Shown here: positions 1-64,000 of the stretch, piece by piece | Position numbering within the stretch: the first letter of the stretch is position 1 | Layout: each line of letters starts with the position of its first letter | Source: a virus | DNA length: 64,000 nt | Virus record (IMG/VR): IMGVR_UViG_3300043446_001855 | Coordinates: 1 to 64,000 of that record | Direction: 5' to 3' (one strand) | Translations under genes and position numbers: made by a program | The notes under the pieces: model-generated | What the model saw: the letters and a program-made list of their open reading frames with translations, nothing else | The model's database searches: none | What the model was told of the DNA's origin: nothing

Positions 1-208
1 TAGGCTTGTGGATTATATCAAAAGAGATATAATTGATCGTTCTTCTTTTTGTTAGATCTATTTCGATATACTCAGATGTCTGTGAGTTGTTCTCAAGACT
101 GTATCTATTTTTAGATGACCACCAGATCACATTGTCGGTGTTGGAATACTCATTGTTTTCTGCGCCGAAGTATTCTGGATCGTAAACATTATTTACTTGG
201 AAACTCAT
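1..208 (-). CDS. Partial baseplate/fibre protein with discoidin-like start
   Basis: Only the first 69 codons are present; the reading frame is open to the left edge. It begins at an ATG overlapping the stop of the upstream gene as ATGA, so translation is probably coupled. The visible N-terminus contains WWSSKNRYSLE and YIEIDLTKRRTINYISFD. That pattern of a hydrophobic strand, D-L, and a residue string around 'I-N-Y-I-S-F-D' resembles the opening of discoidin/F5-8C-type carbohydrate-binding folds. The position after baseplate J and the gpI-like gene fits a peripheral baseplate or receptor-binding protein. Function is inferred from context. Confidence 0.6.
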   Translation of the reverse strand, partial: MSFQVNNVYDPEYFGAENNEYSNTDNVIWWSSKNRYSLENNSQTSEYIEIDLTKRRTINYISFDIIHKP

Positions 209-1782
209 GATGTAATCGACCCCACAAATCTTGCCTCGGTGTTTCTAGACGGTAGAATCTTTTCGGGAGAGTAGAGGATCTCGCTACTGTAACTCTGGAG
301 GAACGGGAAGATCTTAGACACGGGCTCTCCAAACACTCCGATGTACTGAGATTCGTATGTCTTGTATGCCGGTTCCGCCCCAGAATAAAACGTAGAAGTG
401 TTGTAATAGGGGTTGGATTCCGCTTGGTTTGTATACGCTATAACGGTGTCCACGGTCATGAACAGAACGGGGAAATCGACATTGGCAAACGCATAGTTTC
501 TTTCCTCGTTTTCTATTCCGGACTCTAAGATCTTTCCCGTCAAAAGATCAGAGGCAGAGTATGCGATGTTCGGGCTGCCTGTGACAAACCTATTGACGTA
601 AAACTTTTCAGAAGACGCGAATGCAGAATTGATTCCGACCGAAACGTACTTCTCTTTAGCCGGAGCAATCGAAAAAAGACTTGACTCAGGCTTTAGTCTA
701 CTGATCAATGTGTCTAGGTTCTTTTGAATAAACGGAGAAATGTATTCAAGCGAATCAGATCTTTCATTGATTCCTGACGTGCTTTCGCCAGCAACATACG
801 CATTGTAATACTCGAACGAGGGGTCGCCAACACGACTGGAGTAGAAGACATCATTGGTTGACGACTGAGTCAAGACAACGTCATCGTCTGTCAGTACTGT
901 GCTGGCAGTTCCAATTGAAAGTCTTTCAATGTCTAGTTCAGAATTGGCAAACTCTATTTGATAAGCAGTTGTTGTTGTTTGCTTGACCGTGACATCGCCT
1001 TGTTCAACTTCTTCAAGTCCCTCAATGACCGAGCGAATGATCTCTTCGGAGATGAACCCCGGTGATATCTCCGAAGTTTGATCACCATTGTATTTGAAGT
1101 AAAAAGAGTCGGCGCTTGTGTTTAAGATTGACAGTAGAGCAAATGGAGTTTGAGTAACTGTCGTCGCACTAACGTTCGGACGAATGATAAACTCATTCAT
1201 TGAGTCCGTGATTCCATACTTCTTGAAACCAACCGGCCTATCCGAGTACTGATCAAAGAAGTACTTGTAGTTTTCGGTTACCTGAACGTCTTGACCAAGT
1301 GCTGCGCTTGCGGCATCCTTGATTCCCTGAAGCGTTCCACCCTGTCGCGCAGCCTGCAGATACTGAGTTGCCCTGCGTCGATAGGACGTATCGGCTGAGT
1401 TGATGGCGTCCCACTCTTCTTGAGTCAGAGTACTTGTCTTGGGGTTGATCAGATACTTCTCGTCTGAAAGCCTGTCGAATCCGATAAGCGGAGAATAAAG
1501 ATTGTCTAGGTTTTGAAACCCGAGAGCAGCGCTCTCAAATTGGAGCCTCGCCAGTAGCGACTTCTTCTTGAGGATTCCCGCACCAGAATCACCGGCAAGA
1601 GCCGTGAGCAGTTTGAAAAGATGAGAGTCTCTACTGCGAGTGTAGACCTCTTCTGGAAAACGCTGCATCAAGTGCTCAATGAACAGAGGTCCATCAAGCG
1701 GCTCGACTACGGGGTTTTCTACAATTGAGAAGAATAGACGGCCATTTGTGTTATTGAGGTTATACTGATTCAGTGTGGCCAT
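205..1782 (-). CDS. gpI-like baseplate protein
   Basis: A 525-residue protein directly downstream of the baseplate J gene, sharing one base with its stop (TGATG). In contractile-tailed phages this slot usually holds a P2 gpI-like or wedge-tip protein that links baseplate to fibres. The N-terminal 150 residues are helical and charged (PLFIEHLMQRFPEEVYTRSR, then a run of EEWDAINSADTSYRRRATQY), consistent with a tail-protein-I-type region. The remainder is beta-rich with many Ser/Thr/Asn. I recognise no enzymatic motif. The role as a wedge or fibre-attachment protein rests mostly on gene order. Confidence 0.6.
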   Translation of the reverse strand: MATLNQYNLNNTNGRLFFSIVENPVVEPLDGPLFIEHLMQRFPEEVYTRSRDSHLFKLLTALAGDSGAGILKKKSLLARLQFESAALGFQNLDNLYSPLIGFDRLSDEKYLINPKTSTLTQEEWDAINSADTSYRRRATQYLQAARQGGTLQGIKDAASAALGQDVQVTENYKYFFDQYSDRPVGFKKYGITDSMNEFIIRPNVSATTVTQTPFALLSILNTSADSFYFKYNGDQTSEISPGFISEEIIRSVIEGLEEVEQGDVTVKQTTTTAYQIEFANSELDIERLSIGTASTVLTDDDVVLTQSSTNDVFYSSRVGDPSFEYYNAYVAGESTSGINERSDSLEYISPFIQKNLDTLISRLKPESSLFSIAPAKEKYVSVGINSAFASSEKFYVNRFVTGSPNIAYSASDLLTGKILESGIENEERNYAFANVDFPVLFMTVDTVIAYTNQAESNPYYNTSTFYSGAEPAYKTYESQYIGVFGEPVSKIFPFLQSYSSEILYSPEKILPSRNTEARFVGSITS

Positions 1783-3836
1783 CAGTTAGTTTCCCAAGTG
1801 TTCTGTGCTTTCTTTGTAATTACTAGTGCGTTTTCGATTGCTTGTCCGCCCTGAATATCGGGCAGCGATGGAAGTTCGTTGTCATTCAGAATGAAGTCCG
1901 TGTCATAAAAGACTCTGTCGGAGAATGAATCACCGTAGCGTGTGACAGACTCAACTTTGTGTTGAGGATATACATCGTCATCTAGAGGGCTTTCATATGT
2001 CCAGCGGACATTATCTACACCGCTTGTGTTGTGGATGACTTGAAGAAGATCGCTCATTTGAATTGTGGTTCCGTAGTACTGCGTGTTCAGGAAGGCGTTT
2101 ACCGACGAGTAGATCTGCTTATTGACATTTTCTTCGGTGAAGCCCGGAACATACATAATCGTGATGTAGAGTCTCAGGTATCTGTAGTTCGATCCGTGAA
2201 CCAGCACATCTGTGGTGATTTGCTTTGATCGCTCAAGCACGGCCTGCAATTGAGGTATGGCTAGGTTGAACGTGTAATCCACATTGAACGATGACCCCTG
2301 AGGAATGGTTACTGTACTGAGCCATTCGATTCCGTTTCTTGCTCTAACCGTGTCACCAAGTTCGGACACATCCTCGACAATGAAGTAGTGTCCCTCCTCT
2401 GCCTGAATCGTGAAGTCTGCATCCTTGTAATACCCAACCAAAGGATCGGAGGGCAGAAGTGGTGTGGTCGTATTATGGTAGACGTATGTTGTCCAAGCCT
2501 TTGTCGTATCGTCCGGATGCACATACCTAGCCTCTAGGTAAACCTCTTCGCCGATGGTGATTGAGTCTCCAGTAAGATCAAGCATTGGCTGGTGATACAA
2601 GACATGAAGTCTGCTTCCAAGCGCAGGGGTTTCGTTTGTTGCGACACGAATATAGTTTCCGCGATAAGAAACGTTTGTGGGGTCGTCAACAAATAGCATT
2701 GAAGAGGATGGGAAACTCTCTTCGCTGCTTGCCTGCTGCGGTGCTTCGCCATTGACATAGACATCAACGCAGTTGTAGATTCCCCGCTCCCAATCATTGC
2801 GAGATGCGCGTGACATGTATGTGTGCTCAAAGAAGAATACATTTCCCGGGAAGTCAATTGTCTCTCCATCGACAACGGTTGCGTCACCGAGCAGAGTGAC
2901 GTTCGGCAGATAGGCATCGTCTGTGCTGGACCCAGCAGCACCATTGACTAGGCTGCCGGGAGCGTTAAACACAAAGTCTTTACCGGCTCGTAGGAATCTA
3001 GCATTCTTGCCAGAGCCCTTTGCGAGATAGTAATTGTTTGAGTAGGTGTACTTTGAATACGGCGCAGACGATAACGAAGTTGTATAAGTGTTTCCGTTGT
3101 AGTAAAGATTTGTTACAAGGTCTACATTGTTCGGTACCTGTATGTACTCAACATACTTGGACTGCGGGCCGATCACATTTGCTTTAGTTACTGACGGATG
3201 CGAAAGAGCAAGGGCCAAGTATTGATCGGTTGTGCCCGCCATGTTGCGGAACACTGTGTTCTGGAATCTGGTTTTGAACCCTTCGTCTGATTCCGAATCA
3301 AGACCACCCGACATAGCGGTCTCGTTTGTCACACGAGAGACACCGGGGATGTTTATCGAGTTAGGAAGTGCATCAATAGCACCGGCTGGGATGTTGCCGA
3401 CAGATCCTGCTGTCGCGCATTCAACTCTGACCAGCGCTCTTGTCTCGTTGGCTTTGAGAACGACCGTCTCTGTAGCAACAAAGATGAGACCCGGAACGTC
3501 CCCGGTGGCCTTTGTTGCGAACTGTGTGCCCTTTGGAATAGTTGTGTCGTAGGTGCCTGCGCTGCCTCTAGACAGAGTCACGATGCCTGTGGCTCGTGTG
3601 CCCAACTGACGCGCAAAACCGAACAGAGAAACGAAACTATCGATTCTCGCTCCCGACAGTTCGTCAAGATACAGTTGTCCGGAGAGTACTTCGATGTCGA
3701 CAGTAGCAGCGGCAATGGATTCCGCCACAGCCTCGACAATCTTTCTTTCGGGCGTCCCAACCTCAAGAGAAATGTTCGGATCAATCAGTCGAGCCTGATC
3801 TATGATGTTTTGGGTTATTTCGTTTACTGTTGCCAT
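1782..3836 (-). CDS. Baseplate J-like wedge protein
   Basis: 684 residues. The N-terminus shows the classic baseplate_J layout (P2 gpJ, T4 gp6 family): an opening helix (ITQNIIDQARLIDPNIS), then an early helical stretch with YLDELSGARIDSFVSLFGF. A beta segment with G-T-Q-F follows (IPKGTQFATKATG), then VECATAGSVGNIPAGAI and the conserved GLDSESDEGFKTRFQN stretch near residue 180. These residues define the family, which forms the ring of the baseplate wedge around the hub. The C-terminal half is extended relative to gpJ and is likely a beta-rich decoration. Neighbours are gp25-like protein upstream and the gpI-like protein downstream, the normal order. Confidence 0.9.
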   Translation of the reverse strand: MATVNEITQNIIDQARLIDPNISLEVGTPERKIVEAVAESIAAATVDIEVLSGQLYLDELSGARIDSFVSLFGFARQLGTRATGIVTLSRGSAGTYDTTIPKGTQFATKATGDVPGLIFVATETVVLKANETRALVRVECATAGSVGNIPAGAIDALPNSINIPGVSRVTNETAMSGGLDSESDEGFKTRFQNTVFRNMAGTTDQYLALALSHPSVTKANVIGPQSKYVEYIQVPNNVDLVTNLYYNGNTYTTSLSSAPYSKYTYSNNYYLAKGSGKNARFLRAGKDFVFNAPGSLVNGAAGSSTDDAYLPNVTLLGDATVVDGETIDFPGNVFFFEHTYMSRASRNDWERGIYNCVDVYVNGEAPQQASSEESFPSSSMLFVDDPTNVSYRGNYIRVATNETPALGSRLHVLYHQPMLDLTGDSITIGEEVYLEARYVHPDDTTKAWTTYVYHNTTTPLLPSDPLVGYYKDADFTIQAEEGHYFIVEDVSELGDTVRARNGIEWLSTVTIPQGSSFNVDYTFNLAIPQLQAVLERSKQITTDVLVHGSNYRYLRLYITIMYVPGFTEENVNKQIYSSVNAFLNTQYYGTTIQMSDLLQVIHNTSGVDNVRWTYESPLDDDVYPQHKVESVTRYGDSFSDRVFYDTDFILNDNELPSLPDIQGGQAIENALVITKKAQNTWETN

Positions 3837-3838
3837 TT

Positions 3839-4300
3839 CTACCCGACAGGTTGAGTTATTGTAATTGTGGCTGTGTCTTTCATGATAAGACCAACCTGAA
3901 CAACAAGTTTATGTCCAAAGGATCGGCTATTGATGTAGCCTATTTTATCAATGATCTCTGAGTCCGGAATAGATGTTCTGCCGAATGCAGAGATGTCTCT
4001 TTTTATTCTTGCGCTTTGTCTCTCGATGAAGTTCTGAATCACTCTTCTTATTTCTTCTTCAATCTGAAAGGCAGACAGATAGTTACCGCCAATCATCGAT
4101 GGGATAACTCTGCCCGTTGATAGTTTGCCACCGTCCAATAGCGATCCGAAATCGGGGTGCATAGGGTCGTTGCCCATAGATTCAGCAAGCGCAACCCTGA
4201 GGTCCTGAAGGGTCTTCCTATTGCCTGTGACAATGCCCATGCCAGTCTGGCGAGAGGTGAGCGTCAGGTCACCGTTAAAAATTTCAAAACTCCAACTCAT
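3839..4300 (-). CDS. gp25/gpW-like baseplate wedge protein
   Basis: 153 residues, typical for the GPW/gp25 family. The sequence has the diagnostic motif of early-residue glycine and basic positions, LRVALAESMGNDPMHPDFGS near residues 33-53, followed by an amphipathic helix (IEEEIRRVIQNFIERQSARI). In T4 and type VI secretion, gp25/TssE joins the sheath to the wedge and helps start sheath assembly. It overlaps the upstream spike gene by four bases and lies two bases before baseplate J, the canonical order. Strong call. Confidence 0.9.
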   Translation of the reverse strand: MSWSFEIFNGDLTLTSRQTGMGIVTGNRKTLQDLRVALAESMGNDPMHPDFGSLLDGGKLSTGRVIPSMIGGNYLSAFQIEEEIRRVIQNFIERQSARIKRDISAFGRTSIPDSEIIDKIGYINSRSFGHKLVVQVGLIMKDTATITITQPVG

Positions 4301-4833
4301 CTCTCTGGCAACCTTGTGTAATAAACTACTATTTTCCCGGTGGACAATGGATCGCTGAACAAAATGGTTTGCTCTCTTATTATGATGCCGGAAGGAGCGA
4401 TCAATAGGCCGTTAGCAAAGACTTGAATCATGTTTGGTATCGGGGTGTTTTCCAGAACAATTTCGTATTCTCCCCCGTCGACATCGAACTCTTCAAATTC
4501 CATAGGACCAAATGGAATGTTGTTTATAAACACCGAGTTAGCATTTAGGTTAATGTTGTTCTTTGCCTCAACAACAATGTCGCCCTCTTGCGGCAGAGCC
4601 GCACCGTAGGGATTGTCATTGGTCATGACTCCCTCGAAGTACCAGTTAGTCAGATCTTCTCTTCGTACGATCCAATTCTCTCCGGACTGTGGGATTCTGT
4701 AAAAGCCGTTAGCGATGGGGATTTTTAGCGTAAACCTGCCGCCGTCTTTGCCTACACAATGAACTTCGTTTTTAGAGATGTCGACATTGTCAATGCGAAC
4801 AACTTGAATTGTATTTCTATATCTTTCAGCCAT
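4297..4833 (-). CDS. Baseplate spike/gpV-like protein
   Basis: 178 residues from the chosen ATG (MAERYRNT). A start 18 bases earlier would overlap the hub gene more deeply; the chosen start overlaps its stop by eight bases. Residues 1-85 look like an OB-fold (strands TIQVVRIDNVDI, GGRFTLKIPIANGFYRIP, WIVRR), as in gpV/gp5 spike proteins. A short NINLNANSVFINN repeat-like stretch could begin a beta-helix. The position between hub and gp25 fits the central spike of a contractile baseplate. There is no lysozyme domain here; the lytic domains sit in the protein encoded at 9075-11102. Confidence 0.65.
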   Translation of the reverse strand: MAERYRNTIQVVRIDNVDISKNEVHCVGKDGGRFTLKIPIANGFYRIPQSGENWIVRREDLTNWYFEGVMTNDNPYGAALPQEGDIVVEAKNNINLNANSVFINNIPFGPMEFEEFDVDGGEYEIVLENTPIPNMIQVFANGLLIAPSGIIIREQTILFSDPLSTGKIVVYYTRLPER

Positions 4834-7800
4834 TGGACTTGTCCTCGTCAACGAATGCGCCCTTGTATATCACAAGCCCCGGAGGTCTCTGTCCCTCGGT
4901 AGCAGTGGTACTTGGTGCTGAGAGGTAAGCCGAAGTTTCAAAACCAGAAGAATAGTTCCAAGAATGAGTAACGCCCTCGACATACATATTGATTTTCTGA
5001 TCTGAGAAGTGCACAATGCCCCCGGCAATTATCTCTGGCATGAACGCCAACTGTACTGTTGTTGCGGTATGCATTGACCAGTTGTACAAGAACAGATTGT
5101 AAGCGGTAGCAAACTCAAACCATGGGCTTCTGATAAGGGGCTCGTTCATTATCTTTGGACGTGCGCCGTATGTTCCGATGAAGTCAAGAGCATCCTTGCT
5201 CATGCTGTCATAGTATTGCGGATAGTCCGGGGCTGCGGCATTCTCTGGGTCAAAGTTATCGGGCTCGTTGTCTCCACTCAAGCCTGTCGCGGCATCTGGT
5301 TCACCAATAATGTTTAGCCCGTTGTTTGAAAACACATCGTCAATTGTTATTACGCCTACAGAATTAACTTGATCAAGTTGATCAACAGAGTTCTTGAGAG
5401 GATTGATTGTGTTGCCGTTGACATACATATGCGTGACAATGGGCTCGTCATTCAGAACGATGTTGAAGTCGATCACATCGATGTCGCTTATCTCAAGATA
5501 TGGTTCTCTTCCGAACGTTCCAAAATGGTCAGGATAGAAAGCACAGAACATTCCGTTCGGCAGGCTCATGTAGTGACGCATCGATCCTTTGCACAGTTGA
5601 TCGATGCCCTGCATGACAGGGACATCGTTCATCAGTGATTTCTCTCCGATTAAGAAAGAAGATCCAATCAAATCGAAGGGGAAGGCAGTAATGGTGGTGA
5701 ACGCTGCTGCTGTGCTGACCTTTGCAAGGTCGGACCATGTCGGCTGAAATCCTGACTGAGCGTTATCGTCTGGGTTGTCCTGCTTTTGTGTATCTGGCGA
5801 CCTCACAATCTCCCCATTGTGAACGGGCTTAGGGAATGTCTCATTGGCTTCTATGACCATAGAGTACGATTGATTCTTTAATTCCGAAACAAAGAAATCG
5901 TTGGTGTTGAGAGTCTTAGATGTGATCACGGGGACGTTCTCATTGAAGACTATTTGCCATTGGAGAATGCCGTTGAATGTAAACACAATTCTTCGTGCTA
6001 TTGAGTTCGCAATAGCGTTTGGGGAAATCTTATCTTCTGTGCTGCTTGCTGAGATTATCCCTGTGTTTTTCAAGAACGATAAGATTCTGTCTGCCGTCGC
6101 TCCGTTATCTTTTAAATATATTCTATCGTTTTCTTTTGTCTCTGTGTTTGGCACATCCCTATCAAGAAAGTGAAGATCATATCTTGACGCAATGTAAAAC
6201 CATTCAGCGAGTCTTTGACTTGTCCCCTTGTACTTGTTTTGAAAAAAACCGCCCTCTGAGACTTTATCATAATGCTTATGATAAAGATCAATATCAGATT
6301 GATTAATCTTCATATCCTGATAACTGTTCTCAACCGTATCTGCCTGATGACCAAGAACGGTACTCAGTTCATCGACATACGCATCGCGTGAATCGGAAGC
6401 GCTTTTTCCGTTATCACTTGCGCTAGGAATTTGATCTCCTGTGATTTTGAAATTGAGATCGTAAATTGCTTCATCGTTTTTGAATTTAGAGAACCCCAAA
6501 TCAAGAACCGTATGATCAGACAAAGTAAACATTGCTTTTGAGTCACCTGAAAGACGGGTCCCAAGATAAACGCACTTGCAAGACTTCTCTGTAGACGGGT
6601 CGGTGATGAGAACAATGTCCCCAACCTTTAATTTGGACGCCTCTTTGAATCTTGGTTTGATTACCGATCCGTTTGGTTGCGGAAGACTGCTCGCATAAAC
6701 GTAATATTTTATCTCAGAATATTTGAGCGGAATCTTTTTAATTTTTGGAAGTTCTGTTACGGTGTCTGTACCGGGACTGTATGGAGTGAACTTTGTTGCG
6801 TAGGTTTTATCAAGTCCGAGAACCGTGACATCACCTGCCTCTTTTCCATTGTCACCAAATGTTTTTCCATTGCCCGAGAGTTTGACGACTTCTGAACCGG
6901 AGGGCTTTGCATTCTTGGGAAACATCGAATCCCAAGTAACTCTTGTTGTGCCTAATTCTTCCTGAACCTCGGACGCCGTTATAACGTCAAGGGACCGCAA
7001 ATCTTCAAAAGACTTGTTCTCTTTCATATTGTTGAGAACCTTTTGCGCAACGTCTAGGTTTTTAGGATCTCTGCACGCTTGAAGAATTTGAGAATAAAAT
7101 TTAGGCTTGTCATAGCCATAAGACAAAACAACCGCCACTTCGGCAATTTGCTCGTCAGACAGACCGCCACCCATTACTACTGAATATGTTGGGTTGTTTG
7201 AAAGAACATAAGACCATATGGTGCAAAAGTTTTTGCCCTGATACTCTGGGGTTTTTGCTTTGCTTTCCCTGTCCCTTGGTCCGGGCTTAATGTTTAGATT
7301 GGGATCTGCAAAGTATCCATAACCGCGTGAGGGTGAGTGACTATCCGTGTTCTTGAAGTCTTTTTCAAGTCCACTCATAACGAGAGCGGCAAGAATCATC
7401 TGCAGTTCTGTGGGCTTTCTTGTGGTGTTAGACAGACCAATTGACTTAATAAGATGATTCATTTCCGCAACGTCGGCTTTTCCACTTATGCCTGTGATTG
7501 TAGAACTGCCAACGTCTGATGCGCCATCCGCTGTGTGCGTCACATCGACGCTAACAAAGTTTTTTATTGCGGCGAGCATTCCTTCCTGAGCGGACTTTGA
7601 CGCTTTGAACTTCTTGTTGAAAGCAGTAAGCATTGTGCTTGGAAGATCTTGCGGCAGATCACCTATGGCTATACCGGCAGCGTCAACGTTACCGATCTCA
7701 ATCAGGAAGTCGTGCAGCAATTGACCCATGCCCGCGTCTCTTGGAACGTTTCCAGAGTCTTGATTGCCTGTTCCTAATGCTTCCGGATTATAGAAAGCGT

Positions 7801-8233
7801 CAAGATTACCATTGCCTCTTGGCACCCAGCCTTTCTCCGCCAACCAATTGAGGAAGCCAACACCCGGATCGAAGTGAGAGTAGAGGAATTGCTTAAGGGT
7901 GCACGTCGCAGTGATCTCAATCTCGCCGGGATACGCCTGAAAGTACGGGATTGAATCTATGAAACCGGTGAATACCTGAACTGGTCTTCCAGCATATCTC
8001 TGCAACCAAATCGTAATCCCGTCCATTGGATAGAACATCGGGTTGAATTTACCCGTGTACTTCCAGTCATCATTTCTCAATGTTATGTTGGCTTTCGACG
8101 GCTGATTGATGAGTCGCTGAACGCTGCCGGCAGATACGTCGTTGCTGACATCGACTGTCTCTCCGGTCTTGCGAGAATAGATAAATACATACGCTTTAGG
8201 AGCGTAGACGACTCTTCTTAGCGGACCGGACAT
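4826..8233 (-). CDS. Large baseplate hub protein (gpD/gp27-like)
   Basis: 1135 residues. The N-terminus resembles gpD/gp27 hub proteins, which form a tube-like ring joining the tail tube to the spike: strands with VYAPKAYVFIYSRKTGETV, then SKANITLRNDDWKYTG, then IWLQRYAGRPVQVFTGFID and EIEITATCTLKQFLY. The middle (about residues 150-800) is a long charged and polar insertion with many Lys, Asp and Ser. The C-terminus returns to hub-like segments (MYVEGVTHSWNYSSGFETSAYLS). It is about two to three times longer than P2 gpD (387 residues in P2). It ends eight bases into the spike gene and starts next to the structural gene at 8233-9075. Confidence 0.75.
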   Translation of the reverse strand: MSGPLRRVVYAPKAYVFIYSRKTGETVDVSNDVSAGSVQRLINQPSKANITLRNDDWKYTGKFNPMFYPMDGITIWLQRYAGRPVQVFTGFIDSIPYFQAYPGEIEITATCTLKQFLYSHFDPGVGFLNWLAEKGWVPRGNGNLDAFYNPEALGTGNQDSGNVPRDAGMGQLLHDFLIEIGNVDAAGIAIGDLPQDLPSTMLTAFNKKFKASKSAQEGMLAAIKNFVSVDVTHTADGASDVGSSTITGISGKADVAEMNHLIKSIGLSNTTRKPTELQMILAALVMSGLEKDFKNTDSHSPSRGYGYFADPNLNIKPGPRDRESKAKTPEYQGKNFCTIWSYVLSNNPTYSVVMGGGLSDEQIAEVAVVLSYGYDKPKFYSQILQACRDPKNLDVAQKVLNNMKENKSFEDLRSLDVITASEVQEELGTTRVTWDSMFPKNAKPSGSEVVKLSGNGKTFGDNGKEAGDVTVLGLDKTYATKFTPYSPGTDTVTELPKIKKIPLKYSEIKYYVYASSLPQPNGSVIKPRFKEASKLKVGDIVLITDPSTEKSCKCVYLGTRLSGDSKAMFTLSDHTVLDLGFSKFKNDEAIYDLNFKITGDQIPSASDNGKSASDSRDAYVDELSTVLGHQADTVENSYQDMKINQSDIDLYHKHYDKVSEGGFFQNKYKGTSQRLAEWFYIASRYDLHFLDRDVPNTETKENDRIYLKDNGATADRILSFLKNTGIISASSTEDKISPNAIANSIARRIVFTFNGILQWQIVFNENVPVITSKTLNTNDFFVSELKNQSYSMVIEANETFPKPVHNGEIVRSPDTQKQDNPDDNAQSGFQPTWSDLAKVSTAAAFTTITAFPFDLIGSSFLIGEKSLMNDVPVMQGIDQLCKGSMRHYMSLPNGMFCAFYPDHFGTFGREPYLEISDIDVIDFNIVLNDEPIVTHMYVNGNTINPLKNSVDQLDQVNSVGVITIDDVFSNNGLNIIGEPDAATGLSGDNEPDNFDPENAAAPDYPQYYDSMSKDALDFIGTYGARPKIMNEPLIRSPWFEFATAYNLFLYNWSMHTATTVQLAFMPEIIAGGIVHFSDQKINMYVEGVTHSWNYSSGFETSAYLSAPSTTATEGQRPPGLVIYKGAFVDEDKSNG

Positions 8234-9075
8234 TAGCCTTGGTTTCCTCCCGGGCCACCCGGTATCGCGTCAAACGCTTCGCCGTACCCAGAGTCTGTCG
8301 TTGGATTACCCCTGCTCACCTTTGCGCCATCAAGGTTGTAGCCTTTGCCAATTGAGTTCTTGAACTCCTGACTATAATCCTTGACTGGCGTGACAGGCGC
8401 TTCCATAAGATCTTTGTCCGGGAAGTAACTTATCACGGCAAAACTTATTTCTATCTCTGGGTTGTAGATTCCTTTAGTGTGGCCCGCTCTTATTGCCATA
8501 GGGTATCCGTCAAATGAAACCGAATTATACTTGAAGTATGTGTATTGTCCGCTGGGATCGGCCTTCGGTGGAGGGTTGTCTCTTTCTCCTCTACCGTTTA
8601 CAAACTTTGCTGGTGGCATATAAAAACGAACTATGTCCACCTCTGTTGGGCTTTTTGTTGTGCCGGGGACAATCGCATTTGATTGAAAGTACAAAAGTTT
8701 CTCGACAATCTCATCGTAGTGAGCCTGACTTGCGGTCTGCGCCTTGATTGTGATGTTGGGATAGCGAGCGTGTCTCGGGTAAAACGATTTGCCAAATGCG
8801 GTTTGAGAGGACCTGTAATCCATTGACCAAGCAATGTTAAATTCATGAACCCACAATCGAAGAATGTTCTTTCTATTGTCGTCGTTCATTGACGGCTGCA
8901 CACCAGCGGTATGGAGGATTAGATAAGCGTCGGATGGAGATTTCGGTCTTAGACGAACATCTGGGAAGTGCCCCTTGCCAGTGCTGCTCCACCTGTTCCC
9001 GGTGTTTGTTTTGTCGGTTACCTTTTGATTAGGAATAACAGGATCGAGTCCACCATATTTGATCTCATCAGCCAT
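8233..9075 (-). CDS. Baseplate/tail structural protein, unknown
   Basis: 280 residues, sharing one base with each neighbour. It contains ILRLWVHEFNIAWSMDYRSS and YPRHARYPNITIKAQTASQA, a beta-rich pattern seen in small LysM-less tail proteins that precede the hub. The N-terminal part of the next upstream protein (tail lysin) has a similar layout, including a segment where particles of known repeats (MSIANYFRGYIQ versus IVEKLLYFQSNAI) align by eye. This suggests both bind the same ring in the baseplate or tube tip. The C-terminal 40 residues are Gly/Pro-rich (AIPGGPGG). No catalytic motif seen. Confidence 0.55.
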   Translation of the reverse strand: MADEIKYGGLDPVIPNQKVTDKTNTGNRWSSTGKGHFPDVRLRPKSPSDAYLILHTAGVQPSMNDDNRKNILRLWVHEFNIAWSMDYRSSQTAFGKSFYPRHARYPNITIKAQTASQAHYDEIVEKLLYFQSNAIVPGTTKSPTEVDIVRFYMPPAKFVNGRGERDNPPPKADPSGQYTYFKYNSVSFDGYPMAIRAGHTKGIYNPEIEISFAVISYFPDKDLMEAPVTPVKDYSQEFKNSIGKGYNLDGAKVSRGNPTTDSGYGEAFDAIPGGPGGNQG

Positions 9076-11102
9076 TACTTCTTCACCTGCTTATAGACCT
9101 CGGCGAGGAATGTTTCGGGATTTCCAGACTCTCCTTCGCCATAGACACCGCCCTTCATTCCAAAGTGAAGATGACTGGCGCAACCGATAAGACTGCCGTT
9201 TTCGATATAGCCAAGAAGTTGTCCCTTCTTGATTTTTGCGCCCTGCTTGATTTCAGGACCAGCGTATCCTCTCTTCATGTGCTGATAGAAGAAGTAGCCA
9301 TACTTCGTTCTCAGATGCAGACGAGCACCATATACTGTTCCGTTTGGTTCCGTGTATCCGAATCCGTCGGTAGTAATTTCTCCATCCGCAACAGCGTAGA
9401 CAGGGGTCCCGGCGTCCCTAAAGAGATCACAGGCGTTGTCTGATTCCCAATTTTTAAGTTGTCTGCTCATGTGATCGGCAACACCACCAGACCATTCCCC
9501 AGACCTCGGATTTGGAAGCGGGTAGGCAACGTCCTGCCCAACTGCAGGCGCTCCTCCACCGGTCCCCAAGTTGCCACTAATCGCTTGCTGATCATACTGT
9601 TGAGGATTCTTTAGATACTTGTCGACTGCGGCTTTTGCTTTTGCATCGATGCTTGAGTACTGAGACTTTCCATGTGCCACCCAAGAATCCCAACTCTCAT
9701 TCCAATTAAGGTATATGATTGCCATGGCTTTTGCGTTGGCAAGAGGATCGTCAAGCATTTTCTGATGATTTTTGTTATCAATGTTTGCTTGAACACTTTC
9801 TTTCCAAGGTTCCGACTTTGCGGTTGGCGAGGTTCTGGATACGTTTTCGCCGCAGGCGACACGAATCTCATTCGGGTGCCAATAGTTATTGATCTGCCAT
9901 AAGCCTAGATCGTAACTCGCAGAAGATCCTCCCGATGATTCGGTCGGCATCTTGTTTGCATCTCCGGCGATGTAGGATGCGTAGTCCTCTTGACCGCCGT
10001 CGCCGTTGTAATTGATTGACTGAGTGTTCCATCCGGATTCGCCGTAAGCAACCTTAACAGCCTCGACAAGAACGTTTCTATTCTTGGCCAATGAGTTCTC
10101 GCCGATTTGTTTGAAACCGTTTGCCGCAAGCGCAGCAACAAGTTCTGGCTCAAGAGTCCCGCTCAAACTGCTGGTTCCTCCGGGAGTCTCAAGCGCACCA
10201 CCGGCTCCAGTTCCTGTTGTCCCGGAGAACGGTGTCGAACTTCCGAATGTCTCCTCATATATCGACTGAGCGTCTTGAACCGGATCGGCGATGGGATTGT
10301 TCTGTAGTTGCTCTATCCCGCCTGTGGCCCAAGAAGCGATCATCGAATCAAAGTTCTCAGCGATCTTTCCTCTTCTGCCGTCAGCGAACTCTGTGAGATT
10401 CCCAAATGGATTGCTGGATTTACTGAAGTTTCTTGGACCGCGAACGGCTTTCTTGACTTTGATATAGGTTTTTGAATTGATTGGCTGATTGAGAACGCTT
10501 GCCCATTGATCTGTCCTCTGTTCGCCCAAGGCATAACGATCATTCTCTGAAACGATCTCCGCAGTGATAGACCACTGTGGGGCGACGATATCTCGTGAGA
10601 AGCGAATGTCCTGAACGTCTGTGACCATTATTATGAATGACCAACTTCTAGCCGGGTACACGAACTTAAGGAACTTTTGGTGCCTCTCCTTGTTGACCCA
10701 ACCGGTTGTGTACTGAATGTATCCACGGAAGTAATTCGCAATGCTCATCATCTCATGATAGTTGCGGCATGTTCCTTTAATTGTCATCTTGTCGGCGAAT
10801 GTGGATAGAATCTGAACAACCTCTCCACCGTAGGTCGGGACCCTCTTCATGTTCATCCCGTAGCCCCAAGTGATCTCGTCTGCACCGGTTGGGATTAATA
10901 GACCATCGTAAGCAGATGACGGGTTAAAAGACTTCATCCATTGCTTGAAGTCGTTGTCATCACCCGCAGGAGTAAACGAAAGGCCGATGTTGTATTCGTT
11001 ATAGCCAATAACGTTTCCCGATTTATCGCGAACAATCTCTCCCGGATTGGTTAGCGCAGCACGATTAAGTGGCTGGTTCTCATGAAAATACTTACGTTCC
11101 AT
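9075..11102 (-). CDS. Tail lysin: structural domain, lysozyme-like domain and M23 peptidase
   Basis: 675 residues in three parts. Residues 1-230 are a tail/baseplate adaptor resembling the gene-8233 product. Residues about 335-500 look like a transglycosylase/lysozyme fold: catalytic-type Glu at E355 in AYGESGW, then YDLGLWQINNYWHP and the WNESWDSWVAH stretch. Residues about 540-670 are M23-like: GTPVYAVADGEI, FFYQHM, and the HxH motif (HLHFG, about 644-648). The first His of the usual HxxxD is replaced (DNACD, 555-559), so zinc binding may differ. The protein probably digests peptidoglycan locally during injection. Position downstream of the tape measure supports this. Confidence 0.85.
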   Translation of the reverse strand: MERKYFHENQPLNRAALTNPGEIVRDKSGNVIGYNEYNIGLSFTPAGDDNDFKQWMKSFNPSSAYDGLLIPTGADEITWGYGMNMKRVPTYGGEVVQILSTFADKMTIKGTCRNYHEMMSIANYFRGYIQYTTGWVNKERHQKFLKFVYPARSWSFIIMVTDVQDIRFSRDIVAPQWSITAEIVSENDRYALGEQRTDQWASVLNQPINSKTYIKVKKAVRGPRNFSKSSNPFGNLTEFADGRRGKIAENFDSMIASWATGGIEQLQNNPIADPVQDAQSIYEETFGSSTPFSGTTGTGAGGALETPGGTSSLSGTLEPELVAALAANGFKQIGENSLAKNRNVLVEAVKVAYGESGWNTQSINYNGDGGQEDYASYIAGDANKMPTESSGGSSASYDLGLWQINNYWHPNEIRVACGENVSRTSPTAKSEPWKESVQANIDNKNHQKMLDDPLANAKAMAIIYLNWNESWDSWVAHGKSQYSSIDAKAKAAVDKYLKNPQQYDQQAISGNLGTGGGAPAVGQDVAYPLPNPRSGEWSGGVADHMSRQLKNWESDNACDLFRDAGTPVYAVADGEITTDGFGYTEPNGTVYGARLHLRTKYGYFFYQHMKRGYAGPEIKQGAKIKKGQLLGYIENGSLIGCASHLHFGMKGGVYGEGESGNPETFLAEVYKQVKK

Positions 11103-13342
11103 TACCCGACCTTAGTGCCACCGTAGTTGTATCTATCTGTCGGTGGATTGCTATCGACATAGTCTGAGCCGAACGACAACTTGAAGTACTTCTTGGCTTC
11201 ATCGGACAGATCTATTGTTCCGTCTTTACTGTCCTTTGATGTGTTTGCCCCAATATCTTGAGAGTACTTCTTGAGGAGGTTCCATGTCTCAATGCCTTGC
11301 TTGCCGCCCAGTTCGTCAAGTTGCTTCTGAAAGTCTTCGTATGCATTGGGATCTTGAGCCTTTAGTGCGCTCTCAATGGTACTAATTGGTTCCTCGTACA
11401 AGGATTGAATGTCGCTACCAGTAGACCTGTAAAGGTCTACGTTCTTGCCGCGAATCATTTGCGAAGTAACAACATCTCTTGTTGGTATGTTGCCGCCTCG
11501 ACCACCATATCTACCGGCAAACACAGGAACCTTTTTGGTTCTTGCTTTGCCCAGTTGCGTATCAGAAAACGCTCCCGTGAGGGCTGACGCGCCTTGGAAA
11601 TCATTTAGCCCTTGATCGTAGAGTTTCTGCATATCATCTGGGGACAGGCCAGTCATTGACGAAGCGACCATAACTTGCAGTGCGCCCTGATCGGTAAGGC
11701 GATACTCAGCAAACTCGTCTCCAGTCATATCACCGACAGTCTGCTTGAGTGTTTCTGCAGCAGTGATCTGAAGTTGTGATGCTTGCTGACTGGCAGAGAA
11801 GTAACTGACTCCAAGCCTACTCGCCGTCTGTGCAGTGATTAATGCGTTTTGACCACCAGCGATTCCCATCATTCCGGGAGGCGCACCTGCGGCCTGTGCG
11901 GAGATCAAAGCCTGACTGATCTCCGTCTTCGTCCTCATGTTGTAGGGTGACTGGCTTACTGCTTCTGTCGTTTGCTGAACTGCCTGCGCCATCTGCTGAA
12001 GGCTCATACGAGATGCTGCTGCCGCCTTGGGAAGATCGTCTCTCAGCATCTTTGTGAGTTTCCCAAGTTCATCTTCTGTGCCGCCCTGACGTAAGAACTG
12101 CTCATAGAAGGGAGCAAGAGCGGACGTATCTAATTGTGTCTGCTCGATCACGTCGGTCATTGACTTGTAGTATTCGCCATACATGTTCTCGGATCCGGGG
12201 CCACCGACACCCATACCTTCAAGCGCTGCGCGAGCGGCTGCTGTTTGCTGACCGCTCAGTCCCATCGAGAAGAGGGCATCCATTCTCGTTTGAAGACTTC
12301 TGTTCATCGAAACCTGAGCGCCAGCGCTGAATGGGTTGTAACTAAACCCGTAGCCCAATCCTGCTGCGCTTCTGGCGGGATCGTAGAGAGTATTGGCCGC
12401 ATCATATGCAACCTGTCCTGCGGTTATAGCGGTCCCAATTGGTCCCGACAATAGACGCGCTCCACCCATCAGGGCACCACCGGCACCAAATCCAACGCGA
12501 CTTGCAAGACCGCCGAGCGCTCCCATGACTCCTGTTCCGCTAGAAAGAGTTTTGGCTGCGCTACGAATGAGAGGGCTTTCGCTATTCATCAGCATCTCAA
12601 GGCTTTGTCCACGCCCTAGTAGATGATTAACGATATCCTCTCTTGCTTTTCCTGCCCCCTCCGCTGTTCGGAATTCCCCCTTGGCTAATTTGATTTGCCG
12701 TGCTCTGAGTTTAGGATCCCCCGTAACCTCTTGGTTTAGAATCAAATCATCAAGCACTCCCGGAGCAAGGATCGCTTGTTTTTGTTCTGGCGATAGCGCC
12801 CCCAGTCCGACACCAGAGGAATAGGGAATCATTCTTCCTTGCGCATCGTATGCTTTTGAACCCTCGGGTCTGTATCTAACCGAGGCCTGTCTAATCAGTT
12901 CACCAAAAGCATACGCTCGTGTGGTTCCGCCGCCTGAAAACGCTCTTCCAAAACTCGCAAAAGGTAACGCCTTCTCCGGATCTGGCAACCCAGAAGCCAT
13001 AAGAGTTTTGAACAGACCGCTGACACCGCTTCCACCAGCACGAGATATGCGAGTATATTCTTCTTGCCAAAGTTCTGAAATGCTATCGTAGCCACGGTCT
13101 TTTGCATATCTCTTTAGGTCTGCTCTTCCAGACGGGGTCACAAATCCTTCTTCTTTTGCCGCCCTCTCATACATGCGAAGTTTTGCAGCGGGAACCTTCT
13201 GAAGCGCATCCTTTTGTTCGTCAACGTTTCCGGACAGTGTCTTAATAGCGGTACTCAGGTTTTGAACCTGAGAGCGGAGTTCTTTAATTACTTTTACAAG
13301 AGCGTCGTCTGACCCATGAGGAGGATTGATCGGTTCAGCCAT
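11102..13342 (-). CDS. Tape measure protein
   Basis: 746 residues following the tail assembly chaperones, the standard place for the tape measure. Residues 15-50 form a coiled coil (LVKVIKELRSQVQNLSTAIK). Residues about 270-310 are glycine-rich and hydrophobic (MGALGGLASRVGFGAGGALM), as in tape measure membrane segments. Ala/Gln-rich helices follow. Family members are often over 1000 residues, so a short tail would be expected if this is the sole ruler. No peptidase motif within it; lytic activity sits in the next gene. The call relies on order, helix content and the hydrophobic patch. Confidence 0.75.
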   Translation of the reverse strand: MAEPINPPHGSDDALVKVIKELRSQVQNLSTAIKTLSGNVDEQKDALQKVPAAKLRMYERAAKEEGFVTPSGRADLKRYAKDRGYDSISELWQEEYTRISRAGGSGVSGLFKTLMASGLPDPEKALPFASFGRAFSGGGTTRAYAFGELIRQASVRYRPEGSKAYDAQGRMIPYSSGVGLGALSPEQKQAILAPGVLDDLILNQEVTGDPKLRARQIKLAKGEFRTAEGAGKAREDIVNHLLGRGQSLEMLMNSESPLIRSAAKTLSSGTGVMGALGGLASRVGFGAGGALMGGARLLSGPIGTAITAGQVAYDAANTLYDPARSAAGLGYGFSYNPFSAGAQVSMNRSLQTRMDALFSMGLSGQQTAAARAALEGMGVGGPGSENMYGEYYKSMTDVIEQTQLDTSALAPFYEQFLRQGGTEDELGKLTKMLRDDLPKAAAASRMSLQQMAQAVQQTTEAVSQSPYNMRTKTEISQALISAQAAGAPPGMMGIAGGQNALITAQTASRLGVSYFSASQQASQLQITAAETLKQTVGDMTGDEFAEYRLTDQGALQVMVASSMTGLSPDDMQKLYDQGLNDFQGASALTGAFSDTQLGKARTKKVPVFAGRYGGRGGNIPTRDVVTSQMIRGKNVDLYRSTGSDIQSLYEEPISTIESALKAQDPNAYEDFQKQLDELGGKQGIETWNLLKKYSQDIGANTSKDSKDGTIDLSDEAKKYFKLSFGSDYVDSNPPTDRYNYGGTKVG

Positions 13343-13611
13343 TACATATCCTCAATGTGGAAGCCGAAACTCTCAAGGGCTGAAAGCATGCTGTCGATGC
13401 CCTCCTGTGAGAAGCCGGGATTATCCGGATCAAGTTCCTCAATGCCTGCAATAAACTCATTGTTCTCATCAGACTGAGAGAAGATCTTTGCTGCAGCCTC
13501 AGGGAAAGCGAGAGCGGTCTGAACTTTGAATCGCATTGATTCTTTTTTGTTTTCATCCCGGATCTCTCCCTTGATTATTTCTTGCAAAGCCAGACGCTGT
13601 AGGTGATTCAC
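13342..13611 (-). CDS. Downstream frame of tail assembly chaperone, standalone reading
   Basis: This 89-codon stretch opens at a GTG (codon string GTG AAT CAC) and ends one base before the tape measure start. It can be read as a gene on its own, but no convincing ribosome site precedes the GTG and the frame is open back to the slippery site at 13683-13689. It is most simply the C-terminal part of the frameshift fusion. Kept as a separate entry because automatic callers would report it alone. Confidence 0.35.
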   Translation of the reverse strand: MNHLQRLALQEIIKGEIRDENKKESMRFKVQTALAFPEAAAKIFSQSDENNEFIAGIEELDPDNPGFSQEGIDSMLSALESFGFHIEDM

Positions 13612-14171
13612 ATCACCTTTGAGGAGCCCTTGTCTTTCTAGGAGTCGGAAGAGGGCCTGCCAGTAGCCCGACTCCTCTATTATTTTCCCTTTAACTCTTG
13701 AAACGCATTGATCTGTCTGCCGAGTAGAAGTTCGTAGTGTTCATACAGATCATTTATGATCACCCAATACCATTTGTTTCTTATGTACTGAAATTTCTGT
13801 CTGATGTTGTTCTTGGCATCCGGTCCGAGAGATCTCATGAGTGGTCTGCCATCAATTGTTTCGATGGAGGCCGCAACTGTTGCCGTTGCAATCGCCTTAG
13901 CCTGTGCAAAGTTGCCATCATACGCACCACAAATTTCAGCGACTGCTAATTCTTCGCCAATTGTTAGTGTTCTCATGACAAAAGTGTGGCCGGCCAATTC
14001 GATTTCTTTAAAAATTCGACCGTTTGTAAGCAAGTTTTCAATGTCGCTCTTTAAAGAGGGCTCTATTTCCTCTTCATTTTGAAAATCTTGTTCCTCTTCT
14101 GTTACCGAAGCCTCATCAAAGTACTGATCTATCGCACCATCAAAGACTTCAGAAAAAAGATCGTTTTGCAA
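13342..14171 (-). CDS. Tail assembly chaperone frameshift fusion (gpGT-like)
   Basis: Predicted product of -1 slippage at 13683-13689. The 163-residue upstream frame continues, in the -1 frame, with IIEESGYWQALFRLLERQG and then joins the frame ending at 13342, giving about 276 residues. I checked codon phase: the base after the slip (13683) is in phase with the downstream frame. SGYW-ALFRLLE is like the start of the T part of many tail assembly chaperones. In lambda, gpG and gpGT coat the tape measure and recruit tube subunits. Here the pair lies between tail tube and tape measure, as expected. Confidence 0.8.
13680..14171 (-). CDS. Tail assembly chaperone, short form (gpG-like)
   Basis: 163 residues ending in ELKGK-stop. 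The acidic N-terminal 40 residues (EEEQDFQNEEE) are followed by ELAGHTFVMRTLTIGEELAV, a fold signature of phage tail assembly chaperones, and helices to the end. The stop lies at the slippery heptamer, so most ribosomes should make this short form and a minority the long fusion. It follows a terminator after the tail tube gene, which suggests a separate or attenuated transcript for the tape-measure block. Confidence 0.85.
   Translation of the reverse strand: MQNDLFSEVFDGAIDQYFDEASVTEEEQDFQNEEEIEPSLKSDIENLLTNGRIFKEIELAGHTFVMRTLTIGEELAVAEICGAYDGNFAQAKAIATATVAASIETIDGRPLMRSLGPDAKNNIRQKFQYIRNKWYWVIINDLYEHYELLLGRQINAFQELKGK
13683..13689 (-). promoter_or_regulatory. -1 ribosomal frameshift site GGGAAAA
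   Basis: On the minus strand the end of the short chaperone reads AAG GGA AAA TAA. G-GGA-AAA is an XXXYYYZ heptamer in the right phase, immediately before the stop, and close to lambda's GGGAAAG. After a one-base backward slip the reading frame continues to the stop at 13342. I found no obvious downstream pseudoknot by eye. Confidence 0.85.
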
Positions 14172-14217
14172 AATGGTTACCTCATACCTTATGTCACCGA
14201 TGTTTATGGCATGATAG

Positions 14218-14250
14218 CAAAAAAAGAGCCGCCTCTAAGGGCGGCTCTTT
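14218..14250 (-). terminator. Rho-independent terminator after tail tube
   Basis: Minus strand: an 11-bp perfect stem (AAAGAGCCGCC / GGCGGCTCTTT) with a six-base loop, followed by seven T. It lies between the tail tube gene and the tail assembly chaperone gene. It would limit transcription from the very highly expressed sheath and tube genes into the tape measure block. Confidence 0.9.
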
Positions 14251-14270
14251 AACTAACGATGTTTGTATTA

Positions 14271-14900
14271 CTATTGATCTTGGAAGCCGCCGCGATAGGC
14301 GTCATCGCTTGGATAAAGCGTTGTGCCCCATCCGCCGACTGATGCGCCGATAGCGCCGACATCGTTGCCTGTGCGAGTAGCATGCGTGTATGCGATAGTA
14401 ACGTTCTTTACGATTTCCATTGTGCGAACATCGACTGTTTCACCATCATCGATGGCAGTGATGACGCAGTTGTGATAGATCTCACCGTATGGTTTGAGTT
14501 CTGTATCGCCCTGAAGATTCTGCGGAGGGATAATCATCTTGAGGGCATTGATGGGCGTGGAGGTTGACGCCATTGCAAAGAACACATCTGCAAGATCGTT
14601 AGCAGGCTTTGCGCTTTCGCCAAGGGCTGCCTTGATTAGACGATCCCAGACCTTAGTCTTGTAGAGTTCTAGGAGGCCGACATCAAGATAGCCTTCGGTG
14701 ATCGCACCCGGAGTAATGATCTGGAGCGGGTAGCGAGCATCCATGGGCTGAATCGGCACAGGATTTGTTACTGGTGAGGGTGAACGAACCGTTACGTTTT
14801 GAGCGAAGCCGATGACTTTGCCGTTCCAATAGAAGGCGGTAAACCCAGAGCCGCCGACGCGGAACTTTTGACGAGTGCTGTATGATAAATTATCTGCCAT
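14271..14900 (-). CDS. Tail tube protein
   Basis: 209 residues located directly after the sheath gene, the conserved position of the tube protein. The sequence is beta-rich: RVGGSGFTAFYWNGKVIGFA, an early PIQPMDARYPLQIITPGAI stretch, AALGESAKPAND and VDVRTMEIVKNVTIAYT. This is consistent with the gp19/Hcp-like tube fold that stacks into hexameric rings around DNA. The gene ends before a strong terminator. Confidence comes from order and size rather than a recognised motif. Confidence 0.8.
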   Translation of the reverse strand: MADNLSYSTRQKFRVGGSGFTAFYWNGKVIGFAQNVTVRSPSPVTNPVPIQPMDARYPLQIITPGAITEGYLDVGLLELYKTKVWDRLIKAALGESAKPANDLADVFFAMASTSTPINALKMIIPPQNLQGDTELKPYGEIYHNCVITAIDDGETVDVRTMEIVKNVTIAYTHATRTGNDVGAIGASVGGWGTTLYPSDDAYRGGFQDQ

Positions 14901-14910
14901 ATTCTATTCC

Positions 14911-16968
14911 TTATTGGCCAGTAATAGTCCCGCTGGCGGAGTCGATTGAGAGAACAACTTCGATATTGTTGACCGCATATGGCAGAGCATATGTGAATCG
15001 AACGGTCATTGAGGTCGGCGAATTACCATTCTTGCTGGCAGAAACGCCGTTGTAAGACGCGATTGCCCCACTGTTTCTGAGGTATTCAAGAACACTGCTC
15101 ACTGCGGTTGAGACAATGAACGGAGCGCGATTGTCATTGATGATGCGACCGATGATGTTCTCATCGAGGTTTCTTCTAATGCTTTCGATCATGAAGAACT
15201 TGGAGCGCATTGCATTGAGTTCGCGCTTTGTCTCGTCACCGACAGCGGTGGTGATGGCATGTCGTACACGCACAACACCGTTCTTTGTTTCAAGAACCAT
15301 GAGCCCGTATGAGGCGTCGGTGTTCTTGTCTGTCTCGTTTCTGTAGATGGCCACGTCGCTGATACCGACAACAGTCTTGCGTGTCAACGAACTCTGGACA
15401 GCGTCTCTTGCAAGCATGCCTGCAAGACCGGCTGCAACATACTGACCACCGATATCTGATGTGCTACCGGTGACGGGGTTGACATACTTGAATGCCGACG
15501 GAGAGACAAGCGCGGTTCTTTCAGACAGCACCTGCTGAGAAAGAACTTGAGCATGCTCGCGTAGTGTCGCCATGGTCGGCAGATTTGCAGCGGTTGCCGT
15601 TGTGCTTGTGGAGTCCTCACCGAATAAGGCAATGACATATTCATTGTCCTGATTCATGTAAGAGATGTGACTCACAACTGCAGATTGAATCGAAGAGATT
15701 GTGGCGTTGGTGATTGTATCGTTCTGGCCGACAACCGGGACAAGAACATTGATCGACGTCTGACCCCTTAGAGACTGAAGCGTTGTCTCCCAGTCTGCGA
15801 CCGTCGATTCAGATCCTTCAATGCGAGTACCATCCTCGTTCTCCGTGTACAGAGCCTGCGTAATGATCTCGTTGGAGCCAGATCTAAAGCACATGTATGC
15901 CGCCGCAGACAGCGGGTTCGCAACACTACCACTCGAATCAAAAGCCGGACCATACTTGTTCTCAACTTCTTGCAGAGAAGAGAAGACTGTTGGGTAGTAG
16001 TAGTCTTGAGGGATGTAAGCGTAATCAATTCTAACATCCACGCTGTTTGTGACAAGACCCATTGTTGTCGGGCCGTCAACATTGCGAGTCATGGTGTAAG
16101 ATGTCGCCTCAAGGGCGCCTGGAGAAAACTCGAACTCAAAATCAATACCAGCATTGCCGTTTGTGCCTGCGGTGAACACCACAACATCGGCGGAAGAGTC
16201 ACCCATGTTTGATTGATTTCTTACAACGATTGAGGAAACGTCAACACCTTCTGACTCGTTGCTGAGTGTTGCGGCAGTTGTGCCCGTCAAAGTGACGAGT
16301 TCATCTGTGTAGGTGTTTGCGCCACTATTTGTGGTGTAGGTGACGTATACCGTCTGACCGCTCATGATGTGACAGTCTGCGGGATCGGGACCATACGCCG
16401 AGGCGGCTCTTGTGATTCTGCCGTTTGAAGAGTTGACCGTATAGTCTGTAGTCAAAGCGTACTTGCCGGCTCTCTGAACTGAAACGTCCAAATCGGTAGG
16501 GCTGGAACCACTACTGACGGTGACCTTGCCGCCATTGCTGGGTGTTACAGTCGAAGAAGCGTTACTGTAATTGAACGTAACGTTGTTGGTCGTAACACCA
16601 GACGGATCTGTTGTCTTAGTAACACAGACAACGTTCTCTGTTGAGGTCATCGTCGTGTGCAAACTTCTCTTAATGCTTGTGACGCCATTGACTGTTGTCA
16701 ACGTGTAATCATAAGAAGAGCCGGATTCATAAACCGTGTTAAGAAGGTTCATGTCTCTTACGACAAATGTAGAAGCGGGCGAGGTCTGAACATTCACACC
16801 AGTCAAGGTGTACTCGTCGTTGTCTACGAGATGCACAACCTCACTGCGAACCTCATTGCCACGCGCTTTACCGACTAATCCCACGACTGTGGGGCGATCA
16901 ATAACAAGGGTCGTATTAGGTGTATCGACCTCTGTTATTAGAATTCCGGGTTTTTGATAACCAGCCAT
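14911..16968 (-). CDS. Tail sheath protein
   Basis: 685 residues. The N-terminus (YQKPGILITEVDTPNTTLVI) is the classic sheath opening, where the extended arm joins neighbouring subunits. The C-terminal domain has NVLVPVVGQND, QVLSERTALVSPSAFKYVNP, and VRHAITTAVGDETKRELN, matching the conserved contractile part; the final helix-strand region (MRSKFFMIESIRRNLDENII) is also typical. Residues about 70-330 are an inserted Ser/Thr/Val-rich surface domain, making it longer than P2 gpFI (396 residues). A TATAAT box lies 26 bases upstream of its start. Confidence 0.95.
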   Translation of the reverse strand: MAGYQKPGILITEVDTPNTTLVIDRPTVVGLVGKARGNEVRSEVVHLVDNDEYTLTGVNVQTSPASTFVVRDMNLLNTVYESGSSYDYTLTTVNGVTSIKRSLHTTMTSTENVVCVTKTTDPSGVTTNNVTFNYSNASSTVTPSNGGKVTVSSGSSPTDLDVSVQRAGKYALTTDYTVNSSNGRITRAASAYGPDPADCHIMSGQTVYVTYTTNSGANTYTDELVTLTGTTAATLSNESEGVDVSSIVVRNQSNMGDSSADVVVFTAGTNGNAGIDFEFEFSPGALEATSYTMTRNVDGPTTMGLVTNSVDVRIDYAYIPQDYYYPTVFSSLQEVENKYGPAFDSSGSVANPLSAAAYMCFRSGSNEIITQALYTENEDGTRIEGSESTVADWETTLQSLRGQTSINVLVPVVGQNDTITNATISSIQSAVVSHISYMNQDNEYVIALFGEDSTSTTATAANLPTMATLREHAQVLSQQVLSERTALVSPSAFKYVNPVTGSTSDIGGQYVAAGLAGMLARDAVQSSLTRKTVVGISDVAIYRNETDKNTDASYGLMVLETKNGVVRVRHAITTAVGDETKRELNAMRSKFFMIESIRRNLDENIIGRIINDNRAPFIVSTAVSSVLEYLRNSGAIASYNGVSASKNGNSPTSMTVRFTYALPYAVNNIEVVLSIDSASGTITGQ

Positions 16969-16993
16969 TCGTTTAAGTTGTCTCCAATCAAAA

Positions 16994-16999
16994 ATTATA
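16994..16999 (-). promoter_or_regulatory. Possible -10 box before tail sheath
   Basis: A perfect TATAAT (minus strand) sits 25 bases upstream of the sheath ATG in the 63-base gap after the tail completion gene. No good -35 hexamer is visible at 16-18 bases. The ribosome site GGAGAC lies between it and the start. Late transcription of sheath and tube from here is plausible. Confidence 0.35.
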
Positions 17000-17031
17000 C
17001 GTCAGCAACGGTCAGATTAATTGGGTATCCG

Positions 17032-17739
17032 TTATGAAGAAGCAATTCCTCTACCCTTTACATAGAAGGGATCGGGTGTATTACTACCAAACAATTCCAA
17101 TAGTTTTTCTTGCTCTTCTTCAAAGGCCTGACCGCCGTATACGACGATGTGATCAATGTAGTTAGTTATATCATCTTCAGTGAGCGTGCTATAGAAGCCG
17201 CCACTGCATGCAATTGTATATCCGGTTTGGTATACAAGAAGATCTTCTGAGCCCCAGAGGGTGCTCATTGTCGTGTCACCTGTGCCAGACAGGTAATCCG
17301 AATGTAGCGATATCTGTGCGGAATCGCTGATGTTTTCATACAATGTTTCAAAAAACTTGTTGAGAAGATTGTCGAATCTTCCAAACGCCAGCAGTTCCAT
17401 GACGCTGTCTGAGAGGATGTCGAGATCTAGCGGCGACAGTGCATAGCATGTCATCTCTATACTTCCTTCGAACATGAAATGCTTTGTTCTATTGGTGAGG
17501 AAGTTGTCATCATAGATCTCCTCAAAGTGAGCGACACCAGCGTTCTTAACATGAGATTCGTTGTATGAAACGATTACCGCAGGGAACTGCTCTCTCTTTA
17601 GAGGGAACGCGGTAGACACATAAAGGTCTCTTAATTGCGGATCCGGATACTCTGCAGAGAATACAGTTCTCATCGCAGAGACAAGGGTTCGCTTTATTAG
17701 GCGCTTGTATTGTACTGCTGGTTCTGGTCTTAAAGGCAT
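17032..17739 (-). CDS. Probable tail completion/terminator protein
   Basis: 235 residues between the neck genes and the sheath gene, where contractile phages keep the tail terminator (T4 gp3/gp15-like function). It begins with helix YKRLIKRTLVSAMRTVFS, followed by strands FPAVIVSYNE and FMFEGSIEMTCYALSPLDLDILSDSVMELLAF, a strand-helix pattern similar to tail terminator folds. The C-terminal 50 residues are acidic then basic. No sequence motif is diagnostic, so the role is inferred from position and secondary structure. It shares one base with the upstream repeat protein gene. Confidence 0.5.
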   Translation of the reverse strand: MPLRPEPAVQYKRLIKRTLVSAMRTVFSAEYPDPQLRDLYVSTAFPLKREQFPAVIVSYNESHVKNAGVAHFEEIYDDNFLTNRTKHFMFEGSIEMTCYALSPLDLDILSDSVMELLAFGRFDNLLNKFFETLYENISDSAQISLHSDYLSGTGDTTMSTLWGSEDLLVYQTGYTIACSGGFYSTLTEDDITNYIDHIVVYGGQAFEEEQEKLLELFGSNTPDPFYVKGRGIASS

Positions 17740-19118
17740 TACGAGTATTCTCCAACATCGTATTTGCCTTCAGGCCTGTTGGTCTGAGCCCAAGAGGATG
17801 ACGATGCACGATAAATGTAATATTTGTCCTCATCCGATCTGTAAAACAGATCGCCATCGGAAGGCGATACAGGGAAAGATGTCCCAGACGGATAGGTATA
17901 ATCGTATCTTGATGTCGAGGTACTGATTGGGGTGCCGAACGGAGTTCCCGATGATGAGTCGTTGGTCGTGCCGAGTGAGGAGACGCCTGCCGGTGACCCC
18001 TCAAGAGACACAGCGACTTCAAGATTGACAGAAAGCGATGTGGACCCTTTGATAACTCCAGCGAGAGCGGGCACATAAGTATAACTGTCAATTGAAGAGA
18101 TTGAATACCTTAGTGCAAACTTGTCGGCAATTGCGTTTGCGGCTGCATTAAGAACGACCGCTTCCACGGCTGTCCCGATGTCTGCGACACCGGTAACAAT
18201 TCCATCGTTCAGCGGATTACCGTACAGATCGATTGTGCCGCCGTCAAGAGTTGTGGCGATGTGGGCGTCGATAATACCTTCGCCTTCTGCTGACCCAGTC
18301 TCCGTGAAGCCCTTGGAAGAGATTCTTCCTAGAGCGTCTGGGTTCTCGCTATTCGTTTCACCAACGCCAACGACCGTACCACTCTCATCAAACATTGATC
18401 TGATTTCTGCCACTCCCGTAAGAAGGTAGTAATCAACTGTGTCTGTGTTGAGAATAAATTTCTCGCCCAGAGTCATTACGGGATCATCAAGAGCGGTTTC
18501 GTCCAACACAAACTCATCACCGTATCCGCTACCGCAATTCGTATGAGCGTTAATTTCCCCTGACAGGAAGAAGTCTGCGCCTTCTTTTGATGTTGATGGT
18601 GTGCCTGAGCCAATGATTGTTCCGGAATCTATTGCACTGTATCTATCTTTGCCACCACTGGCGGGCCAGTTCAAATCGCCAAGGCCAATGACAGTTCCTG
18701 ATACATCCTGTTCACCCTCGTAGATGTTCGCTTTCCCGACCACTCTCTGTGCGTCTTCATGGTCTTGTGATTCATCAGCGGAAACTTCCGCGATTCCAAT
18801 AACGGTGCTTAGAAGATCGCCTTGAACTGCGGATATTACACCGAGGCCCACGACTAGATCGGAGATATTGACAACGGAAGCAAGCGACGAAGAGACAATC
18901 CCAACACCTATAGCAGAGCCAGAATCGATAGCGGACAACAGATCTATATCTGTGATAACCACGAAAGAAGCGGCGCGGCCAGCATCAATCGAATGACGTA
19001 TGTCTGATGCAGACGGTACTGCCGCGCCAATAATTGTTTCCGAATCAAGCAGCAGATTCCTTGTATCCTCGGACTCAAGAACCCCTTTGCCTATGACATA
19101 TGTCTCTAGGACTCCCAT
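17739..19118 (-). CDS. Repetitive structural protein with D-S-G-T-(V/I)-IG repeats
   Basis: 459 residues with many degenerate repeats of the form (D/E)SGT(I/V)(I/V)G.G, for example DSGSAIGVGI, SGTVIGLGD, DSGTIIGSGTPS, ESGTVVGVGETN. They run from about residue 20 to 310, spaced roughly 25-40 residues apart. Such regular short strands suggest a stacked beta-solenoid. The C-terminus (FPVSPSDGDLFYRSDEDKYYIY) resembles the 'GDLFY' segments found near the ends of phage fibres. It sits in the neck/tail-completion block, so a neck collar or whisker protein is a reasonable guess. I do not recognise a named family. Confidence 0.6.
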   Translation of the reverse strand: MGVLETYVIGKGVLESEDTRNLLLDSETIIGAAVPSASDIRHSIDAGRAASFVVITDIDLLSAIDSGSAIGVGIVSSSLASVVNISDLVVGLGVISAVQGDLLSTVIGIAEVSADESQDHEDAQRVVGKANIYEGEQDVSGTVIGLGDLNWPASGGKDRYSAIDSGTIIGSGTPSTSKEGADFFLSGEINAHTNCGSGYGDEFVLDETALDDPVMTLGEKFILNTDTVDYYLLTGVAEIRSMFDESGTVVGVGETNSENPDALGRISSKGFTETGSAEGEGIIDAHIATTLDGGTIDLYGNPLNDGIVTGVADIGTAVEAVVLNAAANAIADKFALRYSISSIDSYTYVPALAGVIKGSTSLSVNLEVAVSLEGSPAGVSSLGTTNDSSSGTPFGTPISTSTSRYDYTYPSGTSFPVSPSDGDLFYRSDEDKYYIYRASSSSWAQTNRPEGKYDVGEYS

Positions 19119-20180
19119 TTACACCAACCCGTATGAGACTGGACCCGGTGAGACATTTTTGAGGACGCTGTTCGGTGGAACCAGCGCCATCTCAAACTGC
19201 TGAGAAACGATGTATTGATTTTGATTCCTTACCCTTTTCCCCCAGCCACGAATTGTATGCTGGTTTGCCTTCTTTGCTTGGTAATGATCTAGAACGTTTT
19301 TAATGCTGTAGCCGTCGACAGCAACCTCTACAGTGATTAGTATGTCGTTGTCCGCAAAATATGGCGTGAAGTATGTATGGGCCGTCGCATCCTCAATGCG
19401 AGTGAGCACACCTCTTTCATTAATCTTGAATAGATCTATCGGAACATCTGGCTGCACCATTAGGGTGAGGGTCGGTTGAGCGAAGCCACCATACTTCGGC
19501 GCAACAATCGAAGTCGAATCCATTGTCGGATTGCCATCCGAATCGATGTACATTGTTTCACTATTCTCTGTGGAAACAAATCCAACCGAATAACAGACTG
19601 GGCAGTCATTTCTAACCTGACTATAGGCGTCATCAAAACACGCTGGGCATTTCTTGGCGATACCGCTAGCGACATCATCAAGCGTATACATATGCCTGTG
19701 CACTACGGGCTGGCCGTAACGTCGCAACATATCGCCCACCTGACGCCTGTGTCTTTTAATCTCCTGAGGAGTGGACGGTGGCCCCACGTCTTTCATGTCC
19801 ACAATGTGGACGACACCCTCAGGGAGGACGCCAAGAAGCATGTTCTGACTGCTCTGTCCGGCAGCCCAAAGTAGTGGCTGACCGGTTACGATGAAGTCTT
19901 CTACCGCATAGACTTCTGCCGGGTCGCCGCCATCATCCCAGTAGATCGTGTACTGGCCTGTAGTCGGTGGGGCGTCACCGCTCCAAGCGTAGATGCCGCT
20001 GCCCTCAGGGTTCTCGTAGATGCCCTCAGAAGTGGGCTCTAGGAAATACCCGCCGGTCGGCGTATCGATGATAGATATGCGGAACGTGTGCCCGCCACCG
20101 GTATACACTGAATCGAGGGTTGCCTCGAACGTTGTGCCCGGAGACACATAAAGGATTCCGCTATTGTAATAGGAAGGCAT
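19119..20180 (-). CDS. Neck/head-closure candidate with zinc ribbon
   Basis: 353 residues. Residues 1-100 are beta-rich and resemble an Ig-like domain (GTTFEATLDSVYTGGGHTFR). Residues about 180-205 have a CPAC ... CPVC four-cysteine knuckle (KKCPACFDDAYSQVRNDCPVC), as in several phage neck or head-completion proteins. The C-terminus is strand-rich with basic residues (IRGWGKRVRNQNQYIVSQQF). Its place between head genes and tail-completion genes supports a head-tail joining role. The precise position in the connector cannot be told from sequence. Confidence 0.5.
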   Translation of the reverse strand: MPSYYNSGILYVSPGTTFEATLDSVYTGGGHTFRISIIDTPTGGYFLEPTSEGIYENPEGSGIYAWSGDAPPTTGQYTIYWDDGGDPAEVYAVEDFIVTGQPLLWAAGQSSQNMLLGVLPEGVVHIVDMKDVGPPSTPQEIKRHRRQVGDMLRRYGQPVVHRHMYTLDDVASGIAKKCPACFDDAYSQVRNDCPVCYSVGFVSTENSETMYIDSDGNPTMDSTSIVAPKYGGFAQPTLTLMVQPDVPIDLFKINERGVLTRIEDATAHTYFTPYFADNDILITVEVAVDGYSIKNVLDHYQAKKANQHTIRGWGKRVRNQNQYIVSQQFEMALVPPNSVLKNVSPGPVSYGLV

Positions 20181-20182
20181 GC

Positions 20183-21235
20183 CTACTTATTAGAGGCACG
20201 ATATAACGCTAAATTCGCTATTAGTCTTTCGTCTTCTGGTGCGAATTTGATAGCCTCTTCCCCGTAGGCAATCGCTCTGCTCTTGAGACCGAGGTGGTGG
20301 CAGGCTACCGCAGCAAGATCATACGGATCAGACCCCCATGCGAACTCCTCACAAAGATACTCAAGTGGTTTGTCTGTGATCGAAAGCGCCCGCTTTGCGG
20401 CGGCTAGTGTCGGCTCCCATTCTTCTCTCATATAATGATAGAGTGACAGTTCTACCCACCCCTCACGTCTCTCAGGACACTCTGCGCAGGCTTTTAAGAG
20501 CCATTGCTCGCGCTGGTCTTCTTCTATGATTGCGAGATAGCGCATCGATCTGGCGCGTTCTGGGGCCCATACAGCGCGTGGTAGGGCTAGGTGCCGCCTA
20601 AACTCAGCCGCTGCTCTTTCCCACTGGTTATAAAAGAAAAGTTCACGAGCAAAATAGAAGGCATTGCGGTCGTCGTCTGGATCCTCTTCCACTGATAACT
20701 CAAGCAATGGCAGGTAAGAAGATCGAGACTTGGTGTTGTCCGGGAAATGATGTATCTCTAAGCCACACCAGCCCTGCACCTCTGGCTTGGTCGAATGCAA
20801 AACCTCGTGCACAGGATGACGCCAGACGTAATCTTTGCGTGTGTGGATCTTGTCTCCGCCGTATTGAAGTCCGGGGGTACCGTCTTCTTTCCACGACCAT
20901 GTGTACTGGTAACGGACACGCATGACGCCCTGCTCATGCATCCTCTCTAGTTCTTCACGCCAGCCCGGAAGCAGAACCTCGTCAATGTCTAGGGCGATAC
21001 AGTAGTCAAAGTCCTCGGGGATTGCCTCAAGACTTTTGTTTCTTGCCACATCGAAACGCCAAGGATCAACTTTGATCTCAATGACTTCAGCACCACACTC
21101 TTTGGCAAGAGAGACAGTGTTGTCTGTAGAGCCCGTATCCGCAAGGAGAATAAGATCAGCATCTTTGGCCGAGGCGATCCACCGCTTTACGAACTGCTCT
21201 TCGTTTTTGGAAATACTATAGACTGCAACCCTCAT
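20183..21235 (-). CDS. Family 2 glycosyltransferase with TPR-like C-terminus
   Basis: 350 residues. The GT-A fold is clear: SISKNEEQFVKRWIASAKD, then ADTGSTDNTVSLAKECGAEV and the metal-binding DxD in IALDIDEVLLPGW near residue 92. Residues about 190-350 have helical repeats like tetratricopeptides (ARSMRYLAIIEEDQREQWLL, WVELSLYHYMREEWE). The domain pair is common in bacterial protein or cell-surface glycosyltransferases. It sits directly after the collagen-like fibre gene and has its own TGATATAAT element six bases before the ATG. The substrate could be that fibre or host surface sugar; both are inference. Confidence 0.9.
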   Translation of the reverse strand: MRVAVYSISKNEEQFVKRWIASAKDADLILLADTGSTDNTVSLAKECGAEVIEIKVDPWRFDVARNKSLEAIPEDFDYCIALDIDEVLLPGWREELERMHEQGVMRVRYQYTWSWKEDGTPGLQYGGDKIHTRKDYVWRHPVHEVLHSTKPEVQGWCGLEIHHFPDNTKSRSSYLPLLELSVEEDPDDDRNAFYFARELFFYNQWERAAAEFRRHLALPRAVWAPERARSMRYLAIIEEDQREQWLLKACAECPERREGWVELSLYHYMREEWEPTLAAAKRALSITDKPLEYLCEEFAWGSDPYDLAAVACHHLGLKSRAIAYGEEAIKFAPEDERLIANLALYRASNK

Positions 21236-21241
21236 GGCTGC

Positions 21242-21250
21242 ATTATATCA
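21242..21250 (-). promoter_or_regulatory. Extended -10 promoter element TGATATAAT before glycosyltransferase
   Basis: Minus strand TGATATAAT, a TGn extended -10 box. Only six bases separate it from the ATG of the glycosyltransferase, so transcription would begin at or next to the start codon, giving a leaderless message. The same nine bases recur at 25763, 41578 and 46890. Confidence 0.5.
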
Positions 21251-21252
21251 TA

Positions 21253-22506
21253 CTAACCGATTTTTGTTGCGGAAAAAGCCGACTGAAAATTCGCATTAGG
21301 ATGATACTGATATGTAGAGGCGTCTTGAGATCCCCAACAAGCAAGAAGAACTTTGACGTATTGTCCAGCAGTAAGATCGTATGTTCCAGAAATTTCTAGT
21401 GACGCATTACTGCCGGCAGCAGGACCGATATGAGAAATCATTGAAAAATATTTTACTAGTGATCCGCCGGAATTGTATGCCCCAAGAACAAGATAGACTT
21501 CCCCATCGTCTGGTATGTAGTAGGTGATCTGCGCAGAAAACTGATACTTCCCAGAGGTATTTATGGTCACCCTGTCAGTGTTAGACGATGTGCTGTGCAT
21601 ACTGTCTGTATCATAGGATTCTGCCGCCCAAGGTATTGGGGTATATCCGCCGCTCGCCGGGATTAGAGTGGCATCTGGATTGTATAATCTACACCCTATT
21701 AGAGTTGCACCAGCAGGTCCTGTAGGTCCTGTGGGACCGGTAACGTTAGATGCGGCTCCAGTAGGGCCTGTAGCGCCCTGAGCGCCTGTAGAACCGGTCG
21801 GTCCGGTAACTGTAGAGGCGGCTCCTGTAGGACCCGTAGGTCCTTGAATGCCTTGTGCTCCTGTCGGCCCCGTGACTGTTGAGGCGGCACCCTGTGAACC
21901 AGTTGCACCCGTGGGCCCCGTAGGTCCGAGAGGTCCCTGTGCTCCGGTCGGACCGGTGACTGTTGAAGCAGCGCCTGTAGCACCCGTGACGCCTTGAGCG
22001 CCCGTTGGGCCCGTTGATCCTGTCGGGCCAGTCGGCCCGGTCGAACCCGTAGGGCCTGTGACGCCTTGAGGACCTGTTGGACCAGAGTCTCCGATAGGAC
22101 CAGTGGGACCGGTAGGACCTTGAGTTCCTGTTGGACCTGTTACATTTGAGGCAGCGCCGGTCGGACCTAATGGACCCGTAGGGCCGGTGGGACCGGTGGG
22201 TCCGGTGGGTCCGGTCGGACCCGTATTGCCCATGTTGCCCACAGGGCCAGTTGCACCAGTTGGACCGGTGGGGCCTTGCAAACCAGAATACTCATGCCAA
22301 GTTGTTAGAGCCGCATCATAATGAAAAATCTTATTCGTATCCGTCTCATAAATGAGCATATTGTCGACTGGCACGGCGGGGTGCGTCAACGATGTGCATA
22401 CGAAAATGCGCGAATTAAGATCATCTAGATTGACTCTGATCTGTTCCATGTCCGAAGAGGACAGGGTTTCACCAAAGTCAAATGGGTCTACCGGCTCAAA
22501 CGACAT
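21253..22506 (-). CDS. Collagen-like fibre protein with C1q/TNF-like head
   Basis: 417 residues from [13 protein letters not shown], one base after the stop of the preceding gene. Residues about 76-268 are a Gly-X-Y triplet tract dominated by GPT, interrupted regularly by units of the form [11 protein letters not shown]. Residues 272-417 form a beta domain ([60 protein letters not shown]) typical of the C1q/TNF-like jelly roll found on collagen-like phage and Bacillus fibres. The trimeric fibre probably binds the host. The following gene encodes a glycosyltransferase. Confidence 0.9.
21703..22281 (-). repeat. Collagen-coding GPT triplet repeat region
   Basis: The DNA encodes about 190 residues of Gly-X-Y triplets. 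It is a degenerate 9-base repeat (GGNCCNGTNGGN-type) with many synonymous changes. Runs of nearly identical units, such as those at 22171-22230, could recombine or slip and change fibre length between isolates. Confidence 0.85.
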
Positions 22507-22507
22507 A

Positions 22508-23890
22508 CTAGACGGTGATTGCCTGCACAACCACCTTGGCGACAACTGGGCTGCCTATGGAGGCTGAGGTCGAAGTTAGGTAGAGATGAACCGTACCGGT
22601 TGAGATATCTACATCCAGTGTGGCATCAATCGTATTACCGGACTGAACCCTCGCATATTCTGTGGAGTAGCAGTTTGTGCCGTCATGGACAACAAGGATC
22701 TCTGTCGCCATATAGTCTGTGCTCTGCGTCAACTGAACGTGGATCTTTGCAGATCTGAAGTCCGCAGCCGCAAACGAACCGATTGACGTAGCCGATCCAG
22801 ATGTGACGCTTGTTGAGTTCGGAGCAAGAATGGACGCGTTTGTGAGCGCCAACTTGAGCGGAGTGAGGACATCAACGGCATTGATCTTGTAGGTCTTGCC
22901 AGAGGCAAGATCAAAGTTCTCGGACGAGACCCAAGAGTCGGTGTCGTTCTCCCAGAGGAGTGTCTTATCGCCTGTGCCCTTGAGGATGATACCGCCACCA
23001 TCAGCGCTTGTGTCTGATGGGCTTGCGGTAGCACCGAGTTCAATATTGATATCGTCAACGGTGACAATGGTTGAGTTAACGGTTGTCGTTGTGCCGTTAA
23101 CAACGAGGTCGCCTTGGACCGTAAGATCTTTATTGACAGTTACTGTGCCGCCGTCAGCATCGCCTAGGTAGATGTTTGTGGTTGAGCCAGTCGCACCGCC
23201 CGTACCGATGTTGACCGTCTTTGTCTCGCCGTTTGCGGTTACACCAGTTGCAATGTTGTAAGTTGATGAACCAGTTGAGGCGGAGCCGATGTTTAGTGTT
23301 TGAGCACTTGACGTTCCACCGATTGTAAGGCTTGTGGATGAAGCGAACGCGGCAAACGTTGCGCCACCATCAATGGACGTTGTGAATGTCGGAGATGTAC
23401 CGAAGACAAGAACGCCAGTTCCGGTCTCGTTGGAGATAACGGAGGCTAGTTCCGAAGAAGTGGTGCTGGCAAAATCGCTAAGTTTGTTTGATAGCGTAGC
23501 AACCGTGCCGCTTGACGGCAGGGTTAGGTTTGTATTTGCCCCGACGGTGAATGAGGTTGTGTAGGCCCCAGAGAATGTTACATTGCCACCAATAGTGATA
23601 GTGCTCGAACCATTGTTGACTCCCGTACCACCATAGGTCGGGCCGATGACGCTACCGTTCCATGTACCCGTCAGGGTCGAATCGGTGAACGCAATTGTTT
23701 TTGTTGCAGAGCCGTTGTAAAACTTCAGGACATTGGAGTTGTTCCAGAGATGACCCGTCTGTGGCGTACCGGGGTCGCCTCCTGCAGGGATCTTGATTGA
23801 GCCTGAGTTACCCGCAGCGACAGCAAGCGTAGTTAAACCGCCGACCTGTAGGCCATTCTTTACAACGAAATCTTTATTAACCGCCGCCAT
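22508..23890 (-). CDS. Tail fibre / virion repeat protein
   Basis: 460 residues. It begins with [10 protein letters not shown] and contains the segment [20 protein letters not shown] followed by [11 protein letters not shown]. This is a well-known structural repeat of cyanophage and other myovirus tail fibres. The middle is Thr/Ser/Gly-rich beta repeats ([40 protein letters not shown]). The C-terminal 110 residues (about 355-460) match in layout the C-terminus of the next upstream gene product, so the two share a domain. Probably a trimeric fibre shaft with a terminal binding domain. Confidence 0.85.
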
Positions 23891-23897
23891 TTCTCTC

Positions 23898-24305
23898 CTA
23901 ATTGTCTATTCGTGCGATCTTGATATACACCGGATTTAATGATGTCGCAGATGGACTGTCGGCGTATACCCGTATATTGATCCCTTCGACTGCCGCCGTC
24001 AGGTTTACTTCTAGTGTTCCAATATTTAATGTTGCGTATTCCACCCAATCTATGTCTGTGCCATTATGTATTAGTTGGAACTCTGTGGCATACGAATCAG
24101 ACTCTTGGATGGCCTGAAGAAGATATTTCGCTACGGTATGTTCGGTTTTCTCGAACTCATTAACCACAGCGGGCACTGGTGAGTACAGAATACTGGTCGC
24201 TCTAAACAGCCCGTCAGGACCAGTTGGTCCAGTAACGCTGTCGCCTTGAGGACCTTGAGGTCCGGTAGGTCCGGTAGGTCCGTATTTTCTTTGGACGGCA
24301 GTCAT
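23898..24305 (-). CDS. Short collagen-tailed fibre tip protein
   Basis: 135 residues. Residues 9-32 are a short collagen-like tract ([20 protein letters not shown]). Residues 40-135 resemble the C-terminal domain of the 460-residue fibre encoded next (compare EFQLIHNGTDIDWVEYATLN with [20 protein letters not shown]). The two therefore probably carry the same receptor-binding or trimerisation domain on different stalks. Stop and start in this fibre block are only a few bases apart, suggesting one transcript. Confidence 0.75.
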   Translation of the reverse strand: MTAVQRKYGPTGPTGPQGPQGDSVTGPTGPDGLFRATSILYSPVPAVVNEFEKTEHTVAKYLLQAIQESDSYATEFQLIHNGTDIDWVEYATLNIGTLEVNLTAAVEGINIRVYADSPSATSLNPVYIKIARIDN

Positions 24306-24317
24306 TTAACCACCACC

Positions 24318-25163
24318 CTAGTTGTAGCCTCGGCCCATGTAGCGTGTGCGCATAGGCGCAGGAATGAGGCGACCAGCCTTCGTCGCAACAAGAAGTTTGC
24401 TCTTCCCAAGACCGAAGTACTGGCGCTTCCATAGGGCCAGTACGCGGCGATACTGAGCCTCCTCAACTTCAAGCATCTTTCCCCATGTCTCTTGATATCT
24501 TCTGCGATCAAGGAAAGCGACAGGGGAATTGTTTGTGTCCGGCTGTTCGGCATACGATCTCATGAGGTGACGGATCGTGACGACCAGAAGCGACTGGGAC
24601 AGGAGCGCTCCACCACCATTATCAAGTGGGAAAGAGTCTTCTGTAAAGCCCGTAATTGGCTGCTGGAAGTTGATATCGAGCAGAGCGTCCGGCAGAAGAA
24701 CCTTGATCTTTGATTTGTCAAACCTAGCGAGAGTCATGTCTCTAAGCCAAGGTCCGCCTATTTCTGAATCAAAACAGTCTTCTAGTTTACGCCACGTTAG
24801 ATCAACCCAAGGATCGACAGGGCTCGCGCCAGTTGTCTCAAACGGATCGACCGCATCAAAGTCAACGATGATCGTTCTCTTCTCGCCATTGTTCAGAACA
24901 AATTGAGCGGTGGCAAGATACTCGCCCGGCTCATCAACGATAAGAGAATCGACAAGGTACTGCGCATGGCCGTCGGCAATGATGGTGCCGGAGTCATTGG
25001 AAATTGTGGGTGTCTCCTCCGACGGCTTCTTAACCGTGAACAGCGCAGCATTTATTGCGGTTAACGGGATAAGAGTTTCATCGTCCGCCTCGTAGATATA
25101 AGCGTTGAGGAGGGCGGTGTCATTGATGAAGACACGCTTTTGTCGCTCGTAGCCAAAGGACAT
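24318..25163 (-). CDS. Head-tail connector candidate
   Basis: 281 residues. Residues 1-110 form a beta-sandwich (YIYEADDETLIPL, VDEPGEYLATAQFVLNNGE), reminiscent of Ig-like domains on head or neck proteins. Residues about 120-281 are helical and basic (FLDRRRYQETWGKMLEVEEA, ALWKRQYFGLGKS). This composition suits an adaptor that binds both portal and DNA. It follows a strong terminator behind the gene at 25218 and precedes fibre genes. No motif is diagnostic; position after the capsid gene supports a connector or head-completion role. Confidence 0.45.
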   Translation of the reverse strand: MSFGYERQKRVFINDTALLNAYIYEADDETLIPLTAINAALFTVKKPSEETPTISNDSGTIIADGHAQYLVDSLIVDEPGEYLATAQFVLNNGEKRTIIVDFDAVDPFETTGASPVDPWVDLTWRKLEDCFDSEIGGPWLRDMTLARFDKSKIKVLLPDALLDINFQQPITGFTEDSFPLDNGGGALLSQSLLVVTIRHLMRSYAEQPDTNNSPVAFLDRRRYQETWGKMLEVEEAQYRRVLALWKRQYFGLGKSKLLVATKAGRLIPAPMRTRYMGRGYN

Positions 25164-25181
25164 CTCACCTATTAATAGAAA

Positions 25182-25208
25182 GGGATCGCCTCAAAAAGAG
25201 GCGATCCC
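25182..25208 (-). terminator. Rho-independent terminator
   Basis: A perfect 11-bp stem (GGGATCGCCTC / GAGGCGATCCC) with a five-base loop, followed on the minus strand by TTTCTATT. It ends the transcript of the gene at 25218-25706. Confidence 0.85.
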
Positions 25209-25217
25209 CACTATTAA

Positions 25218-25706
25218 CTACTTGCTTTTCTCAACCCCACCGAATGCTGGGAGGTCGGGCGACACCGGAGGCGCATCGCCTTCGCCACGAGACTCAGGGA
25301 TCGGGTTCTCTACCGTGCCCCTCGTTCGAGACTTCATCGGGTTTGTGTCACCGGTTCTGATGACACCACCGTTCTTCGGATTAGCATCGACTAGACCGAC
25401 CGTTGTGGAGGTGTCCTCCATGCGCTCGATCTTGAAGTTCTTGTCGGAACTCATTGCGGTTTGCACAGTCGCTGTTTCATACTGGATCTTCTTGGCTTCG
25501 GCGCTACTGATGATTTCAAACGTAACACCGGCATTGCGATTGAAGTCCGGGTGATCTGTGAAGTCTGCCGGAACCTCAACTACATCACCTAGAGTGCCTC
25601 TACGAGAGAGTGTGATGTAATACGGATCGCGCTTAGAACCAAAGCGCAGGTTCACCGGCATAGGGTGAAGGTTACGAATAACCTTTTTCGTGCTCTTAGT
25701 CGCCAT
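25218..25706 (-). CDS. Head-associated protein, unknown
   Basis: 162 residues. The first 70 residues are basic and beta-rich (VIRNLHPMPVNLRFGSKRDP, LSRRGTLGDVVEVPADFTD); the remainder is polar and Pro-rich (ENPIPESRGEGDAPPVSPDL), probably disordered. It is flanked by its own promoter (25763) and terminator (25182), right after the major capsid gene, so it may be expressed as a single-gene unit at high level. That suggests a head decoration or fibrous minor head protein. Function not recognised. Confidence 0.6.
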   Translation of the reverse strand: MATKSTKKVIRNLHPMPVNLRFGSKRDPYYITLSRRGTLGDVVEVPADFTDHPDFNRNAGVTFEIISSAEAKKIQYETATVQTAMSSDKNFKIERMEDTSTTVGLVDANPKNGGVIRTGDTNPMKSRTRGTVENPIPESRGEGDAPPVSPDLPAFGGVEKSK

Positions 25707-25762
25707 GATGTTCTCCTAATGTGACTGCTCCAAGATCATTCTTGGATGCATGGCTATTTCTT

Positions 25763-25771
25763 ATTATATCA
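25763..25771 (-). promoter_or_regulatory. Extended -10 promoter element TGATATAAT
   Basis: Minus-strand TGATATAAT located 57 bases before the ATG of the 162-residue head protein and just after the capsid terminator. No good -35 is visible. Being isolated between a terminator and a gene, it is the best placed of the four copies of this element. Confidence 0.6.
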
Positions 25772-25781
25772 AAGTACTTAA

Positions 25782-25816
25782 CAAAAAGAAGAGGGCCGGG
25801 GCATAAGCCCCGACCC
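25782..25816 (-). terminator. Rho-independent terminator after major capsid gene
   Basis: Stem GGGTCGGGGC / GCCCCGGCCC with a four-base loop, followed by TCTTCTTTTTGTT on the minus strand. One G-U pair. It separates the capsid transcript from the next unit. Confidence 0.85.
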
Positions 25817-25842
25817 TGTTCTCATTTCCTTGACTCGTAAGA

Positions 25843-26898
25843 TTACGAGTAGAGGCCGCGCTCGGCGATGTTGGTGACAACACCCGAGGTGGCGTAAGAA
25901 CTCGACTTGAGGATACGCGCTAGACCACGAGCGTTGAGCACGAGCATGCCCACGAGTTCGTCCATGACGAAGCCCTTGTAGAACTGCTCGACCTGATGGT
26001 TCTCTTCCACGTCGAGAGAGTACATGACGGGGAAGACGCCGACGTAGTTCGGCTCGGCGGCGAGGAAGACCTCACCCTGCGGCACGATGACCGACTTCAT
26101 GAGTTGGAACTCACCGAACTGTGTGATGGTCTCGCCATTGACGACCTTGTCCTTGAAGGCCCAGCCCGTCATGTTGATGTCCCATGTGTAGAGGTCACGC
26201 ATATCCTGCGGATGCATGAGCATGCGCTTGGCCTCTAGTTGTTCGATCTCAACCATCGAGACGGCTGAGTAGAAGTCCACCGGCTCAAGCGGAGCACCGC
26301 TGCCGACGAGGACGGTCTTCTCGCTGTTGTGACCCGAAGGACCAGCGGAGATGCCTGTTTGTGTACCACCGACCGGATTGAGGCCAGCGTTGCCGTAATC
26401 GACAATCGCGGACTCTAGGAGAAGGATGAGACGATAGTCTTCCTGCTTCTGGATGGCCTGACGTGACTCGTCCTGAGCGTACTCAATGGCGTTCACGCGG
26501 AGGTAGTAGAGATCTTCCTTACGGACACGCGGGAATGCCGCGATGCGGAAGAGGTTCGGGAAGGCTTGCTTGCCTTCGAACACCTGCACCTTGACCTCAG
26601 CGTCTGTCTGGTTAAGGACATACGCCATACCGAGATCGTCAAGGATGTCGTAAGGCATGAGAGGACCGCGCTCCAGTGTATCCTCAACGAGAACGTTGCG
26701 GACGATACCTTCGTAGCGAAGGCGGATCTGGATCGGACCGATCATACCCTGACCGATGCGTTGCATCGCGTTGGTCTTATCGGCGAGGATTTGAGCGAGG
26801 CGCTCCTTCTTCTGTGACGATGTCAACTTGGGAAGGTTGGCCAACTTCTGCTCGTACTCTGCGCTTGAGACCGCTTTTCTGGCTGTTACTAGGCTCAT
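25843..26898 (-). CDS. Major capsid protein
   Basis: 351 residues located after the protease-scaffold gene and a small decoration-like gene, the normal order. It starts with a charged helical N-arm (SSAEYEQKLANLPKLTSSQK) and then GQGMIGPIQIRLRYEGIVRN. Helix and strand content (YDILDDLGMAYVLNQTDAEVKVQVFEGKQAF) suggest the HK97 fold. YLRVNAIEYAQDESRQAIQKQEDYRL would be the long spine helix. GC-rich, strongly biased codons match a highly expressed gene, and a strong terminator follows. Confidence 0.8.
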   Translation of the reverse strand: MSLVTARKAVSSAEYEQKLANLPKLTSSQKKERLAQILADKTNAMQRIGQGMIGPIQIRLRYEGIVRNVLVEDTLERGPLMPYDILDDLGMAYVLNQTDAEVKVQVFEGKQAFPNLFRIAAFPRVRKEDLYYLRVNAIEYAQDESRQAIQKQEDYRLILLLESAIVDYGNAGLNPVGGTQTGISAGPSGHNSEKTVLVGSGAPLEPVDFYSAVSMVEIEQLEAKRMLMHPQDMRDLYTWDINMTGWAFKDKVVNGETITQFGEFQLMKSVIVPQGEVFLAAEPNYVGVFPVMYSLDVEENHQVEQFYKGFVMDELVGMLVLNARGLARILKSSSYATSGVVTNIAERGLYS

Positions 26899-26919
26899 AG
26901 TTCTTATTTCCTTTTAATA

Positions 26920-27474
26920 TTAGACTAGAAGTTCGACAATGATTGCGCGGTCTGAAAGACGCTTGACCAGACGGGCCGTAGCCTGATTCCAGTCAATGCC
27001 GGGACGAGCACCGTTGTCCCAGTAAAGACGGCTGGTGTCGTCGGCGCTCATGTAGATTTCGTTCGAGGCTGTGCCGTCTTCGGCAGCGGCCTCGCTGGCG
27101 AGACCATCGTCAACGAACACAGGGGCTAGGATCTCGAAGACCGAGCCTGTGCCACGCCAAACGCCGACCTCAGAACGATCACCAAGTTCATCCATTTCGC
27201 CGCCAACGAAGTTGGCGAAGAGACCGAACGGACGGCGGGGGCTTGAGTCGCTTGCATCGAACTGCGGGCGGACGTTCTCGCCGACAGTCTTTAGGGCGAC
27301 CATGCCCGGCCAAATTGCGGCCTTGCCTGATTCAGTGCCACCGAAAGGATCTGTGTTGGTGCGATCAACTTCAGCGTCAAGAGTCGCAGCATACGGGTAC
27401 GCTTGTGTCTGCGCGTACATGGCGCGTAGCGTGCGGCGCTTGTTTACATTTGCTAGTTTTTGTAGTCTTAGCAT
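26920..27474 (-). CDS. Probable capsid decoration/stabilisation protein
   Basis: 184 residues between the protease and the capsid gene, the place of gpD-like decoration proteins. The sequence has AAIWPGMVALKTVGENVRPQ and RPFGLFANFVGGEMDELGDR, followed by VFEILAPVFVDDG, a beta-rich pattern of small head proteins. Codon use is as biased as in the capsid gene, consistent with high expression. No catalytic motif. Confidence 0.6.
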   Translation of the reverse strand: MLRLQKLANVNKRRTLRAMYAQTQAYPYAATLDAEVDRTNTDPFGGTESGKAAIWPGMVALKTVGENVRPQFDASDSSPRRPFGLFANFVGGEMDELGDRSEVGVWRGTGSVFEILAPVFVDDGLASEAAAEDGTASNEIYMSADDTSRLYWDNGARPGIDWNQATARLVKRLSDRAIIVELLV

Positions 27475-27516
27475 GTTGGAATTATCTCCTGTTTCTCTTC
27501 TTATTATTTTGAGATA

Positions 27517-29928
27517 TTACATAAACAAGGATGCGTCATCAACTTCTTCTGATGACACAACCGTTGAAGACTGTGTTTGGAATCCAGCCGTCTTGAGTGA
27601 GGGGACGCGACCGGCGACCTTCTTCGAAGGAGCAGCCTTTGCGTTCTCACGGACACGACTAAGTGTCTCTTCACGAGCGTCTAGTTCCTGAGAAGATTCC
27701 TTCTCCAATGAAGCCGCACGCTCGAACTTCTCACCTTCTTCAATTAGACCGAGTTTCATTTCGGTTTCGGCGATACGCAGTGAGCGGAAGATGTGCGAAC
27801 GCACGTCATCCTCACTAGCAAACGCTGTGCCGATTGGACCACCAAGGGCGTTAGCGTTCTCGCCAGTTGTGACGGGATCGGTGATATGGAAATCATCCGA
27901 GCCGAATGTCATTGTGCTGGGGGCGACTTCCTCTAGAAGAGGAGCATCGACGGAAACACGATCCTGCGCCTCAGCGCCGGGGACAGAGATGCCATGCTCG
28001 GCAGCCTCTTTGCGAGCCTGCTTGCGGGCCTTCTTGACAGCCTTCTTGTCGAGGATCATTTCCTCAACGACATCAAGAACGAGATCAGTACCGGCAGCGT
28101 CGAGCATTGCCAGAACCTGATGACGCTTGACGCCAAGCGCCTTCGCCATCTTCTTAGAAGCCTTGTCTTCCTCTTCCTCTTCTTCTTCCTCTTCGTCCTC
28201 TTCCTTATCCTCGGACTTTGAGGCGGCTTCCTTCTTCTCTTCCTTCTCGTCTTCTTCGTCCTCGTCCTTTTCCTCTGATTCCTCAGCGGCGGCTTCCTTC
28301 TTGGACTCGTCCTTCTCTTCCTCTTCCTTCTCTTCTTCCTTCTCGTCCTTCTCTTCGGACTCGTCCTTATCCTTCATCTTTTCCTTAATAAAGTCGGGCA
28401 TTTCGCCAGCCTCCTTATCAACAGAAGCAGCAACGCCAATTGGGCCCTGACCAGCAGAGCCGACCTCAGAGGTGACAGGATCTTCCTGACCCTCGTCGGG
28501 GAAAGTCATGGTTGCGGGAGCAGGACCAGCGTCAACAGCCATAGCGGGATCTTGATGCTCGGTATGCCCGTCGCTCCATGTGGGCTCGGCAGCAGTCTTC
28601 GAAGCAAGATACTCCTGAAGATTGCTCAGAGCCTCACCGAGTTTGTCTTCTGTACTCATGTTTTGGTTTTCCTTCGTATTCGATTCGACAGGTTTCTGTG
28701 GATTCTTCAGTGTTTTTGGATTAACAACCTTATCGTTTGTAATACGATTGGGAGGTAGAATCGGTTTCTCGACTCTCGTCAACAAACCAGCATCCTTAAC
28801 AATTTCCCATTCGTTATTTACAACCGTGGCATCAGAACTTTTTACAGTAGAGAATGCCATTCCGCCCGGTGCATTTTCCAACGGATTCATTGCACCAGCC
28901 GGGCCCTTCATTGCAGGATTAGGAAGTCCGCTCGGAGCATTTGGGATCATCTCACCGTAATTCGGACCGGGTAATTGCTCAGGCTCTGGTCCTAATTCAG
29001 AGAGATTACTCTTGGCTGCTTCGATATCTGGATCACCAAGACTGGCCGGAGGTTGTGCATCGTTAAGATTCACATCATCTGGCTGGTCATAACCGCAGAC
29101 CTCGCACTTACCGTTCTCCATCTCATTGCCACACTGAGGACACGCCTTCTCTTGACGAAGGGTGTCAACTCTATCCGGAACCTTTGCAAGATCTGACTGT
29201 GGTAGATCCGCTGTCTTCATGCTGGCAATCTTGTCAAGCACTAGAGCCGTAGAGTCGGCGGGATCAAAGACGTAGGAGATCTCAAAGAAGTGGATGTCGT
29301 AGCAATCCTCATATGATTTACGACTTGTCTTTGCCCCGTTGCTTGACTCAAAGAAATCGAATGTCGCGCCCTTGCTTTTGATGTGATCACAATACTCTTT
29401 TACGTTTGTCGCCCAGTTGTGACAGATGTTGCACTGGGTTCTATCAACGTTTGCGCCCATTGAAACCGAGTCGATATCTCCAGAGATAATCGCCTGAGCA
29501 AGTTTGGGGAACTGACGGGCGTCTGTCTCTAGCAGGAGTTCGATCCATGTGGGCGGCTTGTGATTGTCAGGAGCGGCAGCGTAATACGGATCAAGCGCCG
29601 ATGCCTTCTGAAGATCTTCCTCGACATGAAGTCTTGCATCCACCACAACACCACGGGCTCTTTGGGGATCGCTATTGTTGTGGTCAACAAAGATAGGCTT
29701 GCCAATAAAAGTTCTATACGCTTTGGCTAGTTCCTCTGCGGGCCAGCCGTCATTGTTCTTATTGACACGACTGGAGATGGCTCGCACCTTCGTGTAGATG
29801 TAACCATCCTCTAAGCGAAAGTCGGTGTCCTCACCGATTGAGGCAAACTTTTCTAGGCTAGCATTCTTGTGACGAGACTTGCTTGTTCGAACATCAAGAA
29901 TCTCTGCTTTGGCATACTTTGTAATCAT
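27517..29928 (-). CDS. Capsid maturation protease fused to acidic scaffold-like region
   Basis: 803 residues. Residues 1-260 resemble head maturation proteases: HNNSDPQRARGVVVDA carries a candidate catalytic His (H83), and GDIDSVSMGANV a candidate nucleophile Ser (S154 or S156), followed by a zinc-knuckle-like CNICHNWATNVKEYCDH. Another zinc ribbon (CPQCGNEMENGKCEVCGYD) lies near residues 255-280. Residues about 500-600 are almost only Glu, Asp, Lys and Ser, typical of scaffolds. Two proteins in one chain is a known arrangement in phages of Actinobacteria. Scaffold is expected to be removed during maturation. Confidence 0.75.
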   Translation of the reverse strand: MITKYAKAEILDVRTSKSRHKNASLEKFASIGEDTDFRLEDGYIYTKVRAISSRVNKNNDGWPAEELAKAYRTFIGKPIFVDHNNSDPQRARGVVVDARLHVEEDLQKASALDPYYAAAPDNHKPPTWIELLLETDARQFPKLAQAIISGDIDSVSMGANVDRTQCNICHNWATNVKEYCDHIKSKGATFDFFESSNGAKTSRKSYEDCYDIHFFEISYVFDPADSTALVLDKIASMKTADLPQSDLAKVPDRVDTLRQEKACPQCGNEMENGKCEVCGYDQPDDVNLNDAQPPASLGDPDIEAAKSNLSELGPEPEQLPGPNYGEMIPNAPSGLPNPAMKGPAGAMNPLENAPGGMAFSTVKSSDATVVNNEWEIVKDAGLLTRVEKPILPPNRITNDKVVNPKTLKNPQKPVESNTKENQNMSTEDKLGEALSNLQEYLASKTAAEPTWSDGHTEHQDPAMAVDAGPAPATMTFPDEGQEDPVTSEVGSAGQGPIGVAASVDKEAGEMPDFIKEKMKDKDESEEKDEKEEEKEEEEKDESKKEAAAEESEEKDEDEEDEKEEKKEAASKSEDKEEDEEEEEEEEEDKASKKMAKALGVKRHQVLAMLDAAGTDLVLDVVEEMILDKKAVKKARKQARKEAAEHGISVPGAEAQDRVSVDAPLLEEVAPSTMTFGSDDFHITDPVTTGENANALGGPIGTAFASEDDVRSHIFRSLRIAETEMKLGLIEEGEKFERAASLEKESSQELDAREETLSRVRENAKAAPSKKVAGRVPSLKTAGFQTQSSTVVSSEEVDDASLFM

Positions 29929-29949
29929 TCTATTATTTACTTGCCGTTG

Positions 29950-31413
29950 TTAAACGGAAGCCCACCCTTTCTCTGCCTCTTCGGGATTCTTTTTGTACTC
30001 GGCTTGTTCTCTCTGCCATCTCAGTTTGTCATAGTTCTCTTTGCCCGGACCGTATGTATCATAAAGATATTCGTAATACGGAGACATCCCCTTCGGTCTT
30101 GCGGGCGCTCTTCTCTGCTTGGGTTGGGCCTCCTCAACAGGAGCGGCAACGTCGGTCTTGAGCAGAGGCTTCGCCGTCTCAAAGATCTGGTTTCTGATAT
30201 TTCTAATGCTGGGCTTTGCGGGACGCTCTCCATAGATCGACTGCACCAATGACAGTTGCTCCTGCTTTGGTACACGCAATATCATGTCGTTAAGGTCTTT
30301 GAGATCCTTGAGTCTGCGCACCGCCACAAGACTATCTTCTCTCTTTTGTGCGCTAGATAGTTGTGCCTCCGCAGATCGTGTCAACTCGGACAGGAGTTTT
30401 CGAGCCTCCGGATCAACCGAATGTCTCTCCGTTGGGGCAACAGTCTTCCTCTTCTTCTTCTTCTTCGGGACATAGTCTTGACCATACTTTCTCCACTCTT
30501 TGAATCTTTCTTTTGCTGTAGCCTGTTGTTGAGCGGGACTCATCTCCGCAAGCCATTCAATTTCGCCCAAGATATCGTCGTCTTCAGCACCGGCCTCATC
30601 CATCAAACCGATCCATCTCTTGGCAAGACCGGTCAACTTCTTATAGTTCGGATCTTCGTAGATATCACGAGCGGGAGGTCTATTGCCTTTTTCCTTTTGC
30701 TTGGCTCTTTCTGACGCCTCTTGACGGTAGGCTCTTTCGTTCTCCTCCATCTGCTGTCTTCGCTCAAGCCAGTTTGATTCCTCGCCGGACCAGTCACGAT
30801 CTACGTTCCAGTCGCCCTCGCCTTCGTCCTCTGATCTTTTAACAAGAGAAACGCGATAGACATTGCCCGCCTTTTTAATCTCTCCGACCTTGAAGTCTTT
30901 TGAGAACTCTCGAATTAGTTCGACTCTCGCGGCGGCTTTAGACACGTCAGCAGGACGCTCGACAACAACAGAAGCGACTGGGGTAATGCCTGAACCGACG
31001 CCGGCAACACCAAGTGGGGGCTGCTGTGGCTTGGGCAAAGGCTTTCGCTCATGATCGTCAGACATAATGTCTGGCGTTTCATTGACGATAGCGGGTGCCT
31101 CTTCTTTTTCTTCGGTCTCTTCCTCATCGACCAGTTTCTCAAGAAGATCGATGATCTTATTCATCTTCTCTTCTTCTTTGTCTTCGTGCTGCTTGTCCTC
31201 TATGACTATGTCTTCGCTGTCCAAAACAACGTCATCGCTTTCGTCTGCGGTTGCAGCGACCCTGATGCGGGTGATGAAAAACTCACCGTCAGCACCAGCC
31301 TCTTTGATTTTGCGAAAGGAAAGGATCTCCGCATCCGGATAGGATTCTGCGATCTGATCCAATGCCTCTGCGCTGGTAACGCTGGCCTCTCTTTTTAAGA
31401 CTATTTCTTCCAA
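29950..31413 (-). CDS. Large charged head-associated protein, unknown
   Basis: 487 residues. It begins with a short beta domain (FFITRIRVAATADESDD), an acidic stretch rich in Glu, then proline-rich linker (KPLPKPQQPPLGVAGVGSGI) and long basic helices (QKEKGNRPPARDIYEDPNY, PKKKKKRKTVAPTE). A C-terminal region (SPYYEYLYDTYGPGKENYDK) is Tyr-rich. No catalytic residues identified. Immediately upstream of the protease-scaffold gene, so an internal head protein or a portal-associated protein is possible. It does not look like a canonical portal. Confidence 0.5.
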   Translation of the reverse strand: MEEIVLKREASVTSAEALDQIAESYPDAEILSFRKIKEAGADGEFFITRIRVAATADESDDVVLDSEDIVIEDKQHEDKEEEKMNKIIDLLEKLVDEEETEEKEEAPAIVNETPDIMSDDHERKPLPKPQQPPLGVAGVGSGITPVASVVVERPADVSKAAARVELIREFSKDFKVGEIKKAGNVYRVSLVKRSEDEGEGDWNVDRDWSGEESNWLERRQQMEENERAYRQEASERAKQKEKGNRPPARDIYEDPNYKKLTGLAKRWIGLMDEAGAEDDDILGEIEWLAEMSPAQQQATAKERFKEWRKYGQDYVPKKKKKRKTVAPTERHSVDPEARKLLSELTRSAEAQLSSAQKREDSLVAVRRLKDLKDLNDMILRVPKQEQLSLVQSIYGERPAKPSIRNIRNQIFETAKPLLKTDVAAPVEEAQPKQRRAPARPKGMSPYYEYLYDTYGPGKENYDKLRWQREQAEYKKNPEEAEKGWASV

Positions 31414-31424
31414 AACATATCCTC

Positions 31425-32912
31425 TTAGATTAGGTTGGTTGCAACCTTAACTTTCATTAGATACACGAGACCGACGTATTGTGGTCTTATATTAACATAA
31501 ATGCTTTCGTTTGTCGTTGTACCAAGCAACTTCTTTGAGTCCGCTATAACAGCAGCACTTGCCCCGGTAATGTTTCCGCTTCTACTGTTGTTGGAAGCAC
31601 CACCGGTTGTAATGTCACCAGCACTTGTAGAACCGTTAAGACCCGTGTCAAGTCTTTGATCGGTAAATGTCGCTGTATTTCCATAGTTGTCAGTGCTTAG
31701 TTTAACCGTGTGAGCGTTGATGGTGCTGTTTGCCACATCGACCGTTCTGCTTGTCGGGCTACTTGTGACGGAAGCATATCCATAACCCTGACCAGATCTA
31801 AGATTGTCCGGATCCGAGACATTCGCATATCCCCACAATTGAGGATTTGATGTTTTCATGTTGAATAAAGCGGTGTTGGCGTCGGCATAGCCCGGCAGGG
31901 TCGGATCATCGTATGGTCTTCTTCCACCGGTTTGACCCGCACCATTCATATCAATCTTATGCACATGGTTTCTAGATGCAGGTCTTGACTTGTACTTTGT
32001 CTGACCCTCTGTTATCTCAGTGAACGCATCCGAGGCATCGCTTGTAGATATTCGTGCTTGGCCACTAAAGAAACTATTAGTAATTCTAAAGTCGTGCTGA
32101 TGGCTTGGCATCATGTGAACATGATCCATGCCGTGACTGTGGGGGCCCAGATAGTGCCTATGCGGAGGAACAACGTGTGTGTGATCAATGGCATGAACGT
32201 GATCTTTGATCTCTAACGTTCCAGCACCATGTGAGTGAGAGATGTTTCTCAGTATGTTGCTGCCTGACTTGGGCTCAGAAGTTTCAAGACCTGAATCGTA
32301 ACCCGCGCCGGGAGCACCGGTCGTGCCGCTTACCATTGCTGAACCACCGGACTGACGAGAAGTGTTCTCTTGATTCTGTGCGCTCTGAGCATTCGCTGCA
32401 AGTGTGTAACCGTTGACTGCGTTGATACCAGCGACAGTCTCGTCGGCACCAAGAACAAACTTATTTCTCAGATCCGGAAGAATGATTGCACTTGGAATCG
32501 GGAAAGAGTGATCCGCCTGCTCAACCTGTCGGCCATCACACGGGACCCACCCATCCGGAATAGCGATAGTTGATGCGGGACGCCACCAAGCAATGACGGT
32601 GCCAAGAGGAACATCGTTGTAGTTCAGGCCAGAGACTACGCTATAGAGAGTTCTTCTTCCCTGCTGCGCCTCGTAGCCAGAATTCTTTGTGCCCGGATAC
32701 TTCGTAGCATCAGAAGATGGAATGACATCGCCATAGCCAAGCCAAGTTGCCGGGGTACCTGAGTAGCCTGTGCTTGTGGACGAGCCCGGGCTGCCGTTAG
32801 CGCCACCGATTAATTCATCAATGGCGTCAAAATTGTAGACAAGATCCTCACCGTTGAAGGAGTCCTGTGATCTATCCCAAACTCTAAATCTTCCCTTGTG
32901 ACTATTTCTCAT
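31425..32912 (-). CDS. Tail collar domain fibre protein, histidine-rich
   Basis: 495 residues with the phage tail collar domain: PLGTVIAWWRPAS then IPDGWVPCDGRQVEQADHSF and LPDLRNKFVLGADE. This forms the tip or collar of short fibres. A histidine-rich stretch (about 220-275) repeats H-x-H (HAIDHTHVVPPHRHYLGPHS), as in T4 gp12, where such motifs bind metal along a trimer axis. The C-terminus is a strand-rich repeat region. It precedes three related collar proteins further upstream. Confidence 0.85.
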   Translation of the reverse strand: MRNSHKGRFRVWDRSQDSFNGEDLVYNFDAIDELIGGANGSPGSSTSTGYSGTPATWLGYGDVIPSSDATKYPGTKNSGYEAQQGRRTLYSVVSGLNYNDVPLGTVIAWWRPASTIAIPDGWVPCDGRQVEQADHSFPIPSAIILPDLRNKFVLGADETVAGINAVNGYTLAANAQSAQNQENTSRQSGGSAMVSGTTGAPGAGYDSGLETSEPKSGSNILRNISHSHGAGTLEIKDHVHAIDHTHVVPPHRHYLGPHSHGMDHVHMMPSHQHDFRITNSFFSGQARISTSDASDAFTEITEGQTKYKSRPASRNHVHKIDMNGAGQTGGRRPYDDPTLPGYADANTALFNMKTSNPQLWGYANVSDPDNLRSGQGYGYASVTSSPTSRTVDVANSTINAHTVKLSTDNYGNTATFTDQRLDTGLNGSTSAGDITTGGASNNSRSGNITGASAAVIADSKKLLGTTTNESIYVNIRPQYVGLVYLMKVKVATNLI

Positions 32913-35632
32913 CAGACACCAAACAGGAAGTCGTCGTCAAAGTTCTCGCTAGCGGTCGTCTCGTTCTCTAGATAGTGTGTGCCCTCAAGCACTAACTTGT
33001 CTAGATTGCGAGCCTTGCCGGGCTCATTGATAAACTCTTTCTGCTGGTTAGGATAGTAATGACGGCCAGCAATGTGCGTATTTGATTTGCGCCCAGTGCT
33101 CAAGTCGGTCTCACCCACAATGTCTTGCTGACCAACACCAGCATCATCGTTTACCTCTGGGGTACCTTCAAGTCCAGAAGAAGACGGTAGTCCAATTTCG
33201 TTTGGATTGACTTGATCGGCCTTGTCAAACCTGATGTCCTCAACCGTAAACTGTTCTGTGCTGATCTTATAGGGCTCGCCCTCATTGTCAGGGAATGCTG
33301 AATCAACACGGACAACAGAGACGCTTGAGGGAGAGACATCAGTCACCTTAACAATGTCAGGCTCGTTGTCCACACCGGAGAACACTCTGTAGACTTCGCC
33401 AGTCTCCAGCGGATTGTTGTCGATATCAACAACAGAAGATGAGCGATAACCGACGCTGCCTCCATGTCTAACCGCTTCGCATCCTGCCGGGGCTAGCGCC
33501 GGAGAATCCGCAAGGTTTGGCATGGCGCACTTGCCGGGAACGAAACTGCTCTCGCAATACCTGCAATAGTTGTCGTTTGGATCGTTCTCTCTGATCGGCT
33601 GCTGTGTCTCCGTGCCCATAGGCTTGTTCTGCTGCTGAGGAACAGAGTAGCCACCCATATCATTGTGCGGTGCAGCGTATCCCATACCGTAGCCGAACGC
33701 TCCGGGGATTCCTGTCGCTGTACGAATAGATGAGTTTTTCTTTTCCTTCGACTCTTCTTTGTTCTTCTTGAACTCGTCACCGAAGACCTGATCAAAGAAC
33801 TTCTCAAGCGCCTTGACAACCTTGTTGCCTTCGCCTGACTCGTCACTGTCCGCCAGTTCAATAACCGTTGGCATACCGTTCATCACCATCTCGGGAGTGG
33901 CGTCAATGAAGCCGCCAAGATCATCGACATCTTTTAGATACTCTGGTGAATCGCCATGCTCTCTGTTGTAGTTACCGGTTCCACCGATGCTGGGGTCTGA
34001 GTCAATGCCATGAACGTGGATGGTGTAGATGTCTTCGCTCGGCTCAGTCACAGACTCATGAACACCGGCTAGCGCTTCGCCAAATAGTCTGCCAAGTTGT
34101 GCGGCCTGCGGCTGCAGAGCGAGTGCGATCTTTGTGAGACCGTCAACTCTCTCGGCATGGGCAAGTTTATTAGACCCACACACATGGCAGTTGCCATCGA
34201 CTAGAGGGTCTGAGCAGGTTGGGCACTCAAGATTCTTTGCGTAATGATTGTCTTCCCACTCGGCTTCTTCACGAACATGATTGTGCGAAAGCATTTGTTC
34301 CCAGACATCCTTGTTTGGATTTTCTATATCACTTGTGCGCTCTTTGATGATCTTCGCAACGTCTAGCGGCGGCTCAGGGAAGAACACGTCCTCATCTCCA
34401 ACGCCACGCGCCTGTGGGTTGCCCTCTTGATCACCGTGCTGGTTCTTCTGGGCCTCACCCTCGGCATGTCGTACATTTGAGTTGCCCCCTATATCGGAGC
34501 GCATGTGCTCGTCATCGAAGTCAAAGCCCTCGGACACCTCGTGTGGTGCGCCTGTCTCCCAATACTCTCTTGAATGCTTGTTCTTTGAGCCGGGATGTCT
34601 CGCCTTATGCAGTTGAGCGTCTACCTTAGCCGCCCATGAACGACCGGAGTCGCCGCCCCATGCGAGCCACGCAACATCCCACGCTGTGATCTCACCGGGC
34701 TTGGCTTTCTTGGAACGACCTCCAGCATGGCGCTCAAAGAATGAGTGCATGCGATTGATGTGCTCTTCGGTCAGCGCTTCGCCTGCTGCAATGCGGCGAG
34801 CACGATCAGCAGTAGCGTCTTGGAAACCGTCTCCCGCTTTGCCCTCTTCAATGTACTTGAGTGCACGACGAGCGTTGGCACGAACACCAGAGGGCGGAAC
34901 CGTATTGACTTTCTTTACTGCCTCTTCTGGGCTCTGCTTCTTGGCCGCTGATTCTTTACGAGCGGCATCACACTTCTCGCAAGAGCCGGGAGCGCAGGGC
35001 TTTGTTCCGGGAACACGCTTATACCCATCCCAACAGCCGCAGTCTTTAGCAACCTTGGCTGTCGGATTTAATGTCCCGGGGTTGCGCTCGTTGTAACTAC
35101 CGGCTGGGAACTCCTCGTCGTAGGCCATGGGGTTCGGCTTTGTCGAACGGTCCCAATAAGAATCCTCAGTTGCATCATGGTCTTGACTCTGGACGGCGCT
35201 GTCATCCTCCCCGTCTAACTTGTCATGGACGGCCTTATCCTTTTCAACGAGGTCGTTCAGAGTGTCGAGAACCTCGTCTAGTTTTTCTTCGATGCTCGAA
35301 TGCTCGTCCTTGTTCTCTTCGTCGGTGTAGTCATCAACCCAATCATTTAGATCTGACGGCTCATTTACGATGTCAATTGAGTCATCCATTGCGCTGATGA
35401 TGTCCCAACCGATCTCGGGATCATAGACAAGGGATTCACCGTTGCCGATTGAAGACTGACGATAGAAAGCGATGTCTGGCTCAGACGGGATCGTCTTGTC
35501 CCAGAAGACCTTGGTCGTCTTGACGACTCGACCATCGGTGAACTCCACAAGGTATTCTTTAGTAGCAGAATCGAAGTCAAGAATGAGGCCGGGAGTGTTC
35601 CCGGCAAAAACAGTTAGGCCTAGGTAGTTCAT
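32912..35632 (-). CDS. Large zinc-finger virion protein with GGDSGRSWA domain
   Basis: 906 residues. The first 90 residues include a small beta domain and an acidic coiled segment (DEVLDTLNDLVEKDKAVHDK). A cysteine cluster (CGCWDGYKRVPGTKPCAPGS plus following CEKCD) lies near residue 195. Residues about 240-345 contain a domain seen in many phage proteins of unknown function, with VRANARRALKYIEEGKAGDG and AWLAWGGDSGRSWA. Another zinc ribbon (CPTCSDPLVDGNCHVCGSN) follows near residue 470, and CRYCESSFVPGKC near 690. No catalytic motif. Head or portal-associated role is inferred from location. Confidence 0.55.
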   Translation of the reverse strand: MNYLGLTVFAGNTPGLILDFDSATKEYLVEFTDGRVVKTTKVFWDKTIPSEPDIAFYRQSSIGNGESLVYDPEIGWDIISAMDDSIDIVNEPSDLNDWVDDYTDEENKDEHSSIEEKLDEVLDTLNDLVEKDKAVHDKLDGEDDSAVQSQDHDATEDSYWDRSTKPNPMAYDEEFPAGSYNERNPGTLNPTAKVAKDCGCWDGYKRVPGTKPCAPGSCEKCDAARKESAAKKQSPEEAVKKVNTVPPSGVRANARRALKYIEEGKAGDGFQDATADRARRIAAGEALTEEHINRMHSFFERHAGGRSKKAKPGEITAWDVAWLAWGGDSGRSWAAKVDAQLHKARHPGSKNKHSREYWETGAPHEVSEGFDFDDEHMRSDIGGNSNVRHAEGEAQKNQHGDQEGNPQARGVGDEDVFFPEPPLDVAKIIKERTSDIENPNKDVWEQMLSHNHVREEAEWEDNHYAKNLECPTCSDPLVDGNCHVCGSNKLAHAERVDGLTKIALALQPQAAQLGRLFGEALAGVHESVTEPSEDIYTIHVHGIDSDPSIGGTGNYNREHGDSPEYLKDVDDLGGFIDATPEMVMNGMPTVIELADSDESGEGNKVVKALEKFFDQVFGDEFKKNKEESKEKKNSSIRTATGIPGAFGYGMGYAAPHNDMGGYSVPQQQNKPMGTETQQPIRENDPNDNYCRYCESSFVPGKCAMPNLADSPALAPAGCEAVRHGGSVGYRSSSVVDIDNNPLETGEVYRVFSGVDNEPDIVKVTDVSPSSVSVVRVDSAFPDNEGEPYKISTEQFTVEDIRFDKADQVNPNEIGLPSSSGLEGTPEVNDDAGVGQQDIVGETDLSTGRKSNTHIAGRHYYPNQQKEFINEPGKARNLDKLVLEGTHYLENETTASENFDDDFLFGV

Positions 35633-35656
35633 GTCTTCTTTGTTTATGTTTTTGAT

Positions 35657-36313
35657 CTATGTCTTTATTATGTGCCAAACCAAAATGTATGGCGGGTAAT
35701 CGCTGATGACAGAACCGCCGGACTTCGGTGCGGTAGAGTTTTGGGCGGTTGAAGCGTAGTGAGCATGAGAATGAGAATTTGTCGAATTGAGCGATCCGGC
35801 ATTTCCACCATGCTGATGACCCCATGTCAAATTCATCTCGGCAACAGACGAATGACTGTGATCATCTCGGGCCGTATAATTTGCAGTGCCGCTTACCAAT
35901 AGTGTGTTTGCGCTTGAAGTATTTGTGTTCGCTCCGTTGGAGGCGTGATAATGATTTGCCTCATAATATGATGACGAGGCGGAATTAAAATTGTGGCCGT
36001 GTCCGCTTTCACCATTTGTGCTCACATATGAAGTATTTGTGAAAGCATGAATGTGGCTAAACCCAGAGTTCCCGACACCAAAACTGTTTGCTCCGGACAT
36101 GAGTCTCATAGACGTAGGCAAAGTAAATGTGCTTGAACTAGTGGAGCCAAATGAGGTTGATATCGCAGAGAACAAATCGCCATAAGACGATCTTAAAACT
36201 TCAGATCCGTCACAATAAAGCCAACCGGATGGAGGCGCAGATTGAACGCCTCCAAGATAGGGCATAATAGTTCCTGCAGGGATGAGTGTTGCTGGGCTTT
36301 GTGTATTACTCAT
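35657..36313 (-). CDS. Tail collar domain protein 3
   Basis: 218 residues. Tail-collar signature APPSGWLYCDGSEVLRSSYG followed by SSSTFTLPTSMRLMSG. The rest is Asn/Ser/His-rich with NYTARDDHSHSSVAEMNLTW. It overlaps the next upstream paralogue by four bases, so the three collar genes here form one translational unit. Its stop lies 24 bases before the large zinc-finger gene. Confidence 0.85.
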   Translation of the reverse strand: MSNTQSPATLIPAGTIMPYLGGVQSAPPSGWLYCDGSEVLRSSYGDLFSAISTSFGSTSSSTFTLPTSMRLMSGANSFGVGNSGFSHIHAFTNTSYVSTNGESGHGHNFNSASSSYYEANHYHASNGANTNTSSANTLLVSGTANYTARDDHSHSSVAEMNLTWGHQHGGNAGSLNSTNSHSHAHYASTAQNSTAPKSGGSVISDYPPYILVWHIIKT

Positions 36314-36969
36314 ATCTTAATAATGTATTTTACTTGGTGAGCCGGGGCGTAAGATGTTGTTGTCGCCGATATGGATGATACGTTGTTTGCAATAGTCAAA
36401 TGTGTATGATTGTGGGCTCCGCCCCCGCTTATTCCAGACGGTGTGGCATTATGCCAATGCCCTCCACTTGCGTCGGTAGCCCTAGCACCCACAGAGTGAG
36501 CGTGGTTTGCTAACGCTCTCGCTAACGTTCCGCTGGTAGATTTGGCATTGCCGGTATTAGATCCGGAAACGCTTGTGTTCGCCCCATACACAGTATGGGC
36601 ATGACTTCCCTGAGTATCTGTGTACGCTCCCCCCGCCTGATTGTGCGAATGATCACCAGTTGTGTTTGTGGATAATGCATTTATAGCACCACTTATTGAA
36701 TGGCTGTGGCTGTTTGACCCAGTGAGTGTTCCTGCGACAACAGTGGATGAAGCGCCCGCCGGCATTCTATTTATAAGGTCTGGCAATCTGAAATAACCAG
36801 AACTCTCTGCGCCAGTGTTGTAGGTTGTTGCAATGGCATTGTAAAGGTCTTGATATTGTGTAATAAGTACTTGAGAGCCGTCGCAAAACAACCAGCCCGT
36901 GGGGGCGGTTGGTTCGCAACAAGCAACAATCATTCCCGAATAAACGCCCGAATGAAGACCGCCCGCCAC
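36310..36969 (-). CDS. Tail collar domain protein 2
   Basis: 219 residues with EPTAPTGWLFCDGSQVLITQ and FRLPDLINRMPAGASS, the same two motifs as its neighbours. His-rich C-terminal half (NSHSHSISGAINALSTNT, NHAHSVGARATDASGGHWHN). Start and stop overlap both neighbours by one to four bases. Likely a receptor-binding fibre tip, with host-range alternatives on the same virion or by recombination. Confidence 0.85.
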   Translation of the reverse strand: MAGGLHSGVYSGMIVACCEPTAPTGWLFCDGSQVLITQYQDLYNAIATTYNTGAESSGYFRLPDLINRMPAGASSTVVAGTLTGSNSHSHSISGAINALSTNTTGDHSHNQAGGAYTDTQGSHAHTVYGANTSVSGSNTGNAKSTSGTLARALANHAHSVGARATDASGGHWHNATPSGISGGGAHNHTHLTIANNVSSISATTTSYAPAHQVKYIIKI

Positions 36970-37724
36970 TACTGCACCGCCAAAACTATGTAGTGAACTC
37001 TAAGATTTGCTGGAGCGTGTGAAACCTCTGATGGTGTTTGCGTGCTGCCCGTCAAAGTAACAACATGACTGTGGCCGGTTGTGTAGGCATAGTCTGTTCC
37101 GCCTAAAGAGTAATTAGAAATTAAATTGTGGGCATGTGTTCCGCTACCATAAGTGGTGTAACCGATATAATGAGAGTGCGTGTTGAACGCCGCTGCAGTA
37201 TTTCCTGTTGCTGCCGTTGTTGCGTTCGCATTAGTATTGTTATACGACGCAAGACCACCTAACTCATTGCCGGCATGAGTATGGTCTCCAGTATTATTGA
37301 GTCCACCTATATTAAAACCATGCTCATGATAATTTGTGTTAGTGGAATTGGTGTTGGTTGTTGAAACGGTGAAGTCGTGAGTGTGTGTGTTTGTACCGCC
37401 AGTCGTGGCGACGTATGCACTTCCGGGATTGTTTGTCGCTTTTGTTGGAGACATAAGAAACCTGTCTCTCATGTCTGGCAATCTAAAATGCGTAGAACCC
37501 GCTGCTCCCGATCCATTGGTATTTGCGCCATACGGAAACACCGTACCGGTTAAGGTGATTGAGTTGTACAGGGCCTGATACGAGGAGATCGAAACCTCTT
37601 GACCGTCGCACAACAGCCAGCCATCAGGTGGTGTCGATGAGTGCCACGCCATAACCACGCCGATAGGCATGTTTGCTACGCTTCGGCGTCTGTCGGCGTC
37701 AGTGTTGAATACCTTTTTTATCAC
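36969..37724 (-). CDS. Tail collar domain protein 1
   Basis: 251 residues. Collar motif STPPDGWLLCDGQEVSISSY and HFRLPDMRDRFLMSPT. The C-terminal half has many Asn, Thr and His residues (NTNSTNTNYHEHGFNIGGLN). It lies directly after the long fibre gene, sharing the same transcript. Percentage identity with its two paralogues is visibly modest outside the motif. Confidence 0.85.
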   Translation of the reverse strand: MIKKVFNTDADRRRSVANMPIGVVMAWHSSTPPDGWLLCDGQEVSISSYQALYNSITLTGTVFPYGANTNGSGAAGSTHFRLPDMRDRFLMSPTKATNNPGSAYVATTGGTNTHTHDFTVSTTNTNSTNTNYHEHGFNIGGLNNTGDHTHAGNELGGLASYNNTNANATTAATGNTAAAFNTHSHYIGYTTYGSGTHAHNLISNYSLGGTDYAYTTGHSHVVTLTGSTQTPSEVSHAPANLRVHYIVLAVQ

Positions 37725-37726
37725 AA

Positions 37727-39340
37727 CTATGAGGCAATGACATCACCGATGAGAACCCATTCATCTGTGTTAATCTTAAGTAGTGTGGCACTAGAGTATT
37801 GGGTTCTGATATACGATCCGTCTGTCGTTCTTAAAGTAACGCCCGTGTCGCCGACAACCTGCACTGTGGATCCGCCGACACGAAGGATCTGAATCTGACA
37901 GCCGACTGGAAAGGCCACCGACGAGTTCGCAGGTATTGTCGCAGTCATTGATGAACTGTTATTAAACTGGATCAATACATTATCTGCATCGGTCAACACA
38001 AAGGTGTAGTTCGAACCGACACTAATGGTGTTAAACGAGAGGTTCTTCACATCACTGTTAAGTTTTGCGTATGTGACCGCTCCGGAAACAATCTGTGTTG
38101 AGTTTACGACATTGCTTGCGAGTGTCGGATTCGGATATGTACCCGTTAGAGAGCCACCGGCAGAGCCCGTTGGGGTTCTTGAATCGGTGAGTCTTGAGTC
38201 ACTAGAACTCACAGCGTCAGTAATACCGTAGCCCGAGAGAGTCGTCGGATTAGTTCCTGCGGTGACACGACCATAGGTATCAACGGTAACCGACTTGTAG
38301 GTACCTGTTGAACCGATAACACCTGAGGCTAGATCTATCGTCGGATTGCCCGATATGCCGTCACCATTTGCAATTGTGATTCTGGCAGAACTGGCAGTTG
38401 CAATACTGGCCGTCGTGGCTGTGCCCGAACCGCTTCGAACAATAAGACCTGTCGTAGACAAACCTGCGACAGCGGTGAGATCCGAATCAAGCGGCTGACC
38501 GTCAACGATACCGAATCCCGATAGAGTTGTTGGGTTCGTGCCACCCGTGACACGGCCTTTTGCATCAACAGTTACTGACTTATAAGTGCCAGCAGAAACA
38601 CCTGTGACGTTCAGCGCTGGATTGGGATATGTTCCGGTTAAATCGTAAGTGGGATAGGAGCCACCAACCGAACCGCTAGGCGTTCTTGAGTCTGTGAGTC
38701 TTGAGTCTGTCGTGATGACGACAGCAGATCCACCACTTGTTATTGCGCCGCTTACCGCAAGCGTTCCGGTGATGACCGTATTAGCAACAACACCGAGAGC
38801 ACCGACACCGGTTCTCTCAATGTAGGAGTCAACTGCTGCGGAACCAGACCCCCAAGAGATTCTTCCGTCTGCTCGAACAGCAAGCCTATTAACTGTGTCA
38901 ACATCAAGTTTGGATTGGAAGGCAATATCCGTGACAGCGCCACCCGTCAGGGTTTTAAACGAGAAGGGATAGTTGCCCTCAAGCACAGCGGATGCGGCTG
39001 GTCTGTAAAGGTTTGTATCTCCGCCAATGCGAAGACCGTAAGTGTCGCCCTGCGAACTCAGAGATAGTTTCTGAGCCGTCTCAAGGGTTCCGCCGGAACC
39101 TCGTGTAAGGAACACGTCAGTTGAGCCGACAGCAGGGGCAAACCCTAACTTGCCGTCCTTGACTTGAAGGGCCGTGCCCGCAGACGATGCCGGGGTCAGG
39201 GTTAGAGTTGTGCCCGTCGTGCCAAGAAGCACGTTGGATATAGATACGATTTCATCCCAAGCGTCATCGACGTGCAGATCATCAATGAGACCGCCCGCTA
39301 CAATGGATGGCTTGGTTGCAGTGCTGGATGGGAAAGCCAT
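37727..39340 (-). CDS. Long tail fibre repeat protein
   Basis: 537 residues. Two near-copies of a repeat occur at about 251-278 and 346-373 (GTYKSVTVDAKGRVTGGTNP versus GTYKSVTVDTYGRVTAGTNP), a classic phage tail-fibre unit. Other repeats are SRLTDSRTP (about 213-221 and 382-390) and LTGTYPNP. The N-terminus (ATKPSIVAGGLIDDLHVDDA) likely attaches to the baseplate, and the C-terminal 130 residues form a distinct domain ending in WVLIGD. Its downstream neighbours are collar proteins, which may act as its tips. Confidence 0.9.
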   Translation of the reverse strand: MAFPSSTATKPSIVAGGLIDDLHVDDAWDEIVSISNVLLGTTGTTLTLTPASSAGTALQVKDGKLGFAPAVGSTDVFLTRGSGGTLETAQKLSLSSQGDTYGLRIGGDTNLYRPAASAVLEGNYPFSFKTLTGGAVTDIAFQSKLDVDTVNRLAVRADGRISWGSGSAAVDSYIERTGVGALGVVANTVITGTLAVSGAITSGGSAVVITTDSRLTDSRTPSGSVGGSYPTYDLTGTYPNPALNVTGVSAGTYKSVTVDAKGRVTGGTNPTTLSGFGIVDGQPLDSDLTAVAGLSTTGLIVRSGSGTATTASIATASSARITIANGDGISGNPTIDLASGVIGSTGTYKSVTVDTYGRVTAGTNPTTLSGYGITDAVSSSDSRLTDSRTPTGSAGGSLTGTYPNPTLASNVVNSTQIVSGAVTYAKLNSDVKNLSFNTISVGSNYTFVLTDADNVLIQFNNSSSMTATIPANSSVAFPVGCQIQILRVGGSTVQVVGDTGVTLRTTDGSYIRTQYSSATLLKINTDEWVLIGDVIAS

Positions 39341-39345
39341 GTGAC

Positions 39346-39708
39346 CTACCCGACTACTTCGACAACCGCCGTCGCTGTTACATTGGCAGTACTAGTCACA
39401 CGAATGAACTTCGGTATGAAGGGTGACAAGTCGATTGTCGCGCTTCCCGCCGAAGCAAAAGTGATTACGAATGGTCCGCTGCCATCTTTTTTATACAGGG
39501 TGTGAGCGTCAGCACTGTCAGGCAGTGTGTTAAACCCAACCGATCCATCAGAGGGTGCGCACTCAAAACCGATTGTTGTCGCACCGCTGACCTTGATGTG
39601 AACAGCGACATCCGTTTGTGCGCCAACCACGGTGTAACGAGACGCGCCGTTAACCCCGGTCGATTCCTCATCCCATATGGTTTCTACGCCACGATTAAGA
39701 ACAGCCAT
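39346..39708 (-). CDS. Small beta-rich structural protein
   Basis: 120 residues immediately before the long fibre gene (five-base gap). Strand-rich, with VAVHIKVSGATTIGFECAP, GPFVITFASAGSATIDLSPF and FIRVTSTANVTATAVVEV, the profile of a small jelly-roll or adapter protein. No recognised family. Context suggests a fibre attachment or decoration subunit. Confidence 0.6.
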   Translation of the reverse strand: MAVLNRGVETIWDEESTGVNGASRYTVVGAQTDVAVHIKVSGATTIGFECAPSDGSVGFNTLPDSADAHTLYKKDGSGPFVITFASAGSATIDLSPFIPKFIRVTSTANVTATAVVEVVG

Positions 39709-39754
39709 TTACCTTATCCTTCTAGGGTTCACTACTTACATGAAAGGAAAGACC

Positions 39755-39804
39755 AAAAACTACAGCCCCCGCATCCAAACCGTCCGGAGAGGGTGCGGGG
39801 GCTG
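39755..39804 (-). terminator. Rho-independent terminator
   Basis: Minus strand: CAGCCCCCGCACCC pairs with GGATGCGGGGGCTG (14 bp with one mismatch) around a 14-base loop, followed by TAGTTTTTGG. It lies after the micro gene at 39818 and separates it from the small structural gene at 39346. Confidence 0.75.
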
Positions 39805-39817
39805 AAGGCGAAACAAT

Positions 39818-39928
39818 TTATTTAAAGATGAACCAGAGTTTCTTCTTGAGGTTCATCGGTCGATGTAGACGCTTCAGATCTTTTTCTTTCGCCTCGTAGC
39901 GAATCTGCATATTGTGATGACTATGCAT
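39818..39928 (-). CDS. Micro protein of 36 residues, basic
   Basis: The ATG overlaps the stop of the upstream fibre-like gene (TGATG), so it is translationally coupled. Product: begins MHSHHNMQIRYEAKEKDLKR and ends KKKLWFIFK. An internal ATG at residue 7 is an alternative start. Highly basic, helical, with an aromatic end that could touch a membrane. A terminator follows at once. Short length keeps confidence moderate; coupling and the clean end before the terminator support it. Confidence 0.55.
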   Translation of the reverse strand: MHSHHNMQIRYEAKEKDLKRLHRPMNLKKKLWFIFK

Positions 39929-40362
39929 CAGTCTTCCGTAATGCTTAGAGCATAAGCGGAGAAACTTGCTGTGTCGCCAGTCGCAATAGGTTTTGCTGAG
40001 GTGAGGTCACCCCAGAAGAGGATGTTGCCAGCACTTGATGCATCGAGCAAGGCGAACTGATTAACAGTGCCCCATGATGCTGTTGCCGTTGTCCAAGTAA
40101 TGGCCGTACCGTTTTGCTTTAGACCTGTGGTCGAGCCTGATGCGTTCGGCCAGTTGGTCGTGTTGTTGGTGACAGACTGACGGGCATAAGCGGTGCCCGA
40201 TGTGCTTACCTCGGCTGTCGTTGAGCCCGTGGCGGCATCCGTAAGGGCACCGGCTGTTGTCCAAAGACCAACATAAACCGTAGCCGGAGCAGTGTAACCG
40301 GTATTGCCCAGAACATGATCAAGAACTTTCAAAGAAAGATAATTGGATTTTGACCCTGCCAT
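39928..40362 (-). CDS. Fibre-like structural protein A
   Basis: 144 residues. The composition is Thr/Ala/Ser-rich and strand-dominated, with ATVYVGLWTTAGALTDAA and AYARQSVTNNTTNWPNASG. It shares the layout YVGL-----AYARQ----W-- and the final strand pattern of the 157-residue protein encoded at 40535-41008 (YVGMGAKTGG..., GYSRQAIARDSGSTGWP). The pair is a small beta-sandwich family commonly found among tail-fibre genes of phages. Role probably as a surface or receptor-contact subunit. Confidence 0.75.
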   Translation of the reverse strand: MAGSKSNYLSLKVLDHVLGNTGYTAPATVYVGLWTTAGALTDAATGSTTAEVSTSGTAYARQSVTNNTTNWPNASGSTTGLKQNGTAITWTTATASWGTVNQFALLDASSAGNILFWGDLTSAKPIATGDTASFSAYALSITED

Positions 40363-40535
40363 TACTTAAACTCCCATTGATTTGTTTCTTCGTTCCAGAA
40401 AATTTCTGGCTGCTTGTCTATCTGTTCAACAGACATCGACGCATGAGTTTCTAAATCCTCAGGCATCGATACAAATTTCGTGCCCGTCCAACAGATTGGA
40501 CCAACAGTCTTTTGTTCGGACTTTTTCTTAACCAT
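40362..40535 (-). CDS. Small protein of 57 residues between fibre paralogues
   Basis: Too short for many gene finders, but it is tied to both neighbours: TAATG overlaps at its start (40535) and at its stop (40362). The product starts MVKKKSEQKTVGPICW and ends FWNEETNQWEFK. It has the form of a short WxxxE/W-rich domain, where ICWTGTKFVSMPED resembles the 'W-N-G---FV' units of phage fibre chaperones. A chaperone or tip for the fibre pair is a guess. Confidence 0.7.
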   Translation of the reverse strand: MVKKKSEQKTVGPICWTGTKFVSMPEDLETHASMSVEQIDKQPEIFWNEETNQWEFK

Positions 40536-41008
40536 TACGTCTGACGATAAGTGATTGTGATTCTCTCGGTATCGCCATTCGAGAAGTTGCGAGTGGCGGC
40601 AAGGTCTGCGCCGAAGAGGCAGTTGTCAGCGGCAGTCACACCAGTAAGAGCGACGAACCAAAGGGTCGCGCCATTAAGGTTTGGTGTGCCGGTGAATGTG
40701 AACGTAACCTGCGGTGCGGTAGACTGATGCGAACCGGCCGATAGAGATGAGGCCGGCCAACCAGTAGAGCCAGAATCACGCGCAATGGCTTGACGAGAGT
40801 AACCGGCTGCTGTGGTCTGACCGATCTCGGCAAGCGATGTGCTTGTTGACGTGCCGTTACCGACGGTCTTGTCGGAGCCAACGCCGCCTGTCTTCGCGCC
40901 CATACCAACGTAAACGCTTGAACTCGGCACGTTGTTACCACTTGTGAAGCCACCCAGCCATGTGTTGATGAGGCTGGACTCTCCTCTGTTCCAAAGAATG
41001 TAAGCCAT
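40535..41008 (-). CDS. Fibre-like structural protein B
   Basis: 157 residues, paralogous to the protein at 39928-40362 by shared YVGM/YVGL, RQA-, W-P-SS- and the terminal strands. It contains NLNGATLWFVALTGVTAADN, and the C-terminus TERITITYRQT matches its relative. Coupled by overlap to the 57-residue gene that follows. The two paralogues may form a hetero-oligomer. Confidence 0.75.
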   Translation of the reverse strand: MAYILWNRGESSLINTWLGGFTSGNNVPSSSVYVGMGAKTGGVGSDKTVGNGTSTSTSLAEIGQTTAAGYSRQAIARDSGSTGWPASSLSAGSHQSTAPQVTFTFTGTPNLNGATLWFVALTGVTAADNCLFGADLAATRNFSNGDTERITITYRQT

Positions 41009-41048
41009 AGTTTGTGTTTTCTCCTAATGGTCTTTCAGGTATTATTTT

Positions 41049-41570
41049 TCAGTTAGTAGAAGATTTAATGTGCAAATCGAAAGTCGATGGCTTTAAGTTC
41101 TTTGGGTTGAGAACCTCACAGAGGCCACCTTGCTTGGTTCCATCGGTAAAGATTACCCACCATTTAAGTGGACGCAACCCCATAGAAATCTCTGTGCGAT
41201 CCCAGTAGACCGTCTCCGCTAGTTGCGTTGGCCCCGGACCTAGATGTCCAGCACAGAATCCGGGGATCGGACCGTTGTAGTCTTTAGTGCTGACGACGTG
41301 CTGATTGATACCAATCTTCTCGCCGCGCATATCAAACTGCACCTCACGAACCCAGACTATCGGCTTCGCCTTACAGTCCAGACACCAGCACTCTTCCTGT
41401 CTGTCCTCTGATCTTAGAGACAGAAACTCATCGACCTTCTGCTGTGCAATCTTCCTTGATAGCGAGTGATCTTCCTTGTTCGCACCTATCTCAATGTCGG
41501 TATAGGTGAACGAGCCATCGCTCTCGTGCTTCTCGTGAGGGAACTCCTCATCTGGTTCTCTATCGAGCAT
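41049..41570 (-). CDS. Unknown 173-residue protein
   Basis: Contains QEECWCLDCKAKPIVWVREV, a CxxC-type knuckle (CWCLDC) near residue 65, then aromatic-rich strands (LRPLKWWVIFTDGTKQGGLC). No catalytic motif. The start is preceded by TGATATAAT seven bases before the ATG, so a leaderless transcript may start there. It stands at the boundary between the early/accessory genes and the fibre genes. Confidence 0.6.
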   Translation of the reverse strand: MLDREPDEEFPHEKHESDGSFTYTDIEIGANKEDHSLSRKIAQQKVDEFLSLRSEDRQEECWCLDCKAKPIVWVREVQFDMRGEKIGINQHVVSTKDYNGPIPGFCAGHLGPGPTQLAETVYWDRTEISMGLRPLKWWVIFTDGTKQGGLCEVLNPKNLKPSTFDLHIKSSTN

Positions 41571-41573
41571 GGC

Positions 41574-42668
41574 CTAGATTATATCAAACTCATTTAAGAT
41601 GATGATAAGTTCGCTGTCCGGGTCAACTTCTTCCCAACCAGAGTCTTTTTTCACGACTTTGTCAACGAGTTTACGCATATGCTCTACTTCTTCCTCACCC
41701 TCGGCCTGCTTAGGCTTGCCCTGCATGTCACCAAGGCGGAGGGTCAGCATGTCGTACACACGCTCAGGGCTCCCCATGAGCGCTAGGAAGTCACGGGCTC
41801 CCTTCTTGTCATCAAAGTGCTCAAACATATGCGTCGTAATCATCAAACAGATCTCGGCAATGCTTTCATCGGAGAGACCGAAGCGGTCAAGGATGTCAAC
41901 AGCCATCTCGCAACTGACCTTCTCATGATCGGCACCCTGTCCCTCGGGTCCTTTGCGGAAGCGAGTGATGCCGTTCTCGTCTACCCATACCGCCTTGGTC
42001 TTCCCCATGTCATGGATCAGAGCAGTCCAACGAAGGTCGGGATTGTTACTGTGCTTCGCAACATAATCAAGAGTCATCAGCAGGTGCGTGAACAACTCTG
42101 AGGATGTCTTCTTGTATCGCTGCCAGAAGCCAACTGTGTCCGCAAGTTCCGGGAAGATGTAACGCAGGATCTTAAGTTGAGAGGCGAGACGAAATGCAGC
42201 GGCAGGATTCTCTGACTCCATCACTGCCTGCATTGCTTTGCCAATCTCTTTGTCGCTGCACCCAACGAGGTTCTTACCGAACTTGGTGACATCATGCATG
42301 TCATCCTCGTCAGGGATATGTTCGTTCATCGCACGGGCAACAAGCAGGCTGAGAATGTTCGCCGGGTCTGAGAAGGGACTGTCGATGGCGGCAGTCCTCG
42401 GCTTCCTCATATGATCAGAGACGACATCGTATACCGTGTTTCGATTGCCTTGGCACTCTTGGAATCGAATGCGGTTCATGTGGTTGATGTTTCCTCGGGC
42501 AAGCAGACAAGAGTCGCTCGGTGGTGCCGCAAGATTTGCAGCCCAGCAATTGATCTCCCGCTTCAACTCGGGAGCGATCTCCTGCAAAAGCAGGAAGTGA
42601 TGTTTGTCCCCGATGTTTACACGAGGCTCCCCATTAAACGGAATTACTGCAACCCAGTTCTCAGCCAT
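41574..42668 (-). CDS. HD-domain protein resembling CCA-adding enzyme C-terminal half
   Basis: 364 residues. HD-type metal ligands are visible: H195 (FTHLLMTL), H219-D220 (LIHDMGK), H248 (ADHEKVS), and a later Asp in TLRLGDMQGK. The segment ENPAAAFRLASQLKILRYIF plus HD layout is much like the C-terminal HD part of tRNA nucleotidyltransferases and poly(A) polymerases. The N-terminal nucleotidyltransferase domain is absent. The likely activity is phosphohydrolase on RNA or nucleotide phosphates; substrate unknown. Confidence 0.8.
   Translation of the reverse strand: MAENWVAVIPFNGEPRVNIGDKHHFLLLQEIAPELKREINCWAANLAAPPSDSCLLARGNINHMNRIRFQECQGNRNTVYDVVSDHMRKPRTAAIDSPFSDPANILSLLVARAMNEHIPDEDDMHDVTKFGKNLVGCSDKEIGKAMQAVMESENPAAAFRLASQLKILRYIFPELADTVGFWQRYKKTSSELFTHLLMTLDYVAKHSNNPDLRWTALIHDMGKTKAVWVDENGITRFRKGPEGQGADHEKVSCEMAVDILDRFGLSDESIAEICLMITTHMFEHFDDKKGARDFLALMGSPERVYDMLTLRLGDMQGKPKQAEGEEEVEHMRKLVDKVVKKDSGWEEVDPDSELIIILNEFDII
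41578..41586 (-). promoter_or_regulatory. Extended -10 element TGATATAAT overlapping HD gene end
   Basis: This copy lies seven bases before the ATG at 41570 and also encodes the last residues of the HD-domain protein (F-D-I-I-stop). It could be coincidence of coding. The fixed spacing to the next start, like the copy at 21242, makes a leaderless promoter reasonable. Confidence 0.4.
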
Positions 42669-42693
42669 TCATCATTTAAGGTAGCGGTCGGAA

Positions 42694-42725
42694 TAAAAAG
42701 AGAGCCGCCCCGGAGGGCGGCTCTC
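42694..42725 (-). terminator. Rho-independent terminator
   Basis: Perfect 11-bp stem (GAGAGCCGCCC / GGGCGGCTCTC) with a four-base loop, followed by TTTTTATT on the minus strand. It ends the transcript carrying the secreted protein gene at 42784. Confidence 0.9.
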
Positions 42726-42783
42726 AGAGGAGAGAGGGCGGGGCTGCGACGTGGCAGAAGCCCCTAGTTGTGATGGTGGGGAA

Positions 42784-43647
42784 TTATCTTTTTCGGACGT
42801 GCTTCTTGACCAACCCCTTGCCCTTCTTCTTCTTGGGCTTGGTGATGACCTTAGAGATCTTAGCAGATGCCGTAGAACTTGCAACTGCTGGAGCGAACGA
42901 AGTGGTGGTAGTCGGAACCGGTGACAAGGAAGACAGCACCATGAGAGGCGCACTTCGACCCGGAATATAGACAGCAGCACAGTCCGCACTGAGGTTACTC
43001 AGATAGGGGTGAGAGAAAACAAATGTCCAACTCAAGTCGCTGTTGTTGACATCAACGCTCTGAGTAAGAGAGCCGTCGATACCATCGACATTGAGGTTGG
43101 CGACTCTCGTATTACGATCAGGATCAAGGATTGTATCCGTCGTAGGAGTGGGAACAGTTGAGTAGTGTCCCGGAATGATCCGGATCCAGCGGTAGCCGCT
43201 GGCATCAATCCCATCGTAGCGCCAACCCACGCCGCTCGGCGATGCGCCGACAGCAGTGTGGATTAGTTCAACCGAATCTGGAATCCAGACTCTGGAATCG
43301 ACATCACGAAGGACGGTTGTATAGAGATTACGATGCGTTATCCCGACCGTCATTGAAGTAACGCAGGACGAACCAACAGTCCTGCCAATGTTGACAGTGA
43401 ACGCACCCGTGCTCGGGGCCTCAAAGAAATCAAGGCGCACCGAAAATGTCTTGCGTCTGTTATCGAACTGCACAAGCAGGGTGTCTACATCATTGGGATT
43501 GAATCCCGGAGTGAAGGACGGGGCAGTCGTCCGTTCAAACTGTCCGTTAATTACCCAATCACCATCGTAGGCAGAGGCGGGTGCCGACATGACACCCGCC
43601 ACAGCCACGACAGCGGTAGCAGACGCGATGAGTCTGCGAAGATTCAC
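42784..43647 (-). CDS. Secreted protein with basic C-terminal tail
   Basis: 287 residues from a GTG that overlaps the previous stop (TAGTG). A Sec signal is clear: MNLRRLIASATAVVAVAGVM then SAPASA-Y, with a signal peptidase I site near residue 26. The mature part (about 230 residues) is beta-rich with cysteines at SSCVTS and ADCAAV. The C-terminus is a stalk of Thr/Ser/Ala then KPKKKKGKGLVKKHVRKR, strongly basic. It could bind teichoic or nucleic acids at the surface, or be a host-envelope effector. No family recognised. Confidence 0.7.
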   Translation of the reverse strand: MNLRRLIASATAVVAVAGVMSAPASAYDGDWVINGQFERTTAPSFTPGFNPNDVDTLLVQFDNRRKTFSVRLDFFEAPSTGAFTVNIGRTVGSSCVTSMTVGITHRNLYTTVLRDVDSRVWIPDSVELIHTAVGASPSGVGWRYDGIDASGYRWIRIIPGHYSTVPTPTTDTILDPDRNTRVANLNVDGIDGSLTQSVDVNNSDLSWTFVFSHPYLSNLSADCAAVYIPGRSAPLMVLSSLSPVPTTTTSFAPAVASSTASAKISKVITKPKKKKGKGLVKKHVRKR

Positions 43648-43979
43648 TAGGAACCAATCTCCTTCTGGAGTTCCAGCAGGCGCTGAATCTTGCCGGAGGC
43701 ATCAGCCGACGAGCGGGTGGGCTCGAAGCCGCAGGCTCTCTGATAAGCACCGAAGGACTTGAAGTGCTTGATGATAGTCGCCGACGAGGGCCAGCAGGCA
43801 TCCTCGTTGAAGCGCTGGATCAGAATGTCCTTGTCGTTGCGCTTCGACTTACGCGCACCGTTCGGATAGAAGTGCGCCTGTGTCGGCACCTCTCCATACT
43901 TCTTATGATAGAGGCGACCAGCCTCAATAAGAAGATCCTGCGTCCATTCCGACGAGATCGTGGTCGTCTTGGTAGCCAT
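43647..43979 (-). CDS. Homing-endonuclease-associated-repeat-like DNA-binding protein
   Basis: 110 residues with the pattern W-----LI---------G-VPT-AHFYPNGA, CWPSSATIIKHFKSFGAYQRAC, which resembles the HNE repeat (homing endonuclease associated) found with phage nucleases. No nuclease motif is present, so it is a probable DNA-binding module only. It shares the operon with the histone-like protein downstream of the promoter at 44385. RBS AAAGGAGG is strong. Confidence 0.55.
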   Translation of the reverse strand: MATKTTTISSEWTQDLLIEAGRLYHKKYGEVPTQAHFYPNGARKSKRNDKDILIQRFNEDACWPSSATIIKHFKSFGAYQRACGFEPTRSSADASGKIQRLLELQKEIGS

Positions 43980-43989
43980 AGGTCCTCCT

Positions 43990-44343
43990 TTAGACCGTCA
44001 GAGCCTTGCGGAGATTGGTGACAATCTCCTCGTTCTTCTTGTTCTGCTGCTCAAGCAGATCAATCGTCTGAAGAGCCGACTGAAGAGAAGCGCGAATGAC
44101 ATTGAGGTCAAGGCTGCTCTTCGGCTTCGTGGTCGTCTTCTTCGTGGTCGTCTTCTTGGGAGGCGCAGCGACGGCACCCTTCGCCCTACGAAGCATCTTG
44201 TAGTAGCCGACCTGAACAGTGCTAGCCGACTTCTTGTGAGCCTTGGCAACCTGATCGATAGCGGCACGAGTCGTCGTGCCCGGGTTGTCCTCAAGGTACT
44301 TCTTGACAGCGAGGTAGTCTCGCTCCTGCTTTCCGGTCTTCAT
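43990..44343 (-). CDS. Histone-H1-like/nucleoid protein with coiled-coil end
   Basis: 117 residues starting at MKTGKQERDYLAVKKY, chosen because GGAG lies seven bases upstream; a start 23 codons earlier has none. The first 55 residues look like a winged-helix or small HTH domain (YLEDNPGTTTRAAIDQVAKA). It is followed by a basic linker (PPKKTTTKKTTTKPK) and a C-terminal coiled coil (LQTIDLLEQQNKKNEEIVTN). It has the domain order of small nucleoid proteins. Driven by the TTGACA promoter at 44385. Confidence 0.6.
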   Translation of the reverse strand: MKTGKQERDYLAVKKYLEDNPGTTTRAAIDQVAKAHKKSASTVQVGYYKMLRRAKGAVAAPPKKTTTKKTTTKPKSSLDLNVIRASLQSALQTIDLLEQQNKKNEEIVTNLRKALTV

Positions 44344-44384
44344 GGAGTTCTCCTTTCGCATGAAGTTAGATGACACTGAGAACC

Positions 44385-44412
44385 ATAACACAGGTCCATC
44401 ACGATATGTCAA
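44385..44412 (-). promoter_or_regulatory. Sigma-70-like promoter TTGACA-16-TGTTAT
   Basis: Minus strand -35 TTGACA at 44407-44412 and -10 TGTTAT at 44385-44390, with a 16-base spacer. It lies 42 bases before the ATG at 44343. It overlaps the end of the upstream HTH gene. The -35 is perfect; the -10 matches four of six. Confidence 0.6.
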
Positions 44413-44804
44413 GCGGCAAGTGTTCCGCGCCTATGCTGACGATAATGCCGGTTGCAGAAACTTCCGGCATGCATAGATTCTTCGCAGCCATCGATAGAGC
44501 AGACTCTCTTCGGAACGATGAGGACAGGACAGTCCTCACTACTGAGTGAAAAGAATTCATCGTTATCGTACTCCGGGTAGAAGTCGATAAGGCTTCGTCC
44601 ACCCTCGTTCGTGATCATCGTGTCGATGTTCTTGAAGGACATGCTTTTCGAGCGACCGGAAAGAACCTCTCTGATTCTACGATCAGAGACACCACATCTG
44701 GAGGCGAATACCTCAATCGTTTCCTGCGCCGTCTTCTCCCTCAGCCAAGGGATAAGAGGGGCGACGGGAAGATACGGTGGAATCTTCTTTCCTGTACTCA
44801 ACAT
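44409..44804 (-). CDS. HTH and C-terminal zinc-knuckle regulator
   Basis: 131 residues. Residues about 28-70 form a helix-turn-helix: ETIEVFASRCGVSDRRIREV then SKSMSFKNIDTMI, reminiscent of the HTH of phage regulators. The C-terminus (CSIDGCEESMHAGSFCNRHY) carries a C-x4-C...C-x2-H knuckle that binds zinc. The pairing of HTH and knuckle occurs in many actinophage proteins. It sits just after tRNA-Arg with RBS AAGGAGGA. Likely a transcription regulator. Confidence 0.65.
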   Translation of the reverse strand: MLSTGKKIPPYLPVAPLIPWLREKTAQETIEVFASRCGVSDRRIREVLSGRSKSMSFKNIDTMITNEGGRSLIDFYPEYDNDEFFSLSSEDCPVLIVPKRVCSIDGCEESMHAGSFCNRHYRQHRRGTLAA

Positions 44805-44822
44805 TCCTCCTTGGAAAATTAG

Positions 44823-44896
44823 TCCGCGAGGCAGGATTCGAACCTGCGACCTAGGGATTAGAAGTCCCTCGCTCTATCCACTGAGCCACTCGCGGA
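44823..44896 (-). tRNA. tRNA-Arg (anticodon TCT)
   Basis: Full cloverleaf on the minus strand. Acceptor TCCGCGA / TCGCGGA, T-loop TTCGAAT with CAGG/CCTG-type stem, anticodon stem AGGGA/TCCCT around the loop CTTCTAA (anticodon TCT, reading AGA). 74 bases without encoded CCA. Useful for AGA codons in a host where that codon may be rare. Confidence 0.95.
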
Positions 44897-44901
44897 GGTA
44901 T

Positions 44902-45441
44902 CTATAGCAGGTGATCGAGATCGAGGGGACCTACCTCTTGTCCACACTTTGTGCAGAGGAAGTTGCCCTCATCATCCTGAACGATATTAACGTGACGACA
45001 GTTCGTATTCACGCCTGTCGATCCGAACCCTTCTTCGCCCCGGTCGGTCGAACCAATAAGTTCGAACGCCGAACGGAGGGTGAAGGAATCCATCTTCTGA
45101 AAAAGTATCTGAGCGATGCGGTCGTGCTTCGCTACAGGAAACTCAGAGGCGGATGCGTTATAAAGGACCACCCCGATCTCTCCACGATAGCCGGGATCGA
45201 TCAGCCCCGGACTATTCAACACGAAGACTGAGGACTTGAGCGCCAGACCGGAGCGACTCAAGATGAGAGCGAGGACATCGCTCGGCAACTGTATTGCGAT
45301 CCCCGTTTTGATTAGGCGGGTCGAATACGAGGCAATGACCGCCGGCTCTGCGGCATACAAATCAAATGCGGCATCACTGTCGTGAGCCTTCTTTGGGACA
45401 ATCGCATCGGGGGTCAGTTTGCGACACGGGATATCAGTCAT
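44902..45441 (-). CDS. dut: dUTPase with C-terminal zinc-ribbon extension
   Basis: 179 residues starting at MTDIPCRK, with an eight-base overlap with the upstream gene. All five dUTPase motifs are present: AAFDLYA (24-30), SRSGLA (62-67), GLIDPGYRGEIGVVLYN (79-95), RIAQILF (108-114) and RGEEGFGSTG (134-143). It hydrolyses dUTP to dUMP and pyrophosphate, protecting DNA from uracil. The extra C-terminal 35 residues hold C148-H150 and CTKC (163-166), a possible zinc finger not usual in bacterial dUTPases. Confidence 0.95.
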   Translation of the reverse strand: MTDIPCRKLTPDAIVPKKAHDSDAAFDLYAAEPAVIASYSTRLIKTGIAIQLPSDVLALILSRSGLALKSSVFVLNSPGLIDPGYRGEIGVVLYNASASEFPVAKHDRIAQILFQKMDSFTLRSAFELIGSTDRGEEGFGSTGVNTNCRHVNIVQDDEGNFLCTKCGQEVGPLDLDHLL

Positions 45442-45742
45442 CGAGACCGATCTTCCCATCCATCTCAACGACGATGTCATCATGGAGTTGTCTAAGAAGA
45501 TCTGTATCGCCGATACAATCTCTAGCGATGTCATCAAGATCAAGGACGCACTGGATCTTGTCACGAACATCCATCAGAACAGTCATGCATGCACTGACCA
45601 TCAGTTTCTGCTGGAGAAGCGAAAGCGGATCGTCCATATCCTCGCAGCATCTTATTCCTACAATGAATGCCTCTGAGAATGCCTCGGCTAGCATCACGGA
45701 TATGTCGGATGCGAGGGCTGCGTTGCCGCTACTCTTGTTCAT
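45434..45742 (-). CDS. Unknown helical protein
   Basis: 102 residues from MNKSSGNAALASDISV, chosen because GGAG precedes that ATG; longer forms lack a site. All-helical, with AFSEAFIVGIRCCEDMDDPL and KIQCVLDLDDIARDCIGDTD. Strongly acidic C-terminal half. It overlaps both neighbours, so it belongs to the dUTPase operon. No family recognised. Confidence 0.6.
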   Translation of the reverse strand: MNKSSGNAALASDISVMLAEAFSEAFIVGIRCCEDMDDPLSLLQQKLMVSACMTVLMDVRDKIQCVLDLDDIARDCIGDTDLLRQLHDDIVVEMDGKIGLDD

Positions 45743-45929
45743 GGGTCTCCTTCTGACAGCAGGTGTCCGCAAGGAGCCGTGAAGCATGAAGGTAGCCGCA
45801 GTCATAGCAGCGCCAGCATTTGACAAGAGGGTAGCGATCAGACGCACAACAGAATGCGGCGTCACCGATCTCTCGGTAGAACCGTCGACATTCGCGGCAC
45901 TGATATGCAGATGTCTCTCTCGCCTTCAC
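45729..45929 (-). CDS. Small double zinc-ribbon protein
   Basis: 66 residues from a GTG preceded by GGAAGGAG. Cysteine pairs: CRECRRF, CC, CWRCYDC and CC. This gives up to nine Cys in 66 residues, enough for two zinc sites. It is likely a nucleic-acid or protein-binding adaptor. It overlaps the next gene by 14 bases. Confidence 0.6.
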   Translation of the reverse strand: MKARETSAYQCRECRRFYREIGDAAFCCASDRYPLVKCWRCYDCGYLHASRLLADTCCQKETHEQE

Positions 45930-45974
45930 TCCACTCCTTCCGTTCGCACACAGTAGCGGAGGTCAGGGAGATGT

Positions 45975-46304
45975 TCAACTATTAAAAAATCCGCCCGCTG
46001 AAGAGTAGTCCTTGTCGTCATCCATGAACCTGTAGATGACGGAGAACTCTTCCTCTGGACCGAATGTCCAGCCAGCAGGAACGGAAAGATCTAGCGCCCA
46101 GACTAGATCCTCAAACAAAAACTCTTTGTTGTCTTCAGATGCGAACTCGATATTCTTGTAGACATCAGAGTATCCTTCTCTTATTCTGCTATGACGAGAA
46201 GGATCTAACTCTTTGAGTATCCCATCCATCTTGGTTATCGCGTCATCGATACCGTCACTGATATCTATCACGACAACTTCGTACTTATCTCCAAAGGCTG
46301 TCAC
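45975..46304 (-). CDS. Unknown 109-residue acidic protein
   Basis: Start taken at GTG 46304, which overlaps the stop of the gene above as GTGA; another GTG six codons further upstream would overlap by 22 bases. Sequence contains YEVVVIDISDGIDDAITKMD and a final FSVIYRFMDDDKDYSSAGG. Many Asp residues. No motif recognised. Probably expressed with its upstream neighbour. Confidence 0.6.
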   Translation of the reverse strand: MTAFGDKYEVVVIDISDGIDDAITKMDGILKELDPSRHSRIREGYSDVYKNIEFASEDNKEFLFEDLVWALDLSVPAGWTFGPEEEFSVIYRFMDDDKDYSSAGGFFNS

Positions 46305-46732
46305 CCTAGGAGATCTCCCCACTTGTACTCCTCATGCTCTTCAAAGGCATCAATCATTCCTGTCAGATTGACACACTGAGCAGGAGAGTTGACCTTCCAA
46401 GTAAACATGTTCTTATTGTACTCATCAATGTGAGCATTGATTCGGATAGGAACTAGATACGAAGCACTCTTGACTTCGATGCTAGCCCAGATCTCATACA
46501 TCTGAACATCATCCACTTCGATAACACGACGCTGAAGAACTTTGACTGGAGTATCCCAGACAGCATCCTTGATGATGTTGATGTCAACATCAAACATTCC
46601 ACCGTCATTCCAAGCGTTGTTTGCCATCTTCATGAAATCGACAAAAGTAACTGATTCAAAATCAGTTTCATTGATGTCATCAACATCAAGATACGAAAGA
46701 TTATCAAGATTGATATCGTCGTCGTAAGTCAT
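46301..46732 (-). CDS. Unknown 143-residue acidic protein
   Basis: Start MTYDDDINLDNLSYLD chosen because AAAGGAG lies just upstream; a longer form would run into the structured region. Asp/Asn-rich N-terminus followed by a beta domain (YEIWASIEVKSASYLVPIRI). This is the first gene after the structured RNA element at 46772-46890, 39 bases away, so its translation could be regulated by it. No family recognised. Confidence 0.65.
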   Translation of the reverse strand: MTYDDDINLDNLSYLDVDDINETDFESVTFVDFMKMANNAWNDGGMFDVDINIIKDAVWDTPVKVLQRRVIEVDDVQMYEIWASIEVKSASYLVPIRINAHIDEYNKNMFTWKVNSPAQCVNLTGMIDAFEEHEEYKWGDLLG

Positions 46733-46771
46733 TGCAGTCTCCTTTACTTTATGAATGACCTTGGTTGAATA

Positions 46772-46890
46772 TAGTAGCCCCGGTTCCCACCCGGCTGTTC
46801 TGGTCAGCCTGCTACCCAACGTGTCGCGCACCCACGTTAGGACCCGACCCTCTAACGGCCTACGTCCCGGATGCGAACCGGGGACTACTA
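46772..46890 (-). ncRNA. Structured RNA element A (15-bp closing helix)
   Basis: About 119 bases whose ends pair (TAGTAGtCCCCGGTTC with GAACCGGGGCTACTA, one bulged base). Inside are a hairpin GGCTG-7-CAGCC (plus 46793-46809), and mutually exclusive helices AACGTG/CACGTT, CGTTAG/CTAACG and ACGTAGG/CCTaACGT. T-arm-like sequence GGTTCGCATCC lies in the 5' helix, but no cloverleaf. The extended -10 TGATATAAT ends right at the 5' edge. Lies between the Rpf-like gene and the 143-residue protein. Non-coding RNA or 5' leader switch; named class unknown. Confidence 0.55.
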
Positions 46891-46898
46891 TTATATCA
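46890..46898 (-). promoter_or_regulatory. Extended -10 element TGATATAAT before structured RNA A
   Basis: The minus-strand element directly precedes the paired RNA. Transcription from about 46884 would start inside the closing helix, so the RNA could begin at or near the CCCC of that helix. Only the -10 is convincing; the -35 region (ATGAGG) is poor. Confidence 0.5.
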
Positions 46899-46902
46899 GA
46901 AT

Positions 46903-47355
46903 TTATCTCACCTCATGGTAGGGTGCCTGCGACAGCGCAACGCCTGTGCATCCCCACGCCCACACTCCGTAACGATTGATGATTCGCTGCGCTTGAATCA
47001 TCTGCTCTCTTGGTGTCGCCCTATCTGCAGTCGGAGCCATATCGGTACCAGCGATACCCTCCTCATGCCATAGCGGCTCCCATATACCCAAACCTCCGGG
47101 GAACGACCAGTTCCTACGCTGGTGCCAATCGATACCCCACATGTACTTCTTCGGCCATGACCCGTCCTTCCTACGGGCGCTAGCGGGAGCGGGTTGTTCG
47201 CACCTGCCGATGGCTCTGAAGAATCTCCAGTTAATCACTCGCGGCTGCCTATGCTGCTTGAGAGTGCGGCTGCTGTTGTTATCCGAATGAACGATCTGAG
47301 CGGACGCTGGGGCAGCCAGAACCAGCATGACTAATATTGAAACGAGCACCTTCAC
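46903..47355 (-). CDS. Secreted Rpf-like transglycosylase
   Basis: 150 residues from GTG at 47355 with AGGAG seven bases upstream; longer forms start at an ATG without a site and lack a signal. Signal: VKVLVSILVMLVLAAPASA then QIV. The mature protein matches the transglycosylase-like Rpf domain: RFFRAIGRCEQP with the catalytic-type Glu, then WGIDWHQRRNWSFPGGLGIW and ATPREQMIQAQRIINRYGVW with CTG near the end. Rpf proteins cleave actinobacterial peptidoglycan. It is the strongest evidence for an actinobacterial host. Confidence 0.85.
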   Translation of the reverse strand: MKVLVSILVMLVLAAPASAQIVHSDNNSSRTLKQHRQPRVINWRFFRAIGRCEQPAPASARRKDGSWPKKYMWGIDWHQRRNWSFPGGLGIWEPLWHEEGIAGTDMAPTADRATPREQMIQAQRIINRYGVWAWGCTGVALSQAPYHEVR

Positions 47356-47887
47356 AATATCTCCTGACACTCGGGAGTTTTTCACCCGGTCGATAGCCGG
47401 GTCCGACAGGGCCAAGAGTCTTGCGAACTCTATCTACCGTTGCCGGTGTCAAGCGGCTGGGCCTCCCGGGAAGGACGGTTATTCGCACCTTCCCTACCCA
47501 CCCCGCTGGGTTAGGCACATGCAAGTACTGTGCCACACCAATGTGTAGATCAATGTGATAATAGCAGCAAGCACCACCAATATCTGCGAGAACAGTTATG
47601 ACGGTGCGCTTGCCATATCGAACAAGGATCCGTGTTCCTCCGGGTAGGCTGCCCATGGCCGAATGATTGGCCAGTTCGGCAACTCCCCATTTGAGCCTGA
47701 ACAGGTCGATGCCACCGAAGTATCCGATCCCATTGTCGTCCCATGATGTGCCGCCGAAGGTTGTGGCGTTGACCACATACTCTCGGCCCACGACAGGACG
47801 TTCCCCATATGGGAGGGGCTTTGCGGCTTGCGCCACCCCAACCCATAGAGGGAGGACCAGCATGATTGCTAACAGGTAGCGTTTCAT
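47279..47887 (-). CDS. Secreted RlpA-like (double-psi beta-barrel) protein
   Basis: 202 residues starting at MKRYLLAIMLVLPLWVGVAQ, a signal peptide ending near AQA-A. The mature part contains LPGGTRILVRYGKRTVITVL followed by HIDLHIGVAQYL, the spacing of the RlpA-like double-psi beta-barrel (GTRV-V...G--V-V-V-D...IDLS--A---L). Its last 77 bases overlap the start of the Rpf-like gene in another frame; the last 55 residues are basic and low in structure. RlpA proteins bind or cut peptidoglycan, so both products probably act on the same wall. Confidence 0.7.
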   Translation of the reverse strand: MKRYLLAIMLVLPLWVGVAQAAKPLPYGERPVVGREYVVNATTFGGTSWDDNGIGYFGGIDLFRLKWGVAELANHSAMGSLPGGTRILVRYGKRTVITVLADIGGACCYYHIDLHIGVAQYLHVPNPAGWVGKVRITVLPGRPSRLTPATVDRVRKTLGPVGPGYRPGEKLPSVRRYCEGARFNISHAGSGCPSVRSDRSFG

Positions 47888-47933
47888 GACCTTGCCCTTT
47901 TCGATTAAGATTAGGGCTAGAATATAGTGAGCC

Positions 47934-49772
47934 CTAGAACTCGCCTTCGGTGAGACGACGAACCAGATCAACGAGAATGTTGTCATCACGTTCGACCCTT
48001 TCACCGTCAACAATAGCGGAGATCACCGCTCGCTTGTTGTCGATAAGCGTGGCCAGATACTCGTCAATGGTCTGGTTTGCGAGCAGGTAGTAGCAGGTCA
48101 CAGGATTCTGCTGACCGCTGCGATGACAGCGATCCTCGGCCTGATGGTGCTTGCTCGGCGTCCACGTCAACTCAAGGAATGCAACGTTGGAGCAGACATG
48201 CTGCCAACCGTCGATGCCCTCAGCAGCGGCGTCGATATTGGCGACAACGATACGAACGTTATCGTCATTGACGAAGGTATCGATTGCCTTCTGACGAGCA
48301 TCGGCACTCATGCCACCGATCACCTTGACAGCCTGATCACCGAACCGCTCGGCAAGAATGTTGACAGCCTCACGATGAATGCAGAAGACTACAATCTTCT
48401 CTTCGGAGGTGAGGAAGTCATCAAGCCAAGAGCAGGCCGCATCCATCTTGCCACGCATACAGACCTGACGAAGAGCAGACAACTTGGTGATCGTCGCAGC
48501 AGACTGGGCACGGGCAACCTTCTCGCGCATCACACGCTCGAAGACCAACTGCCTTTCGTGCACAGGCAGGAACTTAATCGCCTCAAGATATTCGGGGTCG
48601 GTCTCGATCTGCTGACGAACCCAGTAGGCAATGCTGTTGCGAACCTTGATGTACTCGTCGCGGTTGCTGATGTCGAGGGGAATCGACACGCGCTCCTTCG
48701 GCGGAAGGTCAGCAAGAACATCGTCCTTGCGCCGACGGATAAGGATGCCCGTCTTGCGGAGACGGTCGTTGAGTTCGAACAAGTTGCTGGATCCGCTGGT
48801 GTCCCAGCCGTACCCATTGTTGAACGGACGACAGTAGCGCTCGATGAACCACCAAGCCTTACGACCCTCGGTCATGTCACTCATGCGACCGATGGCCTCC
48901 AACTGAGACACGAGTTCAATCGGACGGCTGGTGACCGGGGTACCGGACATGGCGATCCGCATGTCAGCACCCTGAGCAAGGACGACGGCGGCACGAGTGC
49001 GCTTGGCCTTGCGGCTCTTGATGAAGTGAGCCTCGTCCAGAATCACAGCACGATAACGATGGTGCTGGATACGGGTGAGCCAACTAGAGAGGATGTCGTA
49101 ATTGATAACGATGATCTTGACATCGCTCGGGATGGCCTTGGTCACACGACCGCTGCACAGGTAGATGTGCTCGTCGGGCATGTCCGGGAAGAACTTCTTG
49201 ATCTGCCGCTGCCAGCCCATCTTGACTGATGCCGGGCAGACGACAACAAGGGGCAGCGAACCGTCAGCAATGACAGCAGCCAGAGAACAGAGCGTCTTGC
49301 CGGTTCCCATCTCGTCACCGATGTAGACCCGGCGATTGCGCAGGATCCAATCGACGGCGGCTCGCTGGTAGTTGCGGAGTTCGCCGTCGAGTCCGGGGAC
49401 GTAGACGGGAGGACCGTCGTGAGCCTCGGACGCAGCACGGTTAGCCGCATGCTCTTCCTTCTGCTTCTCAACAGAGTCGATGACCGTCTGGATCAGGCGC
49501 TCGGCAGACTGCGTCCGCTTGAACCCGAAGCGATCAACGATGTCCAGCATTGGATCGATGACCTCATGCTCGGCGGGAAGCACCCAAGCATTAATCATCT
49601 TTCCGTTGCGGGGGTAGTAGTTCGGGTGATACTTGACACCCTGAATGTTGGCCTTGAGTGCCCGAAGGCTGTCGTTGATCTGAGCCGCCTCAAGCGGATC
49701 AATATCATCAACGGCGATGCCAAAGCCATTGCCATTCTTCAGAGCACCGAAGTGCTTAAAGGGCCTAGACAC
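47934..49772 (-). CDS. SNF2-family DNA helicase/translocase
   Basis: 612 residues from a GTG with GGAG five bases upstream. Motifs in order: RNYQRAAVDWIL (Q-like, about 133-145), Walker A GDEMGTGKT (152-160), DEAH (246-249), MSGTP (about 276), then domain 2 with EKIVVFCIHREAVNILAERF and EGIDGWQHVCSNVAFLELTW and the QAEDRCHRSGQ arginine-finger motif. This is the SMARCAL1-like group of SNF2 proteins, common in phages. It may remodel forks or displace proteins from DNA. Confidence 0.95.
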   Translation of the reverse strand: MSRPFKHFGALKNGNGFGIAVDDIDPLEAAQINDSLRALKANIQGVKYHPNYYPRNGKMINAWVLPAEHEVIDPMLDIVDRFGFKRTQSAERLIQTVIDSVEKQKEEHAANRAASEAHDGPPVYVPGLDGELRNYQRAAVDWILRNRRVYIGDEMGTGKTLCSLAAVIADGSLPLVVVCPASVKMGWQRQIKKFFPDMPDEHIYLCSGRVTKAIPSDVKIIVINYDILSSWLTRIQHHRYRAVILDEAHFIKSRKAKRTRAAVVLAQGADMRIAMSGTPVTSRPIELVSQLEAIGRMSDMTEGRKAWWFIERYCRPFNNGYGWDTSGSSNLFELNDRLRKTGILIRRRKDDVLADLPPKERVSIPLDISNRDEYIKVRNSIAYWVRQQIETDPEYLEAIKFLPVHERQLVFERVMREKVARAQSAATITKLSALRQVCMRGKMDAACSWLDDFLTSEEKIVVFCIHREAVNILAERFGDQAVKVIGGMSADARQKAIDTFVNDDNVRIVVANIDAAAEGIDGWQHVCSNVAFLELTWTPSKHHQAEDRCHRSGQQNPVTCYYLLANQTIDEYLATLIDNKRAVISAIVDGERVERDDNILVDLVRRLTEGEF

Positions 49773-49806
49773 ATGATCTCCTTTCGTGTGTCTTATTTAC
49801 GATTTA

Positions 49807-50091
49807 CTATCGGAACAGGTCTTCGTCTGTGTCCGGAACAATGCCGCGAGCGCTTGCGATGCGCTTCATATTCTGTCCGTACTCGTCGTCGCTGAGATTG
49901 TAGACGAGGCCGCTACGAATGGCAACCTCGTCCATCGCAAGATCCGCAGCGGACACACGCTCGCCGATTTCATCAATGTTCTCATCCTTGAGACCGAACG
50001 TGAACACCTCTGCAAGACCCTCAAGGCTGAGGGACGAGAGGTGCTGCCTATACTCATTGATACCGACCTTGCTAAAACTAATCTTATTCAT
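49807..50091 (-). CDS. Possible internal-start short form of 2H protein
   Basis: In-frame ATG at 50091 preceded by AAGGAGGCGGCG, a near-perfect ribosome site six bases away. It would give a separate 94-residue protein beginning MNKISFSKVGINEYRQHLSS, identical to the C-terminus of the 2H-like protein. There is no stop between the two starts. Either two products from one gene or a past fusion of two genes. Confidence 0.4.
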   Translation of the reverse strand: MNKISFSKVGINEYRQHLSSLSLEGLAEVFTFGLKDENIDEIGERVSAADLAMDEVAIRSGLVYNLSDDEYGQNMKRIASARGIVPDTDEDLFR

Positions 50092-50601
50092 CGCCGCCTC
50101 CTTCGTTCTTCCTATTACTGAGCCAGTTCTCTTTTCGTTCCACACTATCGAACTGAATGATACCACAGGTCGCGCTTGCGCCAACCTGACCATCTCTTGA
50201 AAGATCTGATCTTGCTCTCCGGATATGCCATACATGGTCATGTGCAGATAACCCGGATTATATTTCTTATCGTTCTCATCGCCAAGCCCTTGACCGCGAG
50301 GCAATACCTGAACTCTTATGAGGGCCTTCACGAACTTGCTAAGTCTATCTCTTGTGCTCTCTTCAAAGATGCCAAGAGTGTATGTAGCGATATACTTTTC
50401 TTCTACAAACCTTGCGCCCACCACTGTTGTTTGGTAGGGCATCTGTTTGCCAGACATGTCCATGATCTTGAAGAAGTTCAGGGCTTCGTTTCTCATCCTC
50501 CGTCCGTAAAACAGAGTCGCATGGAATTCTCTGACGACGGGTCGAGCGTTCGGTACTTGCGGCACGTTTTGAGCGTCCGTAAGTTTCGCATAAAGGGTCA
50601 T
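49807..50601 (-). CDS. 2H phosphoesterase-like protein with C-terminal extension
   Basis: 264 residues from MTLYAKLTDA, preceded by AAGGGGTGAT. Two H-x-T motifs, H27-A-T in EFHATLFYG and H120-M-T in YLHMTMYG, are spaced as in 2H phosphoesterases (LigT, phage Acb1). These enzymes cut cyclic or 2',3'-linked phosphates. The C-terminal 94 residues are helical and acidic and include an in-frame internal ATG with strong SD (see 50091). It may act on cyclic oligonucleotides as an anti-CBASS factor; that is conjecture. Confidence 0.7.
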   Translation of the reverse strand: MTLYAKLTDAQNVPQVPNARPVVREFHATLFYGRRMRNEALNFFKIMDMSGKQMPYQTTVVGARFVEEKYIATYTLGIFEESTRDRLSKFVKALIRVQVLPRGQGLGDENDKKYNPGYLHMTMYGISGEQDQIFQEMVRLAQARPVVSFSSIVWNEKRTGSVIGRTKEAAMNKISFSKVGINEYRQHLSSLSLEGLAEVFTFGLKDENIDEIGERVSAADLAMDEVAIRSGLVYNLSDDEYGQNMKRIASARGIVPDTDEDLFR

Positions 50602-50627
50602 ATCACCCCTTAGGTGTCGGAAGAACA

Positions 50628-50698
50628 AGGCATCAAGGGGAGTCGAACCCCTTCCCCAATGACTAGTTCCGACCGCCGAGGGGCAAACCTGCGATGCC
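50628..50698 (-). tRNA. Atypical tRNA-like RNA (no standard cloverleaf)
   Basis: Minus strand. Acceptor ends pair for seven positions (GGCATCG / TGATGCC, last one G-U). The T-arm AGGGG-TTCGACT-CCCCT is perfect. The middle 37 bases (GGTTTGCCCCTCGGCGGTCG plus AACTAGTCATTGGGGA) do not fit a normal D arm and anticodon arm; CCCC/GGGG pairing gives only a large loop. It adjoins tRNA-Glu with one base between them. A degenerate or remodelled tRNA; anticodon not assigned. Confidence 0.45.
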
Positions 50699-50699
50699 A

Positions 50700-50771
50700 T
50701 AGCCCGTCGGAGAATCGAACTCCGCTTACCGCCGTGAAAGGGCGGCGTCCTAACCGATAGACGAACGGGCC
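50700..50771 (-). tRNA. tRNA-Glu (anticodon TTC)
   Basis: Minus strand. Acceptor GGCCCGT / ACGGGCT (one G-U), D-arm GTCTATCGGTTAGGAC, anticodon stem CCGCC/GGCGG around CTTTCAC (anticodon TTC), T-arm CGGAG-TTCGATT-CTCCG. It closely follows bacterial tRNA-Glu. No CCA encoded. It follows the hairpin at 50774 and is followed by the atypical RNA. Confidence 0.95.
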
Positions 50772-50773
50772 AA

Positions 50774-50805
50774 GGGGGCTGGCGACCCGTAAGCCACCAG
50801 CCCCC
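50774..50805 (-). terminator. GC-rich hairpin upstream of tRNA-Glu
   Basis: Nine-base perfect stem (GGGGGCTGG / CCAGCCCCC) between the AT-hook-like gene and tRNA-Glu. No T tract follows on the minus strand, so it may be a processing signal or leaky terminator rather than a strong stop. Confidence 0.5.
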
Positions 50806-50813
50806 GTATTTTA

Positions 50814-51131
50814 TCAGACCTTCGCGGTGACCTGCCGCTTGATCTTGACGAACTTGCCCTTGACCCGACGCGGGCCAGTGCCCGCAGCGACCAGAGCGAA
50901 GCGGTCAGTCGGGTTCTTGACGACACCCTTGCCGACCTCCTTCGTCTTGCCCGGAGCCACGACCTCAGCAGCGATGCCGCTGGCAAGGAGGTTGCGCCGA
51001 TGGTGGTAGGCGAGCGCAGGCGTAGAAGCCAGCGCCTGCAGAACCACAGGCTGACCCTCCGGCGTGGTGTTGACCACGCTGAGGAAGGTCGGGGTGAGCG
51101 AGGGGCGACCCCTCTTCTTAGCAGTGTCCAT
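50814..51131 (-). CDS. Small basic protein with KRGRPS AT-hook-like motif
   Basis: 105 residues from MDTAKKRGRPSLTPTFLSVV, chosen for the GGAG upstream. RGRPS matches the core of AT-hooks (minor-groove binding). The remainder is Ala/Val/Lys-rich and ends in FVKIKRQVTAKV. Related KRGRPS/KPGRPP motifs appear in the products at 51152 and 56328. Probably a DNA-binding or virion nucleoid protein. Confidence 0.6.
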   Translation of the reverse strand: MDTAKKRGRPSLTPTFLSVVNTTPEGQPVVLQALASTPALAYHHRRNLLASGIAAEVVAPGKTKEVGKGVVKNPTDRFALVAAGTGPRRVKGKFVKIKRQVTAKV

Positions 51132-51151
51132 GATTTCTCCTTTCGCAGACA

Positions 51152-51394
51152 CTAGAACGGAACTTCGTCCGTTGCGATTGATCGAACAATGTCGAGGCAC
51201 GAGTTGCAGAACTTTGACGGGCGGCCTCGCTTACCCGTCCTTTCGACTGGTCCTTCGCACCGCATGCACGAATGGTTGTGGTGCTCTGAAACCTGAGAGC
51301 GACAGTCATGACAGACGACAGACGGTCGGCCTCTTTTGTTTGTGTGCGGAATCTTACCACCGCACACATTGCACGGCTGATTGTAATATCTCAT
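51152..51394 (-). CDS. Double zinc-knuckle protein with two KRGRPS motifs
   Basis: 80 residues with two tandem units: C-x2-C-G...KRGRPSVVCHDC and C-x2-C-E...GKRGRPSKFCNSC. Each unit thus has four Cys and an AT-hook-like loop. It fits a zinc-stabilised DNA binder. It shares the ATGA overlap with the micro membrane protein gene. A homologous unit occurs in the product at 56328. Confidence 0.65.
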   Translation of the reverse strand: MRYYNQPCNVCGGKIPHTNKRGRPSVVCHDCRSQVSEHHNHSCMRCEGPVERTGKRGRPSKFCNSCLDIVRSIATDEVPF

Positions 51395-51555
51395 GTGAGG
51401 ATAATTCCCAGTAGGCAGATTATCACACCCAACATAATTCCAAGAGCGAACCCTAGCACACCAGCAAGGATGATATTCGCTCTTTGAGTCTGACGCTCTA
51501 TATTCCTACCGCGTCTTATCCCAGAGATATAATCTTTTATCTCGGATTCAGACAT
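51391..51555 (-). CDS. Micro membrane protein, 54 residues
   Basis: Not found by length-limited callers. ATG at 51555; the stop TGA overlaps the next start as ATGA. Product: a charged N-terminus (MSESEIKDYISGIRRGRNIE) and one transmembrane segment (ILAGVLGFALGIMLGVIICL). Single-pass small inner-membrane protein. Could be a spanin-like, superinfection-exclusion or accessory protein; none is shown by sequence. Confidence 0.65.
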   Translation of the reverse strand: MSESEIKDYISGIRRGRNIERQTQRANIILAGVLGFALGIMLGVIICLLGIILT

Positions 51556-51575
51556 GATGCTAGTGTAGCAGATAA

Positions 51576-52265
51576 TTACAGAGATGCAGCAAGCATCGTC
51601 TTTGCGGTCTCAATACTCTGTCGTGCCAGCCGCTCGAACAACTCGGCCTTGTCACCCGGAGTGATGACACCGTTGACTACGCTGTCGACACGATTGTGCG
51701 GTCGCTTGAGCGCAGGCATGTTGGCTCGCTTGTTGGCGAGTGCTAGCGAGCACAGGGTGTAGTGCAGTTCCTCATTGGCCTTGGCCTCGATCTCGAAGGA
51801 GATAAGACGGTAGGCCTTGGTGAACGGCATCGCACCGCTGGCGGCGATAGCACGAGCCTCTGCGAGTTCCTTGGCATACTGCTCAACGTAGTAGTCAGGA
51901 TCACGCTGATACTGAGCAGCATGGGTCAGTTCATGCCAGAGAGCACGGCTCGCCGCCTCGGGGGTGAGGCGAGCAGAGATTGTGATCTTGTGATACATGA
52001 ACGAGTTGAGTTCGTCGTCGGTCATCTGGCTGACGATCTCCATATCACGCGGAGCATTGTCATGCAGTTTGATGCCGTGATATCGACCAAGGAGTTCCCG
52101 GGTCGCGGAACGACGAATATGAACAGGGACATCGATGTTGAGATGATCGCAAGCGATGTCGATGTTGGCGTGATTGACACGCCAAGGAGCAGCGGTGTCA
52201 CGACAGTCGTCACAGTACTTAGCGCGGCCAGCAGTTGCTGTACCGCAGGATGGGCAGTTATGCAT
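51576..52265 (-). CDS. HExxH metallopeptidase with N-terminal zinc ribbon
   Basis: 229 residues. An N-terminal four-Cys ribbon (CPSCGTATAGRAKYCDDC). Then LWHELTHAAQ (H111, E112, H115), the zincin active site, with a possible third ligand in SFEIEAKANEE near residue 160. This layout occurs in SprT-like and related phage zincins. Substrate unknown; it may cut a host or phage protein, or a DNA-protein crosslink as in SprT. The region is read in the same frame throughout, with no disruptions. Confidence 0.75.
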   Translation of the reverse strand: MHNCPSCGTATAGRAKYCDDCRDTAAPWRVNHANIDIACDHLNIDVPVHIRRSATRELLGRYHGIKLHDNAPRDMEIVSQMTDDELNSFMYHKITISARLTPEAASRALWHELTHAAQYQRDPDYYVEQYAKELAEARAIAASGAMPFTKAYRLISFEIEAKANEELHYTLCSLALANKRANMPALKRPHNRVDSVVNGVITPGDKAELFERLARQSIETAKTMLAASL

Positions 52266-52276
52266 AGTGTCCTTTC

Positions 52277-52525
52277 TTATTCGCTAGGGCGAGGACGATA
52301 GTTAATGCAGCCATAGAGGTACTGAAAGAGTTCCTCGGCCTGCTCACGAGTCATGCTGAGATAGATGGCTGCGCCGGGCTCGTCACCTGTCTCAAAGATC
52401 TTTGTGATGGTCAGGCCGCGATCACCGAAAGACTCGTCCCAATCAAAGAACAGATCATACTCGGGATTATCTGTCAGGTGCTTGTGGAGGGTATATGGGC
52501 CGGAAAACCTCACCGCTTCCACCAC
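52277..52525 (-). CDS. Unknown small protein
   Basis: 82 residues, acidic, with YDLFFDWDESFGDRGLTITK and REQAEELFQYLYGCINY, a small alpha/beta fold. Overlaps the next upstream gene by 16 bases. No family recognised. Confidence 0.6.
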   Translation of the reverse strand: MVEAVRFSGPYTLHKHLTDNPEYDLFFDWDESFGDRGLTITKIFETGDEPGAAIYLSMTREQAEELFQYLYGCINYRPRPSE

Positions 52526-52755
52526 CGCTTCTTCTTCATGTTGTAGACCTCCATTGCGATGTCATCAAGAGAATCATCGAGATCATCAATTTGATGTCGG
52601 ATGTCGTCAAACTCATCCTGCAGGTCGCGGATCCATGACGCGAGGCCAGACTCAACCTCAAGGACCCCACTCCATACTGCCGACATCGCTTCGATGGGGT
52701 CTGTATACACTACGCCATTAACATTGATCGAAAACCTGTCCTTCTTTTTGCTCAC
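52510..52755 (-). CDS. Coiled-coil small protein
   Basis: 81 residues starting MSKKKDRFSINVNGV. The C-terminal half is a heptad coiled coil (LQDEFDDIRHQIDDLDDSLD) and ends in KKKRWWKR. Four-base overlap with the upstream gene. A small scaffold or inhibitor is possible; nothing diagnostic. Confidence 0.6.
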   Translation of the reverse strand: MSKKKDRFSINVNGVVYTDPIEAMSAVWSGVLEVESGLASWIRDLQDEFDDIRHQIDDLDDSLDDIAMEVYNMKKKRWWKR

Positions 52756-52949
52756 TTGGTGTCTCCTTTCCAGTAGGACATGATTGAATCGACCGACTCC
52801 TTGAGTCGCTCCACGTCTGCCGTGGGGGTGTTCTTTCCATGGCCGGGCAGCGGATTGCCTGCCTTCTTTGCACCACGGACAATGCGGCGCATCTTCGCCG
52901 CCTCCAACTTCTTCTTCTTGGTGTTCCCAATAGTTGCCATGTTACTCAT
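52752..52949 (-). CDS. Small basic protein
   Basis: 65 residues. Start at MSNMATIG (52949), which overlaps the upstream stop by eight bases and has GAGG just upstream; MATIG at 52940 is an alternative. Basic and helical N-terminal region (KKKKLEAAKMRRIVRGAKKA), likely nucleic acid binding. Confidence 0.55.
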   Translation of the reverse strand: MSNMATIGNTKKKKLEAAKMRRIVRGAKKAGNPLPGHGKNTPTADVERLKESVDSIMSYWKGDTK

Positions 52950-53136
52950 CAACCTCAAAATGGTCGGTGTTCTCTTCAATGTCTACAAAAGACATCTGAC
53001 CGGGCTTAATAACGTCGGGCTCGGTAATCCAGCGATTGAAGTCCGACCAGTTCTCGCGAGCGTCCTGCTCATTGTCGGCCTCAATAACAACATACCACAT
53101 GTCGCCCTGATTGTAGAATACATTGTACTTAGGCAT
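52942..53136 (-). CDS. Unknown 64-residue acidic protein
   Basis: Contains YNVFYNQGDMWYVVIEADNE, a small beta-hairpin-helix pattern repeated in other small genes of this region. No family recognised. RBS GGAGA upstream. Confidence 0.6.
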   Translation of the reverse strand: MPKYNVFYNQGDMWYVVIEADNEQDARENWSDFNRWITEPDVIKPGQMSFVDIEENTDHFEVDE

Positions 53137-53148
53137 TATTGTTCTCCT

Positions 53149-53454
53149 TTAGATTGCGGGCTGATCCCGCTCGCCATCCCATGCGTTCATGATTGCATCG
53201 CGAGGATCATAGCCGGGGTCGGGCTCTTCGTCATCAACACTCTCAACATGCCACGAATCATTGCGTTTTGCGATCTCGTCAATCTCGTCCTGAGTGAGTT
53301 TACGAGACCTGAGATTTGTGATCGATCCATCCTTGGAGAAAGCCTCAAGCGCCTTGTCCTTGGCCTCGTCGTGGCTTGATGCCATTAGCCTGACACCACC
53401 ATCAAAAATGCCGTCAAGCGTCCACTGTACCAAATACTGATTCATATTACTCAT
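53149..53454 (-). CDS. Unknown 101-residue protein
   Basis: Starts MSNMNQYLVQWTLDG. Contains HDEAKDKALEAFSK, then an acidic C-terminus (DDEEPDPGYDPRDA). The layout (strand, then helix beginning SS-EAK) resembles the 64-residue neighbour at 52942, suggesting an expanded small family. Function unknown. Confidence 0.6.
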   Translation of the reverse strand: MSNMNQYLVQWTLDGIFDGGVRLMASSHDEAKDKALEAFSKDGSITNLRSRKLTQDEIDEIAKRNDSWHVESVDDEEPDPGYDPRDAIMNAWDGERDQPAI

Positions 53455-53468
53455 GATTCTTTTCCGTA

Positions 53469-53747
53469 TTAGTCTAGAAGAACAGGGGTCGCGGTATCAT
53501 CCACTTCTCCGGTCCACAACCACTCCATAAGGCCCTGACGGACCTGTTCATTGCCGCTGATCTTGTCAGCAAACGCTACATAACCGATGAGATCATCGAC
53601 AGTGCCATCAATACCGTCATTCTTAACCTCGTAAAACTCGGCCATAGATTCTCCCGGCGTAAAACAGACGGCGAAGTTCACATCGCTATCTGTTCGAGTG
53701 CAGATCTCGCAACTGCTATTGAAGAAGAGATATACGTTCTCAATCAT
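53469..53747 (-). CDS. Unknown 92-residue acidic protein
   Basis: Contains NSSCEICTRTDSDVNFAVCF, with a C-x2-C pair, and a C-terminal LMEWLWTGEVDDTATPVLLD. Net charge strongly negative. Not recognised. Confidence 0.55.
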   Translation of the reverse strand: MIENVYLFFNSSCEICTRTDSDVNFAVCFTPGESMAEFYEVKNDGIDGTVDDLIGYVAFADKISGNEQVRQGLMEWLWTGEVDDTATPVLLD

Positions 53748-53757
53748 TATCTTTCCT

Positions 53758-54183
53758 TTACACAGGCCAATAGTATTCTAGTTTGTCGCTATCCTCTGGC
53801 CAATACTGACGATAGTGATCAGGGTCTTTGCGTAGAAGATTAGAACGATGGGACGCATGAACACGATAGTCGCCCCACCACTCGGGATTATATTCAGAAT
53901 TTGGACGAGAGAAATTACTATCAAACACCGCCGTAGTCTTATCAAGACAGGTATCTTTGTAGCCACGTCCGGTCCACTCATTGCAGGTCGCCACCTGATA
54001 GAGAAGAAGCCCGTACTCGTGCCCCCTCCACATCTTGACGGCGGGATGATTGACCCACCCCTTGCTCAGACCGGCGAGTACGTTCATGATCTGCAGGGTC
54101 TCAACTCGCTGCTTGCCTAGCCGCTTGTTATCAAGAACAGCGACAGACCCGATGTAGTCTGGTTCTGGAATGAAGGTTTGCAT
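53758..54183 (-). CDS. Pyrimidine-dimer DNA glycosylase family protein
   Basis: 141 residues. The pattern MQTFIPEPDYIGSVAVLDNK, RLGKQRVETLQIMNVL, WVNHPAVKMWRGHEYGLLLY and VHASHRSNLLRKDPDHY is that of the Pyr_excise-like family frequent in Actinobacteria and their phages, distantly related to T4 endonuclease V. It would cut UV-damaged DNA or act as a nuclease on DNA. RBS weak (GGAAAG). Stands apart from the replication genes but near NHEJ genes. Confidence 0.75.
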   Translation of the reverse strand: MQTFIPEPDYIGSVAVLDNKRLGKQRVETLQIMNVLAGLSKGWVNHPAVKMWRGHEYGLLLYQVATCNEWTGRGYKDTCLDKTTAVFDSNFSRPNSEYNPEWWGDYRVHASHRSNLLRKDPDHYRQYWPEDSDKLEYYWPV

Positions 54184-54534
54184 TTAGGAAGTGCGCTTCT
54201 CGACCGTGACCGCAATGTTAGAACGGAGCCACTGAGCCTCCTTGCTGCCCTTGGGCGTGATCACCGTGACACCCGTCCAACCGATGCGCTCGACAAAGCC
54301 ACGCTCCTGCATGCGCAGAGCCACCTGCTTGGTCTGACTGGTCGATGCAGCGATCCGCTCGGCCATCTCAGCAGTGGTTGCGGGGTTGTTGTGATCATCA
54401 AGCGCCATCAGAAGATACGCCTCCATCGGACGCAGTTTGCGGGTTCGAGCAACGTCGAGAACCGCACGATCAATGAGACGAACAGACTCCATGGGGATGT
54501 CAGAAATAGAGTTCATAGAAACGTTAAGCATCAT
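54184..54534 (-). CDS. MarR-like winged-helix regulator
   Basis: 116 residues from MMLNVSMNSISDIP, chosen because AAAGGAG lies eight bases upstream. Winged-helix pattern: PMEAYLLMALDDHNNPATTA, EMAERIAASTSQTKQVALRM and the wing ERIGWTGVTVITPKG. Typical of MarR/ArsR-type regulators. Adjacent to a promoterless early block; targets unknown. Confidence 0.65.
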   Translation of the reverse strand: MMLNVSMNSISDIPMESVRLIDRAVLDVARTRKLRPMEAYLLMALDDHNNPATTAEMAERIAASTSQTKQVALRMQERGFVERIGWTGVTVITPKGSKEAQWLRSNIAVTVEKRTS

Positions 54535-54547
54535 GTGATTATCTCCT

Positions 54548-55015
54548 TTAGATAGTAACGCTGGGGGTGATGTTGTCGACGCGGCGAGCGCCCTCGCCCA
54601 CTTCTGCTGCGACCTCATCGTCGGACTGATGATTGACGCTACGAGCCATGAGATGATCTCCCCAATGGAAGATGCGGATCTGCTCCGGCTTGTAGTTGCC
54701 CTTCTTGGCCACCTTGGCTCTGAGCGCCTTAGCGTCCTTGATCAGCAGCGCCTCATTGACAAGGTCACCGACGATCCAGTCAAGGTCCTTGGTTAGCGTA
54801 GTGCCATACGCCTTGACCTGAATGTTTGCGGCCTCAACAAGGGCGATGAGTTCCCTCTCGGCGTTCCAATTATCGTACTCGTTGGCACCGCCCTTGCCGG
54901 CATTTCTCACACGGCCGACAGACTTGCCATCGACGTAGAGCGTAGCCTCAAAGCAAAGCGTTTCCTCCGAAGCGAACTCGGCGAACTTCAGATTCTTGAT
55001 TGTGATGGTGGTCAC
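54548..55015 (-). CDS. Unknown conserved phage protein, 155 residues
   Basis: Contains GKSVGRVRNAGKGGANEYDN, a motif shared by a family of unknown proteins in phages and plasmids. Helices in the middle (EALLIKDAKALRAKVAKKGN), Arg/Lys-rich loops, and an acidic C-terminus. RBS GGAGA. Function not known. Confidence 0.6.
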   Translation of the reverse strand: MTTITIKNLKFAEFASEETLCFEATLYVDGKSVGRVRNAGKGGANEYDNWNAERELIALVEAANIQVKAYGTTLTKDLDWIVGDLVNEALLIKDAKALRAKVAKKGNYKPEQIRIFHWGDHLMARSVNHQSDDEVAAEVGEGARRVDNITPSVTI

Positions 55016-55248
55016 TGGTTCTCCTTTTCGTTTTCCATGCTCTTGAAAAAATCCTCAATTGCCTCGTCTACGCCGCACGACCAGCAGATATCGGTCTTGC
55101 CATCCCTGCGACTAGTCGCCGGGCGTCGAGGCATCCCGTCGAACGATGATACCCAGTAGGGCGTGTAGAAGTTTACCTTACAGACAGGGCAGAGGACAAT
55201 GTCCTCATTCTGCTGCAGTTCGATATGTAGGTCAGACATCTTACCCAT
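55012..55248 (-). CDS. Small zinc-ribbon protein downstream of RNA B
   Basis: 78 residues from MGKMSDLHIELQQNEDIVLC, with GGAGG just upstream; the longer form would begin inside the structured RNA. Cys pairs CPVC and CWSC make one zinc site. The start is 22 bases from the end of RNA element B, so its translation may depend on it. Confidence 0.65.
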   Translation of the reverse strand: MGKMSDLHIELQQNEDIVLCPVCKVNFYTPYWVSSFDGMPRRPATSRRDGKTDICWSCGVDEAIEDFFKSMENEKENQ

Positions 55249-55270
55249 GATTCCTCCTAGGGTTTTGAAG

Positions 55271-55372
55271 GGGTGGATCGGCACACGGGATCACCATGTC
55301 CAGAGGAGACCTTTTGATAGGTTCGTTGTTCGGCAGAGCCCGTTACAGTCCCTGACCCATGCCGATCCACCC
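55271..55372 (-). ncRNA. Structured RNA element B (13-bp closing helix)
   Basis: 102 bases closed by a perfect 13-bp helix (GGGTGGATCGGCA / TGCCGATCCACCC). Immediately inside is GGGTCA / TGAtCCC (one bulge), which competes with ACGGG / CCCGT, and a small hairpin ACCT-6-AGGT. The 130-base gap holds no gene. The following gene starts 22 bases beyond with its own ribosome site. Structured 5' leader or independent small RNA; class not identified. Confidence 0.55.
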
Positions 55373-55379
55373 ACATTGA

Positions 55380-55685
55380 TTAGACGGAGTCTTCGGTGTC
55401 GATATCGAGATCGATATCGCCCTCGTTATATGCCTGCTGCATGTTGAGCATGAAGTTGGCGTTAGCCGTCATATCCTGCTCGTTATTGCGAAAGCAAAAG
55501 ATCAGGCACTGCATGATCTCCTGCTTCTGAACCTGCGTCAGCGGGAAGCCGTTCGCCTCGCAGCCCTCGAAGGCGACGAGCAGACCCTCGGAGAGGGACC
55601 TGCTGGCCTCAATGACGTTGTTCATAATGATGGCGTCAATGAGAGTGCGGTGAACAAAGATCTGGGGGGCGGGGTTGCTGTCCAT
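55380..55685 (-). CDS. Unknown helical protein
   Basis: 101 residues. Mostly helical (VIEASRSLSEGLLVAFEGCE, QVQKQEIMQCLIFCFRNNEQ) with an acidic C-terminal tail (NEGDIDLDIDTEDSV). RBS AAAGGAG, preceded by a 100-base leader with two hairpins. No family recognised. Confidence 0.6.
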   Translation of the reverse strand: MDSNPAPQIFVHRTLIDAIIMNNVIEASRSLSEGLLVAFEGCEANGFPLTQVQKQEIMQCLIFCFRNNEQDMTANANFMLNMQQAYNEGDIDLDIDTEDSV

Positions 55686-55689
55686 GATG

Positions 55690-55755
55690 GACTCCTTTCG
55701 TCGGGCTTCATTGCCCGTTCGTAATGGATGTCGCTGCTCCTGCAGCCGACATTAC
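55690..55755 (-). promoter_or_regulatory. Hairpin-rich leader of the 101-residue gene
   Basis: Minus strand. First hairpin: GTAATGTCGGCTGC / GCAGCGACATCCATTAC around an AGGA-containing loop (plus about 55715-55750). Second hairpin CGGGC-6-GCCCG (plus about 55699-55714). An SD-like AGGA sits in the loop of the first hairpin. Could be a translational control site or mRNA stabiliser. Confidence 0.4.
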
Positions 55756-55786
55756 CGGCTTAACAGAATCTTTACGAAGTGACGAT

Positions 55787-55951
55787 CTACTCTACGTCAA
55801 CCGTGATCGTCAGGCCGGTTGCCTGACTGTCCTGAAACGCTGTCTCTGACAGCGAATCCATAAGAGAGGACGCACCGTTCTGTGCGTCCTCGTCGCTGAT
55901 ATCACCCTCGATGTTGATAGTCACAACGTAGGTGAACTGGTGGATGCTCAT
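55787..55951 (-). CDS. Small beta-rich protein, 54 residues
   Basis: Starts at MSIHQFTYVVTINIEG, ATGA overlap with the upstream gene's stop. Sequence alternates strands (FTYVVTINIEG, TGLTITVDVE) around an acidic helix. Not recognised. Confidence 0.6.
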   Translation of the reverse strand: MSIHQFTYVVTINIEGDISDEDAQNGASSLMDSLSETAFQDSQATGLTITVDVE

Positions 55952-56316
55952 ACTGACTCCTTGGTCGGAATGGACGGGAGACCATTGATCAGTTCCTGCC
56001 AACGGCGATCCCGCTCAATCATTTCCTTGATATCCGAAATCCGAAGCCCACGAATGAGGGCTTCCTCTACGTCCCACGCATCGCCGATCTCAAGGTGGAT
56101 CAACTCAAGCGGCTTGGTGTTCCACACCATAAACTCGGCATAACCGTCTCCACGCTGCCAGCGGACAATCTGACCAAGGAGATCAGACTTGCCGTTTTCC
56201 TTTGCCATTGCGGCAAGCGTGTCGATGTAATTCTGTTCGCGCCGCTGCTGTTCGTCGTAATTGTACGGAGTGACCCATCCGGGCGGATCAATCGGTGCTT
56301 TGTATGCTTTTGCCAT
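55948..56316 (-). CDS. Unknown 122-residue protein
   Basis: Contains PIDPPGWVTPYNYDEQQRRE and IGDAWDVEEALIRGLRISDI. Helical and charged, with central Trp. RBS AAGGAGAG. No family recognised. Confidence 0.6.
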   Translation of the reverse strand: MAKAYKAPIDPPGWVTPYNYDEQQRREQNYIDTLAAMAKENGKSDLLGQIVRWQRGDGYAEFMVWNTKPLELIHLEIGDAWDVEEALIRGLRISDIKEMIERDRRWQELINGLPSIPTKESV

Positions 56317-56327
56317 CTTCTCTCTCC

Positions 56328-56558
56328 TTATCTGTGCTCAAGGCACTTCGTTGGCGGACGACCGGGCTTGCCGGTCCTTTCAATGGGTTTACCACAAACG
56401 CTGCAGGCGCTGTCTGGATAGAAGGTCTTGAGGTTGACCATCTCGACAGCCTTAGTCTTAGACTTGGCGACCTTTCTTCCACCGCCAAGGTTGTACTCAT
56501 CGAATACTCGACGTGCTGCTTCTCGCAGTCTCTTGCGCCGCTCTTCTTCTCTGGTCAT
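56328..56558 (-). CDS. Small zinc/AT-hook-like protein
   Basis: 76 residues. Basic helical N-terminus (REEERRKRLREAARRVFDEY), then CSVCGKPIERTGKPGRPPTK with KCLEHR. The last part is one unit of the C-x2-C plus KRGRP loop seen twice in the product at 51152. Likely DNA-binding. It overlaps the ligase gene by four bases. Confidence 0.65.
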   Translation of the reverse strand: MTREEERRKRLREAARRVFDEYNLGGGRKVAKSKTKAVEMVNLKTFYPDSACSVCGKPIERTGKPGRPPTKCLEHR

Positions 56559-57277
56559 TCCTTTATCCCGTGAAAGATCGGATTACGATAACGACGTTTA
56601 TTCATTCCGTAATGCTTGATGACACAGGGCTTCCCAATATAGTCCGCCCCGTTGAGTGTCAGCATCCTGCGAGTTTTAGAATCAAATCCAGCGGCAGTTC
56701 CTAGAACCGTCCCGTCTGCCGTTCCGAACACGACCTTGCCAACACCATCAGACCAGCGGCCCTTACCTCGCTCAAGATTGAGGATGACCGCATCCATGTA
56801 GTTGACGTGCTTCCACTTGACCCACGACACACGACCGGCTCGATAGGGAGACAGGAGCGGCTTGCCAATCACGCCCTCCCATTCCTCGGGCACCTCGGGC
56901 ATCTTCTCCTCGGGGAATGCAAAGATGGGAAGAGCATCGGCGACGACTTTACTGAGGAGGTTGAGCCGCACAAGCAGCGACTCGTTGCGGACATCATCAC
57001 CGTCATGCTTGACGATATCGAAGGGTACGAACTTAACTGCGCCCCAGTCCCTCTTGGTCAGGGCGGGGACAACATCAGAGAACCTGTCTCCAACGATCTC
57101 TCCGTCGAGCACACACCCAGCCGGAACCTCGATGCCGTGATTGGCATACGAAATGGTTCGCAACTGGATGCGGCTCTCGGAGACAAACGCCCTGACGCCA
57201 TCCAACTTCTGCTGCCAGAGCATGTTTCCCGTAGACTCGGGCAGATCAGTCAGTTCCTTGCACAGGGCGAAGTTCAT
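56555..57277 (-). CDS. Compact ATP-dependent DNA ligase
   Basis: 240 residues, near the minimum for this family. Motif I KLDGVR with K24 as adenylation site, LDGEIV (57-62), FVPFDIV (about 83-89), WEGVIGKP (about 133-140), WVKWKHV (152-158), and the OB-domain end RYRNPIFHGIKE. All catalytic motifs are present but no DNA-binding domain. Minimal ligases often rely on partners; the next upstream gene encodes Ku. Joins nicks or ends using ATP. Confidence 0.85.
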   Translation of the reverse strand: MNFALCKELTDLPESTGNMLWQQKLDGVRAFVSESRIQLRTISYANHGIEVPAGCVLDGEIVGDRFSDVVPALTKRDWGAVKFVPFDIVKHDGDDVRNESLLVRLNLLSKVVADALPIFAFPEEKMPEVPEEWEGVIGKPLLSPYRAGRVSWVKWKHVNYMDAVILNLERGKGRWSDGVGKVVFGTADGTVLGTAAGFDSKTRRMLTLNGADYIGKPCVIKHYGMNKRRYRNPIFHGIKE

Positions 57278-58126
57278 TTAGACCGTGGTCTTCTTCTTAG
57301 CGGAGGGCTTGCTGGGCTGCACCGCCTTGAGGTTGGCGAGCAGCGCCTCCTTGCTGGCCTCGGCCTTCGCCTTCTTGGGCGCAGCGACAGGAACCTGACC
57401 GCTAGCCTTGGCGTGGACCAGATCCAGCACCGCGTCCTTGAACTCGTTCTTGAATGCGAACGGGTCGAAGGTGCCACGAAGCGAGTCGACAAGAGCAGAC
57501 GCGGCCTCGACAAGATCAGCGTCAGCCTCGCCCTCAATCACCGGAGCGGGATTGATTGCATTCGCCGTGTGCAGAGTGGACAGCATCAGACGACCGTCGC
57601 GGTTGTAGACAGCGACAGCCTGATGCTTGTTGCGAAGGACGATATCACCAACGCCAACGCTATCGCCAAGCATCGCGCTGACAAGATGATAACGACCTGT
57701 CGCATGCTCCTCGTCTGCCTTCGTTGCCACGCCAACATAGTAGGTGGCATTGAGCATCAGCGGATCAATCTCGTTCATCGCAACGATGTTCGTGATGTTC
57801 ACAGCCGAAGACTTCTCGGGGAGCAGGGCGTTGATCTCCTCCTGATCAAGCACAACGATCTCGTCCTCGGACAGGAAGAAGCCCTTGCGGATGTCGCTGC
57901 TCTGGAGGGCATCGCACTCCTTGATAGCGACGACCTTCTCGCCCTTGGAATCAAGGACAATCGAGGAGCCGGCAACGGTCGGGCGCTTGGTGCGCTGACC
58001 GTCAGGGCCGATCTCGCAGAAGGTCACCTTGTCCTCACGGTCATTGACCGTCGAGTACAGGGAGATGGGAGCATCGACAATGCCAATGCTCAGGGTAAGG
58101 TTGGACGCACCGGGAGTGGGTCGCAT
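57278..58126 (-). CDS. Ku protein (NHEJ)
   Basis: 282 residues. The bacterial Ku core is visible: SIGIVDAPISLYSTVNDRED, then GPDGQRTKRPT, RKGFFLSEDEIVVLDQEEIN and LLPEKSSAVNITNIVAMNEI, with RYHLVSAMLGDSVGVGDIVL. It ends in a Lys-rich tail (PKKAKAEASKEALLANLKAV). Ku clamps double-strand ends and recruits ligase. In the order of transcription it lies immediately before the ATP-dependent ligase. Mycobacteriophages Omega and Corndog encode Ku and are thought to use it for genome circularisation. Confidence 0.9.
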   Translation of the reverse strand: MRPTPGASNLTLSIGIVDAPISLYSTVNDREDKVTFCEIGPDGQRTKRPTVAGSSIVLDSKGEKVVAIKECDALQSSDIRKGFFLSEDEIVVLDQEEINALLPEKSSAVNITNIVAMNEIDPLMLNATYYVGVATKADEEHATGRYHLVSAMLGDSVGVGDIVLRNKHQAVAVYNRDGRLMLSTLHTANAINPAPVIEGEADADLVEAASALVDSLRGTFDPFAFKNEFKDAVLDLVHAKASGQVPVAAPKKAKAEASKEALLANLKAVQPSKPSAKKKTTV

Positions 58127-58149
58127 ATTCTTTCTCCTTTTCTTGATTA

Positions 58150-58177
58150 CCGGGCCGGGGCCGAAGCCCCGACCCGG
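58150..58177 (-). terminator. Very stable hairpin with UUCG loop
   Basis: Minus strand: CCGGGTCGGGGC-TTCG-GCCCCGGCCCGG, a 12-bp stem (one G-U) capped by the C(UUCG)G tetraloop. There is no T tract after it. It sits between the DUF932 gene and Ku and may reduce transcription into Ku or protect the mRNA end. Confidence 0.6.
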
Positions 58178-58189
58178 CTCCTTTCATCG

Positions 58190-59215
58190 TCAGACTGCGG
58201 TGAGCAGTCCGTACGCCTTGTCCACGATGGTGGCGTTGCCGTCGCCCATCGTGCGGCGGAAGCGGTTCTCCTCCGCCGAAGCGCGCTTCGTCTTCTTGGA
58301 CGTAGCGAAGTGCTGGTTGTAGGTGGACACGGAGTTGAGCGCCCACCACTTGGTGTTCTTGATCGGCTCCATGTCCGGCAGGTTGACCTGCACGTTGCGG
58401 TTGCCATCCTCAACCCGGAGGTTGTTGTAGGCGATGGAGCGAATCACGTCCTGCGTGTTCGTGGCGATGGTCTTGCCACGCCCCTCCTCCTCGGGCATCG
58501 GCAGGAGGGACGAGAGGAAGGTCTCGAACTCCTGATCGGAGAACGAGGTGTGGAGCATCTCGTCCGCCTTGGTCTCGAACTCTGCCATGTAGTTGAAGAC
58601 CACACCCAGAGCGGTGCGAGCCTCCGACAGACGACCCGACAGCGACGACGTGTGGCGGACCTTGAAGGTGCGCTTCGCCGTGCTGAGGGCGAGGGACAGG
58701 GTGTTCTGGCAGACGACCCGGACAGGGGTCGCAGCCAGCGTGATCGCCGAAGAGCCGTCGTGGCTGTTCGACAGGAGGATGAAGGTGGCGAGATCCTCGT
58801 CGCCGATCTTCACCTCACGGGGCAGACGAGCCAGCAGCGAGACCTTCGCGCCATCCTTGAGCGAGATGACAGCCTCGTACTTGGCCTCGCCGCTGTCCAC
58901 CAGATCGTCGAGGAACGAGAGAGCCTCAACGTTCTGAAGGATCTTGTAGCGCTCACCGACGATGGCAAGAGGCTTGAAGTCCTCCGACCGCACGTTGGCG
59001 ACGTAGCCCGGGACGGGAATGAACAGTCCCGTGTCCGGGTTCTTGGCGTAGACCGGCTCCGGCACGATGGGGGAGGCCAGTTCGGGGACGCGCTTGAGGC
59101 AGTCCTCGGCGGTCATCAGACCGTCTACGACAACGCCCAGCCCATGCCACGCGGGCTTGTAGGCATAGGCGGCTGCACCGGTACCATCGGCGCGGATTTC
59201 CAGTTCATGAGCCAT
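58190..59215 (-). CDS. DUF932 phage/plasmid protein
   Basis: 341 residues. WHGLGVVVDGLMTAEDCLKR, then SLKDGAKVSLLARLPREVK, NSHDGSSAITLAATPVRVVC and the final GDGNATIVDKAY region match the DUF932 (phage/plasmid-like TIGR03299) family. These proteins are widespread in phages of Actinobacteria and in plasmids; some bind ssDNA or replication intermediates. It begins the operon behind the strong promoter at 59257 and is followed by the hairpin and Ku. Confidence 0.85.
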   Translation of the reverse strand: MAHELEIRADGTGAAAYAYKPAWHGLGVVVDGLMTAEDCLKRVPELASPIVPEPVYAKNPDTGLFIPVPGYVANVRSEDFKPLAIVGERYKILQNVEALSFLDDLVDSGEAKYEAVISLKDGAKVSLLARLPREVKIGDEDLATFILLSNSHDGSSAITLAATPVRVVCQNTLSLALSTAKRTFKVRHTSSLSGRLSEARTALGVVFNYMAEFETKADEMLHTSFSDQEFETFLSSLLPMPEEEGRGKTIATNTQDVIRSIAYNNLRVEDGNRNVQVNLPDMEPIKNTKWWALNSVSTYNQHFATSKKTKRASAEENRFRRTMGDGNATIVDKAYGLLTAV

Positions 59216-59256
59216 TTGTGTTCTCCTTTGTTTATGGCTGTTGACTAGGTACAGGA

Positions 59257-59285
59257 AAGATACAGACTTGACGACAAGTTGTCAA
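59257..59285 (-). promoter_or_regulatory. Sigma-70 promoter with operator-like palindrome
   Basis: Minus strand TTGACA (59280-59285), 17-base spacer, TATCTT (59257-59262). The sequence CTTGACAACTTGTCGTCAAG spans the -35 and spacer and is a 20-base imperfect palindrome (16 of 20 symmetric), a likely repressor site. Start of transcription near 59250, about 35 bases before the DUF932 ATG. The clearest promoter in the window. Confidence 0.8.
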
Positions 59286-59293
59286 GCCCGGTT

Positions 59294-59467
59294 TTAGATG
59301 TCGGTGTCTCTGGTGTCGAAGCAGCGGCAGCGCCGTCGCTTCTCCCGCCAGTCATGGACGACCACGATCAGCGCCCATGTGAGAAAACCGATATAAAAAA
59401 GAATCATGAGGAACGCTGCGACGAATCCCCAGAAGAGAAGACTGCTCGCCATATCCTGCGGGGTCAC
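59294..59467 (-). CDS. Micro membrane protein 2
   Basis: 57 residues from GTG at 59467 (MTPQDMASSLLFWGFVAAFL), overlapping the upstream stop as GTGA, with GGAGG seven bases upstream. One long transmembrane helix (LLFWGFVAAFLMILFYIGFL) then a basic end with CRC. A holin or spanin partner is possible; there is no lysin next to it. Confidence 0.65.
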   Translation of the reverse strand: MTPQDMASSLLFWGFVAAFLMILFYIGFLTWALIVVVHDWREKRRRCRCFDTRDTDI

Positions 59468-59604
59468 GAGAAGTCCTCCGGTCGTGCAAACAGCCAGACC
59501 ACACATCCGACTGTCGGAATGGCAACGCACATCCAATGCGGAAGAACCGTGAGCGCATCCATCAGAGCCACGGCGATCATCCACAGAAAGAACAGGGCTA
59601 GCAT
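59464..59604 (-). CDS. Micro membrane protein 1
   Basis: 46 residues starting directly after the stop of the Gp88-like gene (TAAATG), RBS AAAGGAGGA. Two hydrophobic segments (MLALFFLWMIAVALMDAL and MCVAIPTVGCVVWLFA). Holin-like in size and topology. It is coupled to the next micro gene by GTGA. Not detected by long-ORF callers. Confidence 0.65.
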   Translation of the reverse strand: MLALFFLWMIAVALMDALTVLPHWMCVAIPTVGCVVWLFARPEDFS

Positions 59605-60330
59605 TTACTCCTCCTTTCCGGTGAACACGAACGGGTTGGTCTTACCCCGCAGTCCACCCTTGGCGTAGAGACCGACGACATGACCAGCCGGGTCAAGGAA
59701 CCGGAGGTCGTCCTTGTCGCCGTTGATAACAGGGTGCCCGTACCATGTCTCAGGCAGCGGGTCACCCTTTCGGACATCAAAGACGGCAGCCACCGTCTGC
59801 CCCTCATACAGGGCTTCGCGGCACTCTCTGGTGTTGGTGCCGGACGCGCTGTAGGTCAGATGATACTTGCTTGTGGGCTGACGCTTGCCGAACGGGTGCT
59901 TGGTGTAGTCATAGAAGATGACCTTGTCACCGTAGGCCTCGATCAGCGTCGTCTTCTCGCCGTTGATCTTGAGAGCGGTACGCTCCCACGGGATGTCGGA
60001 GAAGACGTTGAGCCGGACGCAAGGGATGACGTTATCCTCTTCCGACTTCTTGATAAACTTCTCGATGTCTCGTGAGATTAGATCTGCGAACTTGTCCCGC
60101 TCCTCAAAGAACATCTTGGTCTTGCGGATGCGGCCAGCCATGACTGCGGGATACCGACCGTTGCCGGACGTGGCAACGCAAGCAGGCGGCTTGCACCAGA
60201 TGGTGTGATACTGACAGACGTTCTTGCCAGAGGAGTCAGCCGGAGCAAGCGAGAGGCCACGAATAACGTAGCGGCTCTTGCCCTCCGACTTCTCCAACTT
60301 GGCCGTGGTCGAAAGAAGGTTATAAGTCAT
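59605..60330 (-). CDS. Gp88-like phage protein
   Basis: 241 residues. The sequence opens with LLSTTAKLEKSE and has the C-x-x-x-x-x-W-C-x4-C cluster CQYHTIWCKPPACVATSG near 40-55. Then KFADLISRDIEKFIKKSEED, VRLNVFSDIPWE and VIFYDYTKHP, a TIM-barrel-like profile matching the Gp88/DUF family of phages. Family members are sometimes related to radical-SAM-like folds; activity is not known. It precedes two micro membrane genes. Confidence 0.6.
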   Translation of the reverse strand: MTYNLLSTTAKLEKSEGKSRYVIRGLSLAPADSSGKNVCQYHTIWCKPPACVATSGNGRYPAVMAGRIRKTKMFFEERDKFADLISRDIEKFIKKSEEDNVIPCVRLNVFSDIPWERTALKINGEKTTLIEAYGDKVIFYDYTKHPFGKRQPTSKYHLTYSASGTNTRECREALYEGQTVAAVFDVRKGDPLPETWYGHPVINGDKDDLRFLDPAGHVVGLYAKGGLRGKTNPFVFTGKEE

Positions 60331-60530
60331 TCGCTAAGTCCCTCCGCAATCTCTTCGTAGGTAGCCGCCTCGGTATTTACAACCGTTCCGAAGCGGTCGA
60401 TAAGGTCAATGATGATTCCCTCTGACGTAAGCCTGATATTTAGAGAGATATCATTGTTGACTTCGCCGAAGCGGACGGTCAGACGTATGCCACCGCCATC
60501 GGCGCTCCACTCGATGTCATCATCAAACAT
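60327..60530 (-). CDS. Unknown 67-residue acidic protein
   Basis: Beta-rich (ISLNIRLTSEGIIIDLIDRF) with an acidic end. It overlaps both neighbours by four to eight bases. Function unknown. Confidence 0.6.
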   Translation of the reverse strand: MFDDDIEWSADGGGIRLTVRFGEVNNDISLNIRLTSEGIIIDLIDRFGTVVNTEAATYEEIAEGLSE

Positions 60531-60786
60531 AGGAAAGACGCTCCTCGATGCGCTTCTGCTTGTCGATATGATCCTCCAGCATACGGATCACCTGCTTGTC
60601 CAGTTCGCTCTGGCACTCACTGTAACCGCCGCCACGCTCAAGAAAGCGCTGGGTCATGTCCCAGTACTTACGAAACAGCGTAGAGTCTGCACGGAAGATG
60701 ATGTCATTCGCCAACTCCTTGCAGCGATCACACTCATCGCAGAACCCATGAGTGAGGATGTCCTCGTGATAGATGTGCACGGTCAT
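60523..60786 (-). CDS. Unknown 87-residue protein with CxxCxxC
   Basis: HGFCDECDRCKELANDIIFR holds a triple Cys cluster that may bind zinc. Helical C-terminus (RMLEDHIDKQKRIEERLSYV). No family recognised. Confidence 0.6.
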   Translation of the reverse strand: MTVHIYHEDILTHGFCDECDRCKELANDIIFRADSTLFRKYWDMTQRFLERGGGYSECQSELDKQVIRMLEDHIDKQKRIEERLSYV

Positions 60787-60814
60787 GAAGTCTCCTTAGT
60801 TCGACAGTTCATTA

Positions 60815-61102
60815 CTAATCCTCCCACGCATCGTCCGGGATATCAAGTCGGAGGATGTCGAGTAGATGGGCGGCACCGATGTGCCAACCATCCTCCTTCT
60901 CTACTGCATCCCGTGGTGTCGGATCAACACCGAACGGGATCACTACAGTTGCGTCGTAGTGCCCCTTGATGCAGAGATCATAAGCCTGCACCGCAGGCTC
61001 AACATAATCCTGCGGAAGCGGAGGATAGAAGTTGCCGGACAGGTGGAGGCTAACCACCTGCCGGTAATCCATTGTCTCCGGGAACCAGTTATACGGGGGC
61101 AT
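60815..61102 (-). CDS. Unknown 95-residue protein
   Basis: Contains SLHLSGNFYPPLPQDYVEPA and ATVVIPFGVDPTPRDAVEKE, acidic C-terminus. TAATG overlap with the upstream gene. No family recognised. Confidence 0.6.
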   Translation of the reverse strand: MPPYNWFPETMDYRQVVSLHLSGNFYPPLPQDYVEPAVQAYDLCIKGHYDATVVIPFGVDPTPRDAVEKEDGWHIGAAHLLDILRLDIPDDAWED

Positions 61103-61512
61103 TACTCCTCCTCTTTCTCTGCCTCGACCCGCTCAAGATGCTCTTCGCAGCGCCAGCAGTACTCCTCCTCGGCGGAGCCAAGGGTCTCGCCGCAACGCTG
61201 GCACTCGTCGTCCTGCTCGATCAGAACGTGATCGCTGAAGTCGATCTCCAACTTCATGATGCGCTCGCCCCAACCACCAAGGTTCTCGATGGTTGCGTAG
61301 ACCGGGTAGTAGCCGTCACCGATGCCGCTGCTGGCGACAACGGCAAGGTTCCTCATGATCGGACCTGCGTTGTCTTCCGTGTCGCAGGTGGTGCGGCAGC
61401 ACTCCTCGTACTCCTGCTCGCCGAACTTGCCGTCGATCACATAGCACGGATCGACAATCATGATCTGACCGCTGTCAACACCGCAGCGACCGATCTCGAT
61501 GGTCTTGCTCAT
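61102..61512 (-). CDS. DUF4241-like protein with C-terminal zinc ribbon
   Basis: 136 residues. VDSGQIMIVDPCYVIDGKFG and GIGDGYYPVYATIENLGG resemble the DUF4241 fold of phage and bacterial proteins. The last 40 residues carry two CxxC pairs (CQRCGETLGSAEEEYCWRCE), a zinc ribbon. Function unknown; the ribbon suggests binding of a nucleic acid or protein partner. Confidence 0.65.
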   Translation of the reverse strand: MSKTIEIGRCGVDSGQIMIVDPCYVIDGKFGEQEYEECCRTTCDTEDNAGPIMRNLAVVASSGIGDGYYPVYATIENLGGWGERIMKLEIDFSDHVLIEQDDECQRCGETLGSAEEEYCWRCEEHLERVEAEKEEE

Positions 61513-61727
61513 TAGAGAATCTCCTTCTGCTCGGTAAAAGTAATACGGATCGCGCTTGTAAGATCGTTGCGCTTCACCATGTCATAGACATCATCAACGA
61601 ACGTATCAACAACGTAATCAACCAGTTGCTCGTCGGTCAGGGCGTTGTCGCCCTCCTCCGTCATTGCCTCGTTGATCCTGTCCTCGTCAAACGTGAAACA
61701 GATCTTAGCGTGAATGGTGCGGCTCAC
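61512..61727 (-). CDS. Unknown 71-residue acidic protein
   Basis: ICFTFDEDRINEAMTEEGDN, then VDDVYDMVKRNDLTSAIRI. Strongly acidic, alpha/beta. Overlaps both neighbours. Function unknown. Confidence 0.6.
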   Translation of the reverse strand: MSRTIHAKICFTFDEDRINEAMTEEGDNALTDEQLVDYVVDTFVDDVYDMVKRNDLTSAIRITFTEQKEIL

Positions 61728-61969
61728 GATTCCTCCTCCTGCTCACTCAGTTCATGAGCGGCTTGGTTGATAGTGTGATCCCAGCCGTCCGAACATGCCA
61801 TGTCCTCCCAAGTATCAAGGTCAACCATGTTGTCCAACTCGTCCGGGTCAACCTTGTACTCTGCTGCGGCATCTTCGATATCTCGCCGCTGCCAAATGAC
61901 ACATCCTCGAAAATCTGGATGGCGTCTGAGCGCCATGCAGAGGTCGTCAAAGTTATTCGGGTCAATCAT
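61724..61969 (-). CDS. Unknown 81-residue highly acidic protein
   Basis: About 23 Asp/Glu against six basic residues in 81. Sequence includes RRHPDFRGCVIWQRRDIEDA and VDPDELDNMVDLDTWEDM. Candidate DNA mimic by charge only. RBS weak. No family recognised. Confidence 0.6.
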   Translation of the reverse strand: MIDPNNFDDLCMALRRHPDFRGCVIWQRRDIEDAAAEYKVDPDELDNMVDLDTWEDMACSDGWDHTINQAAHELSEQEEES

Positions 61970-61978
61970 ATCTACCTC

Positions 61979-62611
61979 CTAGAACGAAGTCTCGTGGTAC
62001 TCGTAAGAGGACTCGGAGTATTCCATGCGGCAATACTCACCCTTGTCGAGAGCGCCCTCGTCCGGCGGCTGATGATCGCCGCGCTCACGCTCAGAGTCGG
62101 GGCTGATGTCGTAATACATCGTGCCGTGAACGCTGAACTCACCGGCGAACGATCCCCACTTCCAGTAGAGCGGAGCGTCGATGAGAGTGAGGAAGTTGTT
62201 GTCCTCCTTCTCGTCGTCGGTGAGATCGACGGTATGCCACTTACCGTCCTCCAAACGACGGTTGGTGCTGTGGTAATGCGTCCGGATGTCGAGTTTGTTG
62301 CCCTCGGCACCAAAGAAGGTATGGCTATCGGCTCCGCCGGAGTCATTGCCGCCGGAGAACTCGATCTCTGCGAAGACAATGCCACGCTTGGTGAACGCCT
62401 CGGTCAGACGAGTCCTATGCTCGCGCTGATCCTTGTCCTGCTTGAGGGAAAGCGCCTTGTAGTAACTAGCGTGGTCGTAGATCCAGCGATCCTGCTCCTG
62501 CTCCTCGCCGTCAACAATAACCGTCTTCGTCTCCTTGCCGACGAAGAAGTCCTTGTAGTCGAAGTTGTCGAGGTCAACCGTCCACTTGCCGATAGTAACG
62601 ATGTCAGTCAT
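61979..62611 (-). CDS. Unknown 210-residue protein
   Basis: Start MTDIVTIGKWTVDLDNFDY chosen because AAAGGAGA precedes it. Contains FVGKETKTVIVDGEEQEQDR and HYHSTNRRLEDGKWHTVDLT, and an acidic C-terminal end. A beta-rich domain with a mostly conserved-looking center. Not recognised. Confidence 0.65.
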   Translation of the reverse strand: MTDIVTIGKWTVDLDNFDYKDFFVGKETKTVIVDGEEQEQDRWIYDHASYYKALSLKQDKDQREHRTRLTEAFTKRGIVFAEIEFSGGNDSGGADSHTFFGAEGNKLDIRTHYHSTNRRLEDGKWHTVDLTDDEKEDNNFLTLIDAPLYWKWGSFAGEFSVHGTMYYDISPDSERERGDHQPPDEGALDKGEYCRMEYSESSYEYHETSF

Positions 62612-62622
62612 GCTTGTCTCCT

Positions 62623-63051
62623 TTAGACGTTGAGTACACGAGCCTTGGCGGTCATCCAAGGCTCAGGTCGAATGTTGAGGATAAGGGCAGCCATCTTCTC
62701 GCCGTCATCCGTGAGTTGATTGGGGGTCACCATGCCGTGCCACCAGTCATCGAACTTCGGAATGCAATCGAAGTCCTCGTACATGTGCTGAGTAGCAATA
62801 TCCATTACCTCAATGGCAACGCCATCTGAGTTCAGGATCTTGTAGTCGAACAGGTAGTCGGCAATCTCCATGCCAACGTCATGATGACGAAGGGCACGGT
62901 GCCGGAAGTCCGGAGTGCCGACCCAGTGCGGGGCGACGATGTCACGAGTCACGTCAAAGAAGTCGTGAATCGCAATGTAGTCCTGCCACTTGCCGCCGAA
63001 GTGCTCGACGGAAGACTTGGCGTGATCTTCTGCGCTAGCCACAATAAACAT
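62623..63051 (-). CDS. DUF6915-like phage protein
   Basis: 142 residues. EHFGGKWQDYIAIHDFFDVT and DFRHRALRHHDVGMEIADYL, then IATQHMYEDFDCIPKFDDWW, resemble the DUF6915 family found in phages and prophages. The RHRALRHH stretch could bind metal or nucleic acid. Role unknown. Confidence 0.65.
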   Translation of the reverse strand: MFIVASAEDHAKSSVEHFGGKWQDYIAIHDFFDVTRDIVAPHWVGTPDFRHRALRHHDVGMEIADYLFDYKILNSDGVAIEVMDIATQHMYEDFDCIPKFDDWWHGMVTPNQLTDDGEKMAALILNIRPEPWMTAKARVLNV

Positions 63052-63256
63052 CCTTATTCGGGTAGTCGATGATCTCTAGCATTTCGCGCTCGGTCGCACT
63101 TGCCTTGACAAGTTCCTCACCAATCAGGATGTTGTAGAAGTTGTCGAAGTCACCACGACGATATACTCGAAACTCCTTATACACAAAGAAGTTTGCGTAA
63201 TCGCCCTCCTCGTCCGGACCTTCTAGATCCCAGTTGATGCGCTCCTGATTATCCAT
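63035..63256 (-). CDS. Unknown 73-residue acidic protein
   Basis: GPDEEGDYANFFVYKEFRVY with many Asp/Glu; helix EELVKASATEREMLEII at the end. Overlaps both neighbours by 17 and 8 bases. Function unknown. Confidence 0.6.
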   Translation of the reverse strand: MDNQERINWDLEGPDEEGDYANFFVYKEFRVYRRGDFDNFYNILIGEELVKASATEREMLEIIDYPNKDVYCG

Positions 63257-63476
63257 GATAACCCTCCAGTTCGATATTCATGCACACCTCGTGGGGAACG
63301 CCGAGGCGACCAAGAAGGCGGATGATCCCAACGTTCGGATCAAGCCCGGTCACATCAACCGAACCCACCACACCGACGGGCAGCGGCGAGTCAATCAGCG
63401 TAGCCCAATCCCAATCGCCGGGATCGCCCTGTGTTTCATCCGTCTCAATGGCGACGGTTACAAGATACTCAGACAC
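63249..63476 (-). CDS. Unknown 75-residue acidic protein
   Basis: Strand-rich with VTVAIETDETQGDPGDWDWA and LLGRLGVPHEVCMNIELEGY. Overlaps neighbours by eight bases. Function unknown. Confidence 0.6.
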   Translation of the reverse strand: MSEYLVTVAIETDETQGDPGDWDWATLIDSPLPVGVVGSVDVTGLDPNVGIIRLLGRLGVPHEVCMNIELEGYHG

Positions 63477-63690
63477 TGAGTTCCTCCCTGTTCTCGTCGT
63501 AGAAGGAGATGTTGTCCATGCCGCCTGAGTCTACGATCTCGCACACCGGACAGGCAGCATCAAAGACAATGCTCCAGTAATCTCCGATGGAGCCGTTGTC
63601 TTTCGCCTCAACAGCCCTGTCCATAGCCTCGCGGCTAATCCTTGCCTCGTAGGTCACAAACTCATTCCACATCACAATGACGTCACTCAT
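63469..63690 (-). CDS. Unknown 73-residue protein with CPVC
   Basis: VIMWNEFV-type start then SREAMDRAVEAKDNGSIGDY and ACPVCEIVDSGGMDNISFYD. One CxxC pair. TGATG overlap with the upstream micro gene. Function unknown. Confidence 0.6.
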   Translation of the reverse strand: MSDVIVMWNEFVTYEARISREAMDRAVEAKDNGSIGDYWSIVFDAACPVCEIVDSGGMDNISFYDENREELSV

Positions 63691-63869
63691 CAGTGCTCCT
63701 CTGCTTCGCCGTCGTTATAATCAAGCGGCTCAACGTAGTATTCATCGAAGTGCTCATCGTAGAACTCCTCGATGTCTGACGGGCTGCCGCAGCACATAGG
63801 CCACTCGCTACCACGAGCGGTGCCCTTGCCGCCACAGTCGGGGTGATGCTCAATCGTGTCGTCGGTCAT
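63690..63869 (-). CDS. Micro protein of 59 residues, highly acidic, Cys-rich
   Basis: Too short for many callers. Start ATG at 63869 overlaps the upstream stop (TAATG) and its stop overlaps the next start (TGATG). Sequence starts MTDDTIEHHPDCGGKG and continues WPMCCGSPSDIEEFYDEHFD. About 18 acidic against two basic residues. Candidate DNA mimic or zinc protein; no family recognised. Confidence 0.6.
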   Translation of the reverse strand: MTDDTIEHHPDCGGKGTARGSEWPMCCGSPSDIEEFYDEHFDEYYVEPLDYNDGEAEEH

Positions 63870-64000
63870 TAGTCCTCCGTTTCGTAAGAGAGCGGAACAA
63901 TGCTGATGTTCTCAAGGACATGCTCCATGAAGTCCTGCGGCATGTTATTCAGGATGTCCTCGGGATCATCGCAGTCCCAGTTGACATACGCAACCGTCGA
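63869..64000 (-). CDS. Partial acidic protein at right edge
   Basis: Only the last 43 codons are present, ending in VPLSYETED. The frame is open to the window edge and overlaps the next start as TAATG. Content DCDDPEDILNNMPQDFMEHV is acidic like its neighbours. Identity unknown. Confidence 0.5.
   Translation of the reverse strand, partial: STVAYVNWDCDDPEDILNNMPQDFMEHVLENISIVPLSYETED

Follow-up and report, generated by a model that had tools for sequence, protein, structure and literature searches.

The phage described here carries a bacterial-type Ku gene and, directly behind it, a gene for a minimal ATP-dependent DNA ligase, and we consider it probable that the two form a phage-encoded end-joining module in which a Ku-guided ligase seals breaks in phage DNA. 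The source is a linear IMG/VR virus record of 71,501 bp, the first 64,000 nt of which make up the window analysed. The Ku and ligase genes and the elements around them are located as follows:

57278..58126, minus strand (read from 58126 to 57278): Ku, 282 aa, matched by PF02735 and PHROG 4873
56555..57277, minus strand (read from 57277 to 56555): minimal ATP-dependent DNA ligase, 240 aa, matched by PF01068, PF14743 and PHROG 114
57275..57280, minus strand: junction TAA/ATG of Ku stop and ligase start codon, from sequence and start context
58127..58140, minus strand: ribosome-binding site of Ku, AAAAGGAGAAAGAAT-ATG, from sequence
58190..59215, minus strand: DUF932 protein (PF06067, 1e-54), just upstream of Ku in the same gene run
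59257..59285, minus strand: candidate promoter TTGACA-17-TATCTT from a consensus scan, preceding the DUF932-Ku-ligase run

A preliminary description of this DNA had reported a Ku gene followed by a ligase gene at these positions, and both reading frames are present, on the minus strand, with products of 282 and 240 aa. Their junction reads GTC TAA ATG AAC, so that 0 nt separate the stop codon from the ATG. As the TAA directly abuts the ATG, co-transcription of the two genes is very probable, and their translation may be coupled. A clear and strong ribosome-binding site precedes Ku in the window (AAGGAGAAAGAAT-ATG); its counterpart in a second phage contig, L016, reads AAAGGAGAAACCT-ATG. The promoter of the run is a weak candidate, the consensus scan having returned 2 sites where 1.4 were expected by chance. 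An 813-aa open reading frame on the plus strand (56807-59248), which overlaps Ku and ligase, was rejected as a shadow frame opposite conserved genes. About 2.4 kb from the pair lies a gene for a pyrimidine-dimer DNA glycosylase of UV repair (53758-54183, minus strand; PF03013, 2e-23), a proximity that fits a repair setting.

Both profile and fold bear out the earlier assignment of the 282-residue product to the Ku family. It matches PF02735 at 4e-13 (50.1 bits, above the curated cut-off of 25) and PHROG 4873, 'Ku-like DNA end binding', at 1.5e-23. The match to TIGR02772 is nearly full length (4.8e-36) and, at 124.5 bits, below the equivalog cut-off of 150; the protein is thus a homologue of bacterial Ku and not a certified equivalog. 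A sequence search of the PDB returned Ku structures (2e-15). The AlphaFold monomer model is weak (pLDDT 56), as may be expected of a dimeric ring protein; nonetheless, the top Foldseek matches are all Ku, those of B. subtilis and M. tuberculosis being the best (2e-14). Judged by its sequence, the gene at 57278-58126 on the minus strand encodes a divergent Ku of the bacterial type.

The protein is laid out as a beta-barrel core (approx. residues 20-194), a helical arm, a C-terminal helix with the sequence EALLANLKA and a short basic tail (PSKPSAKKKTTV). The Ku core is the sole domain matched within the 282 residues; vWA and SAP domains are absent and the minimal C-terminal region is present. 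L262, A264, L266 and V269 are invariant in an alignment of 24 Ku proteins; D250 and S258, which belong to the minimal C-terminus of M. tuberculosis Ku, have no conserved equivalents in the window protein. Bacterial Ku rings bind and bridge DNA ends and stimulate LigD. Going by its family, the phage Ku would form a homodimeric ring that binds double-strand ends. Since it combines the EALLANLKA helix with only a short basic tail, its anatomy suggests a likeness to the form that stimulates a bare ligase domain.

The ligase consists of a nucleotidyltransferase domain (approx. residues 1-165) and an OB domain (approx. residues 166-240), without an added DNA-binding domain. Its description as a compact ATP-dependent ligase lacking such a domain agrees with the match to PHROG 114 (1.1e-21) and with the fold, PF01068 being borderline (8e-6; 26.1 bits against a cut-off of 26.2, and 27.2 bits in a six-frame search). 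The OB domain matches PF14743 at 4e-4, with 20.8 bits against a cut-off of 28. The TIGR02779 NHEJ ligase domain is matched at 3.2e-14 over residues 55-192 only, and the score of 52.9 bits is far below the cut-off of 227.75. The AlphaFold model (pLDDT 86.9) supports the two-domain architecture. Foldseek placed Lig E (6gdr, 3e-13) first, with the ligase domain of M. tuberculosis LigD (7e-12) and the Chlorella virus ligase also among the top matches, and a profile of the ligase and its L016 counterpart matches 1vs0 at 4.6e-8.

The claim that all nucleotidyltransferase motifs are present holds for motifs I (K24-LDG), III (LDGE, FD), IV (EGV), V (WVKWK) and VI (RNP) and is overstated as regards the arginine of motif Ia. 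When aligned with actinobacterial stand-alone NHEJ ligases, the phage enzyme keeps K24, E60, F86-D87, R104, E134-G135, K139, W152, K154, R231 and P233, as well as K156, and lacks several surface elements that amount to approx. 75 residues in total. The motif Ia arginine is conserved as R39 in Ame-Lig and R42 in the Chlorella virus ligase (PMC6144786). In the alignments of both phage ligases it is not at the corresponding position, which is occupied by I42/S43/Y44 in the window and by I/S/F in L016; both share R40, close to this position. The arginine also seems to be lacking there in a T7-like phage ligase included in the same alignment, which is uncertain in this part. We therefore treat its absence as a caveat and not as proof of inactivity.

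By its N-terminus, MNFALCKELTD, with 23 residues ahead of the motif I lysine, the ligase lacks the periplasmic leader that is a trait of Lig E, which makes it viral or Chlorella-like rather than a Lig E proper. In sequence, NHEJ ligases are the nearest match of the nucleotidyltransferase part, and the OB part belongs to the PF14743 type, which Lig E and the Chlorella virus ligase have in common. The OB domain of LigC, by comparison, is PF04679 (PMC8455567). As the phage OB domain is of the former and not of the latter type, we refer to the enzyme as a viral-type minimal ligase rather than a piece of LigD. With 240 aa it falls below the 250-370 aa of the minimal ATP ligases surveyed in PMC8455567. 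A stand-alone minimal ligase, Bsp-lig, seals cohesive but not blunt breaks (PMC8455567), a gap that a bridging partner could fill. The LigD polymerase (PF21686) and phosphoesterase (PF13298) domains are absent from both phage records, which are incomplete; ends that need processing would thus be beyond the pair alone.

The pairing of Ku and ligase that the preliminary description had emphasised recurs in L016 (IMGVR_UViG_3300032223_001256, 42.8 kb), where Ku, a 94-aa open reading frame and the ligase follow each other on one strand. The two contigs are broadly collinear, with identities of 61% for Ku, 79% for the ligase, 92% for the major head protein and 90% for DUF932. The DUF932 gene is located upstream of Ku in the window and downstream of the ligase in L016, and a relative of the 94-aa frame sits elsewhere in the window. 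Since DUF932 has switched sides and the small frame has moved between the two genes, Ku and ligase have stayed together while their flanks changed. Both genes are under purifying selection; the dN/dS values (NG86, window versus L016) of 0.32 for Ku and 0.10 for the ligase are rough because silent sites are near saturation. As window and L016 belong to one lineage, their shared retention of the pair counts as one evolutionary observation, to which one rearrangement is added. In scans of viral contigs, L016 (also listed as L021, the same contig) was the sole other carrier of the pair, all other Ku genes belonging to mycobacteriophages or to the virus contig L015. A scan of genome contigs with the ligase pair gave no further carrier.

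Since 2006, mycobacteriophages have been known to carry Ku. Phages of the Omega and Corndog type reportedly rely on the host ligase (Pitcher et al. 2006). A tblastn search of 50,697 phage records with the window Ku found the gene in 80 records, 79 of which are from Mycobacterium phages and one a bacterial fragment under a wrong label, and two other Ku queries against the same collection gave the same picture (82 records each). Known phage Ku is thus almost only found in mycobacteriophages of the Omega and Corndog type, and no non-mycobacterial phage Ku occurred in this collection; a paper from 2025 counts the Streptomyces phage BillNye among the Ku carriers (PMC11936186). MT838252.1, labelled 'Bacteriophage sp.', encodes a Ku with matches of up to 90% identity, amid genes of cellular type. 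Most likely a chromosomal fragment of a Phycicoccus-like actinobacterium, it was not counted as a source of phage Ku. The Ku genes of mycobacteriophages are surrounded by small open reading frames and no ligase. Searching whole records with PF01068 revealed an ATP ligase in the window phage and in L016 and none in six phages of the Omega/Corndog type, which agrees with what had been claimed of them, nor in L015. The latter (IMGVR_UViG_2772190736, 90.6 kb) encodes a Ku of 303 aa within positions 7218-10930 (PF02735, 2e-42), approx. 1.2 kb downstream of the terminase large-subunit gene. With a packaging gene so close, this Ku may act at genome ends. In the literature covered, with most subscription journals outside the scope, we found no report of a phage with a ligase in addition to Ku.

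In a tree of 28 Ku proteins, the window and L016 proteins stand apart and the mycobacteriophage proteins fall among actinobacterial Ku. Constraining all phage Ku to one clade came near to rejection without crossing the threshold (p-AU 0.053), with long branches involved. The Ku of window and L016 was likely acquired separately from that of Omega and Corndog. Among bacteria, a Ku gene is present in 186 of the 396 Actinomycetota genomes sampled. A profile of the phage Ku pair detected nothing near the pair in these 396 genomes; the best score was 101 bits, and the top places looked like ordinary bacterial Ku. Bacterial loci in which Ku lies beside a stand-alone NHEJ ligase of approx. 315 aa are common in Intrasporangiaceae and Nocardioidaceae, and the pairing of Ku and ligase as such is thus known from chromosomes.

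The capsid and tail sheath proteins are nearest to those of large actinophage myoviruses with genomes of 139-165 kb, for example Mycobacterium phages Myrna and ScoobyDoobyDoo, Gordonia phage Skog and Rhodococcus phages E3 and Finch. The phage is thus probably a large myovirus of actinobacteria. Neither a terminase nor a DNA polymerase turned up among the proteins scanned, one terminase family having been sought over the whole record, and genome ends were not found on the record either. Given the missing terminase and polymerase, the record probably covers about half a genome, and statements of absence hold for this record only. A glycosyltransferase (20183-21235, minus strand) is 59% identical to that of the freshwater Actinomycetia phage DSL-LC01. 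As the virions are unrelated, this points to gene exchange and hints at a freshwater actinobacterial host. DSL-LC01 itself was discarded as a relative with respect to Ku and ligase, having neither gene annotated. The window further contains genes for tRNA-Arg(TCT) (44822-44895, minus strand) and tRNA-Glu(TTC) (50699-50772, minus strand), and for three successive tail-fibre-like proteins of 218-251 aa, whose PHROG matches overlap and which seem to form a tandem family (35657-37724, minus strand). Beyond the window, positions 67752-68285 of the record (minus strand) encode a 177-aa protein with the C-terminal domain of ribosomal protein L7/L12 (PF00542, 1.8e-7, above the Pfam cut-off).

We infer that Ku and ligase cooperate and that they do so on phage DNA. 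The homodimeric Ku ring would form on DNA ends, shield them from host nucleases and bridge two of them. The co-expressed small ligase, devoid of a DNA-binding domain of its own, would be brought to the bridged ends, or helped there, by Ku, and would then seal breaks in phage DNA with compatible ends that require no processing. The most likely use would be on breaks that arise from damage or from host restriction or CRISPR nucleases, and the second most likely the joining of genome ends at entry. In a wider and more tentative reading, which we find conceivable without leaning towards it, the phage would practise self-sufficient viral end joining: a Ku that was possibly acquired separately would work with a viral-type minimal ligase in place of LigD, without polymerase or nuclease, in repair or counter-restriction and also in hosts devoid of NHEJ.

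The two genes could also serve independent functions and be neighbours merely as members of one gene module. Ku would then only shield ends from host exonucleases, comparable to Gam of phage Mu, and the ligase would seal nicks from replication or base excision repair. For Gam, a role in shielding linear phage DNA has been proposed (PMC1378119), which provides a precedent. Small phage ligases, such as the structural neighbours of the present enzyme, are common and many act in replication, so that the ligase could be a general one. The stronger selection on the ligase than on Ku looks as if the genes were partly independent, the glycosylase gene lies in the same region, and in L016 the pair is not strictly adjacent, the intervening 94-aa frame counting against a module. 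Yet the zero-gap coupling in the window, the strand and gene order that are the same in both phages despite shuffled neighbours, and the C-terminal LLAxLKA helix of bacterial Ku that the phage protein retains all speak against separate roles, which we regard as rather unlikely. Less probable still is that Ku works for a LigD of the host, as in Omega and Corndog, beside a ligase that is incidental or has decayed to a partly inactive copy. The apparently missing motif Ia arginine would suit such a copy, and the frequency of Ku in Actinomycetota means that many hosts may own an NHEJ system. However, the ligase is the more conserved gene of the pair and keeps K24, E60, E134, K154, K156 and R231; stronger conservation and retained residues are unlike a decaying gene and make decay of the ligase unlikely.

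Circularisation at entry is a special case of the end-joining module, in which phage Ku and ligase would join short cohesive genome ends without a host LigD. A precedent is Corndog, whose genome has a 4-base 3' overhang and seems to be recircularised through NHEJ with the aid of the phage's own Ku (PMC4351075); the position of the L015 Ku near a terminase gene points the same way. In contrast to the overhangs of Corndog, a subcluster C1 phage of the related myovirus group, the one structurally closest to the window phage, is circularly permuted (PMC4472892). This points to headful packaging without fixed ends and renders circularisation doubtful; in addition, neither ends nor terminase were found on the record. 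Circularisation, named as the purpose in the preliminary description, thus does not hold up well and in our view is unlikely to be the main role of the pair. Among accidental breaks, cuts by host-defence nucleases and genome termini, the last are the weakest candidate substrate, and circularisation is no likelier a use than break repair or end protection. What the preliminary description observed is borne out almost throughout. The core of its interpretation, a phage that bears both Ku and ligase, is plausible; the purpose and the independence from the host that it proposed are unproven.

If the end-joining module operates as outlined, a phage with Ku and ligase would demonstrate that a minimal joining reaction can be encoded in full by a virus. 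Such a phage may bring its own kit for break repair, where the known Ku phages are thought to borrow that of the host. The pair would be one of the smallest natural sets of Ku and ligase with which to ask what the ligase needs from Ku, a question normally blurred by the polymerase domain of LigD, and might be developed into a compact end-joining tool for bacteria without NHEJ. A phage-encoded end-joining module of two parts can be read as a new form of NHEJ.

The phage Ku has the core domain, the length and the C-terminal LLAxL(E/K)A helix in common with the NHEJ Ku of B. subtilis and M. tuberculosis, but is only about 20-29% identical to bacterial NHEJ Ku, carries insertions near residues 50-75 and forms, with its L016 sister, a long separate branch of 3.1 changes per column. 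Like the Ku of Omega and Corndog, it is phage-borne, of the bacterial type and of similar size (approx. 282-284 aa); unlike these phages, which have Ku without an ATP ligase of their own on record, the window phage has both. The ligase shares its two-domain architecture with Lig E and Chlorella virus ligases, and its OB domain ends like that of the Chlorella virus enzyme, whereas its shorter length, the apparently missing motif Ia arginine and the pairing with Ku set it apart. Finally, the LigD ligase domain (TIGR02779) is the best sequence match of the phage nucleotidyltransferase domain, and in gene neighbourhood the phage pair resembles the NHEJ loci of bacteria. Compared with this domain, stand-alone forms included, the phage enzyme has an OB domain of another family, is approx. 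75 residues shorter and has no polymerase or phosphoesterase partner on record.
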